A DNA stretch of 64,000 nt from Psychrobacter nivimaris (GTDB lineage: Bacteria; Pseudomonadota; Gammaproteobacteria; Pseudomonadales; Moraxellaceae), in the NCBI RefSeq assembly GCF_009812035.1, contig NZ_VZIZ01000022.1:1-64000 (forward strand), in the 5' to 3' direction. The notes under the pieces were generated by a model. That model searched no databases. It worked only from the letters and a program-made list of their open reading frames with translations, and had not been told where the DNA came from. Made by a program: the position numbers and the translations under genes. Positions 1 to 64,000 of this stretch are shown piece after piece. The stretch's first letter is position 1. The number at the start of each line of letters is the position of its first letter.

Positions 1-118
1 ACAATAGATTAGTGAGGTGCTCTTCTTTTTTCAATCACTTTCGAAGTTGAGAGTGGGGTAAATACTGTTAAATAGTATGTAGCTATTGCTACATCATAAA
101 TCATCAAGGAGTGATGAG

Positions 119-1069
119 ATGGGTACAAAGGATATAAGTACGATGGATAATAATAACTCTAAACCAAATATCGCCTTTATTGGGCTTGGTAATATGGGTG
201 CGCCTATGGCAGAAAATTTATTAAAGGCAGGGTATACACTTTCTGTCTTTGATTTGTCTGATACGGCAACCCAGCGTTTAGAAAAAGCAGGTGCTCGCGT
301 GGCACAGAGTCCTAAAGATGCTGCAAGTAATGCTCAAGTCGTGATCAGTATGTTACCTGCAGGTCAGCATGTACATTCGGTGTACTTGGGTGATAGTGGC
401 TCTAATGGTTTATTGGCAGAGTTGCCAAAAGGCACGCTTGTGATTGATAGTAGTACGATTGCGGCAGCTGATGCAAGGACAGTGGCAGAGGCGGCAAGTA
501 AGCTTGGGATAGACTTTTTAGATGCACCAGTCTCTGGTGGGACAGGCGGGGCAGTTGCTGGTAGTTTGACCTTTATCGTCGGTGGCGATGATGCTGCTTT
601 TGCTAAGGCTGAGCCTATTCTCGCTGTCATGGGGAAAAATATCTTTCATGCTGGCGAGCACGGCGCAGGACAAGTCGCAAAAATTTGCAACAATATGCTG
701 TTAGGTATTTTGATGGCAGGTACGGCAGAAGCGATTAATCTAGGCGTTAAGAACGGCTTAGATCCCAAAGTGCTATCAGATATCATGCTACAGAGCTCAG
801 GGCGTAACTGGACACTAGAAGTTTATAACCCTTATCCGAAAGTCATGGAAAATGTGCCCTCTAGCAATGGCTATCAAGGCGGATTTATGAGTAAATTGAT
901 GCAAAAAGATCTAAACCTTGCGATGCAAACTGCTCAAGACACTGAAGTAGAGACGCCAATGGGTGCTAAAGCAACAGAGTTATATGCCTCACATACTGTA
1001 GAGAATGGTGATAAAGATTTTTCTAGTATTATCGGACGTCATGACGTCTCATTATTGTCTCAAACATGA
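119..1069 (+). CDS. mmsB: 3-hydroxyisobutyrate dehydrogenase family protein (MmsB-like)
   Basis: The product oxidises 3-hydroxyisobutyrate to methylmalonate semialdehyde with NAD+ in valine degradation; closely related beta-hydroxyacid dehydrogenases use other substrates. The 316-residue protein has the Rossmann motif GLGNMG at residues 22-27, the substrate-binding block DAPVSGG at 135-141, and the catalytic Lys188 with Asn192 in the GAGQVAKICNNM stretch. All fit the family and its usual length of about 300. The ATG at 119 was chosen because AAGGAG at 106-111 sits 7 nt ahead of it; an in-frame ATG at 86 has no such site. An IclR-type regulator gene converges on it from downstream. The rest of any valine-degradation operon would lie outside the window. 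Family assignment is firm; the exact substrate is inferred. Confidence 0.85.
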   Translation: MGTKDISTMDNNNSKPNIAFIGLGNMGAPMAENLLKAGYTLSVFDLSDTATQRLEKAGARVAQSPKDAASNAQVVISMLPAGQHVHSVYLGDSGSNGLLAELPKGTLVIDSSTIAAADARTVAEAASKLGIDFLDAPVSGGTGGAVAGSLTFIVGGDDAAFAKAEPILAVMGKNIFHAGEHGAGQVAKICNNMLLGILMAGTAEAINLGVKNGLDPKVLSDIMLQSSGRNWTLEVYNPYPKVMENVPSSNGYQGGFMSKLMQKDLNLAMQTAQDTEVETPMGAKATELYASHTVENGDKDFSSIIGRHDVSLLSQT

Positions 1070-1131
1070 CTCTCTTGACTGCTTCTCTTTTGAATGTAAC
1101 CTTCTTAGACATATCAATTTTTAGGAATACC

Positions 1132-1160
1132 AATTCTTAAAGATACTAATATTAAGAATT
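1132..1160. repeat. AT-rich 9-bp inverted repeat downstream of mmsB
   Basis: AATTCTTAA (1132-1140) and TTAAGAATT (1152-1160) are perfect inverted arms around an 11-nt loop, followed by a few T residues. It could be a weak hairpin or decay barrier at the 3' end of the mmsB transcript. The arms are AT-rich and the T-run is short, so it is not a convincing terminator. Confidence 0.35.
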
Positions 1161-1212
1161 TTTCGTATCATTAGTAGGTGGCATTAATTAAGAGAATGCA
1201 TTTGCTAAAAAG

Positions 1213-1251
1213 AAAAAGGTCTACGCTAAAATCATAGCGTAGACCTTTTTT
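1213..1251. terminator. Bidirectional rho-independent terminator between mmsB and the IclR gene
   Basis: A 15-bp perfect stem, with arms 1213-1227 and 1237-1251 (core GGTCTACGCT / AGCGTAGACC), is flanked by A5 on one side and T6 on the other. It can therefore end both the rightward mmsB transcript and the leftward regulator transcript. Confidence 0.9.
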
Positions 1252-1269
1252 GATGGCTAATAGATAGTA

Positions 1270-2028
1270 TTAGCTTTGCAGATCGTAGACGAGCGTCTGA
1301 ACGTCTTGCGCGGCTTTTTGTAGGCGTGGTACATGAGTCAGCAGATCGTCAAGTGATACCCGTATGGTTGGTGCATGCAGATAGAGAGAAGCCAGATAGC
1401 GTGACTTTTTGTCCAGTATAGGTACAGCCACTGCGACCATCTCAGAGATAAACTCCTCATTATCGATGCCGATACCAGTATCAGCGATACGATCAAGCTC
1501 GGCATTTAATGCATCGATATCAGTAATCGTATTCTTAGTGAACTTATCTAGTGGTAACCCTTGTAATATTTTCATACGGCTAGTCGTAGATAATTGGCTT
1601 AGATAGAGCTTGCCAGTCGCTGTACACCACATGGGTGATTTTGCTCCGACAGGAAGATAAATCTGTAGTGGTAAGGTCGTTTGAGCACGGTTGGTATAGA
1701 TCATATTCATATGATAAGGAATACCAATGCCGCAAGTTTCTTTTAGCTCGTCAACCAGCTTTTGCAAAATCATCTGCCGTTCGTTAAAAAATAACCGTTG
1801 CTGCCAGAGCTCAACGCTCAAATTGCGTACGCGCTTACCAGGGATAATACCGCCACCAATATCAACAGTCAAAAAACCATCATCAACCAAATTTTGAATC
1901 AATCTATGAATGGTCGGTTTAGGGATATCTAGCTCCTGTGAGAGCTCTAGTGGAGAAAGCGGTTTTGAAGCATAGGACACTGCTTCGATGATTTCTAGGA
2001 CACGGGTAATCGACGATACTTTAGGCAT
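1270..2028 (-). CDS. IclR-family transcriptional regulator
   Basis: The 252-residue protein has the two-domain IclR layout. An N-terminal winged helix-turn-helix (about residues 5-65) contains the helix with 'LELSQELDIPKPTIHRLIQNL'-type spacing. A C-terminal effector domain (about 75-250) carries the typical 'MWCTATGKLYL' and 'GIGIDNEEF' segments. IclR proteins bind small acids or aromatics and repress or activate catabolic genes. The gene converges on mmsB and has a long upstream region shared with an outer-membrane protein gene. Control of mmsB or of the porin-like gene is possible but only inferred from position. No clear Shine-Dalgarno site is visible before this ATG. Confidence 0.9.
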   Translation of the reverse strand: MPKVSSITRVLEIIEAVSYASKPLSPLELSQELDIPKPTIHRLIQNLVDDGFLTVDIGGGIIPGKRVRNLSVELWQQRLFFNERQMILQKLVDELKETCGIGIPYHMNMIYTNRAQTTLPLQIYLPVGAKSPMWCTATGKLYLSQLSTTSRMKILQGLPLDKFTKNTITDIDALNAELDRIADTGIGIDNEEFISEMVAVAVPILDKKSRYLASLYLHAPTIRVSLDDLLTHVPRLQKAAQDVQTLVYDLQS

Positions 2029-2621
2029 ATATATGACTCAGTAGGAGTAAAGAAATAGAGCAGACAGCATCACAAAATTTTCACAAATAAGACAAATGGT
2101 GACAATACTGACGTTCTATAACAAATCTATTATAACAACTAATTTAGCATAATATCCGCTTGAGGCAAGCGTTAGTCGCGTTATATGAGATCATTTATAT
2201 CGTTTTATTTGTTGGTGTAGATTTTCTTATATAAGTAACAATAGATACGTCAACTAACAAAGCACACTATTCGGTAAGGTTAAGCCATATAACTATCATT
2301 GATTCAAAGCGCATTCTAGATAATTATGCGGACATGTTTTGCAATACCCTTACATAAACATTAAGCAAGCAAAGTCTCATGTTTACGCTGTTTGGTTACT
2401 TTAAGGACATTATGTAACATAAAGGCGAATTTTTACAGATTGGTGTAGCAATTATTACAGTACCTATGCAATCTTTACATAATGGCAAATAAAAACAGCA
2501 TCAGTAGGGGTGACTTTTTAAGTCAGAATTGTTTTAATCACCTCAACAAAATGATGGTTTAACAAAAGCACAATCATCGTTTTTTATGGGCGGGTTTATT
2601 TCACACTTTAGGAGAATAATT
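2029..2621. other. 593-bp intergenic region between two divergent genes
   Basis: This AT-rich spacer separates the leftward IclR-type gene from the rightward outer-membrane protein gene. It must hold promoters for both, but no promoter with good -35 and -10 boxes at proper spacing stands out. The only local structure seen is a 6-bp hairpin (TGACTT 2511-2516 / AAGTCA 2520-2525). No small ORF with a ribosome-binding site was found. Confidence 0.5.
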
Positions 2622-3500
2622 ATGAAATTGATTAAATTGACGGCAATCTCTGCTGCTGTTCTAGCATCAACTGCTGCATTAGCTGCTGATCCAGTTATCG
2701 TTGTTGATGACAACGCTGCAGTTGCATATGAAGTTGAGCCAGTTGCTGTTGCCTATCAAGCAGAACCTGCTTCTTATGCATACAATGCTAACGCTGGTGT
2801 AGTAAGCAACACTACTGGCGCTGTTGTTGGTGGCACTAAAGGTTTCTTCAGTAAAGTAGTGAACCCAGCATCTGTTAGCGCTGAAGTTGGTACTCTAGGT
2901 TATGGTGCGAATATCGGTTGGTCAATGAATGAGAAAACTGAACTACAAGCTGGTTGGGCAGGTGGCGATGTAGCTGACCTTTTCGGCGGTGATTTCGATG
3001 CAGACGACGTAAACTATGATGTAGATGCTGACTTTAGTAACCCATACCTAGGTGTACAATTACGTCCTACTGGTAACTGGTTCACAGTTGGTGCTGGTAT
3101 CATCGTTCCAGACAACGATTTTGATGTAACTGCTAACTCTAAAGGCGGTACTTACAAAATTAATGATGTGTCATACAACGCAGATGATGTAGGTACTTTA
3201 CAAGGTACTATGGAGCATCGTAACAAGCTAGCTCCTTACGCTACTATCGGTTTCCGTCCGAACATCACAAATAACTTTGGTCTATTTGGTGAAATTGGCG
3301 CAGCTTACATGGGTAAAACAGATGCTACAGTAAATGCAACTGACCCAGAAAATGTTGTGAGAGTTTCTAACGGTGTTACTGATATACCTTCTGGTCTTAA
3401 TGCGGGTCAAGTTGCTAAACTTGCTGAGCAAGAGCTAGAAGACAAAGATTGGTTAGAGTGGTTGCCAATCGTTAAAGTTGGTGCAACTTACCGTTTCTAA
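2622..3500 (+). CDS. Outer-membrane beta-barrel protein
   Basis: The 292-residue exported protein starts with a textbook signal peptide (MKLIKLTAISAAVLASTAALA, cleavage before AD at about residue 22). It ends in the tripeptide YRF, whose terminal Phe is the usual recognition signal for Bam-dependent outer-membrane insertion. The middle has alternating Gly/aromatic strand-like segments ('GYGANIGWSMN', 'NPYLGVQLRP', 'LAPYATIGFRPNI', 'FGLFGEIGAAYMG'), consistent with a small barrel. Its acidic, Asp-rich loops (near residues 110-140) could bind cations. The ATG at 2622 is preceded by GGAG 7 nt upstream; an in-frame ATG at 2586 lacks a site. It is monocistronic, followed at once by a strong terminator. 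The substrate is unknown. Confidence 0.8.
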   Translation: MKLIKLTAISAAVLASTAALAADPVIVVDDNAAVAYEVEPVAVAYQAEPASYAYNANAGVVSNTTGAVVGGTKGFFSKVVNPASVSAEVGTLGYGANIGWSMNEKTELQAGWAGGDVADLFGGDFDADDVNYDVDADFSNPYLGVQLRPTGNWFTVGAGIIVPDNDFDVTANSKGGTYKINDVSYNADDVGTLQGTMEHRNKLAPYATIGFRPNITNNFGLFGEIGAAYMGKTDATVNATDPENVVRVSNGVTDIPSGLNAGQVAKLAEQELEDKDWLEWLPIVKVGATYRF

Positions 3501-3537
3501 GCTAATCACAGTTTAAATACTGTCGTTAGTAGAAAGT

Positions 3538-3570
3538 AAAAAAACGATCCTTTTTAGGGTCGTTTTTTTT
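3538..3570. terminator. Bidirectional rho-independent terminator
   Basis: AAAACGATCC (3541-3550) pairs with GGGTCGTTTT (3557-3566) with one G-U pair. A-runs on the left and T8 on the right let it serve the outer-membrane protein gene and, on the other strand, the phosphopantetheinyl transferase gene. Confidence 0.88.
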
Positions 3571-3631
3571 ATGCTTAAAATAAAAAAGATATGCTAAAAG
3601 TCGGATTTGAACTTTACTGAGAAAACCTTGC

Positions 3632-4447
3632 TCAGAAAACGATGACAGTCTGCTGCGATTGTAACGTGGCAATGCGATAAACAGATTGGTAGTCCGTATC
3701 TTCACTATCATTGAGTACAGAAGAAGCGTTAATCTCTCTATTATTTCCAATCAAGCTAGGAATAAGGTGAGAGTAATCCATACCTAAGCCTTGAGCTAAT
3801 GTATATTGTTTGACTTTGATAAAGCTTTCTTTTATTTGCCATAACAGTTTGGCAGTGCGTTCTCGCTGATCTGTAGATAGCTCCTGTAAAATAGCTAACT
3901 CGCTCTTTGAATAGAAACGTTTGACTACATGCCATGCAATATTATGGGTCTCTATATCGATACCAGCAGGACGCTGGCGACTGATAACGACAGCTATTTT
4001 GCTGTGTAAATGTGTAAAATTTGTCTGATTCGATTCTGTAGTTTGCTTTGAACTACTAGCTCCTGTATGGCTAAAGCATACGTAATACTGACTGTTGATG
4101 AGCCGATAGGGAAAGCTTGACTCATCCAAGGTGTCATCTATTTCTAATTTTTTAAGCAGCTCTTGCAATAGTTGCCTGACGCCTTGCCGCTGCTGCTGAC
4201 GCTGTTTACGTGCTAGAGCAGGTACTAAGTGTCTAGGTGCTGCTGTCGCCACCTGATAGTACCAATTTAGGCTATTAAGCTTGATGATGTCTTTACACGA
4301 CGTATTACATGATGACAACCATAATGACTTGTTCCATAAGATTCCAGTGACTAAATGACTGATTGACTCACTCACTTGAGCAGTCACACACCATGTCGTG
4401 GTGTCGAGTTGAGTGTACTGTATCTGGGTAAGGTTGGAAGTCGGCAT
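3632..4447 (-). CDS. 4'-phosphopantetheinyl transferase superfamily protein (Sfp-like)
   Basis: The enzyme moves the phosphopantetheine arm of coenzyme A to a serine on a carrier protein (acyl, peptidyl or polyketide). The signature motifs are present: AGIDIE at residues 161-166, with Asp164 and Glu166 as magnesium ligands, and WQIKESFIK at 203-211, with Glu207 and Lys211. A length of 271 residues fits the Sfp/Gsp class rather than the 125-residue AcpS. No NRPS, PKS or other carrier-protein partner gene is in the window, so its target is open; in related bacteria such enzymes serve siderophore or fatty-acid-type pathways. The AT-rich stretch on its 5' side (4448-4600) shows nothing clear. Confidence 0.88.
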   Translation of the reverse strand: MPTSNLTQIQYTQLDTTTWCVTAQVSESISHLVTGILWNKSLWLSSCNTSCKDIIKLNSLNWYYQVATAAPRHLVPALARKQRQQQRQGVRQLLQELLKKLEIDDTLDESSFPYRLINSQYYVCFSHTGASSSKQTTESNQTNFTHLHSKIAVVISRQRPAGIDIETHNIAWHVVKRFYSKSELAILQELSTDQRERTAKLLWQIKESFIKVKQYTLAQGLGMDYSHLIPSLIGNNREINASSVLNDSEDTDYQSVYRIATLQSQQTVIVF

Positions 4448-4600
4448 ATATTAATAGTCATCAAAAATGATTATTATAGAATTGAGTATATAAAATTGTG
4501 TAAGTCTGAACGCTATGTATTTAGTATTTTGCTCATAGATAGTCATATCTCAATAGCTATGTCTAAATAATCTATATTTAATTATCTGGTCAAGAATATC

Positions 4601-4632
4601 AAAAGCCCAGCAATAGTATATTGCTGGGCTTT
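4601..4632 (-). terminator. Rho-independent terminator of pal
   Basis: The stem AAAGCCCAGCAA / TTGCTGGGCTTT (arms 4602-4613 and 4621-4632) around a 7-nt loop ends in a T-run on the minus strand, directly downstream of the pal-like gene. Confidence 0.85.
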
Positions 4633-4673
4633 AATTAAACTATCAAACTCTATAAATAACGCTAAATCACAAT

Positions 4674-5192
4674 TTAGTAAGACAACTCGGCACGACGGTT
4701 TTGTGCATACGCGTCTTCAGTGTTGCCAGCTGCTGCAGGGCGCTCTTCACCATAGCTAATCACACGGATGTTGTTTGCAGTGACACCTTGAGCAGCAAGG
4801 TAGTTACGAGCAGCTTGTGCGCGTCGCTCACCTAGTGCCATGTTATATTCACGGCTACCGCGCTCATCAGTGTGACCTGCGATAACGACAGTCGCTGCTG
4901 GGTTTGAATTTAGCAGGCTTACGTGTTGGTTAAGGACGCTCGCTGATTGAGCAGTAATTTCGCTGCTATCAAAGGCAAAGTAGACCACTGCTTGAATATT
5001 CTCAGCGCCAGTAATGACAGCGTTTGAGTTATCAACGATAACCGCACCATTGTAGCCAACTTGTCCACCTGGAATACCTAGCGGGGCAACGACAACTTCT
5101 GAGGTAGAACGCTTGGTAGCACAACCAGTGGTCAGTGCAACAGCGCTTGATAGTACAGCAAGAACAGCGATCTTAGAAAAACTGATTGACAT
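4674..5192 (-). CDS. pal: Peptidoglycan-associated lipoprotein Pal (OmpA/MotB domain)
   Basis: The protein is a lipoprotein that anchors the outer membrane to peptidoglycan. Its signal sequence ends in the lipobox LTTGC, with lipidated Cys24. An OmpA-like domain follows (about residues 65-172) with the Pal core motif GHTDERGSREYNMALGERRA and the diaminopimelate-contacting Asp/Arg of that loop. Its length of 172 matches Pal. TolB, its usual upstream partner, is not beside it; the gene stands alone between a terminator and an AT-rich 5' region. It may therefore be the main Pal of the Tol-Pal machine encoded apart from tolQRAB, or a paralogue. A clear AGGAG-type site (AGGAGCTCGTC before the ATG) supports the start. 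Confidence 0.88.
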   Translation of the reverse strand: MSISFSKIAVLAVLSSAVALTTGCATKRSTSEVVVAPLGIPGGQVGYNGAVIVDNSNAVITGAENIQAVVYFAFDSSEITAQSASVLNQHVSLLNSNPAATVVIAGHTDERGSREYNMALGERRAQAARNYLAAQGVTANNIRVISYGEERPAAAGNTEDAYAQNRRAELSY

Positions 5193-5333
5193 GACGAGCT
5201 CCTAAAATTTTAATTAAATTTGTTTTTTTAAACTGCTTCCGATAAAACTTAGGCAATCTCTATCTATAATATACTAAATGTTAATTTATGTAAGTATTTT
5301 TACTGTAAATTATGATAGATAAAATTGAGTGTA

Positions 5334-5942
5334 TTACCAGCGGTGCTTGCCCCAGTTTTCAGGGTTAGCCCAGTAATCAGCATTGAGCCAATTTGGCAGT
5401 TGTTTGTAGTCATATAGATTAAATTGCCAAAGCGTCGCAGTAACGGTTGATGAGGTAATAGATTGAATGTCATCAATATTTAGAGATGGTTCATTCAATA
5501 TATCAAATGGCGTAAAGCCATAAGGTTTCAAATCTATCGAGCTGTCCAATGCGATAAGTAAATGCGCGGCATACAGGTCACGGTAGCGCATGAGTAGCGG
5601 TACATAGTGTTGAGTCAGCTCTTCTGACAAGGTGGGTAGCCAAAAGCAAGCAAGCTCATAACGATCAGGCACATGCTGTTTAGCAAGATCTGATAACGTT
5701 GATAAGTGTCGTGCGTTCAGCTTCGATTCAGTGTTCTCATTAGTAGATGTAGTATCGTCAAGTTGTGCTTGTAGTGCTAATAAGTCGGCATGGTTATGTG
5801 TTACCCATAATGCTTCACTATTATCTTTGCTATGCTCAGGTGACAGTTCTGTCTGAGTCGTCAATGAGGGTAGTAGCGCGTCAACATACTCTATAAGCAA
5901 AGGTAAGGTAATGTCTGCGCGTTTCACCGTATTTTTTGTCAT
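5334..5942 (-). CDS. Conserved uncharacterised protein (possibly DUF6231)
   Basis: This is a 202-residue soluble protein with no signal peptide or membrane segment. It has a variable, Ser/Thr/Asn-rich middle (about residues 40-80). The more conserved-looking second half carries 'DRYELACFWLP', 'MRYRDLYAAHLLIALD', 'YGFTPFD', and ends in a Trp-rich tail (NWLNADYWANPENWGKHRW). That tail recalls an uncharacterised gammaproteobacterial family I know as DUF6231; this is from memory and not tested. It lies 141 bp upstream of pal on the same strand. No function can be assigned. Confidence 0.7.
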   Translation of the reverse strand: MTKNTVKRADITLPLLIEYVDALLPSLTTQTELSPEHSKDNSEALWVTHNHADLLALQAQLDDTTSTNENTESKLNARHLSTLSDLAKQHVPDRYELACFWLPTLSEELTQHYVPLLMRYRDLYAAHLLIALDSSIDLKPYGFTPFDILNEPSLNIDDIQSITSSTVTATLWQFNLYDYKQLPNWLNADYWANPENWGKHRW

Positions 5943-6320
5943 ATAATAAGCCGTTAGTTAAATGATTGGTCATCAGTACGACTATTAAATCATTTTCAAC
6001 GACATTATCCAATTGATAACGTATGTTTCATATTTAAATCATATTGAACCGACGATATCTTATTCTGCATACTTGAAATTTAGCGATTTAGGTCAATCTA
6101 GCTATAAGCTTAACAAGAAAACCAATTTAGTAATAAAAATTAGCTTAATCATTGCAAAGCTTTGTCTATGTGCTTAGTTTACTAAGTGCTTAGCTGGTGT
6201 AGTTAGCCTGAAGGCAAAGTCTTTATTTGCACTAGAGTCTTCTGTAAATAGCGAAATGATATTACTCATTCCCAGTAAAAATAACTTATAACCAAATCAA
6301 CGATAATAATAGGACACCAT
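5943..6320. other. 378-bp intergenic region upstream of pepN
   Basis: This AT-rich spacer lies between divergent genes (the unknown protein leftward, pepN rightward). It should contain both promoters, but no hexamer pair with good spacing was clear, and no hairpin or small gene was recognised. Confidence 0.4.
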
Positions 6321-8963
6321 ATGTCTACTGCTGAAACTGATGCACAAATCATCAATCCTGAAATGCCAGATGTGCCGCCTCATGCGCCAAGCAAGATTAA
6401 TCTAAAAGACTATACCAAACCAAGTTTTGATGTCGAGACAGTACATTTAGATATTAAGCTGTTTGAAGACTACGCGCAGGTAGACAGTAAGCTTGAAATG
6501 GTACGCCAAACGGCAGGGGATATCGTCTTATTTGGTGAGTCATTAGAGCTGCTAACGATTACGATGAACGGTAAAGCGCTGAACACTGAGGATTATCAGC
6601 AGGAAGCGGGTAAGCTGACGATTTATAATGCCCCTGAGCGAGCTACTTTAGACATTCAAGTGCGTATCTGCCCACAGACCAACACCGCGCTTGAAGGTTT
6701 ATATATGGCCGGTAGCGGTGACGACACGATGTTTGTGACTCAGTGCGAGCCAGAGGGTTTCCGTAAGATTACTTTTTATCCTGATCGCCCTGATGTGTTG
6801 GCGATATTTACCACGCGACTTGAAGCAGATAAGCGCTATCCGACGTTGTTGGCCAATGGTAACTTAGTCGAAGCAGGCGAAGTGGCCGATGCACCAGACC
6901 GCCATTATGCCATCTGGCACGATCCAACCAATAAGCCAAGCTATCTATTTGCCTGTGTGGTAGCCGATTTAGATGTATTGACAGATTCTTATACGACCAG
7001 CGAAGGTCGAGAAGTATTGCTTGAGTTGTATGCCAAGTCTGCTGATATCGATAAATGCGATGTCGGTATGCAAGCCCTAAAAGATGCCATGAAGTGGGAT
7101 GAGGTCAATTACGGGCGAGCCTACGATCTAGATCGCTATATGATTGTGGCGGTCAGCCAATTCAATATGGGTGCAATGGAAAATAAGGGTTTGAATATTT
7201 TTAATACTGCTTGCGTGTTATCTAGCCCTGAGACGACCACTGATGCCCGTAGTTTTAGCGTAAAAGCCATTATTGCTCATGAGTATTTTCATAACTGGAC
7301 AGGTAACCGTATTACCTGCCGTGATTGGTTTCAACTTTGTTTGAAAGAAGGCTTTACCGTTTACCGTGATCAGTCATTTTCAGCAGATCAGCAGTCAAGT
7401 GCAGTGCAGCGTATCGATGACGTGGCGACCTTGCGTGCCCATCAATTCAGCGAAGATGCAGGCCCATTAGCGCATCCAGTACGTCCAGAGAGTTTTGTTG
7501 AGATTAATAATTTTTATACGACGACTGTCTATGAGAAAGGCGCTGAAATTGTACGCATGATTGCCAATACGTTAGGGCCAAATGATTTCCGAAAAGGAAC
7601 AGATGAGTACTTCCGTCGCTATGATGGACAAGCGGTAACGGTTGAGGACTTTTTATCAGCACTTAGTATCACTGATGAAAAAATCGAGAATTTCATTGAT
7701 TGGTATCGTCAGCCTGGTACGCCAGTGGTATCGGGCTCTCAAACTTACGATAGCACCGCACAGACGCTGACCATTACTTTGAATCAGCAAACACGCCATG
7801 TCAAAGGCTTTGATGCGCCAAAACCATTGCCGATACCAGTAGCAACGGCATTGTTTGATAAAGACTCAGGCGCTATCGTCGCTGAGCGTATGTTATTGCT
7901 TGACGAGGCGACGCAAACGTTTGTCTTTGAGAATGTAGCGAGCGAGCCTGTCGTGTCATTACTGCGTGATTTTAGTGCACCAGTACAGCTTAACTATGAC
8001 TACCAAGATGCAGACTTAGCGTTTTTGCTTAAGCACGAAACCAACGGGTTTAACCGCTGGCAAGTAACTCAAATGCTAGTGAATCGTATTTTGCTGCAAG
8101 GCCAAGGTACGAAGAGTAGCCCTGATGTATATTTGGAAGCATTGGCGCAGACGTTGCCTGTCTTAGCGGCTGACGATGCGATGCTAGCGGCACGATTGCT
8201 TGATATTCCATCAGCGCAAGAGCTGGCTTCTGCTATTTCTAAAGACTACGATCCAGTGTTGGTTAAAGAGCAGCGCGATGGGCTATACAAGCAAGTGGCT
8301 GATAAGTTAAAAGGCCAATGGGCTGAGCTGTACAACAACCTGCCAATGCAGTCTTATGAGGATAGCGCTGAAGCTCGAGGTATTCGTGCGCTGCGTAATG
8401 TCGTGCTCGATATGGCGTTGACTGCCAATGTAGATGCTGCAGCAGACTGGGCACAACAGCAGTATGATAATGCCAGCTGTATGACTGAGCGCTTTGGTGC
8501 ACTGAAGGCCATGGTCAATCATCAGCTGGTAGATGCAGATAAGTATTTAGCGGACTTCTATGAGCGTTTCCAAGCAAACGATCTGGTTATCGATTTGTGG
8601 TTCAGTGTCCAAGCTGCGGCTGACGACGTAACGCCTGATATGGTCAAGTCGCTGCTGACGCACACAGACTTTGATTGGAATACGCCTAATCGTGTCCGTT
8701 CGGTTATCAGCGCTTTTAGCTCGCAACCGACGGTACTCTGGACGGCAGAAGGTCTAGAGATGTATACAGGCGTGATTCAGAAATTAGATGATGCTAACCC
8801 TGTGTTAGCGTCACGCTTACTGCAAGTACTAGCCCGCTGGAATACGTTGGCTGAGCCTCGCCGTCAAATGGCACACGAGCAGTTGGTAGATTTACAGAAG
8901 AATGTCTCATCTAAGCATGTGCTCGAAAGCTTAGAGAGCGTGTTAGGTGCTGCAAATAGCTGA
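6321..8963 (+). CDS. pepN: Aminopeptidase N (M1 family)
   Basis: This cytoplasmic zinc metallopeptidase removes N-terminal residues from peptides and has a broad preference. The exopeptidase motif GAMEN is at residues 284-288. The zinc site HEYFH is at 320-324 with the third ligand Glu343 (18 residues later, in LKEGFT), and the transition-state Tyr is at about 404 (TTVYEKG). A length of 880 matches the E. coli-type PepN (870), including the long C-terminal alpha-helical domain. The ATG at 6321 follows AGGA 8 nt upstream. It is apparently monocistronic; its neighbours are unrelated. Confidence 0.97.
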   Translation: MSTAETDAQIINPEMPDVPPHAPSKINLKDYTKPSFDVETVHLDIKLFEDYAQVDSKLEMVRQTAGDIVLFGESLELLTITMNGKALNTEDYQQEAGKLTIYNAPERATLDIQVRICPQTNTALEGLYMAGSGDDTMFVTQCEPEGFRKITFYPDRPDVLAIFTTRLEADKRYPTLLANGNLVEAGEVADAPDRHYAIWHDPTNKPSYLFACVVADLDVLTDSYTTSEGREVLLELYAKSADIDKCDVGMQALKDAMKWDEVNYGRAYDLDRYMIVAVSQFNMGAMENKGLNIFNTACVLSSPETTTDARSFSVKAIIAHEYFHNWTGNRITCRDWFQLCLKEGFTVYRDQSFSADQQSSAVQRIDDVATLRAHQFSEDAGPLAHPVRPESFVEINNFYTTTVYEKGAEIVRMIANTLGPNDFRKGTDEYFRRYDGQAVTVEDFLSALSITDEKIENFIDWYRQPGTPVVSGSQTYDSTAQTLTITLNQQTRHVKGFDAPKPLPIPVATALFDKDSGAIVAERMLLLDEATQTFVFENVASEPVVSLLRDFSAPVQLNYDYQDADLAFLLKHETNGFNRWQVTQMLVNRILLQGQGTKSSPDVYLEALAQTLPVLAADDAMLAARLLDIPSAQELASAISKDYDPVLVKEQRDGLYKQVADKLKGQWAELYNNLPMQSYEDSAEARGIRALRNVVLDMALTANVDAAADWAQQQYDNASCMTERFGALKAMVNHQLVDADKYLADFYERFQANDLVIDLWFSVQAAADDVTPDMVKSLLTHTDFDWNTPNRVRSVISAFSSQPTVLWTAEGLEMYTGVIQKLDDANPVLASRLLQVLARWNTLAEPRRQMAHEQLVDLQKNVSSKHVLESLESVLGAANS

Positions 8964-9088
8964 TTTCTATTCAGTCAGGTCATGTTTTTTTGAAGATTAT
9001 AAAAGGCTAATTCAGTTAACTGGATTAGTCTTTAGATTATTCAATAAAAACGTTAGTCAATATATATAGCTTTACGCGAGACTTAGAA

Positions 9089-9745
9089 ATGGAACCGATT
9101 AGCCAAGTAGCATATAGTGTATTGAAGTCAACCCCAAAAGTTTTTGAAACTTTTATAAAAGCTCGTGAGCAAATTCAAATAAGAAGATTTTCAGAGTTTT
9201 TAAGTCATGTTGATACTAATTATGAGACCATGAGCGTCGAAGATAACGAGGAGCTGAATAACTTTATAAATAGCAAAGAAGGGGAGAGGTTCTTAGTAAA
9301 TTATGCAGATGCTATTCTTCAAACTACAAGCAATAGGGTTATGATGGCACTAGCATTACTATATTGCAATAAAGATGATTTTAACGAGTTAAATAAAGTA
9401 AACTTTATCCGAGCTACAAAAAATTTAGATGATGATCTAGTAGATTTTTATCTAACAACGCATAACAATAATATTTCAGATATTACAGACATACCTTACA
9501 GACGATTAGAAGCTACAAGTGAAAGTTATAAGGACACTAGTTGGAATGAGGAAGATATAGCTACATACATTAATGAGCTTATACGTTTAAGGTTGTTATT
9601 ACCTGATCCAGTTACAGTTCCAGTGTTTTCAGATATTGACGATCTATGGACTATATTTTATGGGATTGGAAAAAACACACAAAAATATGTGAATCTTTTA
9701 AATAAAGCAAGTAATATGCTAGCAACAGGGAATTTAGTAAAATAA
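9089..9745 (+). CDS. Orphan hypothetical protein in AT-rich DNA
   Basis: I do not recognise this 218-residue protein. It has no signal peptide, looks helical and charged, and contains an acidic stretch (DDLVDFYL, about residues 112-120). Its DNA is much more AT-rich than its neighbours (15 of 60 bases are G or C in 9361-9420), which suggests recent acquisition. It sits between pepN and the DAHP synthase gene, and its stop codon is embedded in the first arm of a strong terminator. Such single AT-rich genes are often phage-defence, toxin or immunity genes, but nothing in the sequence proves that here. Confidence 0.6.
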   Translation: MEPISQVAYSVLKSTPKVFETFIKAREQIQIRRFSEFLSHVDTNYETMSVEDNEELNNFINSKEGERFLVNYADAILQTTSNRVMMALALLYCNKDDFNELNKVNFIRATKNLDDDLVDFYLTTHNNNISDITDIPYRRLEATSESYKDTSWNEEDIATYINELIRLRLLLPDPVTVPVFSDIDDLWTIFYGIGKNTQKYVNLLNKASNMLATGNLVK

Positions 9746-9781
9746 AAAGCCCCTTTCGCATCAGTGCGAAAGGGGCTTTTT
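9744..9781. terminator. Bidirectional terminator between the orphan gene and the DAHP synthase gene
   Basis: A 17-bp perfect stem (9744-9760 / 9765-9781, core AAGCCCCTTTCGCA) has a 4-nt loop and A5/T5 flanks. It is shared by two convergent genes, and the first arm overlaps the stop codon of the rightward gene. Confidence 0.93.
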
Positions 9782-9817
9782 ATTGTTTGCTCGACGATAA
9801 ATTATCGCGGATAGCTA

Positions 9818-10900
9818 TTAGCGATTTGGTAGCACATCTTTTACCATATCACGTAAGTCACGTAATGCTGTGACGGTGCTATCCCAATCTAGGCAACCAT
9901 CGGTGATAGATTTGCCGTACTCAAGCTGACTTAAATCAGCAGTCAATTTTTGATGGCCACCCTTTAAGTGACTCTCAATCATCATACCGATAATTGATTT
10001 ATTACCATTTTGAATTTGTTCAGCAACGTTTTTGATAACCATCGGTTGTAGGTAAGGGTCTTTACCTGAGTTAGCATGACTTGAGTCAATCATAATCTTG
10101 CTATTGGTCTTGCCTTTTGCCAGCTCATTTTCAACTTGGGCTACCGCAGTTTCATCATAGTTAGGTTTACCGTTACCACCGCGAAGTACCACGTGCGCGT
10201 AAGGGTTACCTTTAGATTTGATGATAGAGACTTTACCATCTGATGATAGACCTAAGAAGCTATGACCTTCTTTAACCGCTTGCATGGCATTTACAGCAAC
10301 CGTCATACCACCATCAGTACCATTTTTGAAGCCAACTGGGCATGATAAACCAGAGCTCATTTCGCGATGCGTTTGGCTCTCAGTGGTACGTGCACCAATG
10401 GCTGACCAGCTGATTAGATCCTGGATGTACTGCGGCGTATTTGGATCAAGTGCTTCAGTCGCACAAGGTAGACCTTTTTCATTCAAATCAAGTAGCAATT
10501 TACGAGCCGTGCGCAAGCCTTTTTCTATATCAAAGCTGTCATTCATGTCAGGGTCATTGATCATGCCTTTCCAACCAACCGTCGTACGAGGTTTTTCAAA
10601 ATAAACACGCATGACTACAAATACACTGTCTTCGATTTCTTTTGCCAATACGGCTAAACGATCGGCATATTCGTGAGCGGCTTTGATATCGTGAATAGAG
10701 CAAGGGCCAATGACCACAAACAAACGCTTGTCTTTACCATCCAAGATATCTTGAATAGTATTACGACCTTTTAGTACGGTGTTATACGCGTCGTCTGACA
10801 GAGGCAGCTCGGCTTTTAGCTCGGCGGGGGTAATCAAAGGAATAAATTTTTCAATATTCACGTCGTCAATATCTGCATTATGGGTAACTGATGTTGTCAT
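9818..10900 (-). CDS. aroF: 3-deoxy-7-phosphoheptulonate (DAHP) synthase, class I
   Basis: The enzyme condenses phosphoenolpyruvate with erythrose 4-phosphate in the first step of the shikimate pathway. Diagnostic blocks are GPCSIHD (65-71), VYFEKPRTTVGWKG, the SWSAIGARTTESQTHRE segment, PVGFKNGTDG and IMIDSSHANSGKD; together they form the PEP/E4P and metal site of the AroF/G/H class. Its 360 residues are the normal length. The segment ATEALDPNTPQY is closer to AroF and the N-terminus is mixed, so which amino acid inhibits it cannot be decided; the symbol is a best guess. Another shikimate gene, aroQ, lies at 44.3 kb, unlinked. A shared terminator lies just downstream. Confidence 0.93.
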   Translation of the reverse strand: MTTSVTHNADIDDVNIEKFIPLITPAELKAELPLSDDAYNTVLKGRNTIQDILDGKDKRLFVVIGPCSIHDIKAAHEYADRLAVLAKEIEDSVFVVMRVYFEKPRTTVGWKGMINDPDMNDSFDIEKGLRTARKLLLDLNEKGLPCATEALDPNTPQYIQDLISWSAIGARTTESQTHREMSSGLSCPVGFKNGTDGGMTVAVNAMQAVKEGHSFLGLSSDGKVSIIKSKGNPYAHVVLRGGNGKPNYDETAVAQVENELAKGKTNSKIMIDSSHANSGKDPYLQPMVIKNVAEQIQNGNKSIIGMMIESHLKGGHQKLTADLSQLEYGKSITDGCLDWDSTVTALRDLRDMVKDVLPNR

Positions 10901-11329
10901 GGTTATATATCGTCTAGCTGATTTATAGGAATAATCATTATGCGGACAAAAGTGTTGGTTGACAAGGGTAGTCGAGCAGTTAATTGACTGATAACTGGAA
11001 TGAGGAAACTAAAACTTAGTTATACTTATAGAGACTTAGCGTGATATTTGACGTTCTAAATGCACGTTTAGCATTTGGTTTTTCTATCTATTAATAAGAG
11101 TTGGTTGAGTTTTTGATGCATAACGTTCAGATTTTATGTACGAATTTCGCTATTTGTACCATCGTCAAGTATGATAGCAACATTAGCGATGGATGGCCCA
11201 AACTGTGGTATTAAAACAGTACGGATGAGTGCGCATATTATTCATGAGGTCGTATCGCTGATTTATTGCGTTATATTTTATAATAACGGTTTATTTTATT
11301 TTGTGTATTTCTAATATCGAGAGCTTGTC
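10901..11329. other. 429-bp intergenic region between the DAHP synthase gene and lpxB
   Basis: This is a divergent promoter region. A TATAAT at 11279-11284, about 45 nt ahead of the lpxB start, is a possible -10 element, but no good -35 accompanies it. No leader peptide rich in aromatic codons and no attenuator-like hairpin was seen upstream of the DAHP synthase gene. Confidence 0.4.
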
Positions 11330-12646
11330 ATGACAGATTCTGCTACGTCTCATCACCATACTGACCTCATTTATCAAGCCGAGACGGATTCTCAAGTAGC
11401 AAATATAAATGCTACGCCGCTAGTGATAGGCATCGTCGCAGGTGAGGTATCTGGTGACAGCTTAGGCGCAGATTTTATGCGGCAAATGAATAATCTACGT
11501 GATGATATTGTCTGGGTAGGCGTGGGCGGTACAAAGATGCAAGCACAAGGGCTACAGAGTATTTTTCCGTTAGAGCGCTTGGCAGTGATGGGTCTGGTTG
11601 AGGTCATGTCGCAGCTACCGGATTTGCTCAAAGCACGTCGCGAGCTATTGAGCGCATTTAAGGCTGCTAATATTGATTGGTTCGTCGGTATTGATGCACC
11701 TGATTTCAATTTACGCGTGTCCAAAAAACTAAAGCCCCAAGGCGTGTTTTGTGTGCAGTACGTCAGCCCTTCTATTTGGGCGTGGCGCGAGTCACGTATC
11801 CATAATATTAAAGCGGCGACCAATTTGGTGCTATGTCTATTCCCGTTTGAGTTGCCAGTTTATGAGCGACATAACCATCCAGCGATCTGTGTGGGTCATC
11901 CCTTACTACGAACCATTGATCAGACCCTTATCGATACGCCAATCAATCAACGTCGCAGTGAGCTCGTTTGGGACAATGATGGGTTGCAGCAGTTCTTCAT
12001 CGAACGATTTGATGATGTGAGTCAGCTTATTTGTGTGATGCCAGGCTCTAGGCGCGGTGAAATTACAGCTATTCTGCCATTGATGCTTGATGGTATCCAA
12101 AAGTTAATCCTATTAGATCCTAAGCTGTGCTTTATTATTCCAACGGTTGATCAAAACCATCAATATATCGTGCAAGAGGTGATCGACCAACGCTCAGAGC
12201 AGCTGCGTGCAGCAATCGTGGTGGTCTACGATGATACCCAGCCAGAATTTAGCCAACATGCCATGGCGGCGTCAGATATCGTGATGCTAGCATCTGGGAC
12301 AGCAACGCTGGAGGCAATGCTGCTTGAACGGCCGATGGTAGTGGTCTATCAATTAAATCAGCTGACTTACCAAATTGCCAAGCGTCTGGTAAAAGTACCA
12401 TATGTGGCATTGCCTAATATATTGGCTAATGCACCGATTGTACCTGAGCTGATTCAAGAGCAAGCAAGCGGTGACAATATATGCCGTACCGTGATGCGAT
12501 TGCTGCAACCACGCGCTTATGCCGAGCAATTACACGACTTACTAGTGACAAAGCAGTCGCTACAACAGCAAAGTAACCATGAGCCTTCAAACAGCGTGAT
12601 TGAACAGTGGTTTATCCAAAATACCGATACCGTCAATCCTAATTAA
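11330..12646 (+). CDS. lpxB: Lipid-A-disaccharide synthase
   Basis: This inner-membrane-associated glycosyltransferase (family GT19) joins UDP-2,3-diacylglucosamine to lipid X, giving the lipid A disaccharide. The N-terminal signature [13 protein letters not shown] is at about residues 38-50. It is followed by '[18 protein letters not shown]', '[14 protein letters not shown]', 'CLFPFE', and the C-terminal nucleotide-sugar region 'MPGSRRGEI' and '[20 protein letters not shown]'. A length of 438 is slightly above the typical 385, because of an N-terminal extension of about 28 residues. rnhB follows after 22 bp, so the two are probably cotranscribed, an arrangement also common elsewhere in proteobacteria. 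Confidence 0.95.
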
Positions 12647-12668
12647 ACGAGAAAGACCTCCTAATATT

Positions 12669-13547
12669 ATGCATATCAACCAACATACAGAAAGCTCAGT
12701 TCAAATAATTGATATTAATATCGAGCATATTGATGTCAAAGGAAAATATATTCAGTTAGCAGCGCCCATACACTTATATGGGAAAATGAATACCGCTGAA
12801 CTGCTCACTCAATATCTGTCTAATGATAACCAAGATGCAGCGCAATCAATGCTACAAATCGGCGTTGATGAAGCAGGACGTGGGCCATTACTAGGTAGTG
12901 TCAATGTGGCGGCGGCAATATTACCTGCGACTTGGTCAGGTTTGATTGAGGAACAACCGCTTAAAGACACGCCGTTGTCGATACTGACAGACTCCAAACA
13001 ACTGAGTGAAAAAAAGCGCGATATCCTTTATCCATTGGTTCAGCAGCATGCTATCGGTTATATCATCGCTGATATACCAGCAGCAGTGATCGACCAAGTA
13101 AACATCTTGCAAGCAACAATGCTTGGTATGCGCTTATGTACCGAATCGTTGCTAGAAGTGATTTTTAAAAGCTTTTCGACCGCGGAAAATGCTAAAAGTA
13201 CGTCGCTCAATCAATTTAAAGTCGAAGTACTATTTGATGGAAATCGTTGTCCTGACTTGAATTATGATAGCTTTAAAAAGTTAGAGGTAGCGCCATCTGC
13301 GATTGATTGTCAAGCGTGGGTAAAAGGTGATGCGCGTCATACCAGTATTGCAGCGGCCAGTATATTAGCAAAAGTAAGTCGTGATGAATCGATGTATACA
13401 CTGGATGCTAAATATCCGGAATACGGTATTGCCAAACACAAAGGCTATCCGACGCGCGCGCACATGGCAGCAATCGAAAAACATGGTATCTTGCCAACGC
13501 ATAGACGTAGTTTCGCACCAGTAAGAAAAATGCTAGAAATACAGTAG
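12669..13547 (+). CDS. rnhB: Ribonuclease HII with N-terminal extension
   Basis: The enzyme cuts RNA in RNA-DNA hybrids and single ribonucleotides in DNA. The four acidic catalytic residues are visible: Asp67-Glu68 in [10 protein letters not shown], an Asp in FDGNRCP, and an Asp in KGDARH. The ending [10 protein letters not shown] is also typical. From the ATG at 12669 the protein has 292 residues, against about 200 for E. coli. The surplus is a 63-residue N-terminal segment of unknown role and a loop of roughly 20 residues before FDGNRCP. An upstream in-frame start at 12600 would overlap lpxB and is less likely. No strong Shine-Dalgarno precedes 12669, so an internal start nearer the catalytic core is possible; coupling with lpxB may drive translation. 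Confidence 0.93.
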
Positions 13548-13726
13548 CTATAAAAGAAGTAGATAGAAAGCTGATTTCTAACATGCATTATCTCGTTTTA
13601 AAGATATGATGGGGTCAGCTTTGATATTTTGGTTGACGATAAAACATTAGAGCAGCAGTCATTTACGTTTGCTACTGGTAAGGTAAATTACTAATAAGTA
13701 TCTAATACATTCCAACTCTCTATCGT

Positions 13727-13770
13727 AAAAAGAAGGTCTGAACCAGTGATATGATTCAGACCTTCTTTTT
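13727..13770. terminator. Bidirectional rho-independent terminator
   Basis: A 16-bp perfect stem (13727-13742 / 13755-13770, core GAAGGTCTGAA) with A/T flanks lies between the convergent rnhB and DUF924 genes. Confidence 0.92.
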
Positions 13771-13814
13771 GTGTAATAACTTTAATTATCTTCATACAAT
13801 ACTAGGAATGTGGC

Positions 13815-14480
13815 TTAAAACGATGAATTAGGCTGTTTTAAAAAGTTCTTTTCATCTTCGGTTGAGTCGCGATTTAGTACCTCATTTCGATGTGGGTATC
13901 GCCCGAATTGATCAATAATTTGTTTGTGACGATGTTCAAAGTCTAATGTGTTTGCATCATCTAATTGTTCAAATAGCGGTAGATAACGCTTATGAATCAT
14001 GGCCGACTCGGAGTGCATAAACGGTATGATAATAAACCTACGCCATTGCATCGGTAGGGTGTCAAAATAAGGCTGTTGAATGGCTTCTTGGGCGAGTGCT
14101 AATGCCATACCGTCTTGTGCAAATGCACTTGCTTGTCCGCGACATAAATTTCGTGAAAACTGATCTAGCACAATAATTTCTGCCAAGCGTCCTGCCAATG
14201 CCGTTATCGAGCTATTACCATCCAATGAAGACTCTGCGATACGCCAAGTGACACATTCGCCTTGTTTCGCTGCATGCCAAATGCCGCCAAACTTATCCTG
14301 TATCTGCTTATCAAAACGATCGTTTTGTTCAAACCAGTATGCTTCATTGTTTTTATCAAACCAAAAATCCAACACGGCACGCGCATCAGGATCTAGGTAA
14401 GTCAAATCTATGTTTTTCGGATCCAATTGTGATGAATGGGATCGACTGGCTGAGGTGGAATAATCGGTTGAGAGTGCCAT
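13815..14480 (-). CDS. DUF924 family protein
   Basis: This 221-residue cytoplasmic protein belongs to the uncharacterised, tetratricopeptide-like alpha-helical DUF924 family. The hallmark pieces are VLDFWFDKNNEAYWFE (about 36-51), LAEIIVLDQFSRNLCRGQASAFAQD (about 107-130) and 'PFMHSESAMIHKRYLPLFEQL'. The first 30 or so residues are Ser/Thr-rich and not part of the domain, so translation might begin further in. It is divergent from nspC (99 bp apart). No biochemical role is established for the family. Confidence 0.88.
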   Translation of the reverse strand: MALSTDYSTSASRSHSSQLDPKNIDLTYLDPDARAVLDFWFDKNNEAYWFEQNDRFDKQIQDKFGGIWHAAKQGECVTWRIAESSLDGNSSITALAGRLAEIIVLDQFSRNLCRGQASAFAQDGMALALAQEAIQQPYFDTLPMQWRRFIIIPFMHSESAMIHKRYLPLFEQLDDANTLDFEHRHKQIIDQFGRYPHRNEVLNRDSTEDEKNFLKQPNSSF

Positions 14481-14579
14481 AAGATATTCTAATTATGATG
14501 AATTTAGTCTACTATAGCGCAAATATTTATATCTGTCTGTCAAGATACCAACAGCAGAGTGTCTATTAGGTAATCTATT

Positions 14580-15821
14580 ATGAATGCAAAAAATCTAGAG
14601 AATTCTATCAACGCGACCTTGCCACCAACGCCTTACTATGTGCTTGATGAAGCGGCCATCGTTGCCAATATGAAAATCATCGCTAGGCTATGTGAGCTGT
14701 CTGGTGCAAAGGCATTATTAGCACTCAAATGCTTTGCCACATGGGGTGTTTTTGATGTGATGCAGCCTTATCTGCATGGTACGACTTCGTCTTCACTTAA
14801 CGAAGTCAGATTGGGCTATGAAACCTTTGGCAATAACGATGATGCCAGTAACAGCGATAAAAAAGAAACGCACGCTTATAGCGTTGCCTATAGTGCAGAC
14901 GAAATCCCTGAAGTATTGAACTATGCGGATAAAATAATCTTTAACTCAATCTCACAGCTCAACGCTTTTAAAGCGCAAGCCGCCGCGCAAAATATACCTG
15001 TAGGTCTACGACTCAACCCTAAGACCAGCAACTCATCGTTTTTGATTGCTGATCCTGCACGCCCATTTAGCCGTCTTGGTGAACATGACAAAGATAAAAT
15101 CGCAGCGGTACTTGGCGATATCACTGGCGTCATGATTCATAACAATTGCGAGAATGACAGTTTTGAAGCCTTTAGTGAAAGCTTGGCTGATATCGAAGAA
15201 AGATTTGGTGATGTCTTAGCGCAGCTTGAATGGGTGAGCTTGGGCGGTGGTATCCACTTTATCGCGCCTGATTATCCATTAGAGAAGCTAGCTGCACGTT
15301 TGAAAGCGTTTAGCGAAACCTATGGGGTGCAAGTGTATCTTGAGCCAGGTGAAGCCAGTATTCATGGCGCAGGTACTTTGGTGACGACGGTGTTAGACAC
15401 TATGCATAATGAAAAAAATCTAGCAGTCGTCGATGCTTCTATCGAAGCGCATATGCTTGATCTATTGATTTATCGTGAGTCCGCACCGATTGCTGCGATT
15501 AATCATACAGCTGCCGATATTGCGCCTATTGGCAATCCTGCAGAAGCTGCACCGTCTGAAGCTGATGCTGAGTCGGCAGACCATACCCTTATTTACGGCC
15601 GTTCTTGCTTGGCAGGTGATATCTTTGGTGAGTATGCATTACCGAGTAATCTTCAGATAGGCGATGAAATCGCCTTTGGTAATGCTGCTGGTTATACGAT
15701 GGTTAAGAAAAACTGGTTCAACGGTGTCAACATGCCAGCGATAGTCATCTGCCGATTAGATGGCAGTATCGATATCCAGCGTGAGTTTGATTATCAAGAT
15801 TATAAAGCCAGCTTGTCTTAA
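14580..15821 (+). CDS. nspC: Carboxynorspermidine/carboxyspermidine decarboxylase
   Basis: This PLP enzyme of the alanine-racemase-fold type decarboxylates carboxy(nor)spermidine to (nor)spermidine, the last step of the alternative polyamine route. The PLP lysine is Lys50 in LLALKCF. A Gly-rich phosphate-binding loop SLGGGIHF lies at about 220-227, LEPGEA at about 256, and the catalytic Cys343 is in GRSCLAGDIFGEY. A length of 413 is somewhat above the usual 380 because of Ala/Asp/Glu-rich insertions (for example about residues 310-333). Its partner synthase gene is 275 bp downstream, separated by a candidate promoter and an inverted repeat. Confidence 0.95.
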   Translation: MNAKNLENSINATLPPTPYYVLDEAAIVANMKIIARLCELSGAKALLALKCFATWGVFDVMQPYLHGTTSSSLNEVRLGYETFGNNDDASNSDKKETHAYSVAYSADEIPEVLNYADKIIFNSISQLNAFKAQAAAQNIPVGLRLNPKTSNSSFLIADPARPFSRLGEHDKDKIAAVLGDITGVMIHNNCENDSFEAFSESLADIEERFGDVLAQLEWVSLGGGIHFIAPDYPLEKLAARLKAFSETYGVQVYLEPGEASIHGAGTLVTTVLDTMHNEKNLAVVDASIEAHMLDLLIYRESAPIAAINHTAADIAPIGNPAEAAPSEADAESADHTLIYGRSCLAGDIFGEYALPSNLQIGDEIAFGNAAGYTMVKKNWFNGVNMPAIVICRLDGSIDIQREFDYQDYKASLS

Positions 15822-15939
15822 CGCGTTACTTTCGTGACTTTTCTACATTAGAAAACAAAGGCTTAGTCTTAATAGTGGGTAATTTTAAGGTATCTGCTAT
15901 TGATACATTATTTTTTACCGATAAGGGAATAAAAATTGT

Positions 15940-15945
15940 TATAAT
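15940..15945 (+). promoter_or_regulatory. Candidate -10 element ahead of the carboxynorspermidine synthase gene
   Basis: A perfect TATAAT lies between nspC and the next gene. No strong -35 is present (the best is TTACCG at 15915-15920, 19 bp away). If used, transcription would start at about 15952, inside the 14-bp inverted repeat that begins at 15949. Confidence 0.5.
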
Positions 15946-15948
15946 CGC

Positions 15949-15981
15949 GTCGGGCAAATAATGGAGTATTATTTGCCCGAC
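15949..15981 (+). promoter_or_regulatory. Perfect 14-bp inverted repeat at the predicted transcription start
   Basis: Arms 15949-15962 (GTCGGGCAAATAAT) and 15968-15981 (ATTATTTGCCCGAC) flank a 5-nt centre, GGAGT. It is not followed by a T-run, so it is not an ordinary terminator. Its place just after TATAAT fits either an operator for a dimeric repressor or a stable 5'-terminal mRNA hairpin. The downstream leader to the TTG start is about 115 nt. Confidence 0.6.
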
Positions 15982-16096
15982 GGGTGCGTGGGTTTTCCTC
16001 GGTCTTCCTTTTTAATTCACGCATATTATTCACTCGTTTCTGTTTTGCATAGCCGCTATCAATGGTATCGACAGGGACACAAAGGAGGATTGTTCA

Positions 16097-17371
16097 TTGA
16101 ACACAAACCAACAAGCTAAGCCCAACAAAAAAGACGTACTGATCATCGGAGCAGGCGGTGTCGCTCAAGTGGTCGCGCATAAATGTGCGATGCACAATGA
16201 TGTGCTTGGCGAGATCCATATCGCCTCACGTACCAAAGACAAATGCGATGCCATCGCGCAGAGCGTAAAAGAAAAAGACAGCTTTAAACAAGCTGCAGTC
16301 TTGCATACCCATCAGGTTGATGCGATGGACAGCCAGGCACTTGTGCAGCTGATACAAGACACAAAAATACAAATACTTATCAATGTTGGCTCGGCATTTA
16401 TCAATATGACCGTTCTAGAAGCTTGTATTGAAACAGGCACGGCATATATAGATACGGCTATTCATGAAGACCCACGTAAGATTTGTGAGACACCGCCGTG
16501 GTACAACAACTACGAGTGGCAACGCAAACAGCGCTGTGCAGACAACAATATCACTGCTATTTTAGGTGCAGGTTTTGATCCTGGTATGGTCAATGCATAC
16601 GCGCGTCTGGGCTATGACATGATGGATAAAGGTTCAGTGACTGATATTGACATCATCGATATCAATGCGGGTAGCCATGGCAAATATTTTGCGACTAACT
16701 TTGACCCAGAGATCAACTTCCGTGAGTTCACCGGTACGGTTTACTCTTGGCAAGACAGCAAGTGGCAGTCTAACAAAATGTTTGAAGTCAAACGTACGGA
16801 CGATTTGCCAGTTGTGGGTGTGCAAAACAGCTATCTAAGCGGTCATGATGAAGTGCATTCATTGTCAGCCAATCTAGATGTACCGAACATTCGCTTTTGG
16901 ATGGGCTTTGGTGAGCATTACATCAATGTCTTCACTGTCCTACAGAGCTTAGGACTATTGTCTGAGCAGCCAGTGATGACTGCTGAAGGTCAAGAAGTTG
17001 TGCCACTAAAAGTTGTTAAAGCAGTACTACCAGATCCAAGCTCACTTGCACCGAACTATACAGGCAAGACCTGCATTGGTGATAACGTCAAAGGCAAGAT
17101 CAATGGCGTTGAGACTGAAGTGTTTATCTATAATGTCTCAGATCATAAAGATGCTTACAACGAAGTTGGTAGCCAAGGTATCTCGTATACCGCAGGCGTG
17201 CCACCTGTTGCTGCTGCGATACTGGTCGCGACTGGCGAATGGGATGCAGGCAAGATGGTCAACGTCGAAGAGTTAGATGCCAAGCCATTTATCAATCTAC
17301 TAAATAAGATTGGTCTACCAACGCGTATCAAAGATAGCGAAGGTGATAGAGCACTTGAGTTTGATATTTAA
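16097..17371 (+). CDS. Carboxynorspermidine synthase (saccharopine dehydrogenase family)
   Basis: The enzyme reductively condenses aspartate semialdehyde with diaminopropane or putrescine to carboxynorspermidine or carboxyspermidine, the substrate of NspC. The protein has 424 residues, a Rossmann motif IIGAGGVAQ at 16-24 and the saccharopine-dehydrogenase-like core ('YIDTAIHEDPRK', 'ILGAGFDPGMVNAYARL'). It starts at TTG 16097: a full AAGGAGG (16082-16088) sits 8 nt ahead and no alternative ATG is suitable. Pairing with nspC supports the polyamine assignment over lysine biosynthesis. A terminator follows directly. Whether diaminopropane or putrescine is the true substrate cannot be read from the sequence; no diaminobutyrate pathway genes are in the window. 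Confidence 0.92.
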   Translation: MNTNQQAKPNKKDVLIIGAGGVAQVVAHKCAMHNDVLGEIHIASRTKDKCDAIAQSVKEKDSFKQAAVLHTHQVDAMDSQALVQLIQDTKIQILINVGSAFINMTVLEACIETGTAYIDTAIHEDPRKICETPPWYNNYEWQRKQRCADNNITAILGAGFDPGMVNAYARLGYDMMDKGSVTDIDIIDINAGSHGKYFATNFDPEINFREFTGTVYSWQDSKWQSNKMFEVKRTDDLPVVGVQNSYLSGHDEVHSLSANLDVPNIRFWMGFGEHYINVFTVLQSLGLLSEQPVMTAEGQEVVPLKVVKAVLPDPSSLAPNYTGKTCIGDNVKGKINGVETEVFIYNVSDHKDAYNEVGSQGISYTAGVPPVAAAILVATGEWDAGKMVNVEELDAKPFINLLNKIGLPTRIKDSEGDRALEFDI

Positions 17372-17390
17372 TTAGCAAATGTTATTTAGA

Positions 17391-17421
17391 AAAGCCTGTC
17401 TACTAGAGACAGGCTTTTTTT
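17391..17421 (+). terminator. Rho-independent terminator
   Basis: AAAGCCTGTC (17391-17400) pairs with GACAGGCTTT (17408-17417) over a 7-nt loop, followed by T-rich sequence. It ends the carboxynorspermidine synthase transcript. Confidence 0.92.
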
Positions 17422-17615
17422 ATGTCTAAGTAATGAGAGCTAGCGGCGATATTATGTTCTTGCTACTATCGGTTTTCGCTACTATAAATCTCCATCTAAA
17501 TTACGGTTGCTAAAACAGTATACTATACTACTTTCTTATAGACATTAGGCCAGCTGTTTTTGCCCGACAACAACGATAAAAGTACAACAAATATAACTAA
17601 GAATGAGAACATCAC

Positions 17616-18428
17616 ATGCAACTAGAAATAAACGTCATTGACGCTTTTACTGATACTGTATTCAAAGGTAATTCTGCTGCAGTTATCATTACGGATAAAT
17701 GGTTAAATGATAATTTGATGCAGTCTATTGCATCTGAAAATAACTTATCTGAAACGGCTTTTATCGTTGCTGATGATAACGGTGTTTATCATATTCGCTG
17801 GTTTTCACCATTGACTGAAATTGACTTCTGTGGTCATGCGACCTTAGCTGCTGCCTTTGTACTGTTTAATAAAAACTCAAACGTACAGTCGATTAAATTT
17901 TTAGCCAAAGCTGTTGGCACAATGACCATTGTCCAAACAGAATCAGGCAAGATACAAATGGATTTTCCTAATAGAAAGCCTGAAAAAGTTGATGACATTC
18001 CTGATAGTTTACTATTTAGTTTATCCATTGCTCCTGCTAAAGTTTACCGTAATGCTCAAGCGTATTTCGTCATATATGACTCTGAATCTGATGTATTGAA
18101 TGTTGTGCGTGATAATGAGAAGCTGAAGCAGCTAGCGCCTTATGATGTGGTTGTAACTTGTGAGGCAACCTCAGAAAAATATCACAATTATGACTTTGTC
18201 TCTAGATACTTCTGGCCAGCAAATGGTGGTGATGAAGATCCAGTAACGGGATCGATTCATACTGGACTTGCACCTTTATGGGCGGAGCATTTAGCTAAAA
18301 ATGAATTGGTTGCTTATCAAGCATCTAGTCGAGGCGGCGTGCTTGACTGTATCGTGACAGGAGATAGAGTGCTTATTTCTGGCAATGCTGTACCATATCT
18401 GACTGGGTTTATTACGGTCGAGGAGTAG
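17616..18428 (+). CDS. PhzF family isomerase/epimerase
   Basis: The protein belongs to the PhzF/diaminopimelate-epimerase-fold family. The catalytic glutamate is Glu46 in NNLSETAFI, and the conserved DFCGHATLAAA block is at about 69-79. The second half has 'PANGGDEDPVTGSIHTGLAPLWAEHL', the usual second active-site loop (GEDPVTGSAH-type). Length 270 is normal. No phenazine genes are nearby, so only an isomerase or epimerase role can be stated; the natural substrate is unknown. Its stop codon overlaps the Shine-Dalgarno region of the next gene (6 bp between the ORFs), pointing to translational coupling. Confidence 0.9.
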   Translation: MQLEINVIDAFTDTVFKGNSAAVIITDKWLNDNLMQSIASENNLSETAFIVADDNGVYHIRWFSPLTEIDFCGHATLAAAFVLFNKNSNVQSIKFLAKAVGTMTIVQTESGKIQMDFPNRKPEKVDDIPDSLLFSLSIAPAKVYRNAQAYFVIYDSESDVLNVVRDNEKLKQLAPYDVVVTCEATSEKYHNYDFVSRYFWPANGGDEDPVTGSIHTGLAPLWAEHLAKNELVAYQASSRGGVLDCIVTGDRVLISGNAVPYLTGFITVEE

Positions 18429-18434
18429 TGATTT

Positions 18435-18767
18435 TTGACAGAATTAAAGACGGTTGGGCTATTTGCGCTTACTGCATTGGCTGAAATTGCAGGATGTTAT
18501 CTGCCTTATCTATGGCTGCGAGAAGGCAAGTCAATCTGGCTACTGATACCTGGTGCGCTGAGTTTGGTCGCGTTTGTTTGGCTGCTGTCATTACATCCGA
18601 CTGCTGCGGGCAGGGTCTATGCGGCATATGGTGGCGTTTATATATGTATGGCGATTTTGTGGTTGTGGACGGTCAATGGTATACGACCAACCATGTGGGA
18701 CATAGTGGGTTCGGTAGTTGCGCTATTAGGAATGGCGATTATTATGTTTGCGCCGCGCGGAGCTTAA
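18435..18767 (+). CDS. YnfA family membrane protein (UPF0060)
   Basis: This 110-residue protein with four transmembrane helices is distantly like small multidrug resistance transporters. The family signature is complete: '[20 protein letters not shown]', '[17 protein letters not shown]', '[21 protein letters not shown]'. The start is TTG at 18435, 9 nt after GAGGAG (18420-18425); no ATG is available near the conserved N-terminus. It is probably translated from the same mRNA as the PhzF gene. The transport substrate is unproven for the family. Confidence 0.92.
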
Positions 18768-18827
18768 TCAAAACCTAAGCTTAATTAAAGACAGTACTTA
18801 GCTAAAAGCCAATGACGAATCAAAAAA

Positions 18828-18859
18828 ATACCAATCAAACGGCTAGGTCGGATTGGTAT
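18828..18859 (-). terminator. Terminator of the small Lys-rich gene
   Basis: ATACCAATC (18828-18836) pairs with GATTGGTAT (18851-18859). Read on the minus strand it is followed by a run of T residues (complement of 18822-18828), so it ends the leftward 40-codon gene. Confidence 0.75.
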
Positions 18860-18875
18860 ATTAATATATTGATTA

Positions 18876-18998
18876 TTAATGTTTGCCTAAGATGCTACCG
18901 TTGTCGTCTTTCTTGGCTTGTTTGGCAGCTTTCTTTTCTTTAGCAGTCAAAAGGGGCTTTTTCTTAACGTTCTTCTTACTATCTTGACCTTTGCTCAT
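18876..18998 (-). CDS. Small lysine-rich conserved-type protein (40 residues)
   Basis: A 40-codon gene starts MSKGQDSKKNVKKKPLL, has the middle TAKEKKAAKQAKK, and ends GSILGKH. A good Shine-Dalgarno (AAGGAAA, ending 5 nt before a double ATG whose second codon is at 18998) precedes it. A terminator with a T-run follows 17 bp after the stop. Very basic mini-proteins of this layout (MSKG-x-DSKK... KEKK-x-AK) occur as hypothetical proteins in other gammaproteobacteria, as I recall them. It may bind nucleic acid or ribosomes, but no function is known. A start one codon upstream (19001) is equally possible. Confidence 0.7.
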   Translation of the reverse strand: MSKGQDSKKNVKKKPLLTAKEKKAAKQAKKDDNGSILGKH

Positions 18999-19001
18999 CA
19001 T

Positions 19002-19391
19002 CGTTTCCTTTTTTACAGCACACTACTCATTACGCCAAGTCAAGCGAATTCAAGACAGTGTGAATACAGCTAACATAGCTGTTTACTGAATAGAGTATAG
19101 GCTTAAGCTTTAGTAATAGATATCGCTCGCACAATTCGTCTACGATTCAATTATCGTTCAAATCGTTTATGGTTTTCGCTAAGTGTTCTCTGCGCAGAAT
19201 GACGAGCAACCCCAATACGGTTAGTCCTAGTTCATCAATTGATTCGTTCAATCAATCATTGTATTAATAAGTGCTTACTTACGGATACATGGCGATTTGC
19301 TATAATGCGTCATAAACCGATTCATAAACGCGGCAAACTCTTATTTATTAACATTTAGCACCATAGTGCTTACTGTTTTGGTCAAATTATT
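19002..19391. other. 390-bp intergenic region upstream of the queD-like gene
   Basis: This is a divergent spacer. TATAAT at 19301-19306 with TTACGG at 19279-19284 (16-bp spacer) is a reasonable promoter candidate for the queD-tsaE transcript, giving a leader of about 80 nt. The left part should contain the promoter of the small Lys-rich gene. No RNA gene or PreQ1-type riboswitch was recognised. Confidence 0.45.
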
Positions 19392-20009
19392 ATGCGTATT
19401 CGTAAACTGTTCAAATTTGAAAATGCTCACATCGTTCGTAATTGTAGTTCTGAGCGTTGTAAGCATTCGATTCATGGTCACAGCTATCAGATTGAGCTGA
19501 TCCTTGAGGCCACTCGTTTAGACCATGGGCAAATGGTTTATGACTTTGGCCTACTAAAATCTTCTATCAAAGACATTATCGATAGCTTTGATCATGCTAT
19601 TTGTTTTTGGAACAAAGATGATCCTGAGTATGTCGCAGCGTGTAAGAAATTTAGCGCACGTTGGATAAGCTTGCCAGTTTCACCATCGGCAGAGCAGTTT
19701 TCACGAGTGATATTCTTTTGGGCGCAAGAAATACTACGTCAGACACAAATGCAAAATGGTGAAGCTGATGTCAGCGTGTACTCAGTGATTGCCCACGAGA
19801 CGGCGACAGGGTATGCACAGTGTTTTGCTGATGATGTTGCAAACGCTCAAATGGGTAAGCTAGTCTTAGAAGACTTTGAATTCAGTGAGCAGGTTCGTGC
19901 TGAGTGGACTGACTCTGAGCTGTATGCCAAGCTGATTCGCGGTGAAAGCTTTACCAATCCAACCGTAACCATGCAGGTACAGACAGAGCAGGTTCAGCCT
20001 AATGTGTGA
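19392..20009 (+). CDS. queD: 6-carboxytetrahydropterin synthase-like protein (QueD family)
   Basis: Members convert 7,8-dihydroneopterin triphosphate to 6-carboxytetrahydropterin in queuosine/preQ0 synthesis, or act as related pyruvoyl-tetrahydropterin synthases. The zinc ligands His13, His28 and His30 and the catalytic Cys23 (pattern C-x4-HGH) are all present. The 'DSFDHAICFW' and 'HETATGYA' active-site segments follow. At 205 residues it is clearly longer than E. coli QueD (121), with an insertion in the middle and a C-terminal extension of about 45 residues, a long variant I associate with Moraxellaceae. tsaE overlaps its end by 8 bp, so both tRNA-modification genes appear translationally coupled. 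Confidence 0.82.
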   Translation: MRIRKLFKFENAHIVRNCSSERCKHSIHGHSYQIELILEATRLDHGQMVYDFGLLKSSIKDIIDSFDHAICFWNKDDPEYVAACKKFSARWISLPVSPSAEQFSRVIFFWAQEILRQTQMQNGEADVSVYSVIAHETATGYAQCFADDVANAQMGKLVLEDFEFSEQVRAEWTDSELYAKLIRGESFTNPTVTMQVQTEQVQPNV

Positions 20010-20532
20010 TGGTCAATCTATAGAAAATGGCAAATACTTAAAGACTCTGATATTAAACTCTGAGCAAGATACTCAAGCATTGGCTGAGCAATTAGCGACA
20101 TTACCACTGACAGGTAGCGTGTGGCTGGCAGGGGACTTGGGCGCTGGTAAAACGACATTGACGCGTTATTGGTTACAAGCGCTTGGTCATACAGGTGCGG
20201 TAAAAAGTCCAACCTATACCTTGGTTGAGCCTTATAGTATTCAGCGAAAAGATGGTTCGATCAAGCCGGTTTATCATGCAGATTTATATCGTCTCCAAGA
20301 TCCAGAAGAGCTGTCTTTTATTGGATTTGATGAATATCTAGATGAGCCTGAGGCGTTAGTCATCATCGAATGGGCTAGCCGCGCTGATAGCTATCTGCCA
20401 CCGCCTACGTTATTCATTGATATGACTCAAAGTGTAAGTGATGATAACGACACTGAAGCTCGCCAAGTGCAGTTGAGGTTGTCAAAGGCAGGTCAAGCGC
20501 AGGGTTTGGATTTATCACAACTTATCATCTAA
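20002..20532 (+). CDS. tsaE: tRNA threonylcarbamoyladenosine synthesis ATPase TsaE
   Basis: TsaE is the ATPase partner of TsaB/TsaD in making t6A37 on ANN-decoding tRNAs. The P-loop GDLGAGKTT at residues 44-52, the KSPTYTLVEPY switch-like motif (about 64-74) and 'YHADLYRL' are diagnostic. At 176 residues it is slightly longer than the usual 155, through N- and C-terminal tails. The start overlaps the queD-like gene by 8 bp (-1 frame relation), consistent with termination-reinitiation. mutL begins 53 bp downstream, giving the common tsaE-mutL-miaA-hfq order seen in many gammaproteobacteria. Confidence 0.94.
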   Translation: MCDGQSIENGKYLKTLILNSEQDTQALAEQLATLPLTGSVWLAGDLGAGKTTLTRYWLQALGHTGAVKSPTYTLVEPYSIQRKDGSIKPVYHADLYRLQDPEELSFIGFDEYLDEPEALVIIEWASRADSYLPPPTLFIDMTQSVSDDNDTEARQVQLRLSKAGQAQGLDLSQLII

Positions 20533-20585
20533 ACGAATATCTAAATTACACCAATCGCTACTTTCCAAAAATATGACATCTATCC

Positions 20586-22364
20586 ATGCCAGATAATCAT
20601 CCTAATACCCGTATCAAAAAACTATCGCCGTTGCTGATCAATCAATTAGCAGCAGGTGAGGTGGTGACGCGTCCAGCAGCAGTGGTCAAGGAGTTGCTTG
20701 AGAATGCCATCGATGCTGGTGCGACTAATATTGAAGTGCGCATCACTCAAGGCGGTATGGGCCTGATTGAAGTGGTTGATAATGGGGTCGGCATTCATCC
20801 TGATGATATGGTCATGGCCATCACTCGTCATGCGACCAGTAAGGTTGCTGACGTTGCTAACTTGCATGGTATTACGACATTGGGTTTTCGCGGTGAAGCA
20901 TTAGCGGCGATGGCTGCTGTCTCTCGTTTGACCTTAACCAGTAGTCATGATGAGAGTGGTATTGGCCGTCAATTACAGGTCGCTGGCGTATTAGATGACA
21001 CACCAAAACTGTTACCAGTTGTGCATAACTGCGGTACTACGATTGTCGTAAAAGATTTGTATTTCAATGTGCCTGCCCGCCGTGGCAATTTAAAATCTAT
21101 TGCTACTGAGTTCGGGCATATTGAAACCATCGTCCGAGAGGTTGCACTGGCGCGTGCCGATGTTGCTTTGACACTTTTTCATGACAATAAACAGCGGCTA
21201 TCATTATCTGCAAGTGCTATGAGTATTAGTGGCAATAATGACAGCCGCTTGCCACTGCCGCGTCTAGAACAAGCGACTGGTATGGCATTGACAGATAATG
21301 CATTAGCAATATCGATAGATTTGTCGAGTCTGGTACAGTCGTCTGTAGGGTACGATAATAGCAATGTTAATCAGGTAGCGATTAGTGGTTGGTTATGGCC
21401 GCTACATCATGACAAATCTGACTTACCCAAGCTGCTCTATGTAAATGGCAGACTGGTAAAAGAAGCATTGATTAGCAATCAAATACGTCAACTGGCACAA
21501 GGTGCGCAGCTAGCAGGTATGGGGTATGCACTGTATTTTGATTTACCAACTCAGTGGTTAAATATCAATGTGCATCCATCTAAACAACGTATCAAAATCA
21601 GTCCATTGAATAATATTATGGCGCACTTAGGTCATACAGTTCGTACGCAGTTGAAAACGATTGATGTAGCTAAGTTTGGGTCTGAGTCTGCATCTGCGTC
21701 CGTAGCGACGACCGAAACTGATAGCCAATACAAATCTGCGGAACGAGCAAGTAATAATGCTTCTGAAGGTCGTTCGTCTGAAGTGCCCATCTCAAGTAGT
21801 CAGTCTAGCAATAACCAAAGGCAGAATAATCAAGTAGAATCTACTAGACAGTTTTATCAGACTACTGCAAACCAATCATCTTCAAATAATCCTTCATTGC
21901 AAGAGTCAGTGCAATCTCATATCAATGAACGATCAGACCAAAGTAACAACAGTAACAACAGCACGTCACATTATTCTGATGGAGCAGCTACTTCTGCATC
22001 TTTGCCAATTTGCTTAGATATCATTGAAAACGTAGAGACTATTGGTATTGATTCAAGCATAGAGGATAAAAGTCTACCTTGGCTGTTGTTTTATCACCAA
22101 GGGCAGTATGTACTGATAAGTGCTAAAGATTGGCAGCTTAAAATAAACCAGTTGTTTGAGCCACTTACCTTTAGTCAGCAAGTATTCAAAAAAGATAGAT
22201 TGCCAAACAGGGCTACTGAGTTTAATCAGCAACTTATAATGGTCAATGCGCAAATGTCTGCGCAAGATTCAATGGTTTTTGCGAATGATCTTACTGAAAT
22301 AATCATGAGCAATGCTATTAAAGCGATAGATAGTCACCGCTTAGTAAAGCTAATGCTATCCTGA
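20586..22364 (+). CDS. mutL: DNA mismatch repair protein MutL with a short C-terminal domain
   Basis: MutL links MutS recognition to strand incision in mismatch repair. The GHKL ATPase core is intact: catalytic Glu36 and magnesium-binding Asn40 in KELLENAIDAGAT, DNGVGI at about 65-70, GFRGEAL at 100-106, and the lever lysine region near 'LPKLLYVNGRLVKEA'. A low-complexity Ser/Asn/Gln linker covers about residues 360-470. The C-terminal domain is only about 110 residues ('PWLLFYHQGQYVLIS' onward), against about 180 in E. coli. No endonuclease metal motif (DQHA-x2-E-x4-E) is present. The total length, 592, stays near normal because of the long linker. It sits between tsaE and miaA. Confidence 0.94.
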   Translation: MPDNHPNTRIKKLSPLLINQLAAGEVVTRPAAVVKELLENAIDAGATNIEVRITQGGMGLIEVVDNGVGIHPDDMVMAITRHATSKVADVANLHGITTLGFRGEALAAMAAVSRLTLTSSHDESGIGRQLQVAGVLDDTPKLLPVVHNCGTTIVVKDLYFNVPARRGNLKSIATEFGHIETIVREVALARADVALTLFHDNKQRLSLSASAMSISGNNDSRLPLPRLEQATGMALTDNALAISIDLSSLVQSSVGYDNSNVNQVAISGWLWPLHHDKSDLPKLLYVNGRLVKEALISNQIRQLAQGAQLAGMGYALYFDLPTQWLNINVHPSKQRIKISPLNNIMAHLGHTVRTQLKTIDVAKFGSESASASVATTETDSQYKSAERASNNASEGRSSEVPISSSQSSNNQRQNNQVESTRQFYQTTANQSSSNNPSLQESVQSHINERSDQSNNSNNSTSHYSDGAATSASLPICLDIIENVETIGIDSSIEDKSLPWLLFYHQGQYVLISAKDWQLKINQLFEPLTFSQQVFKKDRLPNRATEFNQQLIMVNAQMSAQDSMVFANDLTEIIMSNAIKAIDSHRLVKLMLS

Positions 22365-22446
22365 ATATCTGAAAATAATTACAACATCTTAAAGCAATCA
22401 AACCCATCGTTATTTGAGTTATCCATATATTATGAAAGGCCACTTT

Positions 22447-23613
22447 ATGCAACATTCGTCTGATAGCCTACCTCACAAACTGACGGATAACAGCGTGGTT
22501 TGTCTTATGGCACCAACTGCTAGCGGCAAGACGTCACTAGCGTACGAGCTATACGATACAGGTCGTTTTGAATTAATCTCAGTGGACTCAGCACTGATAT
22601 ATCGTGATATGAATATTGGCACAGCCAAGCCAACAGCGGCTGAGTTGGCGCGTTATCCACATCATTTGGTCGATATCGTTGATCCTATGCAAAGCTATAG
22701 TGTGGCTGAGTTTGTCAGTGACGTTGCCCGTCTTATTGACGAATGTCATAGAAATGGCAAGATACCATTATTAGTAGGCGGCACCATGATGTATTACATG
22801 GCGCTACTCGATGGGTTGTCTCCTGTGCCCGATAGCGATGACAGCGTACGGGCGCGCGTAGAGCAGTGGCGTCAAGAGGAAGGTATTAGCGCTCTATATG
22901 ATTATTTGGGGAGTATAGACCCTATAAGTCATGAGCGTTTGAATGCTACTGATACTCAGCGTATCACGCGAGCAATTGAGGTCTACCTACAAACAAATAT
23001 TCCAATAAGCGACTGGCAGCGTAAGCCAAAGCAAGCCCTAGCCCACAATCCAGAGCAGCAGTGGCACGCGCTATCGGTAATGCCAGATCGTTCATGGCTA
23101 CATAATCGTATCGAACAACGTCTAGATATCATGTGGAATGAAGGGCTAGTGGCTGAAGTCATAGACTTACTAAAAAAGTATCCGCTCACGCCTAATATGC
23201 CTTCGATGCGCTGTGTGGGTTACAGGCAAGTACTAGAATACTTGGTGCATATTGATCATCCGATATTTGATGAGATTCATCTTGATAAAGCTCAATTTTA
23301 TGAAGCTTTTAGAAAGCATACAGCTGTCAATGGAAAAAAAGAAATCTCAGATAATGTTGCTCAGTCAGTTGCTCAACCAAACATGGCTAACCAAGAGACC
23401 GAGGCGCTTGCTTGTCAGGAAATGCAAAATAAGGCATTATATGCTACAAGACAGCTAGCAAAACGTCAGTACACGTGGCTGAGAAAGGTAATGCAACTGC
23501 CCAGTGCATCATCGAATGGGACAGTAGAGTTTGAGAGCGGGGCTGATGCTAGCAGTCGTATGATATTACAAACGTTTGAAACCATGGTCGAAGCACGGGA
23601 GTACTTGTCTTAA
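22447..23613 (+). CDS. miaA: tRNA dimethylallyltransferase with a linker insertion
   Basis: MiaA adds a dimethylallyl group to A37 of tRNAs reading UNN codons. The P-loop APTASGKTS is at residues 22-30. DSALIYRDMNIGTAKP, 'HHLVDIVDP', VGGTMMYYMALLDGL and MRCVGYRQ follow as in the family. The ATG at 22447 was chosen for the AAAGG 7 nt upstream; upstream in-frame starts exist at 22414 and 22432. The 388-residue protein is longer than E. coli MiaA (316). Between GYRQ (258-261) and 'ALYATRQLAKRQ' (about 328) there is an extra polar stretch of roughly 55 residues in the tRNA-binding swinging domain. It lies upstream of hfq, the conventional order. Confidence 0.94.
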   Translation: MQHSSDSLPHKLTDNSVVCLMAPTASGKTSLAYELYDTGRFELISVDSALIYRDMNIGTAKPTAAELARYPHHLVDIVDPMQSYSVAEFVSDVARLIDECHRNGKIPLLVGGTMMYYMALLDGLSPVPDSDDSVRARVEQWRQEEGISALYDYLGSIDPISHERLNATDTQRITRAIEVYLQTNIPISDWQRKPKQALAHNPEQQWHALSVMPDRSWLHNRIEQRLDIMWNEGLVAEVIDLLKKYPLTPNMPSMRCVGYRQVLEYLVHIDHPIFDEIHLDKAQFYEAFRKHTAVNGKKEISDNVAQSVAQPNMANQETEALACQEMQNKALYATRQLAKRQYTWLRKVMQLPSASSNGTVEFESGADASSRMILQTFETMVEAREYLS

Positions 23614-23940
23614 AGTGCGATGATAGCTAACACAATTAGTTTCAAAAATTGACATAGATAGCTGTTATAATTTGGCTCAGTGCGTTGAGCATTGTTATGA
23701 TGTCTTTTTTATGAACTTTTGTAGACAGAAATTATTAACGAAACAACCAGTTACTTAATTATTTACAATAATAACGTATTCGCGATAAAGTGGAATCACT
23801 TAAGAGCAACGAATATTTATTTAGATACGTTTTATAAAGAAAACACCTTATTGTATCTACCTTTTAGCCATTATAATTAAATTAACACTTAAAATAATTG
23901 GCACTCAAAACATAACTATATAATATTTAGGAGAGATTTC
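23614..23940. other. 327-bp intergenic region carrying the likely hfq promoter
   Basis: An extended -10 (TG-T-TATAAT, 23663-23671) lies early in this AT-rich region; it would give an hfq leader of about 260 nt. A TTGACA at 23649-23654 is only 11 bp from that -10, too close for a standard promoter. AGGAG at 23929-23933 is the hfq ribosome-binding site. No hairpin resembling a terminator for miaA was seen. Confidence 0.45.
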
Positions 23941-24468
23941 ATGTCAAAAGGACAAACTTTACAAGATCCGTTCTTGAACTCGCTGCGCAAAGATCGCATT
24001 CCTGTCTCTATTTTTTTGGTAAATGGTATTAAATTACAAGGCCAAATTGAATCATTTGATCAATATGTTGTTCTCCTAAAAAACACAGTGAGCCAAATGG
24101 TATATAAACATGCCATCTCAACAGTCGTGCCAGCGCGTAACCCGCGTAGTAGTACGACGACAGGTACAAGTGCTCAGCCTCAGAGCGCAGCACCGACTGG
24201 ATATCAAGGCGGTGGTTTTGAACGTGGTAGTAACCCTGCTGCTGGCGGCTTTGAAGAGCGCGGATTCGCATCGAGTCGCAGTGGATTCAATCGTGGTGGT
24301 TTTAGCCAAGGTCAGGATCGTGGTTTTGAACGCGGTAGCTTTGGACAAGGTCAAGAGCGCGGCTTCGAGCGTGGTGGCTTCGGTCAAGATCGTGGCTTTG
24401 ATGCCACGGCAGATAACACAGGTTTCGAAGATAAGCCAAACGACGGTTCTAATGATAGCAATAGCTAA
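23941..24468 (+). CDS. hfq: RNA chaperone Hfq with Gly-rich repetitive C-terminal tail
   Basis: This hexameric Sm-like protein pairs small RNAs with mRNAs. Residues 1-66 are a canonical Hfq core: '[20 protein letters not shown]', '[10 protein letters not shown]', and the Sm2 signature [12 protein letters not shown]. Instead of ending near residue 100, the protein runs to 175 with a tail built of imperfect GGFxxG / RGFERG repeats (about residues 88-155) rich in Gly, Phe, Arg and Gln, then an acidic Asn/Asp/Ser end. Long Gly-rich tails are typical of Hfq in Acinetobacter, Moraxella and Psychrobacter. The tail is probably disordered and could modulate RNA release or phase behaviour. The start is supported by AGGAG 7 nt upstream. 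Confidence 0.97.
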
Positions 24469-24527
24469 CGTATTGAATTAATCGAGCGTGTTGTCTGAAA
24501 AAACATTAAGACATGATTTATTCGTTT

Positions 24528-24557
24528 AAAACCTGCTAATAATAGTGGGTTTTTTTT
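24528..24557 (+). terminator. Probable hfq terminator
   Basis: AAACCTGCTA (24528-24537) can pair with TAGTGGGTTT (24544-24553) using two wobble pairs, and T8 follows. It is a modest hairpin but well placed 60 bp after hfq. Confidence 0.65.
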
Positions 24558-24688
24558 GTATAGATAGCAGCAAGCTCTTTTATTCCGTATGCAGCACTAT
24601 ATTAGTGTAGATTTTGTAGACTATTACTAATATCAAACATAGTGTAGTAAAATAGCGTATTGATTCATTATAAAAATAGAGCGGATTC

Positions 24689-25681
24689 ATGAGTGATACC
24701 AAAAACAACTTAACCCATGAGCAATTTATTACCACTGCTATCGAGGCCATTAACACAGAGATATCTGCGTTAGCACTACTAACAGAGCAGATTGACGACA
24801 GATTTGCCCAAGCATGTGACATCATCCTGACTTGTAAGGGTCGAGTGGTAGTTACAGGCATGGGTAAGTCAGGGCTGATTGGACGCAAGATTGCAGCGAC
24901 CTTTGCCTCAACTGGTACGCCTGCTTTTTTTATGCATCCTGGTGAAGCGGGGCATGGTGATTTGGGGATGCTTGTGAAAGGTGATGTGCTGCTTGCTATT
25001 TCAAACTCAGGTGAGTCAGATGAAATCAAGATGCTACTGCCAGTTGTTAAACATCTAAATATCCCTCTTATCAGTATCAGTCGTGATAAGCGCGGTATGC
25101 TACCACGAGCAGCTGACATTGTATTAACGCTCGGTCAGTCGCAAGAGGCTTGTCCACTTAATCTAGCGCCTACCTCCAGTACGACAGCTACTTTAGCGCT
25201 CGGGGATGCGTTAGCGGTTGCTTTAGTACACGCACGTAATTTCACTTCTGAAGATTTTGCATTATCGCATCCTGCTGGTGCCTTGGGTCGTCAGCTATTG
25301 ACGCGTGTTGAAGATTTGATGCACACCAATTCAGAAAAATTGCCTTTTATTCATCAGCAAGCCCCATTGCAACAAGCTTTATTTACTATGTCTGCCGGAC
25401 GACTGGGCATGACAGTGGTGACTGATGATAACAATAAGGTCGTCGGTGTGTTCACAGATGGTGACTTGCGCCGAGGGTTAGAAAAAGGCATCGACCTACA
25501 AACGCCAATGAATGAAGTGATGGTCAGCAATCCACGCCATATCAGTAAAACGATGCGTGCGTCAGATGCGCTGAGTGTTATGAATGAGAGTGGTATTAGC
25601 CAGTTATTGATCATTGATGATGAAGATCGTTTAGAAGCTATTATTACCGTTCATGATTTGCTGCAAGCTGGGGTCAAATAA
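24689..25681 (+). CDS. kdsD: D-arabinose 5-phosphate isomerase (KdsD/KpsF family)
   Basis: The enzyme converts ribulose 5-phosphate to arabinose 5-phosphate, the first step towards Kdo for lipopolysaccharide. An N-terminal SIS domain (about 40-180) contains VVTGMGKSGLIGRKIAATFASTGTPAFFMHP, and 'GDVLLAISNSGESDEI' supplies the sugar-phosphate loop. Two CBS repeats fill residues 210-330. Length 330 matches KdsD (328). It heads the kdsD-kdsC-lptC-lptA-lptB cluster, all on one strand with short gaps, so Kdo supply and LPS export are coexpressed. Confidence 0.95.
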   Translation: MSDTKNNLTHEQFITTAIEAINTEISALALLTEQIDDRFAQACDIILTCKGRVVVTGMGKSGLIGRKIAATFASTGTPAFFMHPGEAGHGDLGMLVKGDVLLAISNSGESDEIKMLLPVVKHLNIPLISISRDKRGMLPRAADIVLTLGQSQEACPLNLAPTSSTTATLALGDALAVALVHARNFTSEDFALSHPAGALGRQLLTRVEDLMHTNSEKLPFIHQQAPLQQALFTMSAGRLGMTVVTDDNNKVVGVFTDGDLRRGLEKGIDLQTPMNEVMVSNPRHISKTMRASDALSVMNESGISQLLIIDDEDRLEAIITVHDLLQAGVK

Positions 25682-25758
25682 GGTTTGTGAGTTGCCGTTG
25701 AAATAGTTAAGCTATATAGAATAACGCTTCGAAAATAAATATTAAAAAGAGACAAATA

Positions 25759-26325
25759 ATGCAGGACTTGATACAGAAAGCCGGACAAGTAAAACTATTG
25801 GTCATGGATGTCGATGGAATTTTATCCAATGGTCAAATTATCTATGATGCCAATGGTGTTGAGACTAAAGCGTTCTCAGTACATGATGGTGTGGGTGTTA
25901 AGTCGTTAGCACGCTACGGTATTTTGACAGCCATTATTACGGGCCGTAGTAGTGCAATGGTGAATAAGCGCGCAGCAGAAATGGGCGTCAACCATGTGGT
26001 GCAAGGCCGTGATGATAAGCTTGTTGCGCTAAACGAGCTGCTATCTTCTCTAGATCCTGCCCTGAATATCACTGCTGCTGACTGTGCCTATATGGGCGAT
26101 GATTTACCAGATATCAAAGCAATGCAAACAGTAGGCTTTGCGGCAACCGTACCTAATGCGCATGCTGAAGTCATCAAGCGCAGTGACATGGTAACGACTC
26201 GTGCTGGCGGTACTGGTGCAGTGCGCGAGATATGTGACCTTATTTTAAAAGGTCATGGACATTATCAAGACTTTATCGCGCATTACACGCTTGATGAGGC
26301 GCAAACTCAGGATAACCAGTCGTGA
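25759..26325 (+). CDS. kdsC: 3-deoxy-D-manno-octulosonate 8-phosphate phosphatase
   Basis: This HAD-family phosphatase releases Kdo from Kdo 8-phosphate. The nucleophile motif is MDVDGILSNG, with Asp17 and Asp19. 'VHDGVGVKSLARYGI', the ITGR motif (about 60-63) and the C-terminal GDDLPD loop complete the active site; there is no cap domain, as usual for the tetrameric C0 type. It is 188 residues, as expected. Its stop codon overlaps the GTG start of lptC by 4 bases (GTGA), indicating translational coupling. Confidence 0.96.
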   Translation: MQDLIQKAGQVKLLVMDVDGILSNGQIIYDANGVETKAFSVHDGVGVKSLARYGILTAIITGRSSAMVNKRAAEMGVNHVVQGRDDKLVALNELLSSLDPALNITAADCAYMGDDLPDIKAMQTVGFAATVPNAHAEVIKRSDMVTTRAGGTGAVREICDLILKGHGHYQDFIAHYTLDEAQTQDNQS

Positions 26326-26906
26326 ATACACGTGTCTTAATTGTATTAGCCTTAATTATTGCTGGTATCGCAGGTTGGTTTTTTCAGCAGCAAGGCGACG
26401 TAACGCCGCCAGTCAATATTGAAACAACAGATGTCGATTATGAAGCCACTGATATCAAAGCCGTGCAGACCAATGAACAAGGTGAAACCGAATACGAGCT
26501 TACCGCTGAGTCTTTGACGCATAATCCTGAGACCAATCAGGATGAAATGTCAGGCATTACCATGAATTGGGAACCATCTGCAGAGCAACGCTATCGTATT
26601 CAAGCGGGCAGTGCAGCTATTAGTCAACAGACAGGGGAGCTTAGTTTATCAGGTGGATTTACACTGGTGAGCGAAGGCAATAAGAGTACCCCTGAGATCG
26701 AACCGATAAAAGTGACTGGTAGTACGCTAAAAGGTAATACGAAATCAGGCAAAGTATACAGTGACGCGCCTGTGAAAATCGAACAAGGCATGAATCGATT
26801 TGAAGCCTCTAGTATGACTGCCAATCTTGAGACGGGAGAGTATGAATTTGGCCAAGTTGCTGTTGCCTTTTCTCCATCTGAACGCCAAGACAAAGCATTG
26901 TTTTAA
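26322..26906 (+). CDS. lptC: LPS export system protein LptC
   Basis: LptC is a bitopic inner-membrane protein that receives LPS from LptB2FG and passes it to LptA. One N-terminal transmembrane helix (about residues 4-20, VLIVLALIIAGIAGWFF) is followed by a periplasmic beta-jellyroll domain ('TNEQGETEYELTAESLTHNP', 'GNTKSGKVYSDAPVKIEQG'). It starts with GTG at 26322, overlapping the kdsC stop. Length 194 matches the family. Sequence identity in this family is low, so position between kdsC and lptA is part of the evidence. Confidence 0.93.
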   Translation: MNTRVLIVLALIIAGIAGWFFQQQGDVTPPVNIETTDVDYEATDIKAVQTNEQGETEYELTAESLTHNPETNQDEMSGITMNWEPSAEQRYRIQAGSAAISQQTGELSLSGGFTLVSEGNKSTPEIEPIKVTGSTLKGNTKSGKVYSDAPVKIEQGMNRFEASSMTANLETGEYEFGQVAVAFSPSERQDKALF

Positions 26907-26995
26907 TCAAAGTCTTTCTTATTTACTGTGTCAAAAAATAGCAGCTAGCATAAAGTTTGCAAATCCTACCACCTATTATGAAATGAGTTATTTAT

Positions 26996-27553
26996 ATGAA
27001 ACTTAAATTTTTGCCTACTTTACGCGCATCATCACTCTGCTTGCACAAATTGCGCGCACTGCCAATGGTGATGTTATTGGCGCTACCGCTATATAGTCAC
27101 GCATTGCCATCAGATTCTAATCAGCAGATTAAGTTGCTAGCGGACAAAGCCACTTATAGTGAGCGTACCGGCGTGACCAGTTATGCAGGTAATGTCATTA
27201 TTACCCAAGGTACGTTTAAGATGACGGCTGATAACATCACGGTCAATCTTTCTCAGCAGCGTAGCATTAACTCAGCAGTAGCAACTGGCCGTCCAGCGAC
27301 TATGCAGCAAGTAGTCACGCAAGAAAAAGGCTTGGCAAAAGGGCAGGCTAATAAGATTGACTATAATGCAGTGTCTGGGATTATTACGCTAACTGGCAAT
27401 GCAAAACTGGTTCAAAATGGTGCAAGCTTCGCTGGTAATGTTATCCGTTATAGCCTAAAAGCAGGTGATGTTGAAGCAACCGCTGGTGGCAATCAGCGCG
27501 TTGAACTGGTATTCCCGCCTAACAATGGTACAAATCAGAGTGGCGTACGTTAA
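26996..27553 (+). CDS. lptA: LPS transport periplasmic protein LptA
   Basis: LptA forms the periplasmic bridge for LPS. It has a long signal peptide (hydrophobic LPMVMLLALPLYSHA, cleavage near residue 37) and an OstA-like fold: 'LLADKATYSERTGVTSYAGNVIITQGTFKMTADNITV', then 'QANKIDYNAVSGIITLTGNAKLVQNGASFAGNVIRYSL'. At 185 residues it is a standard LptA. It is located between lptC and lptB (89 and 74 bp spacers). The ribosome-binding site before 26996 is weak. Confidence 0.94.
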   Translation: MKLKFLPTLRASSLCLHKLRALPMVMLLALPLYSHALPSDSNQQIKLLADKATYSERTGVTSYAGNVIITQGTFKMTADNITVNLSQQRSINSAVATGRPATMQQVVTQEKGLAKGQANKIDYNAVSGIITLTGNAKLVQNGASFAGNVIRYSLKAGDVEATAGGNQRVELVFPPNNGTNQSGVR

Positions 27554-27627
27554 TCCAAATAAACAGGCTATGAGTAAATAAGTCTGCCTTTAGCAATGCT
27601 TAAATTTTGTGAAAGTAAGAGTAAGTT

Positions 27628-28407
27628 ATGAGCGATGATAAAAATCTAGACCTATCGGCATCAAATACCAATACGGCGCCTGTCGCTCGATTGACTATGC
27701 AAAATTTAGGCAAGCGCTATGGAAAGCGTTGGGTAGTCAAAGACGTTTCATTTTCTGTCGAACAGGGTCAAGTCGTCGGACTGTTGGGGCCTAACGGTGC
27801 TGGTAAAACGACTAGCTTCTATATGGTGGTGGGACTGGTCAATATGGATAAGGGCCGCGTTACGCTAGGTAAAATGGATTTATCTAAATATGCAATGCAC
27901 GAGCGAGCGCGTGCGGGTATCGGCTATCTACCACAAGAAGCATCAATCTTTCGTAAATTGTCTATCGAAGATAATATCTTAGCTATCCTACAGACTCGTA
28001 CAGAATTAAGTAAAGCTGAACAACAGCAAGAACTTGAAAAGTTAATTGGCGAGTTCCATTTAGAACATGTGCGCAAGTCTCAGGGTATGAGCGTGTCAGG
28101 CGGTGAGCGTCGACGCTGTGAGATTGCGCGAGCATTGGCCGCTGATCCTAAGTTTATCTTATTGGATGAGCCTTTTGCAGGGGTAGATCCTATCTCTGTC
28201 GGTGATATTAAAGACGTTATTTTGACGTTAAAAAATCGCGGCATTGGCGTTTTAATCACGGATCATAATGTTCGAGATACACTGGCTATTTGTGAAAAAG
28301 CTTATATCGTATCAGAAGGCGCTATCATTGCAGAAGGCACTTCGGCTGAAGTGTTAGAAAATGATTTAGTAAAATCTGTTTATCTAGGTAAAGACTTTCA
28401 AGTATAA
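27628..28407 (+). CDS. lptB: LPS export ABC transporter ATP-binding protein LptB
   Basis: LptB is the ATPase that powers LPS extraction from the inner membrane with LptF/LptG. The Walker [10 protein letters not shown] (about residues 54-62), Q-loop '[12 protein letters not shown]', signature '[17 protein letters not shown]', Walker B '[13 protein letters not shown]' and H-loop 'ITDHNVRD' are all in order. The 259-residue protein has a polar N-terminal extension of about 20 residues over E. coli LptB (241). It is the last gene of the kds-lpt cluster; rpoN, often next in other species, is absent. Confidence 0.96.
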
Positions 28408-28799
28408 GTGAGAGCGTTAAATTCCTTATCTCATACTCTATTTTATATAGTGCGCTCAAAACAAAAAGGTGCCGTTAAAGTAGAGTTATGCTGGTATGGA
28501 TTTTCCTTACTTCCTATTCATTTTGCTTTCCAAATGCTGTGTAAAATTTATACCAACAGTTTTGTATTTTCTGATTAACTAATAGAGCAGGCTAAAACTA
28601 TTTTATATAGAGCTTATAAGCCAGTTACTACTTATATCTACAATTAATATCTCTACAATTAACACCATCCTCTTCAAGTACAGCTTGCAAAACCAATGGC
28701 TGACTTATCATGACAAATATTTTTGAATCAGCGCTTATAAAGCGTGACATTATTACCTTCATTATTCTCGATTGATCCTCTGAATAAGGCTTATAAGCT
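28408..28799. other. 392-bp intergenic region between lptB and radA
   Basis: This AT-rich spacer has no recognisable gene, terminator or good promoter. It separates the LPS cluster from radA, so a radA promoter is expected but was not identified. Confidence 0.35.
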
Positions 28800-30236
28800 A
28801 TGGCAAAAAATAAAAGCAGCTATGTCTGTCAGCATTGCGGTGCGCATTTTGGTAAATGGGCTGGGCAGTGTACGGATTGCGGGGAATGGAACAGTTTAGT
28901 CGAAGCCCCAAATGTCAGCATGCCACATCATAATAAGAGCACCGCGAAGCCCAATAACGCACGAGCTGCTACTCGTGGTACCAGTGCGCCAGCTGGTAAC
29001 TACTCTGGTACTCACAGTGCTGTCATGCCGCTTAATGCAGTAAGTGTGACGCTCGACACGCGCCTACCAACCGGTATCAGTGAGTTTGATCGCGTACTCG
29101 GCGGTGGACTAGTGGCAGGTTCTGTGGTGTTAATCGGTGGTGATCCGGGTATTGGTAAATCAACTATCTTGCTGCAAACGGCGACCAATATGGCACGGGC
29201 GGATTCACTGGCAGGTAGTGCACTATATGTGACGGGTGAAGAGTCGCTTGCACAGGTAGCCATGCGAGCCAAACGATTAGACTTGCCTGCTGATAGACTG
29301 CGTGTGTTGGCCGAAACTAACGTAGAAACTATCTGTGCTGCATTAACGCAAGAGCAGCCAGCCATCGCTATTATTGATTCTATCCAGACGATTTATACGG
29401 ACGCTATTAACTCTGCGCCAGGTGGTGTCAGTCAAATTAGAGAGTCTGCTGCGATTTTGACTCGCTATGCTAAGCAAACAGGGACAGCGCTGTTTTTAGT
29501 AGGACATGTAACCAAAGAAGGTACGCTAGCGGGTCCGCGAGTATTGGAGCATATGGTTGATACCGTACTTTATTTTGAAGGCCAGTCTGACTCGCGTTTT
29601 CGTATGATTCGTGCGGTCAAGAATCGCTTTGGTGCGGTTAATGAACTGGGCATCTTTGGTATGACTGATATGGGGCTCAAAGAAGTCGCTAATCCATCAG
29701 CGATATTTTTGAGTCGTTATGACAAACCTGTTGCTGGGTCAGTTGTCATGGTCAGTCGTGAAGGTACAAGGCCGTTACTAGTAGAAGTGCAGGCATTGGT
29801 AGATGATTCACAAGGCTCGCCTAGAAGAATGGCACTGGGTTTAGACTTCCAACGTTTATCCATGTTACTAGCAGTGATGCATCGCCATGGCGGAATACAT
29901 ACCAGTGGACAAGATGTCTATGTCAACGTCGTTGGTGGCGTTAAAGTCATAGAGACAGGATCTGATTTGGCTGTACTGTTGGCCTGTGCTTCAAGTATTA
30001 AAGAGAGAGCGTTACCATCTTCATTAGCCGTGTTCGGCGAAGTTGGTCTATCAGGTGAGATACGCCCAGTACCTAATGGACAAGAACGCCTAAAGGAAGC
30101 GATGAAACATGGGTTTAAGCATGCCATCATTCCAAAGGCCAATGCACCTGCTAAGGATGCGCCTCAGTTTAAAGGTATCAATGTGATTGCTGTTGAACGT
30201 CTTGATGATGCTATTGAAAGCGCATTTGAGTTATAA
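28800..30236 (+). CDS. radA: DNA repair protein RadA
   Basis: RadA is a RecA-like, DnaB-type branch-migration helicase used in recombination. An N-terminal zinc finger has Cys10, Cys13, Cys24 and Cys27. The Walker A is GGDPGIGKS (113-121). The RadA-specific KNRFG motif appears in 'AVKNRFGAVNELGIF'. A Lon-protease-like C-terminal domain has 'RMALGLDFQRLSMLLAV' and 'VFGEVGLSGEIRPVPN'. Length 478 matches (E. coli 460). An extra polar linker sits between the zinc finger and the ATPase core. AAGG lies about 10 nt before the ATG. A shared terminator lies downstream. Confidence 0.96.
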   Translation: MAKNKSSYVCQHCGAHFGKWAGQCTDCGEWNSLVEAPNVSMPHHNKSTAKPNNARAATRGTSAPAGNYSGTHSAVMPLNAVSVTLDTRLPTGISEFDRVLGGGLVAGSVVLIGGDPGIGKSTILLQTATNMARADSLAGSALYVTGEESLAQVAMRAKRLDLPADRLRVLAETNVETICAALTQEQPAIAIIDSIQTIYTDAINSAPGGVSQIRESAAILTRYAKQTGTALFLVGHVTKEGTLAGPRVLEHMVDTVLYFEGQSDSRFRMIRAVKNRFGAVNELGIFGMTDMGLKEVANPSAIFLSRYDKPVAGSVVMVSREGTRPLLVEVQALVDDSQGSPRRMALGLDFQRLSMLLAVMHRHGGIHTSGQDVYVNVVGGVKVIETGSDLAVLLACASSIKERALPSSLAVFGEVGLSGEIRPVPNGQERLKEAMKHGFKHAIIPKANAPAKDAPQFKGINVIAVERLDDAIESAFEL

Positions 30237-30313
30237 GGTATACAGAATTAATAGTACTTCGTTTTGAGTAGTTTAGTCGCTACTGTTAGTTTGGAACGAT
30301 AAATATAGACCAT

Positions 30314-30350
30314 AAAAAAAGCCTAACTAATGATGAGTTAGGCTTTTTTT
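30314..30350. terminator. Bidirectional rho-independent terminator
   Basis: A7-GCCTAACT (30314-30328) pairs with AGTTAGGC-T7 (30336-30350). It serves the convergent radA and RlpA-like genes. Confidence 0.93.
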
Positions 30351-30398
30351 GCTATATAGGCTAGCAATATTATTGGTCTTTAAAACTGATACCTAAAG

Positions 30399-31013
30399 TT
30401 AAGGTCCTGCAACGCGCTCAATAGCAACGTTACCCACGCCTTTACTCGTAATACCGAGTTTTTTGGCGGCACCATAAGATAAGTCTAATACACGGTTACC
30501 ATGAAATGGGCCACGATCGTTCACTTTTACCACGACACTTTTACCATTAGTCTTGTTAGTAACTTTGACATAGCAGTTCAATGGCAATGAGCGATGCGCT
30601 GCAGTTAAACCATTCATATCAAAAGTTTCGCCACTGGCAGTCTTGCGACCATGAAACTTACGACCATACCAAGACGCAAGGCCAGTCTGCTTGAACTTAC
30701 TGACAGAGTTAGAAGCAACAGCTGTTAAGCGCTCTAATACATCTTCATCATTGGTAACTTGTGTCGTATCATTGGCTAACAATGAGCTGCTAAGTGCCAA
30801 TGAAGTCGGCTGACGAGCTGACTTTACCAAACTTGATGCACCATCATGCTGACGGCTTAGTTCACCAAGTACACGGTCAATGTGGGAGGCGTTATCTTGC
30901 GAAATCATAGCAAGTGTGGTCTTTGCTTCTACAGCATTTGCATTGGTAGCGACTGCAGAGCCAGCAAATAACATTGCTGACATTGTAAGTAAACCAGATA
31001 AACGCTTGTTCAT
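30399..31013 (-). CDS. Septal ring lytic transglycosylase RlpA family protein
   Basis: This exported protein has a C-terminal double-psi beta-barrel domain of the RlpA type: GLASWYGRKFHGRKTASGE (about residues 111-129), 'AAHRSLPLNCYVKVTN', 'VVVKVNDRGPFHGNRVLDLSYGAAKKLG'. The catalytic-type Asp in NDRGPF and His in AAHRSLP are present. The signal peptide is about 27 residues (MNKRLSGLLTMSAMLFAGSAVATNANA). It has no lipobox and no SPOR domain, unlike E. coli RlpA, so binding to denuded septal glycan is not evident. rodA is upstream on the same strand but separated by a terminator and 830 bp, so it is independently transcribed. Confidence 0.88.
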   Translation of the reverse strand: MNKRLSGLLTMSAMLFAGSAVATNANAVEAKTTLAMISQDNASHIDRVLGELSRQHDGASSLVKSARQPTSLALSSSLLANDTTQVTNDEDVLERLTAVASNSVSKFKQTGLASWYGRKFHGRKTASGETFDMNGLTAAHRSLPLNCYVKVTNKTNGKSVVVKVNDRGPFHGNRVLDLSYGAAKKLGITSKGVGNVAIERVAGP

Positions 31014-31685
31014 AAATACCTCTATAACTTATACATCAAAACCTAACTCTAAATATTTTAGATTGAGCATGGCATTAATCTATTGTTTTCATATTGATTA
31101 ATGAGCGGCTCTTATAGATATTAATATATGGTAATTTTTCATTTCATTATCATCAGTATTCAGTACATCTAGTAGATAGAGTGACTGACGATACGCTTAA
31201 ATGATAGTTAGCGATAAGCATTGAATACAAAGTCCAAAATCAGGACTGAATGACAATGTCACTATATGTCGTATTTACATGATGTGCGATATACAAACTT
31301 CATTAGAATGCTACATTAATAAAAGGTTCAGAGGACATCGCGTATCGCTTTGTTATCAAACCGTTAATTAAGTAGTGTATTTGAAAGTCTGGAATCTACA
31401 AGATGCTAACTATACGGCTATGCTACAACCTAAATATATTTAAATGCAAAGTTTATTAGTAGCTATGTACGGGTTATGTATCAGAGTACAGTAAAACGAG
31501 GTTAACGCAATTTTTTGTAAAAAACAAGGAATAAAATCTTTCTAGACTGATAGGTGGTTAACTAATATCGGAAATTGTGTCTATTTACTATTAAAAATAA
31601 GAGGCGCTAAAACGAACAATTATTTCAGATTTGTAACTATTATAGTGATTGATACGAACATACATTATATGAAAACCATTAAAAT
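31014..31685. other. Long AT-rich intergenic region upstream of the RlpA-like gene
   Basis: About 670 bp without a credible gene on either strand; with the rodA terminator the gap is 834 bp. It holds the promoter region of the RlpA-like gene. No ORF with a ribosome-binding site, tRNA or strong hairpin was seen. Such length is unusual in this compact window, and a regulatory or decayed element is possible. Confidence 0.4.
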
Positions 31686-31732
31686 AAAAAAGCCATAGCG
31701 CTCAGAAAGAAATTCTTCTTCGCGCTATAGCT
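31686..31732 (-). terminator. Rho-independent terminator of rodA
   Basis: On the minus strand AGCTATAGCGC (31732-31722) pairs with GCGCTATGGCT (31701-31691), one G-U pair, with a 20-nt loop, followed by a T-run. It lies 116 bp after rodA. Confidence 0.85.
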
Positions 31733-31847
31733 CATTGTCTTTTATCGAACCATGGGTAATACAAAACAATTTATCTTAATGGTACTACCATAGTTATTAC
31801 AATGACTTACTCGAAAGACGAATTATACAGAAAGTATCTTATACAAA

Positions 31848-32990
31848 TTAGCCGGATTTATGTGTATGGATAGACATGAGCAAGCCAAATCCTGCCATCA
31901 AGGTGACGATAGCCGTACCCCCATAACTAATGAATGGTAGTGGAACACCTACGACAGGCAAAATACCGCCAACCATGCCGACATTGACGAATATATAAAC
32001 AAAGAAAGACATAGCGATAGCACCAGCCAACAATCTGCTGTAAACGTCAGGATGGGTGAAAGCGATATATAAGGCGCGTGATAAAAGGCAGAAATAAATG
32101 AACATCAGTAGCATCACACCGAGTAAACCAAACTCCTCGGAGAAGGCGGCAATGATAAAGTCAGTATGGCCTTCTGGTAGGAAATGTAGGTGTGACTGCG
32201 TGCCCTCCAGATAACCTTTTCCAGTGAGGCCACCAGAACCAATGGCTGTCTTCGATTGCATGATGTTCCACCCGGCACCTTGCACGTCTGCTTCAGGATT
32301 AAGGAGTGTCAATACCCGCGTACGCTGATAGTCATGGAGTAAAAAATTCCAAGCAAAACCAATAAACGGCACAGCCAAAATTACAGCAGCAGAAATCAAT
32401 CGCCATGAAAGGCCTGCTAAGAAAAGCACAAATATGCCACTAGCAGCGACCAGTAGTGATGTACCAAGATCGGGCTCTTTGGCAATTAATAGCACAGGTA
32501 CAATAATTAATGCCAAGGTAATAGCAATGCTAGACGCTGACGGTGGCAAATCACGCTTAGACAAAAACCAAGCACACATCATTGGCATACCGAGCTTCAT
32601 AAACTCTGAAGGCTGCACACTACCGAACCCAGGCAAATTGATCCAGCGCTGAGCCCCCATACGTACTTCACCGATAATATCTACCAATACTAATAGTATA
32701 AGTCCTAAGACATAAAATATAGGCGTGAAAGTACGATAGAGACTAGGTGGTATCTGCGCCATAGTAAACATCACAGCGAATGCCACACCATAACTGACCA
32801 TTTGGCGAATGACCATACCAATATCTTGGCTGGCGGCGCTATATAGAATCGTTAGACCAATACAACAAACCGTCAATAACAGTAAAGTTAACCATGGGTC
32901 GATATGAATACGTTGCCATAGTGTCGGTGCATGACCTTGACCCAAATGATGGCTCTGACGTGAAAAACGATATTGCGGGTTAGAAGACAT
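31848..32990 (-). CDS. rodA: Rod shape-determining protein RodA (SEDS peptidoglycan glycosyltransferase)
   Basis: This polytopic membrane enzyme polymerises glycan strands for lateral wall growth with PBP2. At 380 residues it has about ten hydrophobic segments. SEDS landmarks are 'GAQRWINLPGFGSVQPSEFMKLGMP', 'AKEPDLGTSLL', 'GHTDFIIAAFSEEFGLLG' and the C-terminal 'PVVGVPLPFISYGGTAIVT'. These favour RodA over FtsW given the short N-terminus and the absence of cell-division genes nearby. It is isolated from mrdA in this window. A strong terminator follows. Confidence 0.93.
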   Translation of the reverse strand: MSSNPQYRFSRQSHHLGQGHAPTLWQRIHIDPWLTLLLLTVCCIGLTILYSAASQDIGMVIRQMVSYGVAFAVMFTMAQIPPSLYRTFTPIFYVLGLILLVLVDIIGEVRMGAQRWINLPGFGSVQPSEFMKLGMPMMCAWFLSKRDLPPSASSIAITLALIIVPVLLIAKEPDLGTSLLVAASGIFVLFLAGLSWRLISAAVILAVPFIGFAWNFLLHDYQRTRVLTLLNPEADVQGAGWNIMQSKTAIGSGGLTGKGYLEGTQSHLHFLPEGHTDFIIAAFSEEFGLLGVMLLMFIYFCLLSRALYIAFTHPDVYSRLLAGAIAMSFFVYIFVNVGMVGGILPVVGVPLPFISYGGTAIVTLMAGFGLLMSIHTHKSG

Positions 32991-33274
32991 AGGCAGAATT
33001 TGGCTAACAATTGGTGTAGGAGGGAAGTACTAACTAAATTATCTCATTATAAATAAGGATGAGAATCGTACTAAAAAGTACCGACTTTAATAAAAGTATG
33101 CGAGCAAGCGATGGCTATATCATTCACAAATAATAATAAAGTCACTCAATTATAAAAGTTGTAAGGATAAGTGTTAATTATCAATATTGGACTTCAAATT
33201 AGAAGCGATAGTTTAGCCTGCTTGTTAAAAATTTGATAGTATCGATAAAACGTTTTTAGCGGTAGTTTCTTGCA

Positions 33275-34222
33275 ATGATAAAATCAAAAATCCATGCGTA
33301 TAAGCAAATTCGCCAACCTATTATTACTCTTATCCTATGTGCTGGCAGTGTCAGTGCTCATGCCGTTATTATCAGTGATGACAGTGAACGCCGTATCCAA
33401 ATACGTCAAAGTAGCAGTACAAGCAATAACACTAATGCGTATATAACGCCATCTACCAACAGCTCATATCAGCGTCCTGGTGTCACCATGTTGAGTGGTG
33501 CGAATGCATCAAATGGCGACAGTATGCAAAACTTGATTGTACAAAAACAGCGTGATTTCGAAATTGATGCTAGGTTGTCTATTGAAGAAAACAAACGTGT
33601 GAATGTAGTGAGACGCGGTACTACTTATAGTACAGCAAACAACACCTATAATGGTGCTTATAACGATTCTATGAGTATGGACTTTAATGCATGGTTAAAT
33701 AGCAATAGCTATCGTGCCAGACAAGTAGCAGAGTACGAACGCTATCTTAGCGCACGAGTCGGGTCGCAGAATGTACCGCCATTATCGCAACTGCTGACGA
33801 CTGCCCGTAGTTGGAGTAAATGCGGGTATGAACCGTATCAATTGCCACCTCAAGAGCTATGGTCTAACATTGTACCAACATTGCGCCTTTATAGTGAGTT
33901 GAAAAACCAAGGTATTTTACCACTCAGCAGTGAGATACGTTCGGTATATCGTAACCCGGGTTTGAATGACTGTGCAGGCGGGGCAGACAGTAGTAAGCAT
34001 ATGAATGCAAGTGCTATGGATATCTGGGTGCCTGAGTATGAAGACAATCTATGGCGCTTGAGTACCATGCATGATGGCTTATGCCAGTTTTGGCAGTATC
34101 AAGGACAGCCTTATAACTTTGGTTTAGGATTATATGCGACAGGGGCTATTCATTTAGATACGGATGGTTATCGTAAATGGGGATTCAATCACGCTAGTAG
34201 TTCCTCTTCTTGCCGCTATTAA
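33275..34222 (+). CDS. Secreted M15-type D-Ala-D-Ala peptidase-like protein
   Basis: The 315-residue exported protein has a signal peptide to about residue 30 (ILCAGSVSAHA), then a polar, Ser/Asn-rich region to about 150 and a C-terminal zinc peptidase domain. The metal ligands of the M15 family can be read: His242 and Asp249 in SKHMNASAMDIW (S-x-H-x6-D pattern) and His293 in AIHLDTDGYRKWG. Members cut D-amino-acid cross-links in peptidoglycan. The paired Cys residues near the domain (CGYE, NDCAG, GLCQF, SSCRY) suggest disulfides in the periplasm. It stands between rodA and an unknown lipoprotein-like gene, in a cell-wall-themed neighbourhood. Confidence 0.8.
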   Translation: MIKSKIHAYKQIRQPIITLILCAGSVSAHAVIISDDSERRIQIRQSSSTSNNTNAYITPSTNSSYQRPGVTMLSGANASNGDSMQNLIVQKQRDFEIDARLSIEENKRVNVVRRGTTYSTANNTYNGAYNDSMSMDFNAWLNSNSYRARQVAEYERYLSARVGSQNVPPLSQLLTTARSWSKCGYEPYQLPPQELWSNIVPTLRLYSELKNQGILPLSSEIRSVYRNPGLNDCAGGADSSKHMNASAMDIWVPEYEDNLWRLSTMHDGLCQFWQYQGQPYNFGLGLYATGAIHLDTDGYRKWGFNHASSSSSCRY

Positions 34223-34490
34223 TTGATTTATCAAGAATCGAGAATTCAAATAATTATAAAGTTAGCCGAGATAACGCTAGATATATATTCATTTTTATAT
34301 ATACTATTCCGGTGTTTACTAAAAATAATAATTTTGTAATTATTTGGTAGGATTCATAGGATAGACGCATAAGTTCATTAAAAATTTGTTTGGTCTTTAA
34401 AAACTATGCTTTAATAATATCTGTTATCAATCGCCTTTATATTTTCATGGCTTATAAAGAAAACCACCAAATTTACTTTAAGCGAAAACT

Positions 34491-35066
34491 ATGAAAAATC
34501 AGCGCTTGACAATGAAAAACTATCATAAATTAAATAACGAGAAGCAAAGTTTTTTGCACTCGAACTATAAGTATGGCGCTTTGTTTACTTCTGCACTTAT
34601 GTCGGTATTATTGATTAATGCGTGTAGTACAGAGATGTCCTCTGAAAACAATATGATAGTGACGGATAAAGCTGATAGACATATACAAAGCTCTAAAGAG
34701 ATAGAAGATAGTATCAAGAACTCTTACGCTCGTTTAGCCTCTAAGCGCTCTGATGTCTGTCCAAAATTAATTCAAGAAGAAACAGGTAATCAGGTTATCG
34801 AACGTATATCAGAGGTCATGGTAAATGACTACTGTGATTATTTCTTATATCCGCGAGAGGGTCAGCGCCTCAATGTTAAAGTAGATAACCGTCAAATAGA
34901 AGCGCTATTAATTGTGCCGACGCTACATAACTTTGCCAATGGTAATTATAAAGTGACGTCTTATGATAAGCATGTTATCCGTTTGAGCTATAACGGGGCT
35001 ACCCATAAGCCTGAGCATTTTGTCTATGATGTTGCGCTAAAAATTTCTGACGCCAAGTATTCCTAA
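34491..35066 (+). CDS. Putative lipoprotein of unknown function
   Basis: The protein has 191 residues. A polar N-terminus is followed by a hydrophobic stretch (about 30-44) ending in INAC, a plausible but not ideal lipobox with Cys45. The signal is long unless translation starts at the second Met (34512). The mature part holds Cys pairs ('DVCPKLIQEE', 'NDYCDYFLYP') and a region 'YNGATHKPEHFVYDVALKIS'. I do not recognise the family. It follows the M15-type gene by 268 bp on the same strand. No strong ribosome-binding site is visible. Confidence 0.55.
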   Translation: MKNQRLTMKNYHKLNNEKQSFLHSNYKYGALFTSALMSVLLINACSTEMSSENNMIVTDKADRHIQSSKEIEDSIKNSYARLASKRSDVCPKLIQEETGNQVIERISEVMVNDYCDYFLYPREGQRLNVKVDNRQIEALLIVPTLHNFANGNYKVTSYDKHVIRLSYNGATHKPEHFVYDVALKISDAKYS

Positions 35067-35214
35067 TGCCAAGCATTAAGAATGTTCTGCTTCTTATTTA
35101 AAGATTATAGCCGTTCAAATATTTAAATGGACATATTATGAGTAGTATTTTTTACCATTTATAATACGTCCATTGGATTGATAACGCTTATTTCTAATAT
35201 TGCTTCCTAGCGAT

Positions 35215-36792
35215 TTATTTCTTACTGGTTTTTTCTACCACTTTCTTTTCTTTCCAAGGATCTTCTTGCCCAACCGTAACTATTAAAAAGTTATCAGGCT
35301 TTAGCGTATCTCGCATGGTTTGATTGACCTCTGAAAGTGTGACTTGATCAATGCGATTGGTATAGTCAGCTAAGTAATTATTCGGTAATTGGTAAAAATT
35401 CATCATTCCAAGTAAGCTATTGATACCTACATTGCTCGCAAATCCCATCGGGAAGCTATTTTTCAGATTATCTGTAGTTAAGCGCATCTCCTCAGTGGTG
35501 ATACCCTTGTCCAGCGTTTCGTTGATAACCGCTAAGCTTGCATCAATGGCCGCACGCGCCTTGTCATTACGTGTCGAAAAACCAATCTGGTAGGGACCTC
35601 GAGAGAGCATTGGGTTCATCGATCCTGAGATTCCATAAGTATAGCCAAGGTTTTGTCTCACCTCAGTCATTAGTCGCGCATTAAAATCACTGCCTGCCAT
35701 GACTTCGTTTCCAACAGCAAAGTTGGTTTGCTGCTGCTGTGCTATTGGGTCGGTAGCTCGTTTGCTACCTAGCTGTCCCATGAGTACAGTGGTTTGAGTG
35801 CTTGGGAATGGAATATGAACGTGCTGCGCTTTGGTAAGCGGTTTCGGCTCAGGTAAATCAGTGGCAGCTTGGCCAGTAGGCAATTTAGCAGTGATGTCTT
35901 CTGCCAGTTTTTTGGCTTGTTTTAATGTCAGGTTGCCGGTCATAGCAACAGACGCGTTTGCTGCAACTAGATATTTATTTTTAAAGTCTATCAGTTGTTG
36001 CTTCTCAATCGTAGGAACGCTTTCTAGCGTGCCGACTGATGGATGCGCGTAAGGGTGAGTACCATATAGAGCCTCGTTGAAAGCGATACTTGCTAAGCTA
36101 TTAGGATCTTGTTTTTGTTGCTGCAGGCCTACCAACAGTCTTGCTTTATTGCGAGCTAGAACTTGCTCGTCAAAGGTAGGTTCACTCACCATCTGTGTCA
36201 TTAAGTCAATGGCTGGCAGGAGATGCTTATCATCAGATAGGCTACGCAGTGAAACAATAAACATATCCTTATAGGCGCTACTGCTTAGATTGATGCCCAA
36301 CGTTTCCACTGCACGAGTAAATGCATTTTCATCTAGGCTTTTTGAGCCCTGTTCGAGCATCGTCGCTGTCATATTCGCAATACCGAAACCATCCTTTTTG
36401 ATACTACCATCACGCGCGCTACCCGCATTAAAACGCAAATCAACATCGACGATTGGCAAGGTGGTCGTTTGTACAAACATAACAGGTACGCCAGACTTGG
36501 TCTTAAACTGTTGAATGGTTGGCACGGTGACTTTTAAAGGTTCGTCATCGTCTAAGCTGGTCAGTTTAGATAGAGCAGCAATTGGCGCACTTGCATCGAC
36601 TGCAGCAGGTGTACGGTAATCTTCAGCAGCTGTTGTATCAGCTTGAGCAGTAGTAGCCAAGACGCTAAAAGCAAGAATTACGCTAGCACTGAGGTAGGCT
36701 CGCTTTTTAGATGCGATAGTGCTGCTTACAGAGGATGAAGCAGTCTTAAAAGATTTTGGTTTTGCTTTAGAGTCGTATTTATTCTGAATCAT
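35215..36792 (-). CDS. M16 family peptidase-like protein, non-catalytic subunit
   Basis: This 525-residue exported protein (signal-anchor or signal peptide at about residues 30-52, ending ATTAQA) has two M16 domains. At the place of the zinc motif HxxEH the sequence reads 'GFGIANMTATMLEQGS', so the metal ligands are missing, as in the second subunit of two-subunit M16 proteases. The C-terminal domain keeps the 'LGYTYGISGSMNPML' Arg/Tyr-type substrate loop. It lies 67 bp downstream of the catalytic partner gene, surely in the same operon. The substrate is unknown; periplasmic peptide processing or degradation is the family inference. Confidence 0.9.
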   Translation of the reverse strand: MIQNKYDSKAKPKSFKTASSSVSSTIASKKRAYLSASVILAFSVLATTAQADTTAAEDYRTPAAVDASAPIAALSKLTSLDDDEPLKVTVPTIQQFKTKSGVPVMFVQTTTLPIVDVDLRFNAGSARDGSIKKDGFGIANMTATMLEQGSKSLDENAFTRAVETLGINLSSSAYKDMFIVSLRSLSDDKHLLPAIDLMTQMVSEPTFDEQVLARNKARLLVGLQQQKQDPNSLASIAFNEALYGTHPYAHPSVGTLESVPTIEKQQLIDFKNKYLVAANASVAMTGNLTLKQAKKLAEDITAKLPTGQAATDLPEPKPLTKAQHVHIPFPSTQTTVLMGQLGSKRATDPIAQQQQTNFAVGNEVMAGSDFNARLMTEVRQNLGYTYGISGSMNPMLSRGPYQIGFSTRNDKARAAIDASLAVINETLDKGITTEEMRLTTDNLKNSFPMGFASNVGINSLLGMMNFYQLPNNYLADYTNRIDQVTLSEVNQTMRDTLKPDNFLIVTVGQEDPWKEKKVVEKTSKK

Positions 36793-36859
36793 GAGTTTCT
36801 TCTTATTAAGAATACGGTGTTATGGTCATTTCTATGAGACGTTTGATAATAGGCAGCGA

Positions 36860-38356
36860 CTATTTCGCTGAGGTTTTATTGTCTTTAGGTGGTACGACAT
36901 GCATCACCGTTAAGTTGTCCTTGACCAAATATTTTTTGCTGGCAGCCTGAATGTCAGCCACACTAATACCGTCGAGCTTAGTTGGCAACTTAGCAAGTAG
37001 TCTGTCATCTAGACCGATAGATTGTAATGAGCCAATCATACGTGCCTGTCCTTCCATGCTGTCTTGCGCATAAATCAAACCAGTAACCGTATTGGTCTTG
37101 GCGCGACTGATCTCGTCATCGGCAATAGGATCGGTTTTTAGCTTTTCTATTTCCGAAGTTATAGCTTGTTGTGCTTGCTCTAAGCTGACGCCTTCACGCG
37201 GTGTTGCTTGAATCAAAAACAGCCCATCACCGCGATCTAGCAAGTCGTAAGAAGTACCAACCGTCGTCAATATACCTTGCTCACGTATCAGTCGACTCTC
37301 TAAGCGTGCAGATAAGCCGCCATCGAGCACATCTTGCGCAAGTGAAAGGGCATAAGCTTGTTTTTCATTGTTGGTGCCTGCCGTGGCAAGGCTTGGCACG
37401 TTGTAACCCATCAGTAGAACGGGCACTTGAACGGCTTGCTCAGAGTCTACCTTTTGATAACCACGGAAGCCTTTTTGAGTCACAGAGGTACGTTTGGGTA
37501 GGTTGCTTTTTTCTAAATCACCAAAGTAACGTTTGACTTGAGTAAGTACTTCTTGTGGTTGCACGTCGCCGACGATGACTAACGTTGCATTATTTGGTGC
37601 ATACCACGTCTTATACCAATTTTTTAGATCTGAAAGTTTAATCGATTCTAGCTCGTTCATAGGTCCAATGACAGATTCGCCTTTTGGGCTGTCAGGTAAG
37701 GCCAGCAGACGAAATGACTCATACGCTTTAGCAAGCGGATTGTCATCAGTACGTTGGCGACGCTCTTCCATGACCACTTGATGCTCTTTAGCAAATTCTT
37801 TGTCATCAAATATAAGGTTTTTCATGCGATCTGCTTCAAGCTCTAGCGCTAACGGCATACGATTGGCAGGGAATAGCTCGTAGTATCCGGTATAGTCATA
37901 GCTGGTAAAGGCATTATTGACACCACCAAACTTAGCAATTAGCCGCTCATAATCATCACTAGAAACGTTGGTCGTGCCCTTAAACATCATGTGCTCGAGT
38001 AAGTGAGAGATACCACCTTTATCAAGAGGCTCATCTGCTGAGCCCACTCGGTACCAGATTTGTGTCATAGCGACTGGGGCACGGTGGTCTTCTTTTATGA
38101 CGACTTTTAGACCATTTTCTAACTGATATTCATGTCGACCTGACATATCCATTGTCAACTCAGACGGCTGAGTGTCTTTGCTCGTTTTATTTTCATCTGA
38201 TATGTTTTGAGCCAAGCTATCAGTTGCGATTGAGCTTGTCGCAGTTGCAGAGTTAATAGGCATCGTATTGGTTTGACATGCAGCAAGTGACGCTGCTACT
38301 GCTAAGGCACAAGCAATGCGTAATGGCGCAGCTGCTAGAGGTAAAGACAATGGCAT
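36860..38356 (-). CDS. M16 family zinc peptidase, catalytic subunit (lipoprotein)
   Basis: The 498-residue protein carries the inverted zinc motif His118-Leu-Leu-Glu121-His122 in GGISHLLEHMMFKGT. The third ligand glutamate lies about 75 residues later in ALELEADRMKNL, so it is a pitrilysin-type peptidase. The N-terminus ends in the lipobox LAAC (Cys27), predicting a membrane-anchored periplasmic enzyme. A second, inactive M16 domain fills the C-terminal half. It precedes the non-catalytic partner gene and follows a 49-codon lipoprotein gene (65 bp upstream). ftsY is divergent, the usual neighbour of this pair in gammaproteobacteria. Confidence 0.93.
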   Translation of the reverse strand: MPLSLPLAAAPLRIACALAVAASLAACQTNTMPINSATATSSIATDSLAQNISDENKTSKDTQPSELTMDMSGRHEYQLENGLKVVIKEDHRAPVAMTQIWYRVGSADEPLDKGGISHLLEHMMFKGTTNVSSDDYERLIAKFGGVNNAFTSYDYTGYYELFPANRMPLALELEADRMKNLIFDDKEFAKEHQVVMEERRQRTDDNPLAKAYESFRLLALPDSPKGESVIGPMNELESIKLSDLKNWYKTWYAPNNATLVIVGDVQPQEVLTQVKRYFGDLEKSNLPKRTSVTQKGFRGYQKVDSEQAVQVPVLLMGYNVPSLATAGTNNEKQAYALSLAQDVLDGGLSARLESRLIREQGILTTVGTSYDLLDRGDGLFLIQATPREGVSLEQAQQAITSEIEKLKTDPIADDEISRAKTNTVTGLIYAQDSMEGQARMIGSLQSIGLDDRLLAKLPTKLDGISVADIQAASKKYLVKDNLTVMHVVPPKDNKTSAK

Positions 38357-38421
38357 GGTATGGTCTACTTATATAAAATAATAATAGAAGAATTAAATGC
38401 TAATCATAGCGATAGAAGACA

Positions 38422-38571
38422 TTACAAAGAGGTCTGAGCACCAACCATAACGCTAGCAGTCGGTCTAAACTCTTGCGTCGTGGTGCAACCTGTCACCAAT
38501 ATAGTCGTCGTTAATAAAATAGCCACACTGATGCTGCTGATTTTTTTGTAGTGCTTAGAGAATAATGACAT
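38422..38571 (-). CDS. Small lipoprotein (49 residues)
   Basis: A 49-codon gene has a positively charged N-terminus (MSLFSKHYKK), a hydrophobic core (ISVAILLTTTILV) and the lipobox VTGC with Cys29. That leaves a 21-residue mature peptide ending ASVMVGAQTSL. AGGA lies 9 nt before the ATG, so it is likely translated. It is the first gene of a probable operon with the M16 pair. Its small size makes it easy to miss. It might be an accessory or regulator of the peptidase pair, but that is only positional inference. Confidence 0.72.
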   Translation of the reverse strand: MSLFSKHYKKISSISVAILLTTTILVTGCTTTQEFRPTASVMVGAQTSL

Positions 38572-38865
38572 AACGGATTCCTAATAAGTATTTATCGAAT
38601 AAGTCTTGGTAGAGTAGGCGAAGTCTGACAAGTAGCAGGTCAGAGTTTTGTGTCTAAACCTTAAGCAAAACTTTCTCAAATCATTGAGTGATTTTTTAAA
38701 CAGATAAATTTTGACGATAGTCTAATAGGGTAAGGGCTGAGCATGACTTGAATTATGCTAAAATAGGTCAAAATTAAGCGTCATGTCGCTCGTAGCCAGA
38801 TGACAATATGCAAATCCATTAACAATAAACAAATAATTGATTGTGATAACTTTTAGGGCAAACTT

Positions 38866-40257
38866 ATGAACAACCCAAACAATAGCAACCGCGTAGTCAT
38901 TAACCTTGATACTGGTCTTGACGACTTAGATGACGATGATATTACCTTACCCAGTCTACCGGTGCAATCTGTGCCCATTATTGATGAAACAGAGAGTGTT
39001 GCTCCGCAAAAGGACAGTACGGTAAACCAAGACGTCTCTAGTAATGATGCTGCGGACAATATTGCTTTAGCGACGCCAATTGTTATGACAGAAGAGCATA
39101 ATGTCCCTAAAGGTAATTCTGAAAGCTTTTCGAGCGCTAAAGAGACAGCCGCTGCTACAAGTCAAACTAATACTGCGTCAACCATTCCTGCTATGCCATT
39201 GCAAGAGCAATTGGGTGATACACCAAGCGTAAACCCAGTGGCTGACAGTAATGTACAGGCAGCTACTACCAAAGAGCCTGCTACAGAGTTACAAGAGTCA
39301 CAAGAGACTAAAGAAAATAAGAAAAAGGGCAGCTGGTTTAACCGTATGAAAACGGGCCTCAGTAAGTCACGCAAAAACTTAGCTGAAGGCATGGTCAGTA
39401 TCTTAATCGGTGGTAAAGAGATTGATGACGAGCTATTAGAAGAAGTCGAAGATCAGCTATTGGTAGCCGATATCGGCGTCAACGCGACGAACCGTATCAT
39501 CAAGAGCCTCACCGAGCAGACAGATCGTGGTGACTTGATCTATGCACACTCTCTATATAAAGCATTGCAAAGTGAGTTGGTTGATATCCTTACACCAAAA
39601 GTTGAGCCATTGGTGATTGATACTAGCAAAAAGCCGTTTGTTATATTGGTAGTAGGGGTCAATGGCGTAGGGAAAACCACAACGATTGGTAAGCTTGCCA
39701 AGCGCCTACAAGGTGAAGGCAAATCAGTCATGCTGGCAGCGGGCGATACGTTCCGTGCGGCAGCTACTGAGCAGCTACAGATTTGGGGCGAGCGCAATCA
39801 TATTCCAGTGGTAGCTCAAGGTCATGGTTCTGACAGCGCTTCTGTCATTTTTGATGCAATGCAGTCAGCCAAAGCAAAAAATATCGATGTGCTTATCGCC
39901 GATACTGCGGGACGTCTGCAAAACAAGACACATTTAATGGCAGAGTTGGAGAAAGTCGTACGTGTCATGCGTAAAGCGGATCCAAGTGCCCCGCATGAAG
40001 GTATGATTGTGCTAGATGCTGGCACGGGTCAAAATGCTATCAACCAAGTCGAACTGTTTAATAAAGTTGTGCCACTGACAGGTATTACTATTACTAAGCT
40101 AGACGGTACTGCTAAAGGTGGTGTGGTATTTAATATTGCCGAAACGACAGATGTGCCTATCCGCTATATTGGTGTGGGTGAGTCGATTGATGACTTGCGT
40201 TCTTTTAGTCCGAAACAATTTGTCGCCGCTTTGTTCGAGACCGACGATAAAGAATAA
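38866..40257 (+). CDS. ftsY: Signal recognition particle receptor FtsY
   Basis: FtsY docks ribosome-SRP complexes at the inner membrane. The 463-residue protein has an acidic, low-complexity A domain (about 1-150), then the N domain and the GTPase G domain. G1 is GVNGVGKTTT at 264-273, followed by 'DTFRAAATEQL' (insertion box), DTAGR, TKLDGTAKGG and 'YIGVGESIDDLRSF'. Length is similar to E. coli FtsY (497). A TAAAAT preceded by TG-C (38756-38764) is a possible extended -10 about 100 bp upstream. ogt begins 54 bp after its stop and may be cotranscribed. Confidence 0.96.
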   Translation: MNNPNNSNRVVINLDTGLDDLDDDDITLPSLPVQSVPIIDETESVAPQKDSTVNQDVSSNDAADNIALATPIVMTEEHNVPKGNSESFSSAKETAAATSQTNTASTIPAMPLQEQLGDTPSVNPVADSNVQAATTKEPATELQESQETKENKKKGSWFNRMKTGLSKSRKNLAEGMVSILIGGKEIDDELLEEVEDQLLVADIGVNATNRIIKSLTEQTDRGDLIYAHSLYKALQSELVDILTPKVEPLVIDTSKKPFVILVVGVNGVGKTTTIGKLAKRLQGEGKSVMLAAGDTFRAAATEQLQIWGERNHIPVVAQGHGSDSASVIFDAMQSAKAKNIDVLIADTAGRLQNKTHLMAELEKVVRVMRKADPSAPHEGMIVLDAGTGQNAINQVELFNKVVPLTGITITKLDGTAKGGVVFNIAETTDVPIRYIGVGESIDDLRSFSPKQFVAALFETDDKE

Positions 40258-40311
40258 GAGAGCCAGTTTTAATTGGTAAATCATTTTTGAGATAATTTGG
40301 AAGTAGACGCT

Positions 40312-40878
40312 ATGATAGTTACCACAGCAGCCTTTGGGTCACATCGATTAACACTGATTGCTCGTGTCAATGGGCATGGTCAGCCTATGCTCGTTGAAGC
40401 CAACTGGCTGCTGGCAGGTAACTCATGGCATAGCTCAAAATCTGTACCCAAACTTAAAAAGTACTATGGCCTGACAGACGAAGACTTTACCTTTATAGAT
40501 AAAAATAGCCTAAGCATGAATGAACCTGCTCAAGCATTATTGATAGAAACGATTTTCCAACTCAAAGATTATGCTGATGGTAAACGTAAGATATTAGATT
40601 TGCCTTTAGACTTCTCTATGGGTACTGAGTTTCAGCAAAGAGTATGGCAGGCACTACAAGGTATTGAGTATGGAGAAACCATCAGCTATGCCACACTTGC
40701 GCAGCGTGTCAACAGTCCAAAAGGGTTTCGTGCGGTCGCGCAGGCCAATGGCAAAAATCCTTTTAGCATTATCGTGCCTTGTCATCGAGTGATTGCGAGC
40801 GACGGCAAGCTTGGTGGTTATACAGGCGGGCTAGATAAAAAAGAGTATTTACTAGCGCTAGAAGGCAGTTGGACGTAA
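40312..40878 (+). CDS. ogt: Methylated-DNA--protein-cysteine S-methyltransferase
   Basis: This suicide repair protein removes O6-alkyl groups from guanine. The acceptor Cys157 is in IVPCHRVI, with the Asn-hinge/Arg-finger region 'GFRAVAQANGKNP' before it and 'GGYTGGLDKKEYLLALE' after it. The ATG at 40312 was chosen because GGAAG (40299-40303) is 8 nt upstream; an in-frame TTG at 40297 is possible. At 188 residues it is a stand-alone Ogt type without the Ada sensor domain. It follows ftsY closely and ends at a strong terminator. Confidence 0.92.
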   Translation: MIVTTAAFGSHRLTLIARVNGHGQPMLVEANWLLAGNSWHSSKSVPKLKKYYGLTDEDFTFIDKNSLSMNEPAQALLIETIFQLKDYADGKRKILDLPLDFSMGTEFQQRVWQALQGIEYGETISYATLAQRVNSPKGFRAVAQANGKNPFSIIVPCHRVIASDGKLGGYTGGLDKKEYLLALEGSWT

Positions 40879-40903
40879 AAATGAGTCCAAATCTGTCTTA
40901 ATA

Positions 40904-40940
40904 AAAAAGGGCCAAATACTTTTAGTATCTGGCCCTTTTT
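40904..40940. terminator. Bidirectional rho-independent terminator
   Basis: Arms 40904-40920 and 40924-40940 (A5-GGGCCAAATACT / AGTATCTGGCCC-T5, one mismatch) form a long hairpin between the convergent ogt and YebC-type genes. Confidence 0.92.
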
Positions 40941-40964
40941 ACTGAACAATTAATACGCTTATGC

Positions 40965-41714
40965 TTATGCTTCAAGCTGAGCCATGACGTCAGCAGAGAA
41001 GTTCACGTTAGTATAAACTTCTTGCACATCATCAGCATCTTCTAGCATATCAATCATCTTTATGATTTTTTCAGCATCATCGACATTGTCGATCTCAGCC
41101 GTGGTAGATGGTGACATAGTGACCTCGGCGTTGTCAGAAACAAGACCAGCTGCATTAAGGGCATCTTGAACTTGACCGAAACTTTCCCATTCAGTGATAA
41201 CGAGTAAGCTTTCGCCATCATTTTCGATATCAACGGCGCCCGCATCTAGTGCAACGAGCATGACTTCATCTTCTAAGCTGACATCGTTAAAAGTGATTTC
41301 GCCACGTTTGGTGAATAGATACGCCACTGAGCCTGATGTGCCAAGATTACCATCATTCTTGGTAAAAGCATGACGTACTTCGCTGACCGTACGGTTAAGG
41401 TTATCCGTCATGGTTTCGACCAGTACAGCCACACCACCAACACCGTAGCCTTCGTAACTGACTTCTTCCATATTCTCGTTATCGCCGCCGCCTGTACCAC
41501 GGTCCACAGCACGATTAATCGTGTCGCGCGTCATATTGACGGATAGGGCTTTTTCGATAACGGCACGTAAGCGTGGGTTTTTGTCAGGATCGGGATCGCC
41601 TTGTTTGGCAGCTGAAACGATTTCACGAATAATCTTGGTAAATATCTTACCCCTTACTGCATCCTGACGGGCTTTACGGTGTTTAATATTTGCCCATTTT
41701 GAATGGCCTGCCAT
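40965..41714 (-). CDS. YebC/PmpR family transcriptional regulator
   Basis: The protein belongs to the TACO1/YebC family (DNA-binding regulator or translation factor relieving ribosome stalls). The family N-terminus [18 protein letters not shown] is exact, with '[22 protein letters not shown]' and '[15 protein letters not shown]' following. Length 249 is normal. Here it stands alone; ruvC, its frequent neighbour, is not present. It is upstream of a shared terminator. Confidence 0.94.
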
Positions 41715-42031
41715 ATAACATCCTTAAGTTCTACGTACTATTTTTATGGGTAAAAAGAGTGATCAACAACAACCTTCGATACCTGCTTGCCTGATTTTAT
41801 ACTATCATTACTTTGTCTATTTGAGGTAGTAGCGCTACTGGCACGTTAACGATTTGTATGTTGTTGAGAGTGCTTTTTTGCTACACTGTGGCAACTTATA
41901 GATTGTATTCACTGTGATAGGTGAGCGATATTATAAACCAGTTTTAGCTATTTTGACCAACTTGCCCTTATCCATCACATTTTAAGTCATTGCGTGCTAT
42001 CAAGCCATTGATTTTATAAAGTACTGATTCT
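41715..42031. other. 317-bp intergenic region
   Basis: This is a divergent spacer between the YebC-family gene and the ion-channel gene. No convincing promoter pair, hairpin or small gene was recognised. Confidence 0.35.
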
Positions 42032-42862
42032 ATGAAGCAACCAACCGCCGAAGCTCTTACACACTTGCGTAACCGTACGCATATCATTATTGAAGGCACA
42101 GATACTCGTCTGGGTAAGCTCTTTGATATTGTATTGCTGATTGCAATTTTAGCCAGTGTGGCCGTCGTCATGCTTGATAGTGTGCTATATATGCGTTTGC
42201 AGTATGGCACGTTGTTCTTTTATGCAGAGTGGTTTTTTACCATTTTGTTTACTATTGAGTATGCGTTAAGGTTATTTTCAGCACCCAACCGCTTACGCTA
42301 TGCTTTTAGTTTCTTTGGGATAGTAGACTTACTGTCTGTATTGCCAAGTTATTTGAGCCTGATGTTTGTAGGCGTACAGTATCTACTCGTGATACGGGTA
42401 TTACGTATTTTACGTGTGTTTCGTGTTCTTAAGCTCAAAGCCTATATGCAACAGGCTGGGTTTTTGGCGTCTGCATTAAAAACCAGTCAGCAGAAAATTA
42501 CGGTTTTCTTCCTATCGCTTGTATTGTTGGTAACCATCTTTGGTTCAATTATTTATGTCGTAGAAGGGCCGGAAAATGGATTTACCAGTATTCCATTGTC
42601 TATCTACTGGGCAGTTGTCACGATGACGACGGTTGGCTATGGTGATATGTCACCTAAAACACCGCTCGGCCAAGCAATTGCCACCATGGTCATGATCACG
42701 GGTTATTCTATTATTGCTGTACCAACAGGTATTTTTACGTCAGAGTTAGCACGTAACATGCGTCCACAGTTGAACCCAGTGACTTGTCCAAACTGTGGTA
42801 AATTCGGCCATGCAGTAGGGGCAGACTTTTGCGATCGTTGTGGACACGCGCTACATATCTAG
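42032..42862 (+). CDS. Voltage-gated potassium channel-like protein with C-terminal zinc ribbon
   Basis: The 276-residue protein has six hydrophobic segments. The Arg-rich S4-like helix reads 'VIRVLRILRVFRVLKLK' (about 126-143), the pore helix 'PLSIYWAVVTMTT' precedes the selectivity filter TVGYGD (200-205), and S6 follows. This is a Kv-type (KvAP/Kch-like) monomer, expected to be tetrameric in the inner membrane. The unusual part is the C-terminus, where Cys252, Cys255, Cys267 and Cys270 form a CxxC-x11-CxxC zinc ribbon, a possible redox or metal sensor on the cytoplasmic side. It is convergent with the ABC1 kinase gene (33 bp apart). Confidence 0.92.
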   Translation: MKQPTAEALTHLRNRTHIIIEGTDTRLGKLFDIVLLIAILASVAVVMLDSVLYMRLQYGTLFFYAEWFFTILFTIEYALRLFSAPNRLRYAFSFFGIVDLLSVLPSYLSLMFVGVQYLLVIRVLRILRVFRVLKLKAYMQQAGFLASALKTSQQKITVFFLSLVLLVTIFGSIIYVVEGPENGFTSIPLSIYWAVVTMTTVGYGDMSPKTPLGQAIATMVMITGYSIIAVPTGIFTSELARNMRPQLNPVTCPNCGKFGHAVGADFCDRCGHALHI

Positions 42863-42895
42863 AGATAGATTTGATCCTGACAGTCAATATACCTA

Positions 42896-44197
42896 CTACG
42901 CATCGATGTATTCGTCAACCAGTGGTGACAGGTCGATCTCGACGCCTAGATTGACCAAATTCCAGTATTGTCCTGATACAGTACGGTCTAGCATCATAGT
43001 GGTGGCTGAGGGTTGAAACTGACCAAAGTACTTTAAAGACGTACGCATCTGGGCAATGGCCTCGTGATGTACTTGGCTACTACCGAAATCAAATTCACCT
43101 TCTTGATAGGGGCTAATGGATAAAGGTTTAAGCCCAATCGATAGCCACTTTTCATAAAACTCACCAGGGATGTTCTTATCATCTTCGCGGCGAATATCTA
43201 GGGCAATCAAATCTTGTTCAAGTGCAGTGACGTCACCTCTTAGCGCATGTTTGACAAAGCGTTTGAATAGCTGCACTTCGCTATCGCTATAGCTGCGGAT
43301 GCCACCAAAATCATATGCCACGACGCTACCGTCATGACGGAACGCAAAGTTACCTGGATGAGGGTCGCAGTGCATACGGTATAAGCCAAACAGCTGCCCT
43401 GCGGTAAAATGAAACAGACGCTCTGCTATTTTTTGTTTGACGCCATTGTCCCATGTCGCGGCGACAGTCAATGTCTCTCCCATCTCTTCGGTCAACGTTA
43501 AAATCCGTCTAGAAGAATGGCTGCTAATCACTTTGGGAATAATAAGCCCTTCATCTTCTGCATGAAAAGCACCAAACACACGTAAATTATGAGCTTCTTT
43601 GACATAGTCCAATTCATCATGCAAGCTCTGACGAATCTCATTAAAAAGCTGCTCTTGTAGTTGCTTACTCATATTGAGCACGCCAGCGATTTTTAATGCC
43701 ATACGTACTTGTTTGAGATCGCTATCGCAGTTTTCATCGACATCAGGATACTGAACTTTGACCACTACTTTTTGACCCGATGGCAACGTCGCTTTATGCA
43801 CTTGTCCAATAGATGCTGCGGCAAAAGGTGTCTCTTCAAACTCGCTGAATAATTCTAAGATCGGCGCTTTCAGTTCGCGTTCAACTTGGGCTTGTATCTG
43901 CGCATATGGCATTGGCGGCGCATCTTTCTGTAGCTTTTCAAGTGCTGACGCAACCTCAGGCGGGAACACATCCTTATATTGTGAAGCAATCTGTCCGACT
44001 TTCATCACTGCACCTTTCATCTCACCTAACGTCTCGGCAATTTGAACGCCCACGTCTTGCATCAGATCTGAGCGAGCCTGCAGACGTTTTTCTTCGTCAC
44101 TTGAGAGATGCTTAAATGAGTTTTTGGCGGCTTTGCCAGCAATACTCGCTGTCATGCCAGCGAGTTTCATAAAGCGTTTTCCGGACGATTTTGCCAT
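42896..44197 (-). CDS. ABC1/AarF atypical kinase family protein
   Basis: This 433-residue member of the UbiB/COQ8 family shows the N-terminal KxGQ motif 'MKVGQIASQYKDVFP' (about residues 63-77), the Ala-rich loop 'PFAAASIGQVHKATL', the 'VVVKVQYPDV' lysine and a C-lobe 'MHCDPHPGNFAFRHDGSVVAYDFGGIRS'. These are COQ8-type ATPase or kinase hallmarks. It has no C-terminal transmembrane helices typical of UbiB, so it is a soluble paralogue rather than the ubiquinone factor. The exact role is unknown. It lies upstream of, and convergent with, the channel gene. Confidence 0.9.
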   Translation of the reverse strand: MAKSSGKRFMKLAGMTASIAGKAAKNSFKHLSSDEEKRLQARSDLMQDVGVQIAETLGEMKGAVMKVGQIASQYKDVFPPEVASALEKLQKDAPPMPYAQIQAQVERELKAPILELFSEFEETPFAAASIGQVHKATLPSGQKVVVKVQYPDVDENCDSDLKQVRMALKIAGVLNMSKQLQEQLFNEIRQSLHDELDYVKEAHNLRVFGAFHAEDEGLIIPKVISSHSSRRILTLTEEMGETLTVAATWDNGVKQKIAERLFHFTAGQLFGLYRMHCDPHPGNFAFRHDGSVVAYDFGGIRSYSDSEVQLFKRFVKHALRGDVTALEQDLIALDIRREDDKNIPGEFYEKWLSIGLKPLSISPYQEGEFDFGSSQVHHEAIAQMRTSLKYFGQFQPSATTMMLDRTVSGQYWNLVNLGVEIDLSPLVDEYIDA

Positions 44198-44320
44198 TCA
44201 TGTCACCGTATAATGGGTTGTTTACTCAGTCGTAATTCTATTATTTTACTTGCAAGATTACTGTTTGACTAATGTGTGAAGACGCGAGCAATTTTTTATA
44301 AAAAAGTAAGCACAGTCATA

Positions 44321-44854
44321 TCATTTGCTTGTGTCAACTGCATACATATTGCTCAACCAGTAATCAAGCGCCATTTGATAGCCTAATTGTCCCAAACCGC
44401 AAATGACACCGACCGCAATGTCACTTAAATATGAATGATGACGGAAAGGCTCACGGGCATGAACATTGGATAAATGTACTTCTATAAATGGTTTTTGGGT
44501 GGCCAACAGCGCATCGCGCAGAGCCACTGAAGTATGTGTAAAGGCAGCCGGATTGATGATGATAGCATCGACTTGGGCAGGTTTGTCCGCTAATAATCCA
44601 TGATGCTGAATATCATCTACTAGCTTACCCTCATGGTTGGACTGTATACATATTAACTCTACACCGTGGTGAGCCGCGTGCTCAACTAGTTGCTTTTCTA
44701 TATCAGCAAGTGTTGTATGACCATAAATGTGCGGTTCTCGCTTGCCTAGTAAATTCAAATTTACCCCATTTACCAGTAGTAATTTATGAGTCAGTATTTG
44801 ATTTGAATTTTCGTTAGTCGATTGTTCGGCTGTTTTTGATGGAGTAGAGGTCAT
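44321..44854 (-). CDS. aroQ: 3-dehydroquinate dehydratase, type II
   Basis: The enzyme removes water from 3-dehydroquinate in the shikimate pathway. Signatures are '[20 protein letters not shown]' (active-site Arg and Tyr), '[12 protein letters not shown]', the loop '[17 protein letters not shown]' and '[20 protein letters not shown]' with the catalytic His. It has 177 residues, including an N-terminal tail of about 25 before the core. The accBC genes often found beside aroQ are absent. DAHP synthase lies in the same window but 33 kb away. Confidence 0.95.
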
Positions 44855-45300
44855 AATGGTCTCGGTAACTATTGAGCGATGTTAATAATTTATTATATTA
44901 TAAGAATAATCTAAGGTGCGCGGCGTTAAGCTAAAATGGCTTCAACGCATTTTGCTCTTTATCATAACAGCTTGATAGCTAGGTTATAAAAATTTGTCTA
45001 AAAAAATTATTTAGATATCAAAAAGCATATTAAAAGTCTTTATGTTGCTAAAAACCCGTGCTATGATATTTTTTATGCAATAAATATTGCAAGTTTGTTG
45101 CTATCATCAAATTTCATGACGATAAGTGCGTTTGGCGAATTCGTTATGGAAACACTATGTATGTAATTCAAGAACTACATAGACGATGGTAAGTAGAGTA
45201 GTAATACTCTTAATTTTTGATTTCATAATCTTAGACCCTGTTTATATGCAATGTCGCAAAGGAAGCTAGGGCTAAGCGGACTTTTTTAGGAAGTAATATT
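44855..45300. other. 446-bp intergenic region with the cold-shock gene leader
   Basis: The left part belongs to the aroQ 5' region. An extended -10 element (TG-C-TATGAT, 45059-45067) suggests transcription from about 45074 and a leader of roughly 225 nt before the cold-shock gene, a length common for csp mRNAs. A 7-bp hairpin (CTATGTA 45155-45161 / TACATAG 45176-45182) lies within it. A thermosensitive leader is plausible but unproven. Confidence 0.5.
45059..45067 (+). promoter_or_regulatory. Candidate extended -10 promoter of the cold-shock gene
   Basis: TG-C-TATGAT matches an extended -10; the -35 region is weak. It is located about 235 bp upstream of the cold-shock ATG. Confidence 0.45.
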
Positions 45301-45516
45301 ATGTCAGCTCGTGAGCAAGGTATCGTTAAGTGGTTTAATGACTCAAAAGGCTTTGGTTTCATTCAACGTGACAGCGGAGAAGATATTTTTGTCCATTTCC
45401 GCGCGATTCAGGGTGATGGCTATCGTTCTCTAAAGGATGGCGAAAAAGTTGAGTTCAGCGTAGTAGAAGGTGACAAAGGTCTGCAAGCTGAAGAAGTCAG
45501 AAAGATAGAAGAGTAA
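45301..45516 (+). CDS. Cold-shock protein (CspA family)
   Basis: This 71-residue single cold-shock domain binds single-stranded RNA and DNA. The RNA-binding motifs are KGFGFI (RNP1, residues 16-21) and DIFVHF (RNP2, about 29-34). The start '[13 protein letters not shown]' and the [21 protein letters not shown] hairpin are typical. It may melt RNA structure at low temperature or act constitutively; the sequence alone does not tell. AGGAAG precedes the ATG by 7 nt. A very large hairpin terminator follows 60 bp downstream. Confidence 0.95.
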
Positions 45517-45577
45517 TTTACTCAGGCATTAAAGCGGTTTAGTTATAATGTCTGTACAAACTACTGATATACTACTG

Positions 45578-45657
45578 AGTCAAGCCCATCTTATCTTACC
45601 TATGTTGAGTGAACTGCAGCATATTTGGTAGGATTGGATTTGGGCTTGGCTTTTTTT
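45578..45657 (+). terminator. Large composite terminator of the cold-shock gene
   Basis: AGTCAAGCCCA (45578-45588) pairs with TGGGCTTGGCT (45641-45651), followed by T7. The 52-nt loop contains partly complementary inner segments, so the hairpin may extend further. Its unusual length could also make the 3' end an sRNA-like structure. Confidence 0.75.
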
Positions 45658-45806
45658 GTGCCTATATGGCTGATGGTTTTCCGCAGACTCGATAAGGCTA
45701 CTTTTACTGATTACGGTTTAAACGCTACATTTGACACTATAAAGGTTCATTGTGAGCCTATGTATAATTAATAAAATACGAGCAATTCATTTAAAAGGAT
45801 ATTTTT

Positions 45807-46961
45807 TTGAGCAATTTTACAACGTTTACTGATTTGCCACTTTCAACAGCGACCCTGCGTGCAGTAAGTGATCTAGGCTTTACTGAATTGACGCCGATTC
45901 AAGCAAAGATACTACCGCATACATTGGCACATCAAGATGCTATTGGACAGGCACAAACGGGCACAGGGAAAACAGCAACTTTTCTACTGACTATTATGGA
46001 AGCCTTGCTTAAGCGTCCATTTACTAATGACGAAGAGCGCTATCTTGGTGAGCCGCGCGCTGTGGTCATGGCGCCAACTCGCGAATTGGCTCAGCAAATA
46101 TTTGATGACTGCATTGCATTAACCAAATATACCTCGCTACATAGCGTCTGTATTATGGGCGGTACTAATTATGAAACTCAGCAGCACGAGCTTGAACGTC
46201 AATACGTTGATATCTTGGTAGCGACGCCTGGCCGTCTAATTGACCTTGCTAATAAAGGCATGGTGTATCTAGATAGAGTAGAGGTATTGGTACTTGATGA
46301 AGCAGATCGCATGTTAGATATGGGATTCATTCCTGATATCAAGCGCCTAGTTGGTCGAATGCCTGCCAATACGGATCGTCAAAGCTTGCTGTTTTCTGCA
46401 ACCTTTAACCAAGATGTGATGAATTTAGCCTATCGTTGGTTACATGAGCCTCAGTTTGTTGAAATTGAGCCTGAACACAAGACCAGCGAGTTAGTAGATC
46501 AGCATTTTTATTTGCTGACAGAAGATCAAAAACTGGACGCCTTGCAGCGTATTATCAGTGATGAAGCAGTAGAGAAAGTCATCGTCTTTGCCAATCGCAA
46601 AGATCAAGTAAAGCGTCTATATCACAAACTGCGTCAAGCGCATAATATCGTGATGCTCTCGGGCGATGTCATTCAGCAAAAACGTGAGAAATACTTACAG
46701 CGCTTTAAAGATGGTCACGCGTCTATCTTGGTGGCGACAGATGTAGCAGGGCGCGGTATCCATGTCGATGATATCAGTCATGTGGTTAACTTTACTTTGC
46801 CTGATCAGCCAGATGATTATGTGCATCGCATTGGACGTACGGGCCGTGCGGGCCAGACAGGTATTAGTATCAGCTTTGTGAGTGAGGATGATGCTTTTAA
46901 TATACCGGCATTAGAGAAGCATTTAGAAACCAAGTTTACGCTTGAGCAATGGCAGGAATAA
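45807..46961 (+). CDS. rhlB: DEAD-box ATP-dependent RNA helicase (RhlB-like)
   Basis: This RNA helicase probably assists RNA decay. Motifs are in order: Q-motif 'LTPIQAKILP', I AQTGTGKT (49-56), Ia PTRELAQQ, Ib TPGR, II DEAD (164-167), III SAT, IV 'VIVFANRK', V 'VATDVAGRGIHVDD', VI HRIGRTGRAG. Its 384 residues and the lack of an Arg/Gly-rich tail resemble the short RhlB of Acinetobacter or Pseudomonas. It starts at TTG 45807, 7 nt after AAAAGGA (45793-45799); the conserved N-terminus begins there. It lies next to the cold-shock gene, which fits a shared role in RNA unwinding, though a terminator separates them. Confidence 0.9.
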   Translation: MSNFTTFTDLPLSTATLRAVSDLGFTELTPIQAKILPHTLAHQDAIGQAQTGTGKTATFLLTIMEALLKRPFTNDEERYLGEPRAVVMAPTRELAQQIFDDCIALTKYTSLHSVCIMGGTNYETQQHELERQYVDILVATPGRLIDLANKGMVYLDRVEVLVLDEADRMLDMGFIPDIKRLVGRMPANTDRQSLLFSATFNQDVMNLAYRWLHEPQFVEIEPEHKTSELVDQHFYLLTEDQKLDALQRIISDEAVEKVIVFANRKDQVKRLYHKLRQAHNIVMLSGDVIQQKREKYLQRFKDGHASILVATDVAGRGIHVDDISHVVNFTLPDQPDDYVHRIGRTGRAGQTGISISFVSEDDAFNIPALEKHLETKFTLEQWQE

Positions 46962-46991
46962 TTGCTATAAACTGAGCATTATTCAAAAAAT

Positions 46992-47031
46992 AAAAGCCCT
47001 CAATATCGAAAATGGTATTGAGGGCTTTTTT
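46992..47031. terminator. Bidirectional rho-independent terminator
   Basis: AAAAGCCCTCAATA (46992-47005) pairs with TATTGAGGGCTTTT (47016-47029), flanked by A and T runs. It serves the helicase gene and the leftward TauE-like gene. Confidence 0.93.
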
Positions 47032-47068
47032 ATATGCTAAGTGTTAATAGTATCTGTTACCGATAACT

Positions 47069-47956
47069 TTATTGAGCGTGTTCCATCATTTCAGTATGCT
47101 CATGGTGATTCATGTCCACTGATTCATCACTCATGTCATTCATACTATGATCCATATCCTGCATGTTGTGATCCATGTCTGCTGCCATATCCGTATCATG
47201 ATTCATTTGGCTCATGTCGTGAGAGTCCATATCAGACATCATAGCAGTGTGGCTACCATGATTCATCTCACCATGGCCGCCATGCATATTTGCCATGACC
47301 ATCGGCACGACTGCTACTGCCAACCCTGATATGACCATAACCGCACCATTTAACTGCCTTAAGCGAAAACGTCCGATCTTATCACGTAGCCAACCGACCG
47401 TTTCGTGCGTCGCAACCAACATCGGTATGGTTCCTAGACCAAAGACAAACATCAACGCAGCACCGCTTAATGGATTATGAGCAACGACCGCAATTAGTAG
47501 AGCGCCATATACCAAACCACAAGGCAAAAAGCCCCAAAGCAACCCTGCTGTTAATGCGCGCGGAAAAGTATTAAGTGGAAATACCTTTTGACGCAATGGG
47601 CTAAGATACTGCCAAAAGCGCATACCAAAACGTTCAAGCTTAGTCAAAAACGGCGCACCAAGCATCGTCACACCGACGAATACCAGTACCAATCCTAATA
47701 AAATACGCGGTGTACTATTACCCATCATCAATGGCTTTAATACGGTAATACCGATTAGCCCTGCAATTAAACCCAATAATGCGTAACTCGTTAAACGCCC
47801 AAAATGATACGTGGCCACCAAAGCACGACGTTTGGCGGGGCTGACATCTTTCATAGACAGACCAAATGCGGTCACAAGACCGCCACACATGCCTAAACAA
47901 TGCGGTGAACCAAAGAATCCCATTAGTAATGCCGCCACAAGTAAAGCGATGGTCAT
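47069..47956 (-). CDS. TauE/SafE-type (DsbD-like) membrane protein with Met/His-rich tail
   Basis: This 295-residue protein has about six transmembrane helices and the N-terminal metal-type motif H19-C20-x-G-x-C24-GG. It belongs to the sulfite-exporter TauE/SafE family subset encoded beside cytochrome cbb3 assembly genes. 'LLWGFLPCGLVYGALL' in the middle contains the second conserved Pro-Cys. From about residue 221 to the end (75 residues) the protein is a tail with 17 Met and 12 His plus many Asp and Asn, resembling copper-binding Met/His motifs (MxxM, HxxMxH). Copper handling for oxidase maturation is the likely role by inference. AGGAG lies 8 nt before the ATG. ccoS is just upstream. Confidence 0.88.
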   Translation of the reverse strand: MTIALLVAALLMGFFGSPHCLGMCGGLVTAFGLSMKDVSPAKRRALVATYHFGRLTSYALLGLIAGLIGITVLKPLMMGNSTPRILLGLVLVFVGVTMLGAPFLTKLERFGMRFWQYLSPLRQKVFPLNTFPRALTAGLLWGFLPCGLVYGALLIAVVAHNPLSGAALMFVFGLGTIPMLVATHETVGWLRDKIGRFRLRQLNGAVMVISGLAVAVVPMVMANMHGGHGEMNHGSHTAMMSDMDSHDMSQMNHDTDMAADMDHNMQDMDHSMNDMSDESVDMNHHEHTEMMEHAQ

Positions 47957-48053
47957 GAATGCGTCTCCTAAGAATAGTAAAGGGCGAACTTGCTAGTGCT
48001 GAATTATTTAATAAAACGGCACCAATAAATTACGCATTTATAAGGCAGATAAA

Positions 48054-48314
48054 TTAGATTTCTGAATCTTTATTTATCTCAGAATGATCGTTATTTCCAT
48101 CAATTGCGGCTGTTTTATCTTGCTGCTGGGTAGGTGCTGAGCGTTCATGAGCCTGCATAGTTTGGCGGCGTTCTTGACGGTCATCCAATATAATACGCTG
48201 TGATGCATTGTCCAGATCTTCGAATTGATTTGACTTGACCGCATAACGCACTGCCCAAATAGCAACCACAAACAGCATAAGACTTAATGGTATTAATAAA
48301 AATATACTGAGCAT
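48054..48314 (-). CDS. ccoS: cbb3-type cytochrome oxidase assembly protein CcoS
   Basis: CcoS is needed for cofactor insertion into cbb3 oxidase. The 86-residue protein begins with a single membrane helix (LLIPLSLMLFVVAIWAVRYAV, residues 6-26) followed by the conserved SNQFEDLDNASQRIILDD (28-45), which is the CcoS core. The C-terminal 40 residues are a polar Gln/Asp-rich extension beyond the usual 50-60 residues. The TauE-like gene follows after 97 bp. The oxidase structural genes and ccoI are not in this window, so the maturation genes are split from them. Confidence 0.9.
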   Translation of the reverse strand: MLSIFLLIPLSLMLFVVAIWAVRYAVKSNQFEDLDNASQRIILDDRQERRQTMQAHERSAPTQQQDKTAAIDGNNDHSEINKDSEI

Positions 48315-48429
48315 GGCAAATCTCTTAAATAGCAGTGTCTCTTATTATTATACACCCATCACAAATGTAGTGGATGACTGGTAGCATTTAGAATGCGTCT
48401 CTCAATAGTATCGTATATATCTTTAACGT

Positions 48430-49248
48430 TTATTCGTCAGAGTCTTTTGCAGCATTGCCTCTTGGGGTCAATAGCTGCTGCGAAGTCACATCATTGGCAT
48501 GGCGGCAGTCCATTTGTGGACGTATCACATCGCGCAGGTAGGCTGCGACCTCATAGACAGCGCGCCGTGAGTGACTTAAGTTGTGCGCAGGCTTCATCCA
48601 GTCTCGTCTAACTGGCAATGGCGCAGGAAGTGGTGTGCTATTGATACCATTTAAGGCAAACTGTCTGCGTGCACGTGCCATATGATAGCTATCAGTAATC
48701 AGATATACATGGCGTAGCGGAATGCGTTTGGCTGTAAAACGGGCGTTTTCACATGTATTCATGCTGGCATTTTCACTTATCAGTCCGTCGATACCGTGTT
48801 CCATCAACCATTGACCGAGCCATGGAGCTTCAGCACCACTCAGTACAATCGGTAGGGGTAAGTCATGGTAAGCACCTGCAGCGGTACGGGCACGATTGAG
48901 ACTATAGCGGTTTAGGATAATTTGGTTGTTGTGGTCATTGGTCAGACCGCCGCCTAGGACTACATAAGCGGTAGGCGGTGAGCTCATGGCAGCAGCAGGC
49001 ATATCAGGTAGCGGCAATAGAGAAAAGATATAAACGATTGCTTGCGAAAATAGCGGGGTAAATAGGCTAATAATCACTAAAATGACGGACGTAGAGCCCA
49101 GTATAAAAGTAATATTGATAATGCGAAAAAGCGTCACCATGCGTTCAGAAAACCGCAAGTAATATCGCCATAATCGTTTAGATAATAGCCGCTTAGACCA
49201 TGATTTTTTAGGCCACATGCTCAGCATATCCAATTGAGCCATCAGCAT
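48430..49248 (-). CDS. YdcF family protein (DUF218/ElyC-SanA type)
   Basis: The 272-residue protein has one or two membrane segments (about residues 37-75) followed by a DUF218 domain: 'AYVVLGGGLTNDHNNQI', 'ADTIVLSGAE'-like 'LPIVLSGAEAPWLG', 'SENASMNTCENARFTAKRI' and 'VYLITDSYHMARARRQFALNGI'. ElyC and SanA relatives affect envelope integrity. The start overlaps the end of murB by 41 bp; a start at 49218 (MWPKKSW) would reduce the overlap. Coupling with murB supports an envelope role. The biochemical activity is not known. Confidence 0.85.
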   Translation of the reverse strand: MLMAQLDMLSMWPKKSWSKRLLSKRLWRYYLRFSERMVTLFRIINITFILGSTSVILVIISLFTPLFSQAIVYIFSLLPLPDMPAAAMSSPPTAYVVLGGGLTNDHNNQIILNRYSLNRARTAAGAYHDLPLPIVLSGAEAPWLGQWLMEHGIDGLISENASMNTCENARFTAKRIPLRHVYLITDSYHMARARRQFALNGINSTPLPAPLPVRRDWMKPAHNLSHSRRAVYEVAAYLRDVIRPQMDCRHANDVTSQQLLTPRGNAAKDSDE

Positions 49249-50365
49249 TTACCCAGACTGGCTCACGTGACAATTGAATGGCAAATTTTTCATAGACAGT
49301 AGCAGCGATATATTTCTGCGCTATAGCTACATCCTCTTGCGTGGCTTGCTGAGGCGTATGGTTGGTCAGTACTAGTGCTTGCTGCTTATGCGTAAAAATA
49401 GGTGCAATGCCGCCGCCTTTTAACCCTGCTTGCTCAATGAGCCAACCTGCAGCAACCTTCACCATTGCATCAGGCATCGCATAACCAACGATAGCTGGAT
49501 AAGTTGTTTGCAGCGCTGTGAACTGCTCCTGAGCGATAATAGGGTTTTGAAAAAAACTGCCACAATTAGGTAGCTGTTTTGGGTCTGGCAGTTTTTGTTG
49601 TCTAATATCTATAATGGCTTGCATAACATCATGAGGCATCGCTTGCTCGCGCCCTTGTTGCTCCGCATAGCGCTGCGCCACAGTCTGTACATCGCCATAA
49701 CTGGCTAGAATATTGGCAGGATCAGTATGTAATCTGAAACCCACACGACTAATAAGCCATGTGTTTGGTGTGCGTTTAAAGATACTGTCACGATAGCCAA
49801 ATTGACAATCGGCAGCTGATAAATGGTGCCAAGTTTGTGTCGGCAAATGATAGGCGCGTACATACTGTAAGCGGTCTTCTAATTGTACGCCGTATGCACC
49901 GATATTTTGTATGGGTGCTGCGCCCGTCAGGCCCGGTATTAGTGCAAGGTTTTCCAATCCATACCAACCTTGATTGACCGTATGTACGACCAAATCATGC
50001 CAGTTCTCACCAGCCATTACCTCGATATCAACATAATTGTCGGTTTGATTGGTCAGATGAATACCACGCATCTTTGGCTGCAATACTATAGCCTTCAACG
50101 CGGCAGGCAATAAAACATTGCTACCGCCAGACAGTACAAACAGTGGTAGCTTGTCTGCTGTATCCTCTATATAAGCTGCCATAAAATCATCAAGCTGCGC
50201 TTCATTCTCTAATGTCACTACAGAGTCAGCAACACAAGCCAATGCCATAGTATTATCATGTGACAAATCGATTGAATCATTAACTACGGCAGTCGCTGAA
50301 ACATTCGAAACATCAGAGCTGATGGTAGACTGAGTACTGTGGTCAAGGCGTGAAGCTTGGGTCAT
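49208..50365 (-). CDS. murB: UDP-N-acetylenolpyruvoylglucosamine reductase
   Basis: MurB is an FAD enzyme that reduces enolpyruvyl-UDP-GlcNAc to UDP-MurNAc in peptidoglycan synthesis. FAD-binding pieces are 'PLFVLSGGSNVLL' and 'GLENLALIPGLTGAAPIQNIGAYG'. The catalytic serine region is 'NCGSFFQNPI', and the C-terminus has 'GWLIEQAGLKGGGIAPIFTHKQQALVL', as in type I MurB. Its 385 residues exceed E. coli MurB (342) by an N-terminal Ser/Thr/Asp-rich stretch of about 40 residues. A later start at the Met of 'NTMALACVA' is possible. It overlaps the YdcF-type gene downstream. Confidence 0.94.
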   Translation of the reverse strand: MTQASRLDHSTQSTISSDVSNVSATAVVNDSIDLSHDNTMALACVADSVVTLENEAQLDDFMAAYIEDTADKLPLFVLSGGSNVLLPAALKAIVLQPKMRGIHLTNQTDNYVDIEVMAGENWHDLVVHTVNQGWYGLENLALIPGLTGAAPIQNIGAYGVQLEDRLQYVRAYHLPTQTWHHLSAADCQFGYRDSIFKRTPNTWLISRVGFRLHTDPANILASYGDVQTVAQRYAEQQGREQAMPHDVMQAIIDIRQQKLPDPKQLPNCGSFFQNPIIAQEQFTALQTTYPAIVGYAMPDAMVKVAAGWLIEQAGLKGGGIAPIFTHKQQALVLTNHTPQQATQEDVAIAQKYIAATVYEKFAIQLSREPVWVNADGSIGYAEHVA

Positions 50366-50563
50366 AACATAGCCTATGTGGCAAAAGGATAATAAATGAT
50401 AAGGTAGTTATAGTTGTTTCAATTTAAAAGAGATACAAAGCAACTGAGTGCAGACGTAACTGTGATACTTCAAGCGAGGTTAACGCTGTAGCTCTTTTAT
50501 AGAAGATTAACCTTATTATAGAGGATACCGGATGCAAGAGTAGCAGAAATATAGACAGTATGG

Positions 50564-51064
50564 CTAGCAGGCTTTCCAGCTTTCTATCCAAGCTTGGGCG
50601 CTTGATTCGATACGCTCGATCACTTCTTCAAAATCATCGTTATTGCCCTTATAGGGATCTGGCACATCACTGCCGCAATAGGTAGGGTCTTCTTCACTGA
50701 ACAGTGCTAGTGTTGCCAAATTATCCTCTGACTTTGCTGTAATGCTGTCTTTAATAGCTTGTAGATCAGCTAAATTCTGTGAATCCATGGCTAAGATTAA
50801 ATCAAAATCATGAAAATCACTGGTACTGACTTGACGAGCGACCAGCTTATTAATTTTATAGCCGTGTGACTTAGCATGACGTTGTGAGCGAGCATCAGGC
50901 GCACTGCCAACGTGCCAATCACTGGTGCCTGCTGAGTCTACTTTTATAGATAGTCCAGCAATCGCTGCTTGCTGACGAAAAACTTCTTCAGCAGTAGGGG
51001 AGCGGCAGATATTTCCCAAACATACCAATAATACAGACGAGGGAGTACAGGCTTTCATCAGCAT
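50564..51064 (-). CDS. Low-molecular-weight protein-tyrosine phosphatase
   Basis: The P-loop C-x5-R is at Cys15-Arg21 (VCLGNICRSPTAE), with the general acid Asp in DVPDPYKG near residue 136 and 'DSAGTSDWHVG' between them. At 166 residues it is the standard cysteine-dependent phosphatase size. No tyrosine kinase or capsule gene is adjacent, so it resembles a housekeeping LMW-PTP rather than Wzb. The second Met (residue 3) may be the actual start. Confidence 0.92.
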   Translation of the reverse strand: MLMKACTPSSVLLVCLGNICRSPTAEEVFRQQAAIAGLSIKVDSAGTSDWHVGSAPDARSQRHAKSHGYKINKLVARQVSTSDFHDFDLILAMDSQNLADLQAIKDSITAKSEDNLATLALFSEEDPTYCGSDVPDPYKGNNDDFEEVIERIESSAQAWIESWKAC

Positions 51065-51225
51065 AATATGACCTTCTATAACAAAAAAAACATGCTATAA
51101 GAGACCAGCATTGTTAATGCGGCTTTTATTAGCATGCAATCGATTGAATCAGCTGCTAGCGTAACGCTTAATGCTTGGAATGGCAAGGATAGAGACTAAA
51201 CAATAGCGTCATTTAACAATGGAAA

Positions 51226-51250
51226 TTTGGCCATATGATGCATGGCCAAA
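51226..51250 (-). terminator. Possible terminator of hslR
   Basis: TTTGGCCAT (51226-51234) and ATGGCCAAA (51242-51250) form a perfect 9-bp stem just downstream of hslR. The T-run after it on the minus strand is short (AAATTT), so termination is uncertain. Confidence 0.5.
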
Positions 51251-51271
51251 AGGTGAGATAGTGAAACGGTT

Positions 51272-51709
51272 TTAATCTTGATTACTTTTAAAACGCTGTA
51301 GATCGCGTCGCTCTTTTTTGTTGGGTTTGTTGTCAGGACGAGCAAGGTTGGCTAGTTTGCGCTGTTCGGCATAGTAAGCACGGCGCGTCTCGCTTTCTTT
51401 GGTCTCTGAATATAGTACCTCAGCGGCGGTCGCATTGCCACGCTGTGCAGATAGCGCCTCAACAACGACAGTCTTTTCAGTCATAGCGGTCGCTGAGCCT
51501 TGACGAATGGTTAGCTCATCTCCGACTGAAATCTCTTTACTGGTTTTTACCCGGCTACCAGCATAGTGCACGCGTCCACTTTCAATCGCTTGTTTGGCTA
51601 GGGTGCGTGTACGATAAAACCTAGCTGCCCAAAGCCATTTATCGAGACGGATTTTCACCAAACCTTGGTTATTATCATCAGCATTAGCATTTTTCTTCAT
51701 AAGAGTCAC
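51272..51709 (-). CDS. hslR: S4-domain RNA-binding protein (heat shock protein 15 family)
   Basis: Hsp15 binds free 50S subunits carrying a nascent chain and helps recycle them. The S4 domain is at about residues 18-65: 'RLDKWLWAARFYRTRTLAKQAIESGRVHYAG' and 'VKTSKEISVGDELTI'. The basic C-terminal tail ('NKKERRDLQRFKSN') agrees with HslR. Length 145 compares with 133 in E. coli. The first Met or Met4 could be the start. Confidence 0.9.
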   Translation of the reverse strand: MTLMKKNANADDNNQGLVKIRLDKWLWAARFYRTRTLAKQAIESGRVHYAGSRVKTSKEISVGDELTIRQGSATAMTEKTVVVEALSAQRGNATAAEVLYSETKESETRRAYYAEQRKLANLARPDNKPNKKERRDLQRFKSNQD

Positions 51710-51880
51710 TCTGCATTCGTTTTTATATTAAATCATAGTTTTATATAAATAATATTAGGGCAACTTTACTATTTGCAAATGTATTTTTGTGATTGTAGTG
51801 CTTAGGACGTGTTCCCAGTTCAAACGTTTATCACCATTTTTAAAATAGGGACATTCCCTAGTATCGGGTTATATGATGCA

Positions 51881-51912
51881 AAAAGCGGCTAATCATAAGA
51901 GAAGCCGCTTTT
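51881..51912 (-). terminator. Rho-independent terminator of ilvA
   Basis: AAAAGCGGCT (51881-51890) pairs with AGCCGCTTTT (51903-51912), with a 12-nt loop, followed on the minus strand by T-rich sequence. Confidence 0.9.
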
Positions 51913-51944
51913 GTTATTCATCTTAGGAACATACTCTTAAGAGG

Positions 51945-53498
51945 TTATCTTAAAAACAACTGATAGCCAATGTTGTCATTGACCGTGGCACAGTCATAAC
52001 CAATATCTAAAAGCGCGTCTTGTAGCTGACGAGAGTTACCTTCAGAGGCTTGCAGGCCAACCAGCACACGACCTTCAGCAGCACCATGGTTGCGGTAATG
52101 GAATAAAGTAATATTGAAGTCATCACCCAATTTTTCTAAGAACGTTAGCAATGCGCCTGGACGTTCTGGGAATACTACTTGTAGCAATTGTTCGTTTTCG
52201 ACATGAGCATGACCACCAATCAAATGACGAATATGTGATTTGGCGATATCATCATCAGTCAGGTCGTGAGCAGTGTAGCCATCGTCTGACAATTGGTTAC
52301 TGATGGTTTGACGCTCTTTTTCGCCTTCTTTTAAAGCGATACCTACGAAGATTGAGGCAGGCTCCATTGAGTCTGGTGACTTTTTGCTGTCAGCACGGTA
52401 GTTAAACTCTGTGATGTTACGGCCATGTAGACTGCGACAGAAGTTCAAAAAAGCGCCTGTTTGTTCAGGAATAGTAACCCCAAAGATGGCTTCTTTTTTC
52501 TCACCGATTTCGGTACGCTCAGCGATATAACGCAGGCGGTCAAAATTCATATTGGCACCGCAAATGATACCGACGCAGTTTTTATCTTGAATATTATTGG
52601 CTTCGATATATTTTTTCATACCAGCGACTGACAACGCGCCAGCAGGCTCAACGATACTGCGATTCTCTTCAAAGATATCTTTGACAGCCGCACACACTTC
52701 ATCATTGGTACAAGTGATCACTTCAGGCTCAACGATAGGGCCTGAGTTATCGCTTTTTTGCGTACGGACGACATCAAAAGGCAATTCACCAATCTGCGCG
52801 ACTGCCACCCCATCGACGAACAATCCTACTTGCTCAAGTTTGACACGTTCACCTGTTTCAAGTGCTGCTTTTAGACAAGCTGACTGCTCGGCTTCTACCG
52901 CAATCACTTTGACATGTGGTGCCACTTCACCTAAAAATGCGGCCACACCTGAAATCAGACCACCACCACCAACGGCAACGAATACATAGTCCATATTACG
53001 CCACTGCTGGGTCAGCTCAAGACCGATGGTGCCTTGTCCTGCGATGACCAGTTCATCGTCATAAGGTGGAATAAAGGTCAGTCCTTCGCGTTCAGCACGA
53101 TCGATCGCATAACGGTTTGCTTGATCAAAACTATCTCCGTGTAGATCTACATTGCCACCAAGTGCTCTTACTGCATCCACTTTGATGTCGGGAGTCGTGG
53201 TTGGCATGACGATGATGTTATTTAGTGATAGTTTGCGTGCAGAGTAAGCCACGCCTTGCGCATGATTACCTGCTGACGCACAGATGACGCCGCGCGCTTT
53301 TTGCTCATCGCTCAACTGACTGATACGGTTATAGGCACCGCGCAATTTAAATGATTTGACCGGTTGTAAGTCTTCACGCTTAAATCGAATGTCATTGGCA
53401 AAACGTTGGGTCAGCTTGGGCGCCGTTTCAAGTGGTGTTTGAATAGCAACGTCATAGACGGTGGCTTGTAAGATGGCTCGTACCCAGTGTGACAGCAT
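51945..53498 (-). CDS. ilvA: Threonine ammonia-lyase, biosynthetic
   Basis: The enzyme converts threonine to 2-oxobutanoate, the first committed step to isoleucine. The PLP lysine is Lys51 in VKSFKLRGAYN, and the phosphate-binding glycine loop is 'VAVGGGGLISG'. Two ACT-like regulatory domains lie at the C-terminus ('IFGVTIPEQTGAFLNFCRSLHG' and 'LLQVVFPERPGALLTFLEKLG'), typical of the isoleucine-inhibited form. Length 517 equals E. coli IlvA (514). It stands alone with its own terminator; other ilv genes are not nearby and no branched-chain attenuator was recognised. Confidence 0.96.
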   Translation of the reverse strand: MLSHWVRAILQATVYDVAIQTPLETAPKLTQRFANDIRFKREDLQPVKSFKLRGAYNRISQLSDEQKARGVICASAGNHAQGVAYSARKLSLNNIIVMPTTTPDIKVDAVRALGGNVDLHGDSFDQANRYAIDRAEREGLTFIPPYDDELVIAGQGTIGLELTQQWRNMDYVFVAVGGGGLISGVAAFLGEVAPHVKVIAVEAEQSACLKAALETGERVKLEQVGLFVDGVAVAQIGELPFDVVRTQKSDNSGPIVEPEVITCTNDEVCAAVKDIFEENRSIVEPAGALSVAGMKKYIEANNIQDKNCVGIICGANMNFDRLRYIAERTEIGEKKEAIFGVTIPEQTGAFLNFCRSLHGRNITEFNYRADSKKSPDSMEPASIFVGIALKEGEKERQTISNQLSDDGYTAHDLTDDDIAKSHIRHLIGGHAHVENEQLLQVVFPERPGALLTFLEKLGDDFNITLFHYRNHGAAEGRVLVGLQASEGNSRQLQDALLDIGYDCATVNDNIGYQLFLR

Positions 53499-53804
53499 AG
53501 TAATCCCTAAACAGAGTGAATATAAAAAGTGTAGATGAATATAAAAACGAAATAGATTAGCCTATGCCGATTTTTAGTATCTTGCAAGACTCAATTGCAG
53601 TTTTCTTGGGATTTCGTGCTTGAATTTACATGAAGTGCAGGTATTTGCCGAAGTTAAGCCTTAGCTACGTACTATAAGACTCACAAATTAGCGTCATGAT
53701 GCGCTAACATCCATTAATATCATCGGTTATAATAGCCGCGCATTTTAACTCTTTTAGCCTTTTACTTTTTTTAAGACCATACGTTTATTTTCCAAGGATT
53801 TATG
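53499..53804. other. 306-bp divergent intergenic region ilvA/rpiA
   Basis: It contains a TATAAT at 53728-53733 with a weak -35 (TAACAT, 17-bp spacer) as the likely rpiA promoter. AAGGA at 53794-53798 is the rpiA ribosome-binding site. No leader peptide for ilvA was seen. Confidence 0.45.
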
Positions 53805-54464
53805 ATGAGTGATCAGCAAGCACAAAAGCAAGCCGCGGCCAAAGCTGCTCTAAGCTATATCGAAGACGATATGATACTTGGGGTAGGGACAGGTAGTACG
53901 GTCAACTGTTTGATTGAGTTGTTGCCACAATTAAAGCTTGCTGGCGCCGTCGCTAGCTCACAGGTGACAGAAGACAAACTTCGTGCGCTTGGTATCGAAA
54001 TAGTCGATTTGAACTTTGCTGGTACGTTAGATGTTTATATCGATGGTGCTGATGAAGTCAATGAGCACTTGCAACTTATCAAAGGCGGTGGCGGTGCATT
54101 GACTCGCGAAAAGATTGTGGCCGCAGCTTCAAACAAGTTCGTCTGTATGGTCGATGATAGTAAAAGCGTTGATATCTTAGGTCGCGCGTTTCCAGTACCG
54201 ATTGAAGTATTGCCACAAGCACGCTCGTATGTGGCTCGCCAATTGGCCAAATTGGGCGGTGAACCCGTATATCGTGAAGATTTTGTCACTGATTATGGTA
54301 ATGTCATTTTAGACACCTATGACTTGGATGTGAGTAATCCAATCGCGCTCGAAAAAGAGCTAAATAATATCGTAGGTGTGGTATGTAATGGTATCTTTGC
54401 AGCAAACCAAGCGGATGTTCTATTAAAAGCAGGTGCTAATGGTGTGACAACGCTCACGCGTTAA
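53805..54464 (+). CDS. rpiA: Ribose 5-phosphate isomerase A
   Basis: RpiA interconverts ribose 5-phosphate and ribulose 5-phosphate in the pentose phosphate pathway; ribulose 5-phosphate also feeds KdsD of this window. Motifs are '[16 protein letters not shown]' (phosphate loop), '[11 protein letters not shown]' (catalytic Asp), '[13 protein letters not shown]' (Lys and Glu) and '[14 protein letters not shown]'. It has 219 residues (E. coli 219). Two adjacent ATG codons occur at 53802 and 53805; the second has better spacing (6 nt) from AAGGA. A perfect palindromic terminator follows. Confidence 0.96.
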
Positions 54465-54490
54465 TCTATGATCAAATCATTTGTATAAAC

Positions 54491-54522
54491 AAAAAAGCCG
54501 TCCAGATCTGGACGGCTTTTTT
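54491..54522. terminator. Bidirectional terminator, perfect 32-nt palindrome
   Basis: A6-GCCGTCCAGA is followed directly by its reverse complement (54491-54506 / 54507-54522), so the DNA is perfectly palindromic with no spacer. It serves the convergent rpiA and argF genes. Confidence 0.93.
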
Positions 54523-54600
54523 ATTTGGGAACTTATTTAGGAGTTTATTAGCAAGTTATCTTACTATTGATCTCACTGTCTTTTTATAGAATAGCCTAAG

Positions 54601-55524
54601 TTATGCAGGTAACTTGATTTTGTCTTTAAGTAAAAACTCCATCAATGCTTTCTGTGCATGTAAGCGGTTTTCAGCTTCGTCCCATACGACAGAGCGCGGG
54701 TCATTAAGCATGTCATGAGAGATTTCCTCGCCACGATGGGCTGGCAAGCAATGCATAAACACCACTTCAGGGTCAGCTTTGTCTAATAGAGACGGCGTCA
54801 CTTGATAAGGCGCAAAACGACGTGCACGTGTGTTTTGCTCTGACTCTTGACCCATACTTGCCCACACATCGGTGACAATTAGATTAGAATCTTTTGCCGC
54901 ATCTTGTACGTTTTCTACCAGACTGACGCAGTGTGAAAAGCGCTCCATAAGTTTCGGATCAGGCTCGAACCCATAAGGCGCTGCCACGCGTAGTTCAAAA
55001 CCAAACTGATTGGCAGCTTGCATAAATGATGAACACATATTGTTGCCATCACCAACCCAAGTCACAATCTTATTTTCGATACTACCGCGATGCTCGTAAT
55101 AGGTCTGCATATCAGCGAGCAACTGGCATGGATGATAGTCATCGGTCAATGCATTGATAATCGGTACACTGGAGTATTCAGCAAAGGTTTCAACTTTTTC
55201 GTGCCCAAAGGTACGAATCATGATGATATCTACCATACTAGAAATCACGCGTGCTGAGTCTTCTAATGGCTCGCCGCGACCGAGCTGCGTATCGTTTGGT
55301 GATAAAAATATGGCGTTACCACCAAATTGACCCATACCGGTCTCAAACGAGATACGGGTACGCGTTGAAGATTTTTCAAATATCATACCAAGCGTACGAC
55401 CAACAAAAGGCTGGTATATCTCGCCTGCGTGTTGCATCTTACGCAATTCGCTTGCGCGTTTGATTAAGTTTTCTAGTTCTTGTTTGGTTAAATCAGATAA
55501 GGTTAAAAAATGGCGCAAACTCAT
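54601..55524 (-). CDS. argF: Ornithine carbamoyltransferase
   Basis: The enzyme makes citrulline from ornithine and carbamoyl phosphate in arginine synthesis. Carbamoyl-phosphate binding is by '[13 protein letters not shown]' (STRTR, about 55-60) and 'HPCQLLADM'. The ornithine site is 'DVWASMGQE', and the catalytic cysteine is in '[13 protein letters not shown]'. Length 307 is normal (anabolic type). It is monocistronic with a shared terminator. No ARG-box-like operator was picked out in the 217-bp upstream gap. Confidence 0.96.
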
Positions 55525-55741
55525 AGTAATCCTAGCAGTCGATCGCAGTCAGTGAAACGTCATCAGTCTTCAATAGCATCGCGTCAGTGCGTATACTGGG
55601 TTGACAACAAACTTTTAGTATAGCGTATTTACTTTCAATGTAAACGTTCATTTTTATCAAGATCAAATGGCTTGTTAAATAGACCGAAATCACATTAGCA
55701 AGCCACGATACCTTGTACGCTAATGACTGTACCGCTAATGA

Positions 55742-56848
55742 TTATGCCTGTGTACGGTTTGGACGTATGCTAAGGCGACATAACAGCTCATAGCTAATCG
55801 TCCCAGCATGACCTGCGACTTCATCGACACGCGGCGCATCGCCCCATAGCATGACCTTGCTATCTATAGCAAGACTCTCAGGTGCGCTACTGATATCAAT
55901 AACAATCATATCCATAGCCACGCGCCCAATCACTGGGCAGCGGTAGCTTTGGCTGTCGTTAGCATCCATGACAGTGACATACGCATCATCCGTGACCACA
56001 CGTGGATAGCCATCGCCATATCCAACGCTGACCAATGCCGTTCTGGTGTCTTGCTGCGCACGCCAGCGGCTACCATAGCCGATCGCATCCTTGGCGCTAA
56101 CGGTTTGTAGAGCAATGATTTGAGCACTAAATTCCATCACAGGCTGCAAGTCTAATTCTTGTGCGCTTTTATCGACGACAGGTGAGCTACCGTATAAGAT
56201 AATGCCTGGACGTACCCAGTCATAATGGTACTCTGGGAAGTTGACGATACCAGCAGAGTTGCATAATGAGCCTTGGATATCTGGGCTAATGGTGTCTTTC
56301 AAAGTCGCTAGTACGCTCGAGAAACGCTCAATCTGCATCGCATTTAATGGATGATCATGATCATCAGCATTGGCAAAATGCGTGGCTAGGATCAGCTGAT
56401 AACCTGCTTCATGCAAACGCTTAGCTGCTGAAAGCACACCCTCAGCGTTAAAACCCAAACGGTTCATACCCGTATTGTATTTGAGCCAAGCCACTCTAGT
56501 TGCACTGCTGGCTGGCGGGATGTTTTGTAGTGCCCACTCTAGCTGTGGTCCGTGGTGAATCACGCAGCTAATCTCATGATCAATCGCTTGTTGCCACTCA
56601 TCAGCAGTAAACGCACCTTCTACTAGACCGATGGTTTTCTCCCAACCTAACTGTCTGGCTTCTAGCGCTTCAGTCAGAGTAGCGACGCCTATACCATCTG
56701 CTTGCTGCAGGGCTGGCAAGACTGCCGCCACGCCATGTCCATAAGCATTGGATTTGACCATAGCCAACACTTTAGATTGGGGTGCTCGTTGTTTGACTTG
56801 ATTTAGGTTATGAGTAAGGGCTTTTGGTTTTATAGTAATTGTGCGCAT
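55742..56848 (-). CDS. alr: Alanine racemase
   Basis: This PLP enzyme makes D-alanine for peptidoglycan. The PLP lysine is Lys32 in AMVKSNAYGHG; the second catalytic base Tyr is in 'AIGYGSRWRA' (about residue 255). 'VGYGDGYPR' and the C-terminal 'LWGDAPRVDEVAGHAGTISYELLCRLSIRPNR' are typical. Length 368 compares with 359 in E. coli. It lies 178 bp downstream of dnaB on the same strand, the conserved dnaB-alr order. Confidence 0.96.
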   Translation of the reverse strand: MRTITIKPKALTHNLNQVKQRAPQSKVLAMVKSNAYGHGVAAVLPALQQADGIGVATLTEALEARQLGWEKTIGLVEGAFTADEWQQAIDHEISCVIHHGPQLEWALQNIPPASSATRVAWLKYNTGMNRLGFNAEGVLSAAKRLHEAGYQLILATHFANADDHDHPLNAMQIERFSSVLATLKDTISPDIQGSLCNSAGIVNFPEYHYDWVRPGIILYGSSPVVDKSAQELDLQPVMEFSAQIIALQTVSAKDAIGYGSRWRAQQDTRTALVSVGYGDGYPRVVTDDAYVTVMDANDSQSYRCPVIGRVAMDMIVIDISSAPESLAIDSKVMLWGDAPRVDEVAGHAGTISYELLCRLSIRPNRTQA

Positions 56849-57026
56849 AATCGCCTTCTATATGAGTAGAATTATGAAGTTATAAAGCCAGTACTACATC
56901 GATTGAGTTGATGCGGTACTGGCTATTGTATTAAAACTGGTTATGTAAAATTATTCATTAACCTATAATTGAAACTGAGTCTATATAAGGCTTAGTCTCT
57001 GTTAGGGTTAAATTTTATAAGGTTAG

Positions 57027-58430
57027 TTACTCATCATTCTCAAAACTCACGCCTTGATAGTACTCTGGCGTTAGATTGATAAAGCGGGTAAATTGACCTT
57101 CAAAGCCTAAACGAATAGTACCGATAGGGCCGTTACGCTGTTTACCAATAATGATTTCCGCCACGCCTTTGTGGTCTGAGTTTTCATTATAAACCTCATC
57201 ACGATAGATGAACATAATCAAATCGGCATCCTGCTCAATCGCACCAGATTCACGTAGATCCGACATGATAGGGCGTTTATTTGGACGGTTTTCTAGACTA
57301 CGGTTAAGCTGTGATAGCGCAATCACAGGACATTCAAGCTCACGTGCGAGCGCCTTTAGACTACGAGAAATCTCAGAAATCTCGCCAACACGGTTACCAT
57401 CTAGACTTGGCACTTTCATCAGCTGAAGATAATCGACTACGATAGCACCCAAGCGACCGTCATGATTTTTGGCGATACGGCGGCAGCGAGAACGCATCTC
57501 AGACGGCGGTAGCGCAGTACTATCATCAATATATAAATGCTTTGATTGCAAATGTTGAATGGCGTTCATCATCTTTGCCCATTCATCTTCATTCATTTGC
57601 CCAGAACGCAGGTGCGTCTGGTTAATCGCGCCCCATGAGGACAGCAAACGCATGACGATTGATTCAGCGGGCATCTCCATCGAAAACACCACGACGGGCA
57701 AATCTTCATTAAACAAAATCCCTTCTGCCAAGTTCATCGCAAAAGTGGTTTTACCCATCGAAGGACGCGCAGCGACAATAATCAAGTCACCCGCTTGTAG
57801 GCCTTGGGTTTTATTATTCAGCTCGGCAAATGGTGTCTGCAAACCAATCATGCCATCGGGGTTTGATTTGAGTTCTTGAATCTTATCGATAACATTGGTT
57901 AAGACAGAGGTAATACCAACAGGTCCTCGCTGTTCCGCACGTTTGTTATGCTGCTCATTGATACTAAATATCTTGCCTTCGACATTGTCTAGAATGTCGC
58001 TAACGCTTTGGTCTTTTGGATTATAGGCAAGCGTCAGCATGTCATTACCAGTGGTAATTAACTGGCGTAGGGTTGATAGCTCACGCACACGCTGGGCGTA
58101 GGCAGTCAGGTTAAACAAAGTCGCAGGACTTTGGCTCAAAATATCAGCCAAATAACTGTCACCACCTGCGCCTTTTAGTAGCTTTTGCGCTTCTAACCAG
58201 TCGTGTACCATGACCGTATCATAAGGCTCATTCACTGCCGCCAAATGAGCAATGGCATCAAAAATGTATTGATGTCGCCCAGCATAAAAGTCATCTTTGG
58301 TGACAATATCGGCAATCTTGTCGTACGCCTCTTCGATACTCATCAAAGACGCGAGCAATGCCTTTTCAATATCGATATTGTGTGGCGGTGTCTGATTGAG
58401 TAAGTCGTCGGTTTTGTCGTTTTCTGCCAT
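57027..58430 (-). CDS. dnaB: Replicative DNA helicase DnaB
   Basis: DnaB is the hexameric helicase that opens DNA at the replication fork. The N-terminal primase-binding domain ('PPHNIDIEKALLASLM', about 15-30) is followed by the RecA-like ATPase with Walker A 'ARPSMGKTTFAMN' (Lys227). Further motifs are 'VVFSMEMPAESIVMRLLSS', Walker B 'AIVVDYLQLM', 'PVIALSQLNRSLENR' and 'RESGAIEQDADLIMFIYRDE'. Length 467 equals the E. coli protein (471), with no intein. alr follows on the same strand. Confidence 0.97.
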   Translation of the reverse strand: MAENDKTDDLLNQTPPHNIDIEKALLASLMSIEEAYDKIADIVTKDDFYAGRHQYIFDAIAHLAAVNEPYDTVMVHDWLEAQKLLKGAGGDSYLADILSQSPATLFNLTAYAQRVRELSTLRQLITTGNDMLTLAYNPKDQSVSDILDNVEGKIFSINEQHNKRAEQRGPVGITSVLTNVIDKIQELKSNPDGMIGLQTPFAELNNKTQGLQAGDLIIVAARPSMGKTTFAMNLAEGILFNEDLPVVVFSMEMPAESIVMRLLSSWGAINQTHLRSGQMNEDEWAKMMNAIQHLQSKHLYIDDSTALPPSEMRSRCRRIAKNHDGRLGAIVVDYLQLMKVPSLDGNRVGEISEISRSLKALARELECPVIALSQLNRSLENRPNKRPIMSDLRESGAIEQDADLIMFIYRDEVYNENSDHKGVAEIIIGKQRNGPIGTIRLGFEGQFTRFINLTPEYYQGVSFENDE

Positions 58431-58727
58431 GAGTGCCTAATGAGTTAAAATGGGTATGAAAAAAGATGTCGATGATAGAGCAATACAAACGTAGCGCGCC
58501 TCTACGATAGAAGTACCAAAACGCGGTCTCAGGTTTGTCTGTAAATGCTACAATCAGATGCGAAAGTTTAACACATAATGTGGTTTTTTAGACTTGATAA
58601 AGCACTAAATCTGAAGTGATTGTTTTTTATGAAGTAAGAGATACCATACAATGTCTAAGTATAAAAACTTAGAATAATAATTATAAATATAATAAAATCA
58701 GTAATTTAAATAAAAAAGGCTATTGTT

Positions 58728-59828
58728 ATGACAGAAGAAAAGCGCCCGCTATTAATCACCACAGGTGAGCCTGCGGGTATTGGCATGGACGTAGTACTAA
58801 GACTAGCAACAGAGAGTAAGTTGCAAGACTTTGCTCGACCAATTTGGGTGACTGCTGATGCTAAAGCGATGCAAACTCGCGCGGAGGAATTGGTTGCAGC
58901 TAGCGTTCTCAAAAGCATACCTAGTTGGCATACTATCAATACAGATATAAATGCCGATAACGTCGATGTTAACTTGGTAGATCAGATATCGCAGCAAGAT
59001 ATAGACGCTGATAGTGCTTTCATCCTACTGGATATTCCTTGTGCCGCACCAGTTGTCTGCGGGCAAATCAATATCGCTAACTCAGCGATGGTGGCTCAGC
59101 AATTAGATATTGCTCATAAACTGGCAATAAATAATACAGTCGCTGCCATCGTCACTGGGCCATTGCAAAAATCAGCGTTGATAGATGCTGGTATCAAGCT
59201 ATTAGATGGCACCATGTTTAGTGGTCATACCGAGTTTTTCATGCAGCAAAGTGGCTGTGAAAAAGTCGTCATGATGCTTGCCAACCAAGCGATGAAAGTC
59301 GCGCTTGTCACTACGCATTTACCATTAAAGGACATCCCTGCTGCCATCACCGCGGAGAACGTGCGCCAAACGGTACAAATTGTCATCGATGATATGCGAG
59401 AAAAGTTTGGTCTCGCGCAGCCTCGCATCTTGGTTTGCGGCCTCAATCCACATGCAGGCGAGGGCGGGCATTTGGGGAGCGAGGAGATTGAGATTATCAA
59501 TCCCGTGTTGCAAGAATTCATCGATGCAGGCGTCAATATATCAGAGGCGATGCCAGCGGATACGTTATTTACCACCAGACATTTAGCAAACTGTGATGCG
59601 GTCATTGCCATGTATCACGACCAAGGATTGCCAGTATTAAAATCGCACGGTTTTGGCGATACGGTCAATCTAACCTTGGGCTTGCCTTATATTCGTACTT
59701 CTGTCGATCATGGTACGGCGCTAGACTTGGCAGGAAGTGGCGGTGCGAGTGCGACTAGCTTATATCAAGCACTAAATATGGCTAATGAGATGGCTGATAA
59801 ATCACTTATCGATGTACCTGCTGTATAA
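58728..59828 (+). CDS. pdxA: 4-hydroxythreonine-4-phosphate dehydrogenase
   Basis: PdxA oxidises 4-phosphohydroxy-L-threonine in vitamin B6 synthesis. Motifs are 'LLITTGEPAGIGMDVVLRL' (start), 'IVTGPLQKSAL', 'GHTEFFMQQSG' (metal His), 'GLNPHAGEGGHLGSEEIEII' and 'MYHDQGLPVLKSHGFGDTVNLTLGLPYIRTSVDHGTALDLAG'. At 366 residues it is slightly longer than E. coli (329). It normally precedes ksgA; here about 1.46 kb of inserted DNA separates them. surA is not upstream. Confidence 0.95.
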   Translation: MTEEKRPLLITTGEPAGIGMDVVLRLATESKLQDFARPIWVTADAKAMQTRAEELVAASVLKSIPSWHTINTDINADNVDVNLVDQISQQDIDADSAFILLDIPCAAPVVCGQINIANSAMVAQQLDIAHKLAINNTVAAIVTGPLQKSALIDAGIKLLDGTMFSGHTEFFMQQSGCEKVVMMLANQAMKVALVTTHLPLKDIPAAITAENVRQTVQIVIDDMREKFGLAQPRILVCGLNPHAGEGGHLGSEEIEIINPVLQEFIDAGVNISEAMPADTLFTTRHLANCDAVIAMYHDQGLPVLKSHGFGDTVNLTLGLPYIRTSVDHGTALDLAGSGGASATSLYQALNMANEMADKSLIDVPAV

Positions 59829-59960
59829 ATCAGTGCTTATAGATATTTTTCACATAGTACTTAATAATTTTAGTATCAGTAATGCCTATCTAAAAAGGCA
59901 GCCACTTAAGACGATTTAGTAAAGCTTTTATCGTGCATGAGGAACAGCATCTGTCTTAAA

Positions 59961-59977
59961 CACAGGCTCGAAAGCCT
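59961..59977 (-). terminator. Possible terminator hairpin of the transglutaminase-like gene
   Basis: On the minus strand, just after the gene's end, AGGCT and AGCCT pair around a TTCG tetraloop. Only a weak T-run (GTGTTT) follows, so it is a stable hairpin but an uncertain terminator. Confidence 0.4.
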
Positions 59978-59989
59978 AGGATCAGGACC

Positions 59990-60769
59990 CTAAGCTTGTC
60001 TGGTTACGGATACCGATTGGTTGATCAGATCCATGGATCCGAACGAAGTTAAGAACGCGACGCTGGACGCATCGGACCCAACACCGATGCGGGCCATTGT
60101 GTCGGCATCTGCCATGCCAGTCGGATCAATGAGGTGCCAGCTCCCTTCAAGATAGACCTCGGCCACGGCATGAAAGTCTTGTGGTGTCATATCGGGCGCA
60201 TAAACGCTCACAAACCTAGCTGGTATCGACGACGCGCGCGCTAGGGTTACGAGAACATGCGCAAAGTCGCGGCATACGCCCTGACGTTGAGCAAAGCTGT
60301 CAAGCGCGGTGGTTTGTGCATGGCTTGATCCGGGTACGTAGCTAAATGCCGACTCGATCCAGTCGCGCATCGCGGCAATTCGTGCGCCGCCAGCGAGATT
60401 GCCAAACTCGGCGTCCACGAAGGCATGGAACTGTTCTGACGGGCAATAGTGAGACGGCATTAAATGCCTGATCGTCTCTCCGGGCAAAAGATGCAGGGGC
60501 GTTTGGGACAGTACCGATATGTCTAAGGCAGGACGGTCAACGGCGATTTCTGCGAGATAAGTGCAGCTAAAATCCCCTTCAGCGTGAATCCAAATCCGCT
60601 CTCCTATGCCATCATCGGCGGTAACCCGTGAAAAATGCGCAACGTCTGATGTCCAAATCTCGGCTGACCGTACCCGTTGATCCGCAAGATCAGCAGCTTC
60701 GATCTGAAGCAAAAGATCCATTGGCTCTGAGAGTCGATAATGGAGGGTGACGTTAAGTTTCAGGATCAT
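59990..60769 (-). CDS. Transglutaminase-like family protein in GC-rich DNA
   Basis: The 259-residue protein has an N-terminal beta-rich domain and a papain-like transglutaminase core. The catalytic triad is Cys166 (QGVCRDFAH), His200 (DFHAVAEVY) and Asp215 (LIDPTG). Such bacterial proteins are probably peptidases or amidases rather than cross-linkers. Its DNA is much richer in GC than its neighbours (39 of 60 bases in 60361-60420 against 29 of 60 in the ksgA stretch 61321-61380), and its Ala/Arg-rich composition resembles alphaproteobacterial relatives. Transfer is therefore likely. It reads opposite to pdxA and ksgA and lies beside an IS3 transposase remnant. Confidence 0.85.
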   Translation of the reverse strand: MILKLNVTLHYRLSEPMDLLLQIEAADLADQRVRSAEIWTSDVAHFSRVTADDGIGERIWIHAEGDFSCTYLAEIAVDRPALDISVLSQTPLHLLPGETIRHLMPSHYCPSEQFHAFVDAEFGNLAGGARIAAMRDWIESAFSYVPGSSHAQTTALDSFAQRQGVCRDFAHVLVTLARASSIPARFVSVYAPDMTPQDFHAVAEVYLEGSWHLIDPTGMADADTMARIGVGSDASSVAFLTSFGSMDLINQSVSVTRQA

Positions 60770-60864
60770 ATGTGAATTCCCTAAGGGTATTTATCTGGCG
60801 GGCTGACGATCGCGTAGGGCTGAACCGCCTCGACTATATCAGAGACTGGCTTACTTTACTGGAG

Positions 60865-61011
60865 TCAGACAGCAATGCCTGACAGGGTTAAATTATCATA
60901 ATAGCGCTTTTCAAACTCAAAAGGTGAAACATAACCAATTGCGTTATGCAGTCGGGCTTTATTAAACCTGAGAAGTGTCAGAAATTGATTAATTATCGAT
61001 TTATTTTTACG
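60865..61011 (-). pseudogene. 3' remnant of an IS3-family transposase (OrfB)
   Basis: The minus strand reads a continuous 48-codon frame ending at a TGA at 60865-60867. It contains FNKARLHNAIGYVSPFEFEKRYYD followed by NLTLSGIAV. This is the C-terminus of the IS3 OrfB integrase core (the RLH-x-AIGY-x-SP-x-EFE motif after the last catalytic Glu). Everything upstream, including the DDE residues and OrfA, is missing, so it is a truncated relic. It marks one edge of the GC-rich insert. Confidence 0.8.
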
Positions 61012-61203
61012 CCGCAATCGTTATGATGACTCCATCTTTGTACCTGTTTCTGTCTGCTAGCACTTGATTTGACGCTGCCATTTAGCATAATCAGAGTTTA
61101 TATTATATGGATGTAGGGATAAAAAGTTACCGAGTCAGTTACTCAAAAGCATGGCTCGTCTATCGATAATAATTATTCAAAAATACAGCCTAATTATGAG
61201 CTG

Positions 61204-61212
61204 TGCTATAAT
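61204..61212 (+). promoter_or_regulatory. Extended -10 promoter candidate of ksgA
   Basis: TG-C-TATAAT is a perfect extended -10; the -35 region (TACAGC, 17-bp spacer) is weak. It lies 78 bp before the ksgA start and would let ksgA be transcribed despite separation from pdxA. Confidence 0.6.
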
Positions 61213-61289
61213 TTGTTATTATAAAGTCAGTATATCGCTGCCATGACATTATCATCGCCCATTTATCTTTTATACATTAAGACTCTTTT

Positions 61290-62153
61290 ATGTCCAAAAC
61301 TTCATTTGATGCTCAAACTATTTCTAACAGCTTACGTGCTGCCAAACATCAGCCGCGTAAGCGCTTTGGCCAAAACTTCTTGCATGATACTAGCGTCATT
61401 CGCGAAATCGTCGAAAGTATTCGTCTAGAGCGCGATGACAATTTGATCGAGATTGGGCCTGGTATGGGCGCATTGACCGAGCCGTTATTGGCAGAAGTGG
61501 ATGCGATGACCGTGGTGGAGCTGGATCGCGATTTGGCAGATAGCTTGCGTATTCGTATCGGTGCCAATAGCCATCCAAACTTTGAGATTATCAAAGATAA
61601 CGCGATGCATGTGGACTACCGTGAGCTATATAGTGAAGAGCGCGGTAAGCTGCGCGTGGTAGGTAACCTGCCATATAACATCTCAACGCCTATCTTATTT
61701 CATCTGCTTAGCTATGCCGATGTGATCCAAGACATGCATTTTATGTTGCAAAAAGAAGTGGTCGAGCGTATCACGGCCGACGTGGGTAGCAAGACCTATG
61801 GCCGTTTATCAGTCATCATGCAGTACCACTGTGATACAGATTATTTGCTAACCGTTCCTCGCGGTGCATTTAATCCACCACCCAAGGTGACTAGTGCTGT
61901 CTTCCGCCTGACGCCGCATATCAACAAACCAGTAGTCGCAAATGATGAAGAGCATTTTGCCATTGTCGTGCGTGAGACTTTCAACCATCGTCGCAAGACG
62001 CTACGTGCTATCTTCAAAAAATCAACGTTGCTACCGACATTGAGCGAAGACGATTTTGAGGCTTGTGGTATTGATCCGCAGGCACGACCTGAGACATTAA
62101 GCGTCACAGACTTTGTGAACCTAAGCAATCATTCACAACAGCTAGACGTATAA
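61290..62153 (+). CDS. ksgA: 16S rRNA (adenine1518/1519-N6)-dimethyltransferase
   Basis: KsgA (RsmA) dimethylates two adenines in helix 45 of 16S rRNA during 30S maturation. The N-terminal '[13 protein letters not shown]' (21-33), the SAM-binding EIGPGMG (54-60), 'VVELDRDLA' and the catalytic NLPY (126-129) are all present. The C-terminal '[16 protein letters not shown]' is also typical. Length 287 compares with 273 in E. coli. It sits downstream of the inserted cassette and upstream of an IS5-type element. Confidence 0.96.
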
Positions 62154-62183
62154 TGTATTTTTGATACATAAAAGCATGCTACT

Positions 62184-62210
62184 AACCGTCAATTATAATG
62201 GCGGTTTTTT
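62184..62210 (+). terminator. Rho-independent terminator of ksgA
   Basis: AACCGTC (62184-62190) pairs with GGCGGTT (62200-62206), with a 9-nt AT-rich loop, then a T-run to 62210. It lies 30 bp after ksgA. Confidence 0.8.
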
Positions 62211-62227
62211 ATGCTTTATTTTTATGA

Positions 62228-62246
62228 CTAGGGCGTGTCTTCAATT
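62228..62246 (+). repeat. Left terminal inverted repeat of the IS5-type element
   Basis: CTAGGGCGTGTCTTCAATT, the exact reverse complement of 63056-63074. Confidence 0.93.
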
Positions 62247-62309
62247 GGATAAGCCCTAAATAATAGTTACAATACCGCATCTATTGAGTCGATGCGAGAA
62301 ATACAAGTT

Positions 62310-63061
62310 ATGGCAAGAAAAGCATTAACAGATACGCTTTGGGATCAATTGCAATCGACGATGATAAAGTACGGCTGCTATCAAACTCAAAACAGCCGAG
62401 AGATCATGGAAGCCATACTGTGGAAACTACGCACAGGGGCGCCTTGGCGTGACATACCTGAAGAATTATGTTCGTGGAAAACAGCCTATAGTCGTTTCAA
62501 CCGCTGGTCGAAAACTGGCTTATGGGCGGATTTTTTTTTGGCTTACGAAAAGAAGTTGATACGGAATGGGTATTCACAGACGGAAGCTATGTTCGCTGTC
62601 ATCAGCATGCAAGTGGAGCTCGGCTTGGTGAAGAACGAGCAATTGGACAAAGCCGTGGCGGAGCAACTACAAAGATACACCTATCCTGTGATGCCGATGG
62701 ATATCCGCTCAATTTTAAAATCACTGGGGGTGACGTCCACGACAGTCAAGTTGCAGGTGAATTGATTGACATGATTGGACAAGCTGATTACTTTATTGCT
62801 GACAAGGGCTATGACTCAGAGGCTATCAGAGATAAAGCTCGAAGCCATAATATGATACCTGTCATCCCTAAAAGGAAGAATGCCAAACAGCCTAATCCAG
62901 AATTTGATAGCTACTTATACAAGCTACGTCATCTTGTTGAAAATATGTTTGCAAGGCTCAAGCATTTTCGTAGTATCGCTACTCGCTATGAAAAGTTAGC
63001 TCGTAATTTTAAGTCAATGCTTTATCTGGCGTGTACTATCGTTCATTGTAAGATGAATTGA
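62310..63061 (+). CDS. IS5-family transposase made by -1 frameshift (two overlapping frames)
   Basis: Frame A (from 62310, or from an in-frame ATG at 62292, to its stop at 62765) gives the N-terminal DUF4096-like part: 'LTDTLWDQLQSTM', 'ILWKLRTGAPWRDIPEELCSWKTAYSRFNRW'. Frame B (62522-63061) gives the catalytic part: first Asp in FTDGSYVRCHQHASG, second Asp in ADKGYDS, Glu in RHLVENMFARLKHFR. The two meet at T9 (62531-62539), where a -1 slip joins ...WADFF to FGLRKEVDTEW to make a protein of about 250 residues. This overlap is the normal expression mode of the IS427 group of IS5. It might instead be a recent indel in T9, but the slippery context argues for programmed shifting. Confidence 0.88.
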
Positions 63062-63074
63062 AGACACGCCCTAG
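63056..63074 (-). repeat. Right terminal inverted repeat of the IS5-type element
   Basis: AATTGAAGACACGCCCTAG, a perfect match to the left repeat in inverted orientation. It overlaps the last codons of the transposase. Confidence 0.93.
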
Positions 63075-63137
63075 TACTTAAGTATTTATTTCTTATCGAG
63101 CTGTCTTTAACTATCGTATTTAAATCGTTGAGGTGTT

Positions 63138-63974
63138 ATGAGTTTTCGCCATCAGTATGTTATCGGTGACTTACAAGGTTGCTATGCTGCATATCTACAA
63201 TTGCTAAAGACACTGGATTTCGATCCTGCCCAAGACAAATTATGGTTTGCTGGTGATTTGGTAGCACGCGGCGAGGACTCATTGAACACGCTGCGCCATG
63301 TCAAAGCGTTGTGTGAGCAAGGCGCTGCGGCAACGGTATTGGGCAATCATGATCTTAATTTGATAGCAGTCTGGCGCGGGGCCGCCAAGCTTAAAAATAA
63401 AGACAAAACAGCACCTATCTTTGCTGCGGATGACTGTGATGAGTTACTCGAATGGTTACGCAGGCAGCCGATATTAGCCTATCCTGATGAGTGCACGGTG
63501 TTGGTACATGCGGGTATTCCACCGCATTGGAGTATTGAAGCTGCCGCAGGATATGCACAGCAATTAGAAGCTCAGCTGCAAAGTAGATTGGAGCAGCTCG
63601 ACCAATTGCTACCGAATCTATATAGCAAAGAAGCGGATGAATGGCATGCAGGTATCGAAGGATTTACCAAGATGCGTGCAATTGCTAATTACTTTACGCG
63701 TATGCGCTTGTGTAAGCAGGACGGGTCACTTGAGTTTAGCTTTTCAGCAGGTTTAGATGAGGCTATGCCAACCGATTTTTTGCCTTGGTTTGAGTGGCAA
63801 GTACCGCGCACTCGTAAGATACTATTTGGACATTGGGCTGCGCTAAAAGGCGAAATTGATTTGCCACATGCGCGCGCACTCGACGGTGGCTGCGTGTGGG
63901 GTAATTATCTATTGGCTTATCGATTGGGTGACGGCAAGGTTTTTACTTCAAGCGCACAGTGCCCGAGTCCATAA
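63138..63974 (+). CDS. apaH: Bis(5'-nucleosyl)-tetraphosphatase, symmetrical
   Basis: ApaH hydrolyses Ap4A to two ADP and also decaps Np4-capped RNA. The metallophosphatase motifs are 'VIGDLQGCYAAY' (GDxxG, about residues 11-15), 'FAGDLVARGEDSL' (GDxxxRG), 'VLGNHDLNLIAV' (GNHD), 'LVHAGIPPHW' and 'FGHWAALKGE'. Its 278 residues equal E. coli ApaH (280). It retains the ksgA-apaH order, but apaG, normally between them, is absent and the IS element occupies the gap. Confidence 0.95.
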   Translation: MSFRHQYVIGDLQGCYAAYLQLLKTLDFDPAQDKLWFAGDLVARGEDSLNTLRHVKALCEQGAAATVLGNHDLNLIAVWRGAAKLKNKDKTAPIFAADDCDELLEWLRRQPILAYPDECTVLVHAGIPPHWSIEAAAGYAQQLEAQLQSRLEQLDQLLPNLYSKEADEWHAGIEGFTKMRAIANYFTRMRLCKQDGSLEFSFSAGLDEAMPTDFLPWFEWQVPRTRKILFGHWAALKGEIDLPHARALDGGCVWGNYLLAYRLGDGKVFTSSAQCPSP

Positions 63975-64000
63975 AGAGGGTTATAAGCGTCTTAATATAT

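What the first reader, a model, noticed from the sequence alone, without database searches (positions are those of the whole stretch)
15940..15981. Perfect 14-bp inverted repeat placed at the predicted start of the polyamine synthase mRNA
GTCGGGCAAATAAT and its exact inverse flank a 5-nt centre, 3 bp after a perfect TATAAT, with no T-run. It could be an operator for a dimeric regulator or a 5' hairpin controlling mRNA stability or translation of the TTG-started gene about 115 nt downstream. It lies between two enzymes of the same pathway, so it may set their ratio, perhaps in response to polyamines.
Basis: partly seen in the sequence, partly recalled or inferred. Interest (0 to 1): 0.6.

Follow-up and report, generated by a model that had tools for sequence, protein, structure and literature searches.

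The report
Conserved RNA switch before polyamine gene
The perfect inverted repeat is real and is the front hairpin of a conserved folded leader RNA that appears to hide the ribosome-binding site of a polyamine-making enzyme in Psychrobacter and some Moraxella, which makes it a candidate new riboswitch.

Summary
The repeat exists, 15 bp per arm (15948-15962 / 15968-15982), single copy in its genome. It is not the main feature. Directly after it (15981-16092) lies a ~112-nt leader RNA far more conserved than its surroundings: 97.9% majority identity in its first 45 nt against 66% at third codon positions and 60% upstream. It precedes carboxy(nor)spermidine dehydrogenase (CASDH) in 101 of 101 CASDH-bearing Psychrobacter genomes and 4 of 9 Moraxella, one copy per genome; no other gene was found behind a convincing copy. 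Two helices covary (P1, P3). The 27-nt P1 loop holds an uninterrupted complement (one G-U) to the Shine-Dalgarno region of the UUG-started gene; together they would form a pseudoknot that blocks translation. No Rfam family matches. Best explanation: a translational, probably metabolite-sensing leader on the committed step of spermidine-type polyamine synthesis. Pseudoknot pairing (no covariation), transcription start, ligand and direction of control are inferred.

The parts
14580..15821 (+). nspC / carboxy(nor)spermidine decarboxylase (CASDC), upstream gene of the same pathway
   Evidence: TIGR01047 E 1.3e-121, 405.6 bits, just under the 409.05 cut-off
15940..15945 (+). probable -10 element TATAAT (TTGTTATAAT) of the CASDH promoter
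   Evidence: a TATAAT ends 31-46 nt before the leader in 83 of 99 loci; not scored as a promoter; transcription start about 15951-15953 inferred
   Evidence: 15-bp perfect arms, 5-nt loop; pairing kept with compensatory changes in relatives
15981..16092 (+). conserved structured leader RNA (candidate riboswitch), whole element
   Evidence: R1 130.4 bits, E 8.5e-29 in own genome; R2 128.8 bits; this sequence is in both training sets; conservation
15984..15990 (+). P1 5' strand (GUGCGUG)
   Evidence: 3 of 7 pairs with changes on both sides, 99.7% of cells paired; 8 parsimony WC-to-WC changes
16018..16024 (+). P1 3' strand (CACGCAU)
   Evidence: as P1 5' strand; letters checked
16003..16011 (+). 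anti-Shine-Dalgarno strand in the P1 loop (UCUUCCUUU; pairing extendable to 16000)
   Evidence: 97.1% of cells paired, no covariation
16036..16042 (+). P3 5' strand (GUUUCUG)
   Evidence: 6 of 7 pairs with changes on both sides, 94.5% of cells paired; 21 parsimony WC-to-WC changes
16072..16078 (+). P3 3' strand (CAGGGAC)
   Evidence: as P3 5' strand
16081..16089 (+). AAAGGAGGA, Shine-Dalgarno region paired to the P1 loop
   Evidence: complementary to 16003-16011; 12 contiguous pairs, G-U counted, with 16000-16011 in this sequence
16097..17371 (+). CASDH, carboxy(nor)spermidine dehydrogenase, UUG start
   Evidence: NF043000 E 1e-123, under its cut-off; PF03435 and PF16653 over theirs

Best explanation
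The region 15948-16092 is the 5' leader of the CASDH mRNA. After it comes a conserved aptamer-like domain: stem P1 with a 27-nt, nearly invariant, pyrimidine-rich loop, a linker, a variable hairpin P3, then the Shine-Dalgarno sequence. The P1 loop pairs with the Shine-Dalgarno region and makes a pseudoknot with a hairpin in its outer loop. Formation of the pseudoknot blocks initiation at the UUG codon. The most likely trigger is a metabolite of the pathway that stabilises it (spermidine or norspermidine, or their carboxy precursors), giving feedback on the committed enzyme. Shown: conservation, covarying P1 and P3, complementarity, gene association. Inferred: transcription start, simultaneous formation of P1 and the pseudoknot, ligand, sign of control, role of the 5' hairpin.
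For: Covariation on 53 distinct leaders: 54 cells with changes on both sides against a shuffle mean of 10.8 (0 of 500), 97.1% of cells paired against 39.7-68.4% when slid; 8 (P1) and 21 (P3) WC-to-WC changes by parsimony. Association with CASDH in 101 of 101 Psychrobacter genomes that have the gene and 4 of 9 Moraxella; one copy per genome. Samples of 348 family, 390 order, 369 class and 398 phylum genomes (overlapping) gave no convincing copy before another gene (weak matches listed under Tried and rejected). Three Psychrobacter genomes without a CASDH match (G012, G080, G103) have no leader match either. No uORF is conserved. No Rfam match to a bacterial leader over its gathering score. No spermidine synthase (speE) match in this genome, so CASDH/CASDC looks like the main triamine route.
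Against: The pseudoknot helix has no compensatory change, and its SD strand is fixed by the ribosome anyway. Shuffled P1 loops give an uninterrupted complement of 9 nt or more in 1358 of 5000 cases and of 12 nt in 46 of 5000, so composition alone accounts for part of the match; 11 of 53 leaders lose its outermost pair and one (L100) loses three pairs. Without pseudoknots P1 and the anti-SD helix are competing folds (P1 about 0.35, anti-SD helix about 0.65 at 37 C), so they may be alternatives, not partners. In A2, 2 of 500 shuffles reached the observed number of pairs with changes on both sides. No ligand, transcript or expression data. Association with a single gene in two genera gives no second target to narrow the ligand. 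Five of nine Moraxella with CASDH have no leader match. The promoter scan does not support the inferred promoter.
Confidence: 0.6

Rival explanations
1. The leader is a structured translational control element without a small-molecule ligand: it is bound by a protein or small RNA, or sets a constant or temperature-dependent rate of CASDH synthesis (RNA thermometer in cold-living bacteria).
For: No ligand known; predicted competition between P1 and the anti-SD helix shifts with temperature (inner P1 pairs 0.65 at 4 C, 0.35 at 37 C).
Against: Near-invariant loop and linker letters that pairing does not need are more than a simple thermometer needs; the element is also in Moraxella catarrhalis and M. 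cuniculi, which live on warm-blooded hosts (recalled).
Confidence: 0.3
2. The inverted repeat is a DNA operator for a dimeric regulator overlapping the start site. It could coexist with the leader.
For: Position at the -10/+1 region; perfect palindrome; exact CGGGCAAA/TTTGCCCG half-sites in 41 of 99 loci.
Against: Half-site gap is 13, 20, 22 or 10 bp (19, 13, 5 and 4 of 41 loci), arms change in matched pairs, single copy in the genome, no hairpin-distance TATAAT in 16 of 99 loci that keep the leader.
Confidence: 0.07
3. The hairpin is a terminator or processing site for the upstream nspC transcript.
For: Strong hairpin between two genes; a weak 5-pair terminator-like site at 15974-15986 on the + strand.
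Against: No U-run after the 15-bp stem; a TATAAT ends 31-46 nt before the leader in 83 of 99 loci, as expected for a start, not an end.
Confidence: 0.04
4. The conservation reflects a short leader peptide (GTG at 15984) with translation-coupled control.
For: In 49 of 99 loci the frame reads the same 22 codons, and it is open past codon 13 in most others.
Against: Start is GTA in 3 of 99 loci, the frame is shifted by a 1-nt longer spacer in 5 of 99, it stops after 5 codons in L074, and P1 compensations alter the amino acids.
Confidence: 0.04

Closest known systems
PreQ1-II riboswitch (RF01054)
   Same: HLout pseudoknot with four paired regions, one of them pairing the Shine-Dalgarno sequence; translational control (PMC11625349: passages and section 6 seen).
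   Different: No covariance-model match; described there as limited to Bacillota and before queT; ours is in Psychrobacter and Moraxella before CASDH.
Spermidine riboswitch (SAM-I variant)
   Same: Controls polyamine biosynthetic genes (PMC10853860: abstract and sections 5 and 8 seen).
   Different: That one is a SAM-I-type four-stem-junction aptamer acting by transcription termination; our leader has no SAM-family match and no evident terminator.
odc1 (uORF-25-1) motif of alphaproteobacteria
   Same: Pseudoknotted leader on a polyamine gene with a UUG start and sequestered RBS (PMC8632094: passages and section 19 seen).
   Different: There the RBS lies in P1 and an 11-aa uORF is conserved; here the RBS lies in the pseudoknot strand and no uORF is conserved.
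ompA-type 5'-terminal stem-loop mRNA stabiliser (recalled, no call)
   Same: Hairpin at the 5' end of the mRNA; here sequence varies while pairing is largely kept.
   Different: Function not tested here; start site not mapped.

Membership tests
PreQ1-II riboswitch (RF01054) | match to the Rfam covariance model | tested here: not met
   no RF01054 match at E up to 10 in 15930-16110 nor at E up to 2 in 8 relatives' loci
PreQ1-II riboswitch (RF01054) | HLout pseudoknot with the SD as one strand | tested here: inconclusive
   complementarity kept in 53 leaders (97.1% of cells) but without covariation
PreQ1-II riboswitch (RF01054) | binds preQ1 | not testable with these tools
   needs a binding assay
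Spermidine riboswitch (SAM-I variant) | SAM-I type four-stem junction | tested here: not met
   no SAM family match; P1/P3/pseudoknot architecture differs
odc1 motif | conserved 11-aa uORF beside the main UUG start | tested here: not met
   no conserved reading frame from the leader's GTG. A second UUG at 16090-16092 begins 1 nt after GGAGG; conservation of a peptide from it was not tested
Riboswitch (general) | conserved structured domain in the 5' leader of a metabolic gene, with an expression platform | tested here: met
   the platform (SD sequestration) is inferred
Riboswitch (general) | direct selective ligand binding that changes expression | not testable with these tools
   no binding or expression data
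Dimeric-regulator operator | fixed half-site spacing and recurrence at other regulated genes | tested here: not met
   gap 10, 13, 20 or 22 bp between species; single copy in genome (exact octamers only)

The most novel reading that the evidence does not exclude
A new riboswitch class of Psychrobacter and Moraxella that senses a (nor)spermidine-pathway metabolite through a Shine-Dalgarno-containing pseudoknot and gives feedback control of CASDH, unrelated to the SAM-I-derived spermidine riboswitch.
Probability: 0.42. Interest if true: 0.8.

Novelty: new member of a known kind. Interest (0 to 1): 0.68.

Why it matters
Polyamines bind RNA strongly, yet according to PMC10853860 (introduction read) no definitive spermidine riboswitch class had been shown before the SAM-I variant reported there in 2023. 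A second, unrelated architecture on the alternative CASDH/CASDC route would show how bacteria without spermidine synthase control spermidine, and it gives a compact, testable RNA.

Tried and rejected
Operator reading: disfavoured by varying half-site spacing, paired changes and single genomic copy. Terminator: no U-run. Leader peptide: frame not conserved. Known RNA family: none in Rfam; the matches seen (Thr_leader, sR1, MIR161, and idnO and SPRY4-IT1_2 in relatives' loci) are far under their gathering scores, and MIR161 merely fits the hairpin. Weak model matches in G153 (E 0.056), G327 (E 0.052) and G1000 (E 0.0045) were read and judged chance: none precedes a CASDH frame in the stretch translated, and G1000 lies beside a frame open for over 130 codons; with R2 and filters off over the small set they still score 18.6-26.3 bits.

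Of the 88 stretches of the genome contigs pattern scan, four have strong R1 matches (P. submarinus, M. cuniculi, M. catarrhalis, uncultured Moraxella; E under 1e-10); 80 of 88 were given and 8. Eight further matches at E 0.015-0.99 and three at E 0.026-0.36 were taken as chance without reading them. The pattern was made to exclude the common Psychrobacter form (it demands a non-C at the third base of the P1 3' strand), so a foreign leader with C there would be missed. L235 (G294) has another hairpin with CUUCCUU in its loop before CASDH; no model match, left open.

Literature (open-licence library only): titles and abstract starts seen for the papers listed, 20 of 313, 6 of 6, 20 of 669, 20 of 376, 20 of 34, 11 of 11, 0 papers for carboxynorspermidine with 'leader RNA' and for carboxyspermidine with riboswitch, 8 of 22. 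None of those listed describes this leader by title or abstract start. The two listed papers that hold both carboxynorspermidine and riboswitch concern a c-di-GMP riboswitch reporter or cite it (passages of PMC8079147 and PMC8967002). PMC11109978 holds none of six terms tried.

Full report
OBSERVATION. The repeat is present as described, one base longer per arm than stated: 15948-15962 and 15968-15982, 5-nt loop. Sixty random sequences with the window's dinucleotide transitions gave no perfect repeat with arms over 12; the window has six with arms of 14 or more. The arm occurs at no other place in the 3.28-Mb genome. The genes on either side are CASDC and CASDH; both fall under their NCBIfam cut-offs, CASDC by about 3 bits, CASDH by nearly 390.

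WHOSE GENOME. So genus g1 is Psychrobacter and g14 is Moraxella, by inference.

WHAT THE RELATIVES SHOW. CASDH is matched in 101 of 105 Psychrobacter genomes. I fetched 99 of the 101 loci and oriented them; a CASDC match lies upstream in 99 of 99. The stretch from CGGG at 15981 to the SD is strikingly constant, while what lies before it drifts (its middle part was cut from the output, so the alignments were used).

STRUCTURE. On 49 distinct leaders (A1) and on 53 including four Moraxella (A2) I counted pairs for P1 (15984-15990 / 16018-16024), P3 (16036-16042 / 16072-16078) and the loop/SD helix (16003-16011 / 16081-16089). A2: 97.1% of 1192 cells paired; 54 cells with changes on both sides against a shuffle mean of 10.8 (0 of 500); for the count of pairs with such changes (9, mean 5.2) 2 of 500 shuffles reached it; slid versions pair 39.7-68.4%. 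P1 has 3 and P3 has 6 pairs with changes on both sides; the SD helix has none. A2 was fitted to P1 and P3 and leans towards them; A1 (MAFFT, not fitted) gives the same picture: 21 cells against 2.8, 0 of 500 on every measure. I chose the helices after seeing these sequences. A rough tree of under 90 codons of CASDH gives 8 WC-to-WC changes in P1 and 21 in P3. The SD helix is complementary over 9 nt in most sequences and over 12 nt here, but shuffled loops reach 12 in 46 of 5000 and 9 or more in 1358 of 5000, so its support is complementarity plus conservation only. With nested folding, P1 and this helix are rival states; since one strand lies in the P1 loop they can also form together as a pseudoknot.

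In 83 of 99 loci a TATAAT ends 31-46 nt before the leader, 50 distinct segments; 16 loci were left out (no TATAAT, or other distances). In these 50, 464 of 600 arm cells pair (77.3%), against a mean of 71.6% (maximum 75.3% in 1000) when 3' arms are re-dealt and about 40% when slid. The outermost pair is standard in 13 of 50 and the next in 27 of 50. The stem core begins at the sixth base after TATAAT, near the expected first transcribed base. The window's exact segment is shared by 14 loci, itself included; many other species have weaker stems, some only -6 to -8 kcal/mol. Where both half-sites are exact (41 loci) the gap is 13 (19), 20 (13), 22 (5) or 10 (4). A 5'-terminal protective hairpin fits better than an operator; this is inference.

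DISTRIBUTION. R1 finds the leader once per genome in 102 of 105 Psychrobacter genomes (101 with CASDH, plus G086, cut near a contig end) and in 4 Moraxella genomes at E under 1e-10; two further weak matches (G153, G327) were judged chance. CASDH without a leader match: five Moraxella (G310, G313, G319, G323, G325) with short gaps to CASDC, and G294, G346, G292. Samples of 390 order, 369 class and 398 phylum genomes add no match outside Psychrobacter except the weak G1000; the samples overlap and stricter filters were in force. The genome contigs pattern scan adds no strong match outside the two genera, with the limits stated under Tried and rejected.

MECHANISM. CASDH joins aspartate semialdehyde to putrescine or diaminopropane (PMC10413350, passages seen). 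This genome has no spermidine synthase match, and no speA or dat match over cut-off (related matches under cut-off exist), so CASDH and CASDC look like its route to spermidine or norspermidine. A leader that can bury the SD of the committed enzyme is most simply a feedback switch. Ligand, sign and thresholds are not shown by anything here.

COMPARISON. The topology resembles that of preQ1-II (PMC11625349), but the covariance model does not match, so it may work like it without being one. The spermidine riboswitch in print is a SAM-I variant acting on termination (PMC10853860). The odc1 and potE motifs are other leaders linked to polyamine genes (PMC8632094); odc1 differs in anatomy, and potE is described as lacking an obvious expression platform. 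Among the papers listed by my searches none describes this leader.

VERDICT. Observation confirmed; interpretation partly supported; the finding leads to a candidate new cis-regulatory RNA class on a polyamine gene.

Noticed in passing
L137 (G086:C165) 1-83: In one Psychrobacter genome the leader is intact up to UUUUUAA and then runs into unrelated sequence near a contig end, and no CASDH match was found in that genome; perhaps a mobile-element insertion or assembly break in the P1 loop.
   Followed up: partly
L235 (G294, upstream of CASDH): A different hairpin (UUCGGG...CCCGAG) with CUUCCUU in its loop precedes CASDH in a third genus (by eye); no match to the models, possibly a diverged relative of the leader.
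   Followed up: partly
L236-L240 (Moraxella G323, G310, G319, G325, G313): Five of nine CASDH-bearing Moraxella show no leader match; CASDC and CASDH are then separated by only about 70-135 nt.
   Followed up: partly
window 19392-20009: A QueD-like 6-carboxytetrahydropterin synthase gene lies 2 kb downstream of CASDH (TIGR03367, under its cut-off); its nearness to a preQ1-II-like fold is probably coincidence.
   Followed up: no
L081, repeat at -214 to -164 from CASDH: A perfect inverted repeat with 22-nt arms and 7-nt loop lies just upstream of the TATAAT in one species.
   Followed up: no
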